Below, one piece after another: positions 1 to 30,415 of a stretch of 30,415 nucleotides of DNA. Under the pieces are notes generated by a model. That model saw only the letters and a program-made list of their open reading frames with translations. It made no database searches and was not told where the DNA came from. Within the stretch, counting starts at the first letter, position 1. The number at the start of each line of letters is the position of its first letter. Source of the stretch: Chromera velia (Eukaryota > Sar > Chromeraceae); NCBI GenBank assembly GCA_018398765.1, contig JAHBMJ010003088.1, positions 55,003 through 85,417 of the forward strand, read 5' to 3'. A program made the translations under genes and the position numbers.

Positions 1-1579
1 TCACAGCGGGGAGACAGAACTACACACAGTGGAAACCCTTCTTCGAGTCTGGGGTCCTGAATGGAGGGATCTCTTGATAGATGAGCAAGGTGTGTGGATG
101 GGAGAGCTGAAACTCTTATGGTTGCACGTAAAAGCCTTGTGTTTTAAATGCGAAGGCCCCCTTAGAGTCTGCGGGGGAGTCCGGAGATGCAACAGAATGC
201 TTCCTTCCGCTGAGACTGAACCTTCCAGGCCGGCTCATCGCCCTGTCACGCAGTGTGAAATCTGTCGTGCAAACCCCGCACACCCCCCTTGCTTTGGAGA
301 TGAGCGGTGCACCCAGGGAGAGAACAGAGAAATCAGACTTTGTGTCACAAATTGCAAGGAAAGAAAAGTTTCATGTCAATGTTAAATGACAGTAAATGAT
401 TTGAAAAGTAAATTTTCTTCAGGACTAGATTTCTTTAAAGTTGAATGCATCTATAATTTATTTTTTATAAAAATGCACACAAATTAATGTCCAGGGTATC
501 CGCATGCATGCTGCAATTGCATGGAAAAATCATGTATTTCAAAAAAATCTTATCATCTCTCCGGGCGTGTATTGGTCCGGTATGCATAGGTTTGGTTCGT
601 ATTTCCATCAATCCTAGTTGCTCTACATAGGCACCCCGTGTGGTCCCTATGCCTATACCTAGAACTGCCATAAAAATTCCTTCCTACGAGATGTGCTGAG
701 GTCCCTGCATGCCTAGGGCCTCGCACTCTTCATCACTCCCTGCCTTGCTGGATGTGTTCGGATGATCTATCGATTTGATGTGAAGGTGGAATACAAAAAT
801 AGAGACTGATCAGCACTTTCTCCACTGATCTCCCCTTCTCCCGCTTTTTCTTTCCTTTTCTGTTCCTTTGTGTTGATACTAAATGTTTCAAAGAATTCTT
901 TTCTCTTCAACAGTGTTACTGCTTTCTTTCCTTCTTCATGCAATGGGTCTCTTCAACCTTATATTTTTTCTCTACCAAATTTAATTGTGTTCAACTTTTC
1001 CTTGATCTCGTTATTTCTTCCTTCCTTCAGTAGTTCTTTCCCCCCCCTCTCCCTCTTTTTCTTCACTCTCCTCCGTTTGTTCGGTCAAAAAAATGCCTGA
1101 AAAACCATACATGCATGCATGCATGTCAAAATCCAAAAAAATGCCTGGAAAAACCAGAATCCTTTGGCAGAGTAGAATAAAGTAGGGGATCATCAGACTG
1201 ATTCAGACTGGGCATGACTGGGCGATGCATGCCGTCTCGTTTTCCTCGACAAAGTTGAGACTCTATGAATATATAGCTTGAGAGTCACTGCCTTTTTCTG
1301 TCCCTGTCTGTCCGACTCTGTCAACTTCAGATTATTTCAGATGTTTAAGAACGGATCTGTGGCCAGTCAGGGCCTGGGACATATACATACATCAAGAGAA
1401 GCACACAAGACTGACCGAGAGAAAAATTAGATAGACAGAGCCGAAACGCCTATTTTGGATCCGTCGATCAAATCTCAATCATTCCCTTCCTCGGCAGATC
1501 TTTCTCCTCACTTTGTCTCCAGTTCTAAAAGCGCATATTCAATAGCTCACCGTCTCGCCGGCTCTTTTGAAAACAAAGA
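1..1579. other. Non-coding stretch, no gene supported
   Basis: Short open frames exist on both strands at the left edge, but none has family resemblance, splice support or coding-like composition. Visible features are TGCATGC palindromes near 500-510 and 1107-1125 and a pyrimidine-rich stretch at about 820-1080. The last part presumably holds the promoter and 5' UTR of the H4-like gene. An in-frame TGA lies 12 nt before its ATG. Confidence 0.5.
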
Positions 1580-2537
1580 ATGTCTGACCCCAACCCGTCT
1601 GTTCGTGTGGGTCTAGGTGTGGGTGGGGCCAAAAGACACCGCAAAGTGCTCCGAGACAACATCGAGGGCATCCTCAAACAGCCCTCCCTGAGCCGCTTCG
1701 TGCGAGAAGTCATGCAAGACAAAAAGTGTGACATGCGCGCACAGTCAGCCTACATGACCAAAATGCAGAAGCTCTGCAGGCAGGTTACAGCAGCAGTGTG
1801 TGACCGGGTGGTGGATGCCTCCCTTGCCCACATGGAGCACAGGAGGGATATGACCCTGAAGGAAAAGGATTTCGACAACGCGGTCAAGGGACTGGCGTTG
1901 GAAGTCCCAGAGACAGACTTTGAGGAAAATGGGAGCTACTGGAAGCCTAAGGGGGAATTCAAAATTCTGTACGAGAGAACCGGCGACTCGGTGCGCGTCA
2001 TTCGAGAGCGCAGGTCTGTTCAATTGTGCTTAGCACATCAAAGCTTGCCCGTCTCCTCCTTTTTTCGTCCAGTTTACTTCATTCATGCTTGCCCCTCGGT
2101 TGTTTTTCTTCCAGTCCGTATGTTTGCTTCTCTTTGTCTGTGCAGGCGTGACTTCCATCCGGCCGACATCTCACTATCATGAGTGCGTCCTGTCAGACAG
2201 GTTGCATGCAACAGAGATATGATCCCTGCCTGTCTTCCCCCGTGCCTGCAGGTCTGTTGCAGAGAGCTCCGGCGGCATGAGGCTGGACCCGAACGGCTAT
2301 GAGTCGGGAATGGACAGAGATGACGATGACGAGATGGCCTCGCCCTACGAGCCCCCGGAAGAGCGCAGGAAGAGGAAGAGGGGGGAGGACCAGTACGAGG
2401 AGTCTGAGGACGACGACGAAGATGAAATTGCGGATAAAGATGAGGACGAGGATGAAGAAGACGGAGAGGAGGAGGAGGAGGAGGAGGAGGAGGAAGAGGA
2501 GGAGGGCTCTGAGGAAGCTGCAGAGGATGTGGATTGA
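1580..2537 (+). CDS. Divergent histone H4-like protein with long acidic C-terminal tail
   Basis: Two exons, 1580-2013 and 2252-2537 (phase-2 intron), give 239 residues. Residues 11-28 (GLGVGGAKRHRKVLRDNI) match canonical H4 residues 9-26 with one difference, H4 K12 being Val here. H4 K16 and K20 are kept; K5, K8 and R3 are absent. Residues about 34-107 fit a stretched histone fold: a divergent alpha1, a long alpha2 with 'VVDASLAHMEH' matching H4 'VIRDAVTYTEH', and an alpha3 'KDFDNAVKGL'. After the fold come a linker, a basic patch (RRKRKR) and about 50 residues of nearly pure Asp/Glu. Canonical H4 is 102-103 residues with no C-terminal tail. Family knowledge: H4 pairs with H3, and its K16-K20 basic patch contacts the H2A/H2B acidic patch. 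Inference: a specialised nucleosomal variant or an H4-derived chaperone-like protein. The start is fixed by an in-frame TGA at 1568. Confidence 0.8.
2014..2251 (+). other. Intron of the H4-like gene, flanked by an 11-bp direct repeat
   Basis: The donor reads CAG|GTCTGTT and the acceptor TGCAG|GTCTGTT. The identical 11-mer GCAGGTCTGTT lies at 2010-2020 and 2248-2258, across both splice junctions. Excision in phase 2 joins the histone-fold exon to the acidic-tail exon without a stop. Confidence 0.75.
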
Positions 2538-3649
2538 TCAGTCTGAGAAAAAAAGTCCCTGCAAACAATCGATTGATCGTTGATTGACTTTGGGTGCTCC
2601 TTTAGATCTATGCCCTCCCGGATTGTCGTCATGTGTTCAACAGACGCCCTCAATCAGTCTTCAGTTAATTGCATGGTTGAAGGCAGAGACTGTGGATACT
2701 CGGTCCCCTCTTTCCGTACCTCTCCTTTCTGTCGCGTTGCTGCAGAGCGCTACGGTACCCTACCCTTCTTTGCTCCATGTGCACTTAGTTGATTCATTCA
2801 TGCGCACGTCAAGTCTTTCATGTTTCCATCGCATAGCCACTGATCGAGTCTCCAGTCATCGCATGCATGATGCATCCGTTCTTGCTTGGAAACAAATAGG
2901 GGGGCGAGCTAAGAAAAAGAAAAAGGGCCTTGGATAGGATGCCAGATCGAAACGACACTTGTCAATGAACAGGGACGGACAGAGCAGGCTCTTTTCTTCG
3001 ATCTTTATTTTTCAAAAATCACGTTTAATAGTCTTTAATATAGTGTATAAAATCCTGGGTTTTCCTTTATAGAAATTGGCTATAGGGTTTTCCGTTTTAT
3101 AGCTAATTGTATTGATTGCTATAGATTGATTGATTGATTGCTGCTAGGGATTGATAATAATTCCCGATAAGATGCCTTTTAGCCGAAGTTTTAGGGTGCT
3201 CTCCCACTATGTCAATCTGTCTACAGAGCTACCATAACCATTTGCTTGCATGCAACAATTATTATCAAATGATTTTAATATTTTTTAATTTTAAACAAAA
3301 TTAAATTTACTAAATTCAAGTTTGAAGATGATTTTACCTGCATGCGTAAAAATAAATTCCGATCAAATTATGCATAATCAATCAATTAAATAATTTAGAT
3401 TTTAGTGAACCATAAAGGTACAAATTAAGTTTGTTTTTGCTCAAACTTTGATTTCAATGATGCAATTTGCCATTTAAAGTTGTTTACTATTAAAATTTAA
3501 ACTTTGAAGCCTTACTACACTATGAAATTATGTTTTAAAGATATTAGAAAATTCATTATTAGGCATAGGCCTGTTTGTTTTCTCAATAAGACATTCGATT
3601 TTTTCAGTGTCTTCAATAACTGTAAATCCATATAGGATTACAGGCCGGC
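2538..3649. other. Convergent intergenic spacer, AT-rich from about 3000
   Basis: The spacer lies between the 3' ends of the H4-like gene (+) and the calpain gene (-). From about 3000 to 3650 the composition drops to strongly AT-rich, with ATTGATTG repeats and no usable open frames, unlike the GC-richer genes on both sides. No RNA gene or intact mobile element is visible. Confidence 0.6.
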
Positions 3650-3662
3650 TTATAAATTCACA

Positions 3663-5262
3663 TCATTGTAAAGTGCAGCAGCAAGTCGCTGGTGCAGCTC
3701 CTTGAACATTTGCACCCATTTTGGGGGGGGCGCTTACCGAGAGTGACAGCTTATTTTCGGCCTTCTCGGCATCAGTAACCCCCCCCTGCCTGCCGAGGTC
3801 TGCCACCTCTGCCCCATCCATTTCATCATCACCCTCAATGTCGTCCACTACCTCAAAAACCTCCTCATCATTTACCTCCACCTCCGGCAAACAGGGCTCG
3901 CCCTCCTCATCTGCCCCGTACAGGCGGGGAGCAGAGTAGGTCAGCATCACATCGAGTCGGAAGTCCAGGAGGGCATCTGCCTTCCCCTCGCTCTTGTCCT
4001 TTTTTGTCCTCTCCGGCGTCTTCCCATACGCCGACGTGGACATCACAAAATTTCCTGAACGGGTGGCAAAGACTGCATCGGCTATGTCACCCAGCAACTC
4101 TGCACGTGCCCCTGCCTCCTTTGCACTCGCAATATCTTGCTTCAGCAAGATACCCACAATTTCTGCTCTGTGGGGTTTCAGATCAAATGGTACGCCCCCG
4201 TCCGAAAGAGAGAAAAGGAGTGTGCGGACCACCAGGCCGCCCGCTTCCCCATCTCGCTCATGGAGACGGAGACCCTCCAAACACCCCACAGACTCCACGG
4301 GCACTTCCCACTTGATGGGACCAAACTCTTCGCAATCAGCCACAACCCCTGGATCGTCTTGCGATTGCATCGCATGCAGCGGAATCAACGTACGGGTTGG
4401 ACCGCCCCGGCCGCTGGAGGTGTCGGAAGCTTTGAGCCCCGGCATGGAGCATTCGCACACATACATTGTGTTGAAATTCGCGTGGAAGTCCTCAAAGCTC
4501 ATCCAAAACGCCCCATTGACTTTTTTCTCAAACCCCAGAGCCCTCGCAATCTGCGGGTGCTCTTCCCATTTCCGACTCGAATCCCCCCATGCCCCCTTCC
4601 ATTCTGTCCGTCCGTGGGGATTGCGGAGGCACAAAAGCAGGTGATTGTGGCCTGAGTATGTCTGAATGATCGAGTACGCATGGGTAGTAATGAGACCATT
4701 GTCTAGGAGCTGCTCCCTCTCCGTCGTGGCCGTGCCTGTTGAGGCAGCCATGAGGTAATGAAGCCTGTCCATTTCCTTAATCTTTTCAAAGAACTCTTTT
4801 CCGTTGAACTTTACTTTCGGCGTCCTCCACTTGGATGTGGAGTGCCATTGTTCAGACAATTTCACGTCCTCCCACACATAATCAATCAGCACCCAGTCAT
4901 TCGACTTGGGAGGATATCGAATGAAACTCTCAAGAACCGGCTCCCCCGACACTGCCTGCCAAGCAAAACTCGGGATCCCACCATCGAGAGTAGCATACCC
5001 CCCGGCCATTTTGGCAAATGCCTTTTCGAGGAGCATCATCCAGCACTCCGATCTCTTCGGCTTGACGTACATCGGGCGTGCCCCCGCCCCGCTCTTTCTC
5101 CACCACTGGTCTGTCTTGCTGCCCCAGCAAGGGATGAAGGAATCAATCGTCACACTCACCCACTTCTTCCTCTCTCTGTTCCACAGCCTGATGGGAACCT
5201 TCCCGTCATCCGGGATCTCTGAGATACCGAACAACTTTCGGATCTGCACACACACACAGACG

Positions 5263-5322
<60 letters not shown>

Positions 5323-6207
5323 CAAAGAAGGGAGGGGGGGATGAAGAAAGAAACAGAAACGCAGACATGGAGAGAGAAATGCATACGAATTGACACTTAA
5401 TTATTGCCTTGCTCGCTCTTTTGTCCTACTTTTCGTTTGCCTCTGTGTCCGCAGCATCTCATTTTGAGACGCAGATTGCCCTGCACGACCACTGAAACTG
5501 TGCAGATTGGTCGAGTTTGCTTGAGGGTACGAAGTGATGACGAAAGAAACAAATATCTCGCAGTCAAGAGGAGGGACTCCATACAGAGCCGAACTGCATG
5601 ACAAAGCTTTTGTCTCCAAACTAAGATTCGTTCTGAGATGATGTCTCAGCCTCTCCCTCTCCCTCTCCCATTCCCTTCTGCCACTGACCTGTTGGGGGTA
5701 CTCGGCCGCTGAAGAGATTGCCGTAATGAGCCAGCAATCCCCAATTGACCCCTGCAGCATGTCACAGGGGTCAATCTGATCAAACAGAGGCGCATCGTCC
5801 ATCAGTTCCATCACAGGCACCCACACGCCGTTGTCCCCCGCTCCCAGACTCTCCTTTGAGTGAGGAAAGTCAGGGTCTACCCATAGAGAGCTCCGGTCGG
5901 GTTTCTCGGCATTCGGCTCGTAGACTTCGCTCTGATCATCCCACGCAGCTGTCCATGGGGTGGACCCCTTCGCCTGCTTGTAGAAGGCCCCGTTAGGAAG
6001 ACAGAGTTTCCAAACGCCATTCAGACGTTTGATGAAGAGCTTATGAGGACTGGAGGAGATGGGGGCATAGACTGGGAATTCTTCTGAGAGTTCGGACGTT
6101 TTCTCTGTACAGACACGCAGATGCTGCTGTGAGGTGTACCAGAAGGCAAGGTAGCGGGGCCACTGGTCGATGGGAGGAATAGGGCCCCCCAGTTGCTCCA
6201 GCCGTTT
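3663..6207 (-). CDS. Calpain-family cysteine protease module (probably the C-terminal part of a TPR-calpain fusion)
   Basis: Exons are 6207-5689 and 5243-3663, joined in phase 0 over an intron with donor GTCAGT and acceptor TGCAG. The first exon carries calpain landmarks: 'WVDPDFPHSKESLG', then 'GSIGDCWLITAIS' with the catalytic Cys codon at 5736-5734. The second has 'LLEKAFAKMAGGYATLDGG', the catalytic His in 'THAYSII' (4682-4680) and Asn in 'LRNPHG' (4622-4620). The Cys-His-Asn triad is complete; the residue after Asn-Pro is His where calpains usually have Trp. About 250 further residues follow, with a C2-like/domain III position and an acidic end. The N-terminus is open: acceptors at 6207 or 6240 are both phase 0 and match the phase-0 donor ending the upstream TPR exon. 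If the genes are separate, an ATG at 6219 or 6267 would start this one. A GTAAGC donor near the 3' end makes the last residues uncertain; splicing there could move the stop to 3650. Confidence 0.85.
5244..5688 (-). other. Calpain intron with compound microsatellite
   Basis: On the minus strand the intron begins GTCAGT and ends in a (TC)n(TG)n tract running straight into TGCAG. The tract is therefore the polypyrimidine region of this acceptor. It keeps YPQQ|IRKLFG in phase 0. Confidence 0.8.
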
Positions 6208-6537
6208 CTGCATTTGCATTTGATTGATTGATACGTTCAGCTGTGGGTGAATCTCTTTTTCGTTCATTCATTGATTGGAGAATCATCCATCCATCCATCC
6301 ATCCATCCAGCCAGCCCTATGATGGCTGATCGAATTCAGCCGTTGCTTTGTCATTGTTTCTCTGCATCTCTAATGCATAATGCGTCCCTTCATGCATGCA
6401 GTCCCTTCTTTCCTTTCTTCGTCTCTCCATTTTGCTGGTGAATGCGTCCTCAGATGGACTTGAATTCAAAACAAACTCCACAGAGTCAAGTCAAGTCACC
6501 TTGACAAAGGTTGGCTTAGAAAAGGGGTAAGAAATTC

Positions 6538-6538
<1 letters not shown>

Positions 6539-6568
<30 letters not shown>

Positions 6569-6598
6569 CAGACAGACAGACAGACAGACAGGACAGAC

Positions 6599-6629
<31 letters not shown>

Positions 6630-6631
6630 AA
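6539..6631. repeat. (GAAA)n(GACA)n(GAAA)n microsatellite
   Basis: Tetranucleotide tract with GAAA units on both sides of a GACA block. It lies in the intron or spacer between the TPR and calpain modules. Confidence 0.9.
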
Positions 6632-6753
6632 AACAAAAGGAAAAAAAAAAAGAGGCACATTGTCAGCTTTCCGTGGCTGGGATGCGACTCTCTTTTCAAT
6701 GACCTCGATCAGGAAACTTTCCTTCCTTCATTCCCACGTACCTACATACCTAC

Positions 6754-7207
6754 CTTGATCTTTTGGGTTTCTGGATGTCCAGCCCCGTGGATCCTCTCTG
6801 CTCTTTTTTGGAGTTTCTTCATATGCTTCACGGCCTCGTCGTGCTTCCCGTTCTCTTCCAATAGAATGCCCAGAGCGATCTCTTTTTTCAGCAACTGCAG
6901 ACGCGTATATGGCACAAGAAGGAGTGCGACGCTTTTTCCAACAGGTCTTCTTCTGATATACACGCTCTCTGAAGGACGCAGGGGGTTATCCAGAGGAAAA
7001 GACAGGCCAATATCAGTGACGGCCGAAGTATCGCAAGTGCCCGAATCAACACAAACTTGAAAAATCGACATAGACCCTGAAACACGAGTGAATGGGCAAA
7101 ACTCTGAATGGGCATCTTGTTCTTCGTATTATTTTTGCTTGTTCACTCGCTCAACGTCTTCATACACCACAAGAAAGCAAAGCAGCCGTCTCTCCCTCTC
7201 TAGAACA

Positions 7208-7253
<46 letters not shown>

Positions 7254-8789
7254 NNNNNNNNNNNNNNNNNNNNNNNNNNNNNNNNNNNNNNNNNNNNNNN
7301 NNNNNNNNNNNNNNNNNNNNNNNNNNNNNNNNNNNNNNNNNNNNNNNNNNNNNNNNNNNNNNNNNNNNNNNNNNNNNNNNNNNNNNNNNNNNNNNNNNNN
7401 NNNNNNNNNNNNNNNNNNNNNNNNNNNNNNNNNNNNNNNNNNNNNNNNNNNNNNNNNNNNNNNNNNNNNNNNNNNNNNNNNNNNNNNNNNNNNNNNNNNN
7501 NNNNNNNNNNNNNNNNNNNNNNNNNNNNNNNNNNNNNNNNNNNNNNNNNNNNNNNNNNNNNNNNNNNNNNNNNNNNNNNNNNNNNNNNNNNNNNAGGGGG
7601 AGGTTGTTTTCGCTCTTCTTTCTTCTCCTCTTTTGTCTCTTCTTCCTTCTTTGGTTGAGGCGGTGCGGGGCGTTTCTGTTCCTTTTCCTTTTGGTGGTCT
7701 GTGTCTGTTTCCTTTTGGGGAGCCGTTTTTCTGTCCTTTTTGGGTGACGGTTTTTTTCTGTCTGGATCCTTTTTGTTCATTTCCACGACTTTCTTGAAGG
7801 CAATTCTACCCCGTCTAGAGAGAAACTGAACCCTCTTGTGGTCCGAGGGATAATGGCGTGTGACAATCGGGTAGGCAGACTGGAAACAGGCCAGGGCCTC
7901 GTCCCACTCCTTCTGTTGGACTAAAATCATTCCCTCAATGACCATTCCCTCGGCACCGTAAAGGGTCGGGGTCCCCCGGTTTGTGCCGAGCTCCTGACAT
8001 TGCTCGGCATACTTCAGTGCCTCGTCCATCTCCCCCATGCAACACTTTGTGCAGGCGAGCTGCAGAGCACAACGGGCTTAGACAACGGGCTCTTTGTCTC
8101 TTCGACCCTACTGCGTTGGCCAGATTGATCGCCTGCTCGTGGTCGGCATTTGCACGCGCAAACATCCGTGCCTTCCTCAGCGCTGCTCCCCTCTCCAGAT
8201 AATGATAGATCAGGGAAGGGGAGTTTGTTTCCTTCAAATTATATTTGATTTGGATTCCCTTGTTGAAGGCTTGCACTGCCTCCTCCGGTTCCCCCTGTTC
8301 TTCCGAGAGTGTCGTGCCGAGCATCAAGTAAATGGCGGAGAGCACACCGGCGTGCTGTGGGTTTGACTCCTTGAGTTGAGGGATCAGCGATTGGAGTACG
8401 GATACGGCTGCTTTGGGGTTCTCTTTATCGCACTTCTCGGCGACGTTGAGGAGTTTCTGTACATGAGGGGGGATGCCTGCGGACATGCCGAAGACATCCT
8501 TCAGACAGTCTGGTATCTGAAACTCAGGATTCTTGTCTTGTTCTTCCATGACTGTCATTCTGATAATGCAGTGCTCAAGCGAGCGTCTGTCCTGGTCAGT
8601 CATAGAGGAGAGGGAGTTCTCCATCCACCTGTAGTAGGAGATTCGTTCCTCGTGTGTCGCAGACTGAGCATTGAAAGCCTGCATCTTTCCGCCCTTCTTC
8701 AGAAACGTCTCTAGGGCACTCAAGTCGATCTCCAGCTCCTCCTCGAGATCAGGCACGATCTCAGCCGTCCATTTGGTCACGTCACGCAT
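6754..8789 (-). CDS. TPR-repeat protein module, probably N-terminal part of a TPR-calpain fusion (interrupted by the assembly gap)
   Basis: The ATG at 8789 has an in-frame TAA upstream. Exon 8789-8112 (226 residues) is followed by a 52-nt intron (8111-8060, GTAGGG...TGCAG) and an exon from 8059 running into the gap at 7595. After the gap an exon from about 6894, possibly further upstream, runs to 6754 and ends at a GTAGGT donor. Helix pairs of tetratricopeptide type recur: 'LIYHYLERGAALRKARMF', 'MGEMDEALKYAEQC', 'EWDEALACFQSAY', 'LLEENGKHDEAVKHMKKL'. A Lys/Glu/Pro-rich linker precedes the gap. TPR superhelices bind partner proteins. The last exon ends in phase 0 after 'HPETQKIK', and the next in-phase acceptor gives 'KRLEQLGG', the start of the calpain module. 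Without that splice the frame stops three codons later, at 6742. The gap hides an unknown amount of coding sequence. Confidence 0.7.
7207..7253. repeat. (CA)n(GA)n microsatellite at the gap edge
   Basis: The CA run passes into a GA run that goes straight into the N stretch. The gap was probably caused by this repeat. It lies in non-coding DNA of the TPR module. Confidence 0.9.
7254..7594. other. Assembly gap (341 N)
   Basis: Run of N. Any reading frame spanning it is an artefact. The right flank is TPR-module coding sequence (Pro/Lys/Glu-rich) and the left flank is intronic microsatellite, so at least one exon end lies inside. Confidence 1.
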
Positions 8790-9453
8790 GGTTGTATTCA
8801 CAGGCAAAAGTGCAGAGGAATCAATTTAAAGGGGTGAAACGAAGCAAAGAAACGATTGCGGTCAATGGAGAGGTCCGTTCTGCTGAAAGGAACGGTGGGA
8901 GTCAAGCTACCCTTCGTATGATGGAGTTGAAGGAACAGCAGTTGCATTCACTGGACCGGGGACTGATGCTGGCTCTGCTTACTCAGAGAGAATTAAGCAT
9001 CAACAAAGTTGAACAAAACTCAAGATGATCCATGCATGCAGCTAGCTCTATTGAAATTGCATGCATGATGCATACATGTTTTTTTCGCGCGGATTGCGCG
9101 CGTGATCACGATCGCGCGCGCGCGCACCGCGCGCGACGAGTTTAAAATTTAAAAAGTGAAACAAAAGCTATACCTGAAAATCCTCTCGATGGATCACCCT
9201 CGGTTTGAAAGAATCGGTCAGACTTCTAATCCTTTCTTCCTTTTCACAAATGATGTGGCATGTGTGTCAGACCGTCAAGAACTTTGATTTGGTGTTTGCG
9301 TTTGGCAGCCCAAACGAGTGTACATAATCAGTCGCACCAAAAAGTTTTTGTCTGTTACTGACGGAGACGTCGTTCGTTGGATCGATCGACTGAAGTTGAG
9401 TACTTTGTCAGCGTATCGAAACTCTCGCACAGTATTGTCTCGTTCGTGCTGTA
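8790..9453. promoter_or_regulatory. Divergent promoter region between the TPR-calpain and coiled-coil genes
   Basis: The two genes start head-to-head here, with start codons at 8789 (-) and 9454 (+), so about 660 bp must contain both promoters. Its centre has clustered ATGCATGCA palindromes (about 9031-9075) beside an alternating CG/GC block (9086-9137), then an AT-rich segment (TTTAAAATTTAAAA). No TATA element or mapped start site can be claimed from sequence alone. Confidence 0.55.
9086..9137. other. Alternating CG/GC block with Z-DNA and cruciform potential
   Basis: Runs of CGCGCG flank the palindrome GTGATCAC, followed by a longer CG run and an ACCGCGCGCG segment. This is nearly pure purine-pyrimidine alternation, with inverted copies of GCGCGCG on both sides of the palindrome. 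Confidence 0.85.
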
Positions 9454-12434
9454 ATGTCTGAAGACGCCGAGTTCGCAGACTGGGGCGGTGAGTTCTCCGC
9501 GAGGGGTAGACAGCAGGGGAGCGTTGTGAGTGTTGCCGATATTCCGGCTGCGCACAGCCAACAGAGCCAGAGCAACGGATATCGGAGCCCCCTTGACACC
9601 GGCCGGGAAGTAGAGGGAATGGACATGGACGCTTACGTGACCCTGCCTGATCATGAAGGAGATCACGACTGTTCCTCCTGTTTGTATGACAGGGAACGGG
9701 ACGAGATCTTCGAGAACCTCAAACATCAACAGAGACAATCGTCTCCGTCGAAACAACTGCAGAGGCACCTCGACACATCAGCTGCTGTGCCCCTGTCCCT
9801 CCCCGATGGGACGACACCTGCCGCACGGGGTGGTGTCGATGTGATCAATCAGAAGGATGCAGGGGGGATGAATCGGAACACCCAGGCGGCTTCGGGGGAC
9901 TTCCAAAGATTCAACATTTGGTCGGGGGGATCTTCGTCTAGTCTTTTGTCGACAGTTGCTAGAAATGCGAGGGGGGCAGAGAAGGGAAATGGGTTTTTCC
10001 ATCCCTCTGCAGGGGGGGCAGCTCACTTTTTCGATTTTTCCTCACCCGCCGTTTCGGCTTCCTCCGACAAGAAGAGGCCGTCTGTTCCTGTGAAGAACAC
10101 TCTCTCTTCGTCGTCTTTTGGGGGGAAGGGGAAGGGGGGGAGTGATGCCCCCGGGGTAGGGGAAGGGCAGAAGGAGACGACTGAGGGAGAGAGAGACGGG
10201 GGCTTCCCGCCCCTCTTGCAAAAGCGCACGACGACCTCTGCGGTCACTGCGGCGTGTGCAGGAGGAGACGAGGAAGACGAAGACGAAGAGGATGTGGATG
10301 AGGGTACGGGATCGGAGGAAGAAGAGGAGGCAAACGAAGAGCAGTCCGGGTCCCCTTCTTCTCTCTCTCCTTCCCCTGACTCTCCTTGTGAAGCTCCCGC
10401 CGCACATCCACAGGGACGGAGGGAGAGCAGGGGAGAGAGAGACATGGGGTCCGCAAAGAATCTTCCGGACCATCAGAGAGCACAGAAAGAAGAGGAAGAA
10501 GAAGAAGACGAAGGATCATGGGTGGAAGAGGAGGAGGAGGTAGAGGAACGAGAGGGAGGATCTAGGAAAAAGAAGGAAATCACGAGACCTCATGAAGAGT
10601 TGCGTCGGTTGTCGGAGGAGAATGAGATACTCAGAACCACCCAAGCCCAGGCATACACCGAGGCTGCGGAGTTTGCCCACTTTATGCGGTCTGAGATCTC
10701 GGCCGCGAAAGAGGAGAACGACCGGATTGTCAGAGAGCAGAGAGAAACCATCGAGTCGCTACAGGCAGAACACCAGAGCCTCGAAAAAGAAGTCAAACGT
10801 CTCACCGAAATCCTCAAAAAACAGCAGGAGCAGCAGCAGCAGCAGAATGCCGAGAATGACGGTGAAGACAGAGGGAGAAGTGAGGATAACCCTCTCCAGC
10901 GTCAGTCTGGAGGCAGAGATGGAGACGGAGATCAGAGTGCTTTCTCAGGAGGGGGTGCAGATATGGATGCAGCCAGCTCAGTGGGTTTCGGTGGCGCGGC
11001 CACGAATGCGAATTCGCTCCTTGCGAGCGGCACCGGGGTGTCTGGTTTCACGTTGACGGAGGAGGAAATGAAGGACCGCATGCGACGACTGCAGGACCAG
11101 AATAGAGGTCTGAGAGGGTCGATCGCGGGACTGAAGGGGAAGTTGGAAAGTCTGCAGAAGGAGAAGGCAGACCTTCAAAGCAGGAATGCCACTCTCGAGA
11201 CTTCCTTCCAGGTCAGTTAGTAAGTTTGTAGAAAGAATGCAAAGGCTCTTCCTCTTCTTGTGCTCACATAGGTGCCCAAATGACTTTTTCTTCCACCAGC
11301 ATGACTAACCTCTGTCTGGGTCGGTTTGAGCGTCTGTCCGTCAATGTCGCCGCATGAGTGTCTTCTCCACCATCTTTCCATCGGGTCGGGTTGCGTCTAC
11401 CTTTTTAAGTCACTCCCTGTCTTTCTTTGTATCCTTGCATTCGTGCATCTTTCCATCCTTCGCTTTTTGTCTTTTTCGTATTTGGAAGTCGCTTTAGGAA
11501 GAACAAGACAGAGAAAAGCAACAGAATGACGACGTCGTTTGTCTTCGTGTTGTCTTGTTGAAGAGTTTCACGGTGTCTTTTCCGCAAACGTATGACAGGA
11601 GCTTGCGGCCGCGAAACAACGGGAGGCCAACGCCGAGATCTCGAAGAATGCGTTACGGGGCCGTCTGGAAACTGCGATGCGACTCTGTGAGGAGCACAAG
11701 AGGGAGCGCCAGGTTGCGGAGAAAGCGAGGGAAGAGGCTGAAGAGAAAATGGTGGGTCTCGAGGGGTTAGACGAGCGTACAGAAAAAGGTGTCAACCCAG
11801 AGATGGCATTGAGAGCATTAATTGCTTTTCTGCCCTTCTCAAAGCACCGCTTTGCAAGCTGAGTGCATCGGCAGCTTACCGGTGAATCAATCATGTACGG
11901 TCCTCGTTAGGGTCAACACACATCCTCCCTCAGTGCATGAGAGCATGAGTTTGTTTGAATGTTCATCCTACGCGGCACTGAGCGTGGACGGGAATAAGAA
12001 ATTTGGTATCAGAAGTCTCTCTCTCTCTCTCTCTCTCTCTCTGCCCTCGTGTGTTGACTGACTCCCGTGAATGCATGTGCCCTTGTGTCCTCGTGTCTCC
12101 CCTCAGGGTGAGGCCGTGGGAGACGTTGTGAGGCTGAAAGAGGCGGTCGAACGAGCAGAGAGGCAGGCCAGGCAGGCAGAGGAGAACGTTGAGGAATGGA
12201 TGGGGAAGGCTGAGGCAGCAGAGACGGGACATCTGGAGGCAGCAGCTGAGGTTGCGGCTCTGATGGCACGACTGGTGAGTCAGTCAGGCAGGCAGGCAAG
12301 CCGGGCGAGCCGGAGGTCAGATAGATTGGCAGGGTCTGCTTCTTTCTCTCTTCTTTCTTTCTTTCTTTCTTTCTTTTTTTTCTTTCTTTCTTTCTTTTTT
12401 TTTTTCTTTTCTTTTCTTTTCTTTTCTTTTCTTT

Positions 12435-12466
<32 letters not shown>

Positions 12467-12648
12467 TCCTTCCTTCCTTCCTTCCTGCCTTCCCTCGTAA
12501 TGTCTTATTTATTCAGTCCTGGTCCTTCTGAATCTACGGAAACGCAAAAGCGTTGAGACCCTCACACAAAAAGAAAGATAAAGGGAAGCCCCCACCCAGA
12601 TGCGCATGCGCAAAGGCAGATACAGACACGCACAATTTCACACAACAC

Positions 12649-12682
<34 letters not shown>

Positions 12683-14537
12683 AATACACACACACACACA
12701 CACACAGAGAGAGAGCGAGAGAGAGAGAGAGGGACATGCACACACACGGGGAGAGACAGAGGCAGAAAAGGAGTTGTGTATTGCCCCCTTCTGGGTGCCT
12801 TCCTGTTCTTTTGGTTTGCTCTGATGCTTGCAGGCCGAGACAGAGAGCGAGTTGTCAGCTGTTGAGTCCTCAGCGGCACAGGCGGAGGCGGAGGCCGAGA
12901 GAAACGCCCAGAGACTTGAGGTAGGTATATTCAGGGGGGGGGGTTGGTTTGTTGAAAGGGAGGGCAGTGGGAGGGAGAGAAAATAAAGGAAAGTGAGGGG
13001 AGCGACAAGCATCTTTTAATGGGGTCTGAAAGTTTTTTGTGCATTTCTTACTTGTCTTCTGTCTCTCGGGTTCTTGTCTGTCACTCCAGAGTACAGACAA
13101 ATCTCTCTCTCACGTCTCAGGGATCCTACGAGGGGCAATGCTCCTCAGGAGGAGCGAGAGTGGAAATGCAAAAACGACCGGCATCCGCCAGCCAGCCAGC
13201 CGAAGTTCAAGTTTTGCCTCCTTGTGTCTGGCTCCGTCCTTTTCTCTGTGTCTTTCGCTGCGTGACTGTCTCTCTGTCCGTCTGACTATCAAAGCAGAGT
13301 GTACAATCTGTCTGTGTACCGGCTTTCCCTCTGCGTCTTTCCCTCTGCCAGTGTGCCGATTCCCACAAAGAAAGAAAACAAAATTGACTGACTGACTGAC
13401 TGACTGACTGAGTGCCTTCCTTCCTGCAGCGTCGGTGGACCTCTAGGTGCGAGCAGCAGGAGGAGGAGCTGAACCGTCTGAAGGTCCTCTTCCAGGAGGC
13501 AGAGAGGGTCGTGGACGGGGAGAGGGACAGAGCGGTCCGTCGGTTGGTTGGCTTTTTTGCCTGCTCGGTGGTTGGCTGCCTTGTTGGTTCTGCGTTGCGT
13601 GGGGTGGATTGATTTGTTGAGTTGACCTGTCTTTTCCGTTGGGCATGCACCTCTTCTGTGCTACAGCCCCGTTCTTTTGGTCATGGTGATTGTTCCTCGC
13701 ACCAGAAAGGAAGGAATGCATCGATAGATACCCTTTCCTTTGAGGCCAACGTCTGCTTGTGTGACTTCATCTGATCGAGAGTGAGTGCCTCAATGCATAT
13801 GTCTTGTAGATATTCTCGGTACCTCTTGCCTCTTTGCAATGAGCTTGCTCGTTCGTTTGTACGCTCTCTCTGAGCGTGTCTGTAGTATAAGTGTCCTTCG
13901 GCCCGCGATGCCCTCCCTTCCCTTTCCTTCCCTTCCCTTCCCTTTGTCTTTGTGTTTCTGCAGAACATTCTGGAGGCAGAGCTGCGGCAGGTGCAGACAG
14001 AACGGCTCCAGCGAGAGCAAGAGCAGGAGTCTTCCCAGCAAGCGAGCAGCGGAAGGGAGAAGGAGAAGAATGCCCCCCAACAGCCACAGCACAAAGCTTC
14101 CCCCCAGACCCCTACTGTGTCAGGATCCCGGAAATCTCCCCACACACAGCAGCAACAGAAGGACAAGGAGAAGGACCTCTCTGTTAACATGGCGATGCTG
14201 GTTGAGCAGGAGAGACTCAAGCAGCAGATTCGGCAACTGGAACTGAGCAACCTGCAGATGAGAAACGCAAATGAAGTCCTCAAGAAACAAAAGGTCGGTC
14301 AATTGGTCGGGACACACGGACGCAAGCGCGTGGAAGGAAGTCTAAAGTCAAAAACCTCTCCGGGAGAGGAAGGAAGTGGAAGGAAGCAGAGAGTGACTGA
14401 CTTATTCCCTCGAGCCCTTGTGTCGGGGCATCATCGAAAGATTTCATCCTCTCTCCTTTCTATCTGTGATCGTTTTGCGTTCTCATTTTTTTTGCCTCTG
14501 TCCGCTTTTGAAATTTGTCAGTCTCGAAACGGTTTTT

Positions 14538-14574
<37 letters not shown>

Positions 14575-17500
14575 GTCTGTAGAGAAAGAGAGAGAGGGAG
14601 AGTCCCATTTGCCTTCTCTTTCGTAAAGTAGTCCGGTGACTATCTGGATTGTTTATTTCTTTTGTGTGACCGCCCCTGCAAGCATGGTTGTGTTGCAGAG
14701 AGAGATGGAGGCGTCGGCAGAGACAGAAAAGAAGAAGAGAGAGGAGCAGAGGGACGCAGCCCGAGACGCTGCCGAGGCTTCCCTTCGTGTCCTTCTGGAG
14801 AGAGCGGAGACGCGTGCTGAGGAGGCAGAGGCGGCCCTTGCCCTCGCAACTGCCGCAGTGAAGGATTCAGAGAAAAGAAGGGAAGAGACTGAAAGAGGGA
14901 CAGGAACTGGGGCAGCAGGGACACCTGCGCCCTCTCAAAGAGTCACGAGCAGACAGGGTGTAGAAAAGAATGCTCAGTCTACAAGAGGGGATGGTGGAGG
15001 GCCAAGTGAAAGACGGTCCAGGTCCCCCTCACCCTCCCGGTCTCTGAAGCATTCAAAGAAAACTGACAGGGGTGATCAGGAGAAGCCTGGTCACAGGCAC
15101 TCAAGATCACCCCGGACGGCATCCCCAAGGAAGACCAGACGATCTGGAGCGTCACTTCGATCCCCCTCGCCCATCCGGAGTGCGAAGGCCCGGGAAAGAG
15201 AAAAACATCTTTCACCCCCGGTGGTCCATGCAGAAGAACGAGAGAGAGGGCCTTGTCTCTCTCCGGTGGGTGTTCGTGGAGGTGCCACAGACCTGGTGGC
15301 CATCCTGTCTCCTTCAGTCTCGTCTGCTTCGCGGTCTAGGTCTAGGTCTCCGGTCTCCTTACGGAGGGGACTACAGGGGCGGTACAACGCCACCGAGGCC
15401 CCGTCTCCGAAAGAGCGCAGAGGGCGCAGAGGGGGGCAAGAAGGTGAAGAAAGAGGAAGAGAGAGGGAGAGGGTGCGAGAGAGCAAGAGTCTGCCTCCAA
15501 GGCTGGACAGACATAGAGGCAGAGACGGGGGGAGAGTGAAAGGAAAAGGAGACGGGATGACTCGAAGAAGCGACGCCAGAGAAAGACAAAAGGTCAGAGA
15601 GAGACGAAGCAACAGGTCCCCCCCTCCTTCCCCCCCCTCTGTATCCCCCTCCCCTTCTCCCTCCCCGCTCCCCATGCCCATCCCTGTCGGGGCAGGTGGA
15701 GGAGGCAGACGGGGGCGGGAACGGGTGGAGAGACCACGTCGGGCATCGAGGAGAGGAAGAAAGGGGCGAGAAGACGGGGAAGGCCGTCTTCGCTCTTCCT
15801 CACCGTCCCCCTCGCCCTCTTTTAGGAAGTCGAAAGGAGGAAAAAGACCCGGGAGGAGGCAGACAGACGGAGACAGACGCTCGGAGGTGGGCCTTTTCTT
15901 TGCATTCGCCGCCTCTCCCACTCTTGCATGCTTTCATGCTCGCTCTTCATCTGTCCTTTTCGCAGTTCGTCTGCAAGAAAGGAAGAAAGCAGAATGCATG
16001 GAGGGGTTGCAAAAGAGAAGGGAGCTTTTTGTGTTGCATGCTCACACTTTTCCTCACTCGTTTCGCTGTTTTGTGCCGCTTCTTTTCTGTGTTCAGTTGG
16101 CTTGAAAGGAGAGAGGCAGCGAGAGGAAGGCAAATGCACATGAAGTAGGAGGGAGAGAAGAAAAAATAAAGGGGGGGGGAAAGAGTGATCAAAATAATAC
16201 CGAAAGAAAGCGAAAAAAACAGTCTGTTACTTTTTTTTATTTTCCTGCATGTCTTTTTCGTATAAGTTACTCTGAAGGCTTTTACATTGTTTGATTCTGT
16301 GTGCAGAGCACCGACCGCACGCTCTCCATCGCTTCCTCTCCGGCGTGTCTCCCGACATCGAGGAGACAAAGCGACCCTCTGGAAGGGGGCCGGAGAAAAG
16401 GAGCGTCGAGAGAGGAAGAAGGGGCAGACTCGGTGAGCCCAGCCAGCCGCCCGCAGATTGCCTCCACAGCCAGATCACGCGAGCCGACTGCGAAAGCCTA
16501 CAGTGTCGAGGACTCCCGGACCTCGGCTTCGGCATCAATTTCAAGGTCCCCCCAATCGCCCCCTTTCTCTCGTGGCAGCACTCCGAAGAGACGGCCCCGG
16601 AAAGCCAGACGTTCTCCGTCTCCGCCTCACTATCTGTCGCCCCCCCTCACGACCGGGGGGGCCCGGCATGCCTCTGGGGCGTCGCCTTGTGGGCCCATGC
16701 AACTTGAGGGAGACCATCAGCCTCGTCCTGTCGTGTACTTCCGCCGCGTGTTCCAGCACATCCCGCCCCACCAGCGGCACAAAGTACCTCTCTCCCTCTT
16801 CTGCCCGGGAGGGCCCAACAGCGTCGGGACGCCCCGGGCCCCCTCGCCAGTCCTTGCCTCCTGCAGGAAAGAGAGAGCGTCTGCCGCACTCCAGAGACGC
16901 CTTCCCGCCCCCACAGCAGCAAAGACTCTAGCAAAAGGACCACGGAAAGTGGGGGGGCGATCCTCAGTGTTCAACCCGCCTCCTCGCGGAGGGGGTGCGG
17001 GAGCTCGGGTTACCGGCGCCGCCGACAGAGGCCGGACCCCTCCAGAGTCCGTTGGAGCAAGTGGGGCGGCGGCGTCGGGGCAACGGTCCGAGGCGTTGCG
17101 GCGGCGCCTGACAGAGGCTCTGAATGCAAAGGCGTCGATGGCAAAAGAATTGGTCCGTCTGCTGATCAGTCAATCTGCTGGGAAGTGGTCCTTTGTGTGT
17201 CTTGAAGATGTGCTTCTGCAGTGTCGCGGTTTTTGTTGGTCTGTTTCAATTTTTATGGACAGACAGACAGAATTTGCTCCCTCCCACAAGTGAGCAGAAA
17301 AGAGGTGCGACAGTTTTTTTCTCTTCTTTTATGAGTCGCCTGTCGGATTCTGACGCACGAACGCACGCTGAAGTAGGGCAGAAAGAAAGAAAGACAGAAA
17401 GAAATCTTCCTTAATGGCCTTCCCCCTGTTGTCCACTCTATTTCCGTGGCTGCAGGACGAGGCTGAGAGAAAGAGACGCACTGCTGAGAGATCGGCTGAC

Positions 17501-20500
17501 CGTACGAAGAGAGAAAACGAAAAAATGAAATTGGATGCCGAGGTCCGTCTGATTCCTCTTTTCCTTTTTTTTTTGTGAATCTTTTTCTTTTCGGCTTTGC
17601 GTGGCTCTGGCAGCCGCGCACAGGCTGACGCATACACAGGAAAGGGGGATGGATAGGGAGAGAGGCAAAGAGAGAAAGAGGGCCAGGGAAGGAGTGTAGG
17701 ATACGCGTTCACTCTCCATGTCCGTGTATCTTTTTCCTCTCTCTGTTCCCTTCCTGTGCTGTGGGTGTATGTCTTTTTTATGTGCCCCGTTCTTCCACCC
17801 ACGTATCGTTTCTTCTCACTTGGGACTGCAGGCTGCCTTTCTGGGACGGGTGGCAGATGGCAGGCCAACAGGAGGGACTCCAGAGAACGTTGTGGGGGGT
17901 GAGTGTGCAGGTCCCTCTACGAGTTTCTCCTCTGCCGCCATCCTGTGGCCTGCAACTTCTGTCAACGCATCGGGAGACGAGGCGGGGGACGGAGACGGTC
18001 TGGACAGTGGCACGCGGGCAGACGCACATGCCAGGAGAGGGAAGAGTGCAGCCGCGTCAACGCCGAGAGAGGTTGTCAGGGGAGGGAGGGGCTTTTCGTT
18101 TCTTGAAGAAATCTCAGCAGAGGGCAACCCCAACTCTTCGCAATCGGCGACGGTCCCCTTAGCGGGGAGAGGAAAGAAAGGGGGGCATTCAGGCGAGTCC
18201 TTCGGCGAAGACGGAATAGCAGGGAGTGGCAGCCGCGGGGGGAACGAGCTCAGCGCGCTGACGGCGAAGGTGGTCAGCCAGAAAATGAGGAACACAATGC
18301 AGGTGTGCAAGAATACAATCTGTACGCACACTCGAGCTCGTTGCAAGAGTGGTCTGTTTGCAAATAAGCCTGCATAGTGTGGCTGGATGGAATGCTGATT
18401 GCATGGGAAAGACTCGAATGAATGCTTTGAGGAGTGTTTCCTCGCAACTTCCTTCAATTCTACCTGCAGGGAACAGGTCGCTTTGATTTTTTTCTTTTTT
18501 GTTTGTGATAATTGTTGTAAAATTCTTTTCTTTGATCCTGTTGGAACTCCTTCCTGTGTATGTTCGTTCTCTGAAAGTTCGAGTGAATTAATTTTCTTTG
18601 CTCATCTCTCTTGCTCTCTCTGTACCCTTGCAGTCATCGTTGGAAGCGGAGCTGAACAATTATCGGTCGGTGCATGTGTTGGTTAGTTGGGTTGTCTTTC
18701 TTTGTGTCTTTCTTTGTGTGCATGTGTTGGTTAGTAGGGTTGTCTTTCTTTGTGTCTTTCTTTTTGTGCATGTGTTGGTTAGTAGGGTTGTCTTTCTTTG
18801 TGTCTTTCTTTTTGTGCATGTGTTGGTTAGTAGGGTTGTGTTTCTTTGTGTCTTTCTTTTGGTGCATGTGCTGGTTAGTAGGGTTGTCTTTCTTTGTGTC
18901 TTTCTTTTGGTGCATGTGCTGGTTAGTAGGGTTGTCTTTCTTTGTGTCTTTCTTTTGGTGCATGTGTTGGTTAGTAGGGTTGTCTTTCTTTGTGTCTTTC
19001 TTTGTGTGCATGGGCGGTCGTCTTTCTTTATGTCTTTGTGTGCATGGGGGGTCGTCTTTCTTTATGTCTTTGTGTTCATGGGGGGTCGTCTTTCTTTATG
19101 TCTTTGTGAGCATGGGGGGTCGTCTTTCTTTATGTCTTTGTGTGCATGGGGGGTCGTCTTTCTTTATGTCTTTGTGAGCATGGGGGGTCGTCTTTCTTTA
19201 TGTCTTTGTGTGCATGGGGGGTCGTCTTTCTTTATGTCTTTGTGTTCATGGGGGGTCTGTCGGTATGTCCGCCGGTGGGGAGCAAAGCGCCTAGTCATTC
19301 TTTCTGAAGTGTCTCTTCTCCGATGCCTAGTCTTCTCTCTCCTCCCCTTCTTCTGACTGAATAGCACCTCCCCTCTTTCGCTCCCCGCCCTCGTTGCTTC
19401 GGTACCTCTGTGTATTTTCAGTGTCCTCCGAACGTGTCGATTTGAGAAGCTTCATTCGATGAGGAAGGGGGAAGGGGAAAGGGAGAGACGGCCGCTGGTG
19501 CCATCCGCATGCATGTGTATGGGGGGGGCTGGGCGGGTGGAATGTGTTTGACTTTGACCTTTGAGTCCTCATGTGTTTGTCTCTCCCTCCCTCCCTCCCT
19601 CCCTCCCTCCTTGTTCCTGCATGGATGCATGCAGGGCTGCGGTTGAGCTTCTCCAGAAAGACCGCGAGGGAAGCACCGACAGCCCACCCTTCTCACCCGA
19701 CGCCGCCGCCCCGTCTCATCGTCAACCTCAGCGGTTTGAAGGGGGCAAAGGAAGGGGCCGGGAGGAGGAGGGGGAGGATCTGGATGGAGGGCTGAGATGC
19801 GGAGAGGGAGGGGGTTCGTGTAATCAGTGTGTCAGGCTTGAGAGAGATGTGCGGACTGCCCACGAGGCTCTTCAGGAACTCGCAAGGAGACTCGCACTGC
19901 AGCAACTCGAAGCGGTCGGTGGGCGGAGGGGTTGATGGATGGATGGATCAGGCACTACGTCGTGCTTTCTTTCATTATTCTGCGGTTGGGTGAGGGATGG
20001 AGGACCTGTGGCTGTTTTTGTTTGTTTGTTTGTTCTTTCTTTCTTTCTTTCCTTCTTTTGCAACTTCCTTGGTTCGTGCTTTCCCTGCTTCTACTTCCCG
20101 TTTGTTTCTCTTTCCCCCTTTCTTTGGAGTGTGAAAGGGGATCTTTGGCAAGGTGCAAGGATAGTTTAGTACGCTGCTGAATGGATGGATGTGATTGAGT
20201 GCAGGAGGACGGCGGGGGGGGGGCAAGAGCTGCCTGTGCCTCTCCTCCCGAAGGGGAAGAAGCAGAAGGAGAAGAGTACCCTAAAGGACATGCAGACACC
20301 CGTTGGCACGAAGAGGAGGAGGAAAGGGAAGTGGAGGCTCTCGGAAGGGGTCAGGGTGATCCTACAGGGACCACACCGAAGCCAAAGAGGATGGTGTTTC
20401 CTTTCCAGCAACATCCGTTAGAGGTGCAGCGGGAGGACGGAAAGAAGGAGAAGAGGAATGGACGTCAACGGAGGATGTCCAACCAGACGCCCGTCGTTGA

Positions 20501-23500
20501 TGAGGAACTGCCGACGGTTTGTCTGTCTGTCTGTCCGTCTGTTAGCTTAATTGTTGAGACGTCTCGGCTTTCTTTCTGCTGTCTTCACTTCGTCTGCTGT
20601 CGTCTGACTGTATGTGCATGCATCTTAAGGTATTAAGAATGTACTCTCATTCTTATCCGTTTGTTTTTGCCACAAAGTGGCTTTTGCGTTTGTTTTTCTG
20701 TTATCCACGACTGAACTCCTTCTCTGTTCAGCTTCACACTTCATCCTGTTTTCGTTTTTGCCGTGTTGTCTTGTATTGTCTGTGTGTCTTTCTTTGTTGT
20801 TGTGTGCAGTACAGTGGCAACGGAGAGCTCTTCCGGCGGTCCTCTTCGACGGGACGCGGTGGAATGCAGTCGCAGTCAGGAGGGGGGTGTGCCAGTGAGG
20901 GCTGCGCTTCCTGTCCTGTTCATGTTCATCTGGATGATGATGAGGGGAGGGGGGGGAAGAGGGAAGAGGAGGGAGTCCGGGGGAGCGGTCGGCAGAGAAC
21001 AGGAAGGGGGGTGAATGGAATGTCCCCCGAGGACTGTTCTCGATCTCGCTCTCCCTCGTCCCCCTCTTTCACGGACGAAGGGAGCAACTCCCCCTCCCCC
21101 GTACACCGGCAGAGGGGGGGGGAGAGAGAAGGGGGAAGAAGACAGAGTCCCTCGCCCCCCTTGACTGCAGGACGTCCACATGGAGGGGGGCGGGAGGACG
21201 AGATGAGTGCCTCAGAAGAAGGGGGGTTCCTCAGCGATGACAGTGGTGGTGTGTATAAAAGGAGGGGCAGGGAAGAGGGAAGATTGGTTGAAAGGGAAAA
21301 GGAAAGAGAGGGAGAGCAGTCGGGAGGAGAAGGGGAAGAGGAGGAGATGAGAGATGAAGAGGAAGAAGAGGAAGAGGACAAAGGGCTACAGCGACATCGG
21401 CAGGTTGGTCTGGAGGACAATGCATTAATTTTCTTCTGTAATTGTTTTGATCGGAGCATTCGTTTCCTTCCTGCCTTGTTCATGTGCTTATTGTCTCTCT
21501 CCTGGCCTGTTTGTCTTTTCGCGATGATCAATTTTCGTTCTTCTCTCGGCAGCACCCTCTCCCGTGCGCATGCAGACATCCCAACACCATCTTTTTTTCT
21601 CTCGTCCCTCGCCTGTCCTCCTCGCCCCCCTTTTTTTGTTTTTGCAGGCTCTCTCGTCCCTCGCCTGTCCTCCTCGCTCCCCTTTTTTTGTTTTTGCAGG
21701 CTCTCTCGTCCCTCCCCTGTCCTCCTCGCCCCCCTTTTTTTGTTTTTGCAGGCTCTCCAAGACATGCATCAACACATAGAGCGAGAGCTGACGGGCCTGC
21801 GACACCGTTTGGCACAGCAACGGGCGAAACACCGAGGAGGAGGCGGAGGAGGAGACGCAGAAGAATTTCCTGTCGAATTTGTGTCACACAGGACAGACAC
21901 AGAGAACGCAGGGAACGGCAGACACCACCAGCACGGGACGGAGGCACACACTTCCTCCCTCGGCGGTCTAGGCCGTGATCCTTCAGGTGTGAGTGTTCCT
22001 GCTGCTGCTGCAGCAGGGGGGGAATCTATCGTCTCTCCTTCCCCCTATGTGAACCTCCCGAGTCCCCCTAGAGTTCCCCCAGAGGTCAGCAGACCACCCC
22101 TGATGTCCTCACAACAAGGAGCCAGCATCTCCCCCTCCCACTGGCAACCTGCCGCCTCGCGATGTGACCCTGTGGGGGGTGACACGGCAGATGGGACCTC
22201 TCCTCCAAAAGCCAAACAGAAAGCCAACATTCACTCCCTGCCCTCCCTTGCCCCCGCGTCTACACCCGCTGCGTCCTCAGCACAGCAGCCCATGCATGGA
22301 GGTGGTGACCCTCGCCTCCGTGTGTGGCCGGTTCCGACTCAGCCGGGGGACCCCCGGTCTGCGGAAAATGTAAATATGTCAGGGGTGACAGGCGCCCCCC
22401 CGTCCGGGGTGCGACACCCCATCGACTGCAGATCTCGAATATCGCCAGGGGTGCGCAGAGCCGACAGCCTGGGTCAAACATCTGCACATCCCATCACACA
22501 GGTACAAGCACCCGGATCCTCTCCTAGTCCCCCTCTGGCCCACTTCAACGTGCGTTCCACCTGGACGCAGCCTTCAGGGGTGACGTCGGACTTTTATCCC
22601 CCCCTGTCTCCTTCTCAAATGATGACACGCACAGTTGTCGGTGGAACTCCGTCCTGGCTTCCCTCCGCACAGGCGGGCCCCGCTTCGGCGTTTCTGAGTG
22701 CGAGTGGTGCCGCTGCACCCCCCCCTCCTGTTTTCAACGCCCCTTACTCCATCTCTCCAACACCCAACGGCATCTCACCAAGCGGGCGGGGATTCATCCA
22801 TCTGGACAGAAACGTCAGGGGTGATCCCCCCCACAGAGAGGAGAGGGGGCGTCGAGTGAGTGTGTCGACAGATCACAACAACGCAAAAGCCTTCCCTGCC
22901 ATCCCCCCGGATTCTCTCCCTCCTTCCCTCAGCCCCACCCTGCAGTCCCCTCTCCATCTCCAACAAGACATGATCGAACACCAATTCTTCACAGAGGACA
23001 ACACACACCCTCTGCACAACATCTCCGCGTCTGCAGTTGCAGAGAGAGGCCACGGAGGGAGTCTCGGCACATCCACCCCATTCCTCCCCGCGACAGCAGC
23101 GGAACTCCACGAGGAGCATCAGATTCATCCAGGAGGTCCCCACGATCATGACGCCATTAGCAGACCGCCCTTCTCCCTCCACCCTCCCGCTCGTCTTGCT
23201 CACACGGCAACAGGACTGTCGAGAGACGCGATGACAGGGTCACAGGGATTCTCCTTACAGCACAAGGAAAGAGAGAGAGGGACAGCATCTGTTAGCAATC
23301 AGGGCTTCACGGATGCTGCCAGCAGGGACAAGAAGAACAACAGTCTGTTTGTCTACTCTCCTCTTCAGTCTGCAACCACCATCTCAGCCCCCCTTGCCGA
23401 GATCCGAACCCCGGCAGCCCTTGAGGAGAGGTTCGGACCAATCACAGCGCCTCCCTTTCACACAACCAACGCAGCAGCTTTGCCCCCCCTTTACGCATCT

Positions 23501-23734
23501 CAGGAGATGGCCCCAGCAGAGGCATGCAGAGGGAGAGCACGCGAGGCCCCGCCCTCCCGCGTTGGAGGGTCGGGAGAAGCCAAGAGCCCGACTGTTCTCT
23601 CCGCCACTGGACCCGCCGCCACCTGCTCCAGTGCCCGGACCGCCACGCCGCCCCGTCCCATCGCTGTGATCCCCCCGCCCCCCCCTCCTCCGAGGGCCCC
23701 CATTCTTCTCAGTTCCGGACGGGCTTACCGCTAG
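9454..23734 (+). CDS. Very large modular coiled-coil protein with Arg/Ser-rich and Pro-rich regions, function unknown
   Basis: Not recognised. I reconstruct 15 exons: 9454-11211, 11599-11751, 12107-12274, 12834-12920, 13430-13534, 13964-14293, 14699-15886, 16307-17152, 17456-17542, 17832-18302, 18634-18665, 19635-19914, 20205-20516, 20810-21403 and 21752-23734, about 2,797 residues. Every junction keeps the frame; 13 introns are phase 0 and one (after 18665) is phase 2. The order is: acidic/Ser-rich N-terminus; coiled coil from about residue 375 to 470 and again about 530-800 (exons 1-6); coil at the start of exon 7, then about 330 residues rich in RSRSPS-type motifs; further Ser/Arg/Pro-rich sequence in exon 8; short coil exons 9 and 11-12; Glu-rich exon 14; and a 660-residue Ser/Pro-rich C-terminus with a brief coil at its start. 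Inference: a scaffold, cytoskeletal or nuclear-speckle-like protein. Exon edges are predictions, and a small extra exon could be missed. Confidence 0.7.
12017..12043. repeat. (CT)n tract in intron 2 of the coiled-coil gene
   Basis: Simple CT dinucleotide run, upstream of the exon 3 acceptor. Confidence 0.85.
12351..12486. repeat. (TTTC)n / (TTTTC)n / (TTCC)n microsatellite
   Basis: About 135 bp of pure pyrimidine in imperfect tetra- and pentanucleotide units, inside the intron after exon 3. Long one-strand pyrimidine tracts of this kind can form triplex structures. Confidence 0.9.
12645..12732. repeat. (CA)n ... (CA)n(GA)n compound microsatellite
   Basis: Two CA runs separated by a short interruption, then a GA run, in the intron before exon 4. 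Its architecture is the same as the arrays at 5250-5322 and 7207-7253. Confidence 0.9.
14541..14570. repeat. (CT)n tract in the intron before exon 7
   Basis: Simple dinucleotide run followed by GTCTGTCTGT, between exons 6 and 7 of the coiled-coil gene. Confidence 0.85.
18671..19006. repeat. 48-bp minisatellite, seven copies, intronic
   Basis: Units start at 18671 and every 48 bp to 18959, with only a few substitutions between copies. Each contains TGCATGTG, GGTTAG and two CTTTCTTTG blocks. It fills the start of the intron after the 32-nt exon 11. Because 48 is divisible by three, frames stay open on both strands through the array. Confidence 0.95.
19008..19255. repeat. 34-bp minisatellite, seven full copies plus a partial, intronic
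   Basis: Units start at 19008 and every 34 bp, each with GCATGGGGGGTCG followed by TCTTTCTTTATGTCTTTGTG. The CTTTCTTT core is shared with the adjacent 48-bp array, so the two probably have a common origin. Confidence 0.95.
19583..19611. repeat. (CCCT)n tract just upstream of exon 12
   Basis: Tetranucleotide pyrimidine run lying in the polypyrimidine region before the acceptor at 19634. Confidence 0.85.
21599..21751 (+). repeat. 52-bp tandem triplication carrying three identical 3' splice sites
   Basis: Three near-identical 52-bp units each end in a T-run followed by GTTTTTGCAG|GCTCTC. The AG dinucleotides fall at 21647, 21699 and 21751. Only the third joins exon 14 to exon 15 in frame. Confidence 0.9.
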
Positions 23735-25360
23735 CTGTGTGTGTGCAAGTGCAACGGAGAAACTACTAAGGGGATGATGGATTCTTGTAAAGTGATCTTC
23801 GTGACATTTGAATAGCGTCGGTCGGTTAACGGCGCGTGGCGCAAGAGGCAGTCTTATCGTCGGAGCTCAGCTGGCACTCTGATCTTCATGTGTGACTAAG
23901 TTGCTCCACCCTTTCGGGCAATTTAACGAATTAGATAAAACGTTGTCAGAATATATTGAAATGATTCAAGCTTTTTTTATCTTTTTTTTTATCTATCGGC
24001 GTGTTACAGCGTGTTCATCATAAATTTGAAATACTATTTCTTTCTACTGTGATTCAGAGCTGCGACAGAGCATGATATCTGAGCATCTTTTTATGAAATA
24101 ACAACTTCGACACGGTTCTTTTTTCTAGTCTTTTTTTTTTAAGAAAAAAATATGTAAAAAAAAGAAGTATATGTTGTGTTTGATCCGCCCTGGCGCGGCC
24201 CACACAGTTGCCTCAGCATATCCCAGCAGATCTGGCACTCTTCTCCTGCACCAACCTGGTAAAGAAGGCTTTTTCTGCACCAACCCCACAGCTTGTTGCA
24301 GATTCTGCTGTTTGTTTGTCGACTTCAACGTCACAGCCACCTCTGGTTACCGTATGTTGCCGTCAATCCCCCCACTTCCGAAGTTCACCCTCCCGTATCT
24401 GCCGCATCTGCTGAGTATAATCAGACTCTCCCTCGTTTAACTTCCAATTCCCCAATGCCAGTTGTCGAACCGCTTTTGCCGTCCCCTTCTAGCTGTGCGG
24501 ATCCCCCTGAAAAAGCAGTCAGCTCTCTGGTTTCCTTTTTCAAAACCTTTCTAGCTGAAAATAAAGCAGGAGAACAAACCGACCAAAAGTTAGCCCCCTG
24601 TCCATTCTGTCCCTACAGAACCAATCACCACCTCTAGCAACATGCCTGTGGAGGTTGAAGTTGCCTGTCTGCAATCCCCCCTTCCATCTCCACCAGTTGC
24701 CCCTCTGCCAACACCTGAAAAGCAGCAGTCCAAACCACCAGATTTGATCCCGATGGTTCGTGTGGGATCGAAACTCATCCCAGACCTGGACACTGTACCG
24801 CCCTAGCCCCTGGATCTGTCGGTCTTCCGTCAACGCGGAAGAAGAAGAAACGCAAGCTAAGGTCCTCTAGAAGTATCTAGCTAGCTGTGGATATAGATGA
24901 TGATGGCGCATCATAGTCATAGTCATTTTCTCTTCAACTGAAGAGGGCTAAGGATAGTAGGAGGCTTACTGATGCTTAGTGTATACTAGTAAGGCTCAAT
25001 GCACCGCGTAGCCACTACAAATACCAGTTTGTGTGGGATAGTTTAGGCGCTAGTCTAGGGGATAGTGTGAGATAATGTCTAAATCTAGGTCTGAATCATA
25101 TTTGGAGCTGTTTAAAAGTTGTTTTATGATTTCTGACAGTGTCACCTTCGCAAAGGCTGGACCGGAGCTAAGACCGAAGGTTTATTATCAGACATTTAAC
25201 AACGTTTAAAGTGACATGTTCATAATTACTCATCAAAACAAGGTGGTTGATGCGAGCCTATCATATCATTTTAAGATCCGATCAACTGATTCAATCAGTT
25301 TACATGAACAAAACCGAACTTAAATAGAACCGCATGATCGATTAAGACCGTACAGAAAGA
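23735..25360. other. Convergent intergenic spacer
   Basis: Lies between the stop of the coiled-coil gene (+) and the stop of the Aat-like gene (-). It holds homopolymer T/A runs (about 23970-24165), the weak coding remnant described separately, and CTAG-rich sequence around 24870-25090. No tRNA, terminator or intact element is visible. Confidence 0.5.
24171..24806 (+). pseudogene. Possible degenerate Pro/Ser-rich coding remnant
   Basis: Three overlapping short frames show codon-like Pro/Ser-rich composition but are broken by stops and shifts. One contains 'CPFCPYR'; another runs from 24650 to 24806. There is no recognisable domain and no terminal repeat. It may be a decayed mobile-element or gene fragment, or only GC-rich noise. 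Confidence 0.2.
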
Positions 25361-26346
25361 TCAAGACCATCCTTCAAGAGGAGGAATTGCAGCCTGTCCT
25401 CCTTTCACAAACGCGCTCACATCTCTCACGCCTCCCCCCTCTCCCTCTCCACGCAGCAGGCCCTCTCTGAGACACTCATAGAAGAGAGGCGCACAGATTT
25501 CCTCAGCCCCGTAGGCACAGTACTCCTGCATGTACGGAAGCTGGAACCCCCAGTACCTGCAAGCATATGTTAATTGCAACAATTAAGCCCCTAAACAAAT
25601 GGCATTGCAAATAAGTCAGTGAGTGAGTGAACACAAATGAATTCACTTTTCACAGCAAACAACAAAGAAGGGTGTATGGCTGGAACCAAAGGCAGTGACG
25701 TGCGTGCATGATGCAGAATGCTCTTACAATGATATGAAATTCCTTGTGGCAACCGTCAGCAAGCTTCGAAGAAGAGCGTGGAGAGCTTTTCTCTACCAAC
25801 TCCCACTACCAGGGAGACAACCACCTCCGAGCATTGGAGGCATTCATATTCACTACGATCCAACGGAAGGCAAGTAGCCTGTAAATCACTAGTCTGGCCC
25901 CGGTGAAAGCTCCACAAAAGTGCATCAGACTGACCAAAGATCGTACCCGCATCTCTCGAGGCACTCACCCACCGCCCGAGTCAGACATCCTCCCAGAGAC
26001 CTCCCGTCCTTCTTTAACGTCATGAACGTAAAGTCATGGAAGACACTGCCCACCTGCACGCAGGCAAGTGAGGTCAGTCAGACCCCGTTTGTTTCTGAAG
26101 CATGCACGCACGCACGGTTGGTTGTGGGAAAAGAAAGAAAGTGGGGAGGGTCAGTCAGGAGAGATGTATGACCAAAGCTCAGGAGAGACTCGGGAAGGAA
26201 AGCGTGTACCCTCGGACAGACACACAGACGGGCGATATGTTTCTTCTTCTCCCTCCTGCTGGACAGACACACAGACAGGAAGACAGAGACACAGAAACAC
26301 AGAAACACAGAAACACAGAAACACACACACACACACACACACACAA

Positions 26347-26385
<39 letters not shown>

Positions 26386-26423
26386 TGCACACACACAAAC
26401 ACACACACACGCAGGCACGCACG

Positions 26424-26460
<37 letters not shown>

Positions 26461-29206
26461 TCACTCACTCACTCGCTCACTCACTCACAAGTGAGCAAAC
26501 GAACGGACGAGCGAGAAAAAGCAAAGCGGCCGAAGCCAGTTTTTGATTGATTGAACTTGAATGAGAGTGAAAAGGAAATGTCCTGCAAGAAAACTTCATC
26601 ACGCGCACATCCCTCCTCCCACCCTCCCTCCCTCCCTCCCTCCAAGCGTGCCACCTTTCCTTCCATCACGCAAAAAAAAAAAAATCCCTTCATCACAAGG
26701 GCCTCACCAAACTCATCGCAATCTATCCATGGAATCATCGAATGCTCTCTTCCCCCATGCATTTTTTTACGCTGTGGCTTCAAGCTGCAGGTTTTTCTTT
26801 GAAACTACAGAAAGCCACTGCTGTACTCACTTTATAGCCGCCACCGCTGTACTCACTTTATAGCCGCAACTTGCTGCAACCAGCTCAGGTTTCCCTCCAT
26901 CTCCCGCGCCCTCTCCTCCTCTTCCAGGCTCCCAAAGCTCAAAAATCAAAACCTGCAAGCCGTCTCTCCTCTCTCCTCCACTCTCTGCTGACATCTCGGT
27001 GAGTCTGTCGATCAATTGTTCGTTAAGCCAAGTGCCCCCCTTGTCCGCCTGGTGATATTCCTTCGCTCTCTCCAGTGCCTCTTTCACCCTGCAATTCACA
27101 GTCATCCGGAGAGATGGCCCCACCTTCCGGAGCTTTTTGTTCCGACGCCACCTCGAGGACCCACCCTCCTCCATGGATCCACTCTGTGGCGCCGCCCCCC
27201 GCCCCTTTTTCTCTTTCTTTTCTTCTTCTGTCGTCTCATCCATTCGACGATCGTCTTCAGGCACCATGCCAGTCTCTGCAGAGTCGTGGGGGGCGGCGCC
27301 TCCTTCTGCTTGTCCTCGTCTGCCGTTTCCACAGACGGCCGAGTCAGAGAAGGAGACGGAAGAAGAAGAAGAGGAAGAGGCGCCTTCACCGTCTGCAGAG
27401 GCGTCAAAGAGGGGACACCACCTGGAGCCAAGGCAAAGAGGCAGCAAGGGAATTAAGCAGAGAGACAGACGGCTAGATGAACAGGGCTCGTGCAGCTGTT
27501 TTTTTCTTTGGTATTCCATATGAGTTGTTCATGCATTGCTTTGTTTCTTGTTGAATGCGCGGTGCACGGGTCGGAGAAAAAGCCCAAGAGCCCGAGTTCG
27601 AACCAAATAATCAAGCAAATTCCCTAGCTTTGCTGTCCTCTCGATGACTATTCATTCATGCATTCTTTCATTCATTCATTGATTGAATTCGATTGACAGA
27701 CTGCTGGATGGACGAAGCCACTGACCACTCCTCTGGGAACTCGTTCGCAATCCTCGCGGCCTTCTTTCCGCTTCGTGCTGGTGTCCTCTGCCTCCTCTCT
27801 TCTTTTTCACGCTCTTCCTCCCCTCTTTTCCTCTTCTCTCTATACCGATCGAAAAGCCTCCTCATGCGGTCAGAAAGAGGGATGCAGAAGCGCATAGCCG
27901 GACAAGGATGCATCGCCTCCTTTGTCTGTCTCTGTCTGCCGAACGAAAAGCCATCACCAGAGTCCCCCTCTGAGGGCAGCATGAACAGACCCCGCCTCAA
28001 GACGGCAGGCAGAAAGGAGGGCCTCTTGTCTCCAGAACTCTGAAACCTGAAAGGAGGAACGAAGAAGGGAAGGAAGGATAGGGAGAAGGGGCGTATGCGG
28101 ACGGGAGGAACCTGAGAGGAGAGCGAAAGAGGAAAGCAGCCTCGAGACTGCTTGCAAGCAAAGAGAGAAAAGGGACAGACAGTCAAGCACAGAAAGGGGG
28201 AGTGCTTGGAAGTGAGAAACGACAGCCTCCTGAAAGGAAGGCATGGGCGACGCAAGTGAGAAAAAGTACACACGAAGCGCGTGAAGAGAATTGAGCAGAG
28301 CTGCGACGCTGCGGGCCAATACTACCTCGGAGACTGACCGACCCACCAGTCTCTCTTCCAGTGCGCAAAAACTTTGACGGTTCGATCAAGAGGACGACAA
28401 AGGATCTTCATCGCCATCTTCTCTGTGTCTTCTTCCATGCTGGTCCCTTTCTCATCTGCGTTCTTGTCTCCTTCTCCTATCGAGGCAGTGGCCGTTCCCA
28501 CCCACCTCTCCATCCTCGTCGTCCTTGTCTCAAAAATTGGCTCCTGCTCCTGCTCGCCCCCACACTCACGGTCTCTTCCCCTCTCTGCGAGAAGAGCCAA
28601 GTGCTCAAAGTGACGCTCACACAGAAACGCTTCGTGTGCACCCCGCCAGCACGCCTCCGGCACAGCCTGTCCTCTCTTCTCCACCCTCCTCCCTCTACTG
28701 CTCTCTGCGTTTCCCGAGAAAGCAGAAGAAGAAGCAGAAGAAGAAGAAGAAGAAGAAGAAGACGGATTGTCTGCATGTTCATTTCCCACTGGGTCTACTG
28801 AGACGGACAGGACCCACGTGAGGGGAGGGGACGCCCGGGACATCCAGAAAGGAAGAGGGTGGAACATGAAAGCGCACCTCCTGGATCCCTCAAGAAAGAT
28901 ATTTGTGTGCATTTCACCGTCTACATTTACGTCTCCGTCTCCGTCCCTTTTCTGGGAGACGAGCACCGTCATGTCAAACTCCTCAGTGAGAGAATAGGGA
29001 GCATCTGCACTTCCGGTCAGTGACAGCTCTGGCATCGTCACGGTACCTTTTATTCGGACCCTTTGGGGCTGCACTTTCTGCTTCTTCGAGTCTGGGTGAA
29101 CGGAGACGGAGACGGAAAGGATCACAGTGAGCGAGTTCGGGGAAAGAATGGTGTGCTCCAACGACGCACGTACTTCCAGTCTTTTCATTTTGTCTCCTCT
29201 CTCCAT
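25361..29206 (-). CDS. Leucyl/phenylalanyl-tRNA-protein transferase (Aat)-like protein with N-terminal extension
   Basis: Exons are 29206-28347, 28046-27726, 27421-26857, 26053-25935 and 25556-25361, giving 686 residues. All four junctions (phases 2, 2, 0, 2) keep the frame. The C-terminal part follows the bacterial Aat order: 'FLPAVLRRGLFML' (Aat RGIFPW region), 'LRMTVNCRV', 'GGTWLNEQLIDRL' (Aat GTWIT), 'FELWE', then 'ELVAASCGYKVGSVF' (Aat ELVGGMYGVAQGTLF), 'GECLERCGYDLWYWG' and 'YGAEEICAPLFYECL' (Aat LGACEIPRRDYLNYL). Aat enzymes have a GNAT-like fold and add Leu or Phe from tRNA to N-terminal Arg or Lys, marking proteins for degradation. Bacterial Aat is about 235 residues. Here about 285 unrecognised residues precede it and low-complexity inserts split it. 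Substrate and activity are unknown. The ATG at 29206 follows an in-frame TAA. Confidence 0.72.
26288..26487. repeat. Complex microsatellite: (ACAGAA)n, (AC)n, (GCAC)n, (AC)n, (TCAC)n
   Basis: About 200 bp of changing short-unit repeats within intron 3 of the Aat-like gene (26054-26856). Open frames across it on both strands are repeat artefacts. Confidence 0.92.
26821..26867 (-). repeat. 26-bp tandem duplication of a 5' splice site
   Basis: On the minus strand GGCTATAAAGTGAGTACAGC occurs twice with 26-bp spacing. The upstream copy provides the donor used after 26857 (GYK|VGSVF, phase 0). The second GTGAGT lies 26 nt further into the intron and would shift the frame. Confidence 0.85.
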
Positions 29207-29568
29207 TTTTTGTTCTTTGTGCAGCCACGACTGATCAGCTTAGTACTGCAGTAACCTGGCCCTACCACTCAGTTTCAACCTGACACAACAGAACGACATG
29301 CGCCATCGCTGCACTGTACTGACAGATACATAAACCAAGAAGGAGGCGCAAAATTTCAGTGGCGGCAGCAGCAAGGGGCGTGACAATCTATCGAGGTCTG
29401 ATTGAAAGATCTGAGAGGATTCAACGTCACAATTTCAGCTGCTGCGTATGCATGACTATTCAGTCTTCAGATTCCAGATCAGATATAGTGTGGCTCTGAA
29501 TGATTCTGATCGACAAGCCGGAATCATTGTCAAGGCTGTCGATCGCAATTAAGGTCAAATAAGTGCCG

Positions 29569-29573
29569 AAAAA
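29569..29573 (-). terminator. RNA polymerase III terminator of the tRNA gene
   Basis: Five T residues on the minus strand begin two bases after the acceptor stem (discriminator A, then C). This fits a Pol III stop directly behind the tRNA. Confidence 0.75.
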
Positions 29574-29575
29574 GT

Positions 29576-29689
29576 GCCGGCACCGGGATTCGAACCCGGG
29601 ACCTTGTAGGTTGGTAGACATCAGCTTTTCAGGTGATTTCCTCCTCACACGAAGTGAAAGTACGCGCTCTACCACTGAGCTATGCCGGC
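29576..29689 (-). tRNA. tRNA gene, isotype unresolved, with about 42 extra nt in the anticodon region
   Basis: The 7-bp acceptor stem GCCGGCA/TGCCGGC is perfect. The D arm (TA GCTC AGTGGTA GAGC, A box) and T arm (CCGGG TTCGAAT CCCGG, B box) are canonical, the discriminator is A, and a T5 terminator follows. Between D and T arms there are 66 nt instead of about 23. A canonical intron after position 37 leaves only three central pairs (GTA/TAC) in the anticodon stem. Alternative loops are CTTTCAC (anticodon UUC, Glu) and CTGAAAA (GAA, Phe). The outer sequence and 'AAGGTC' variable region most resemble tRNA-Phe or tRNA-Tyr type genes. Confidence 0.75.
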
Positions 29690-29749
29690 GTTGAAAAGGG
29701 GGGAGGACAACAAAGTAGAGTGCAGACGTATGAAGGAAAAGCATCTTAG

Positions 29750-30200
29750 GAAGTCAAGAATGCCAAAACATTGAAACAACTTCAAATTATTTTTTTTTTC
29801 TTTAGTTGAATATACACTGGCCAGAATAAAACCCTCAATCAGTCAGAACTAGCTAGCCACCACCCTGTATCACAATAATAATAAACACAAATTTATTAAA
29901 ACGAGATAACGTAAGCCGCGTAACACGACACTCCAAGTATAAAGAACAAATTCACCAAAAATAAACAAATTTAACACTTTATAAAAAATATTGAGAGAGC
30001 AATAATTGATTGTTAATTATCTTTAAAACATTATTTTAAACTTTTCGATTATTTGTAAATTATAATTATTTATCATTGGCATGTTATTGAGTGACATCAA
30101 CTATCATAGTGAATAATAGTAACTAAAACTAAGCGTTGCTAAAATATATACGTTTATTAAAAATCTATAATTCATCCATTCATAAAAGTACTTAAATTAT
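29750..30200. other. AT-rich intergenic DNA, no gene seen
   Basis: Strongly A+T rich, with ATAATAATAAA and AATTATTTA-type runs and no sustained frame. It is similar in composition to 3000-3650. Confidence 0.6.
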
Positions 30201-30204
30201 GCTT

Positions 30205-30290
30205 TAATTGGACCCGTAGGACTTCAGGCAGGACCCCGAAGCTTTCACAAGCGGAGCTTCACTTCATCAGTACAGATGCATCATTTTTGA
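30205..30290 (-). mobile_element. Possible retroelement-type terminal motif
   Basis: On the minus strand the segment reads CTGATGAAGTGAAGCTCCGC, then TTGTGAAAGCTTCGG, with a short AAGC/GCTT hairpin. Short 'TGATGAAG...hairpin...GAAA' motifs accompany some eukaryotic retroelements, but no open frame or terminal repeat is present here. This is a weak call. Confidence 0.2.
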
Positions 30291-30415
30291 GTTGTGTAAT
30301 CGGACACTTACTGTCTGGCTGGAGCTTCCATGAGAGTCCATGCAGACCACTTCAATTCCTTCCCCCCTCGCCCCCCGCCCCCCCTTGACGGACGGCCCCC
30401 GAGAGAGACCCCGAG

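Follow-up and report, generated by a model that had tools for sequence, protein, structure and literature searches.

The window analysed here, a stretch of 30,415 nucleotides from Chromera velia, carries a predicted gene (positions 1580-2537, forward strand) whose product combines the likeness of two core histones in one chain. The predicted mosaic histone gene is a real observation, supported by its sequence. The mosaic similarity is strong for the tail and for residues 34-62, and tentative for the third part that follows them. In the reading that we favour, and whose chance of being right we put at about even, the product would be a mosaic histone-fold protein, composed of an H4 tail, an H3-type helix 1 and loop 1, a weakly H4-like second half and an acidic tail.

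The gene was modelled by a reading-frame and splice-site scan; it contains two predicted exons and encodes a product of 239 residues (Table 1). The start ATG at position 1580 is preceded by an upstream stop in the same frame (TGA at 1568), and the frame opened by this ATG stays open up to position 2182 in the ORF scan. The intron borders are CAG/GTCTGT and TGCAG/GTCTGT, and the 3′ end of the intron is pyrimidine-rich; the splice pair was chosen for its CAG/GT donor and TGCAG acceptor. Because many alternative splice pairs also preserve the open frame, the intron is a prediction. Its retention would lead to a 200-residue protein that lacks the acidic tail. An 11-bp direct repeat, GCAGGTCTGTT, borders the intron on both sides and resembles a target-site duplication. 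Despite this flanking repeat, a repeat-derived intron was rejected, since the intron sequence had a single match in the genome, itself, in a search that skipped simple repeats. Two further observations were made in the same window. A gene on the reverse strand (3663-6267), judged by eye to encode a calpain-like protease (QGSIGDCWLI), adjoins the histone gene; a run of N is located at 7254-7594, with CA/GA repeats on one flank.

Table 1. Features of the predicted mosaic histone gene, in window coordinates
Feature	Position	Strand	Remarks
Exon 1	1580..2013	+	ATG to predicted donor; residues 1-144 and two bases of codon 145
Histone H4 tail, residues 11-33, GLGVGGAKRHRKVLRDNIEGILK	1610..1678	+	K16 and K20 equivalents are residues 18 and 22
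H3-type helix 1, loop 1 and start of helix 2, residues 34-62	1679..1765	+	From profile and alignment
Rest of helix 2, loop 2 and helix 3, residues 67-104	1778..1891	+	Weakly H4-like, tentative
Linker without match, residues 105-144	1892..2013	+	Strands in low-confidence models
Predicted intron, 238 nt	2014..2251	+	GT-AG; GCAGGTCTGTT at both ends
Exon 2 with stop codon	2252..2537	+	TGA 2535-2537
Acidic tail, residues 160-239	2295..2534	+	Asp and Glu encoded by all four codons; run of Glu close to the end
RRKRKR basic cluster, residues 183-188	2364..2381	+	From sequence

The tail region is of H4 type. In a search of residues 1-35 against the sequences of solved structures, the best E-value was 1.2e-8, and 59 of the best 60 of 87 matches were named H4; the remaining one was a fluorescent fusion chain. 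With profiles built from the histones of this genome, residues 1-33 score 32.2 bits against H4, a value equalled by none of 1000 shuffles, and -1.5 bits against H3; the H3 tail and the αN helix are missing. The first-pass annotation had described an H4-derived tail that keeps K16 and K20 and has lost the K5, K8 and K12 acetylation sites, and both parts of this description hold. The equivalents of H4 K16, R17, H18, R19, K20, R23, D24 and N25 are kept. The three acetylation sites are all replaced in the predicted protein, by Ser, Val and Val, respectively, in an ungapped extension; Val at the K12 position was also obtained in the codon alignment.

At the residue level, the tail is identical to the canonical H4 gene L005 at 19 of 22 positions, and at 11 of these 19 a different, synonymous codon is used. 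The same figures were obtained for the other canonical H4 gene, L006, and the H4 variant L008 shares 16 of the 22 residues, with 11 synonymous codon differences. Between L005 and L006 themselves, 46 synonymous differences are seen in 103 codons. Residue identity combined with synonymous codon divergence indicates an H4-type tail that is old and constrained, one that split from canonical H4 long ago and was kept by selection.

The region that follows the tail is like H3. The junction sits at the Pro that opens helix 1 in both histones (P32 in H4, P66 in H3 and P35 here). With the profiles of this genome, residues 34-62 score 14.3 bits against H3 (0 of 1000 shuffles) and 1.0 bits against H4 (46 of 1000), whereas the H2A, H2B and divergent H3 (L013) profiles all score below zero. 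Searched alone against the sequences of solved structures, residues 33-127 matched H3 in all of the best 60 of 146 hits, with a best E-value of 0.0024. The segment RFVREVMQDKKCDMRAQS aligns without gaps to RLVREIAQDFKTDLRFQS, positions 69-86 of human H3, with 11 of 18 residues identical, and in pairwise comparisons with three H3 sequences, only 1, 0 and 0 of 2000 shuffles reached the observed scores. Among the identical residues are H3 R69, R72, K79, R83, Q85 and S86 (residues 39, 42, 49, 53, 55 and 56 here), which we take to be DNA-contact positions. With the genome's H3 loci L010, L011 and L012, the H3 part has 11 or 12 residues in common, and the codons of 6 of them differ synonymously. On account of the synonymous differences in both parts, we rejected an assembly chimera, as well as a recent gene conversion in which the H3 and H4 genes of this genome were the donors.

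A centromeric H3 was also considered. Centromeric H3 proteins have a longer loop 1 and a Trp where helix 2 starts. This candidate was rejected, since loop 1 is ungapped relative to H3 and residues 34-62 contain no Trp; a profile that includes a piece of human CENP-A, entered by hand, scores -0.5 bits.

Profile scores in 30-residue windows changed along the chain from H4 (33.7 bits at residues 11-40) to H3 (15.3 bits at 36-65) and to H4 again (6.8 bits at 66-95). The main profiles were built from the histone genes of this genome only; a wider panel, partly entered by hand, gave the same order (H4 32.8; H3 16.2 versus H4 0.9; H4 8.5 versus H3 1.9), and so did pairwise shuffles. With this genome's profiles, residues 63-110 score 8.6 bits against H4 (1 of 1000 shuffles), 2.7 bits against H2B (31 of 1000) and 0.0 bits against H3 (280 of 1000). 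Part of this second-half signal may be common to histone folds generally. For residues 34-110 the H2B profile reached 8.8 bits in the wider panel, where H4 reached 8.5 bits, but 4.5 bits with the profiles of this genome. On their own, residues 63-144 matched no solved-structure sequence at E up to 10, and residues 105-144 matched no histone profile. When the tail was included in the search, 59 of the best 60 of 236 matches were named H4, and some of the gapped H4 alignments reach residue 97. The first-pass annotation had seen a diverged H4 fold behind the tail, and had named a similarity confined to the short tail as the case against it. For the fold, that case is largely what we found: residues 34-62 are of H3 type, and what stands of the earlier view is the weak lean of residues 63-110 towards H4.

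The second half could also be of H3 origin. The protein would then be a two-part chimera, in which an H4 tail precedes an entire fold of H3 type that has drifted in its second half, and it would serve as an H3 substitute pairing with canonical H4. The pairwise alignment with human H3 spans, with gaps, residues 39 to 101, and H3 H113 and D123 have equivalents in H87 and D97. In support of this reading, residues 34-110 taken jointly favour H3 (17.6 versus 8.5 bits for H4, with this genome's profiles); the scores of residues 63-110 alone, nil for H3 and in favour of H4, go against it, and we consider it unlikely, though a serious competitor.

In addition to the profile scores, the geometry of the fold was compared with that of H3 and H4. 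From the loop-1 Arg (R53, H3 R83) to the loop-2 Thr (T92, H3 T118 and H4 T80) there are 39 positions, compared to 35 in the canonical histones, which indicates that helix 2 would be longer by about one turn; a four-residue gap is located at helix 2 in all seven H3 and H4 rows of the alignment. Neither the C-terminal TLYGFGG of H4 nor the C-terminal RRIRGERA of H3 is present in the 239-residue translation. In the register of the pairwise alignment, the positions of H4 Y72 and Y88, which presumably contact H2B, are occupied by His and Asn. These two replacements and the two absent C-termini suggest that the predicted protein would be placed outside the standard octamer.

The missing H4 C-terminus, the His and Asn at the two presumed H2B contacts and the H3-like helix 1 and loop 1 all weigh against the proposal of the first-pass annotation, a specialised variant that would take the place of H4 in some nucleosomes. 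That proposal agrees with the old constraint on a tail with K16, K20 and the basic patch and with the weak H4 match in residues 63-110, and we regard it as improbable on balance. Divergent, often elongated H4 variants, which would also speak for it, are reported from Perkinsus and Amoebophrya in the excerpted text of PMC4751559.

Structure prediction was performed with AlphaFold2. The model obtained without an alignment (pLDDT 47, pTM 0.37) contains helices at residues 36-47, 52-87 and 95-102, and the model obtained with nine sequences (pLDDT 55, pTM 0.24) at residues 35-49, 52-88 and 95-105. The order of a short, a long and a short helix, which is that of a histone fold, is seen in both of these low-confidence models. 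A Foldseek search with the alignment-free model gave 27 weak matches, with no histone among them. For the nine-sequence model, Foldseek gave 803 matches at E up to 10, none at or below 0.001 and the best at 0.11; the best 50 of them are mostly nucleosome or histone-complex entries, which are not independent evidence because the alignment rows behind this model were histones (H3 and H4). The Pfam Histone family scores 18.9 to 21.4 bits, below its cut-off of 26.4, with 18.9 bits for the whole 239 residues. Six other families were matched in the scan of the whole protein, all below their cut-offs, and were taken as chance or composition. As for the number of folds, the sequence suffices for one histone fold and does not match the two-fold architecture of histone doublets.

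A long acidic C-terminus, also described in the first-pass annotation, is confirmed: the last 80 residues are acidic, and the net charge is -41 over residues 146-239, compared to +7 over residues 1-145. Asp and Glu are encoded in residues 146-239 by GAG (25), GAC (10), GAT (8) and GAA (7); owing to this usage of all four codons, the acidic end beyond the Glu run is not a pure codon repeat. The basic cluster RRKRKR within the acidic tail resembles a nuclear-localisation signal.

The genome searched consists of 4040 contigs with a total of 177.8 Mb. Six places in it matched residues 1-144 at E up to 10: the gene itself, the canonical H4 genes L005 and L006, a 68-nt copy (L007), the H4 variant L008 and, weakly, the H3 locus L009. 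The search with the Histone family found 17 places, with one divergent and three canonical H3 genes among them; in this search the mosaic gene scored 21.1 bits, below the cut-off. The number of canonical H4 genes, which the first-pass annotation had suggested counting, is thus two, with one H4 variant elsewhere in the genome. Since canonical H4 genes are present, the mosaic gene would be an addition and not a replacement.

Several of the other loci are of interest in their own right. L008 (positions 1489-1782, contig C3751) is a second H4 variant of ordinary length, with a shortened tail and K20 changed to Arg. The divergent H3 L013 (positions 1489-1803, contig C1557) carries a Trp where H3 has F84 and has no loop-1 insertion; our guess is that it may be a centromeric H3. 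L014 and L020 (contigs C1899 and C821) are H3-like, contain in-frame stops (one TAG and two TAA) and look like decayed relatives of L013. An H2A match falls within a 1795-codon frame that stems from a run of N.

The copy at L007 (positions 1499-1566, contig C1187) is isolated; it corresponds to positions 1626-1693 of the window, the part with the H4 tail and the junction, and is 94% identical. Its recurrence on another contig indicates that such fragments move, and it could suggest that the mosaic is a non-expressed gene or a recent pseudogene, derived from recombination between histone genes. We consider this very unlikely. The frame is open, and synonymous differences are seen at 11 of the 19 tail codons shared with L005, at 6 of the 11 or 12 residues shared with L010, L011 and L012 in the H3 part, and at two of the four positions where the 68-nt copy differs, the other two being in one Pro/Ala codon. 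Hardly credible is a last alternative, in which the H3 likeness of residues 34-62 arose by convergence within a drifting H4 fold: the signal is carried by only 29 residues, but the 11 of 18 ungapped identities to human H3, the shuffles that almost never reach the scores of the three H3 sequences or, in 1000 trials, that of the genome profile, and the failure of H2A, H2B and L013 to match all go against it.

To place the predicted protein among known proteins, we searched a database of UniRef, nr and EukProt records, in which a match needs shared five-residue words. Three of 90 candidates matched at E up to 1, all of them H4-bearing proteins; with residues 34-144, none of 11 candidates matched at E up to 10. 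At the sensitivity of this five-residue-word search, no orthologue was found in these records. The gene's own protein is not among the matches, so the database may lack entries from this species. Viral contigs searched with the mosaic protein and with the genome's H4 and H3 gave no confirmed locus. A metagenomic protein, P0002, appears by eye to contain the end of an H2A, then H4, then H3, like viral histone repeats; its end resembles adapter read-through. Among the matches listed in the open-access literature, as far as their excerpts extend, we noticed neither a mosaic H3/H4 histone nor an acidic-tailed H4.

Residues 11-33 are almost unchanged from canonical H4, with K16, the basic patch, K20, R23, D24 and N25 all kept. 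Different from canonical H4, the predicted protein has lost K8 and K12, its helix 1 and loop 1 are not of H4 type, its helix 2 is longer, it lacks TLYGFGG, and it extends to 239 residues with an acidic tail. With canonical H3 it shares helix 1, loop 1 and the start of helix 2, including the presumed DNA-contact residues, whereas the H3 tail, αN and RRIRGERA are absent and the second half alone is not recognisable as H3. Acidic histone chaperones and HMG-box proteins have a long Asp/Glu C-terminus after a basic part. The acidic end resembles them in this arrangement, the likeness here being one of acidic composition alone; unlike them, the predicted protein yielded only sub-threshold matches when all 239 residues were scanned against Pfam, with no NAP, nucleoplasmin or HMG-box family among them. 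The "histone-chaperone hybrid" of the first-pass annotation is a possible description.

Other natural histones are similar in part. Like the viral H4-H3 doublets and histone repeats, the predicted protein has H4 and H3 material in one chain, with H4 first; the viral doublets form two folds, whereas a single mosaic fold is predicted here (excerpted text of PMC11222145). The hybrid H2A variants of flowering plants also merge features of two histone types, but these are the C-terminal motifs of two H2A classes and not parts of two core histones (excerpted text of PMC8208582). The Perkinsus and Amoebophrya variants are, like the predicted protein, elongated H4-related proteins that occur beside ordinary H4; compared by description, they are absent from our protein-search matches, and the excerpted text of PMC4751559 names no H3 segments or acidic tails in them.

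Taken together, the constraint on the tail, the retained H3 contact residues and the lost octamer-facing ends argue for a histone-fold chromatin protein with a job of its own. In the mosaic that we favour, the H4 tail would give way, where helix 1 begins, to a helix 1 and loop 1 of H3 type. Behind these would come a second half that has diverged strongly and resembles H4 weakly, with a helix 2 that exceeds that of H3 or H4 by about four residues. Such a protein would be nuclear and bound to chromatin, and it would dimerise through its fold without replacing H3 or H4 in the ordinary octamer; H4, H3 or the mosaic protein itself are candidate partners. The H3-type loop would touch DNA, and the H4 tail, with K16, K20 and the basic patch, would be available to neighbouring nucleosomes or to enzymes that act on H4 tails. 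The acidic tail may be a chaperone-like arm, masking the basic parts until DNA or H2A-H2B is met.

In the H3-H4 handshake, the DNA site at each end is made up of two loops, loop 1 from one histone and loop 2 from the other. A self-complementary mosaic could be imagined on this basis, a homodimer in which both ends would carry DNA sites made of an H3 loop 1 and an H4 loop 2; we give this version a small chance. The lengthened helix 2 of one subunit would be matched in length by that of the other, a better fit than with a canonical partner. If this were true, the protein would be a re-evolved archaeal-like histone in a eukaryote, homodimeric, with an H4 tail on each subunit and with its loading controlled by an acidic arm.

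The sequences of H3 and H4 hardly change, and the two are known as separate partners. A swap between the H3 and H4 folds at a structurally matching position would show which parts of the H3-H4 pair can be exchanged, and one chain would unite the basic patch of H4 with the K79 region of H3. Chromera is related to the dinoflagellates, whose histones are described as unusually divergent in the excerpted text of PMC4751559, and the predicted gene would provide it with a histone-fold protein that has an acidic arm.
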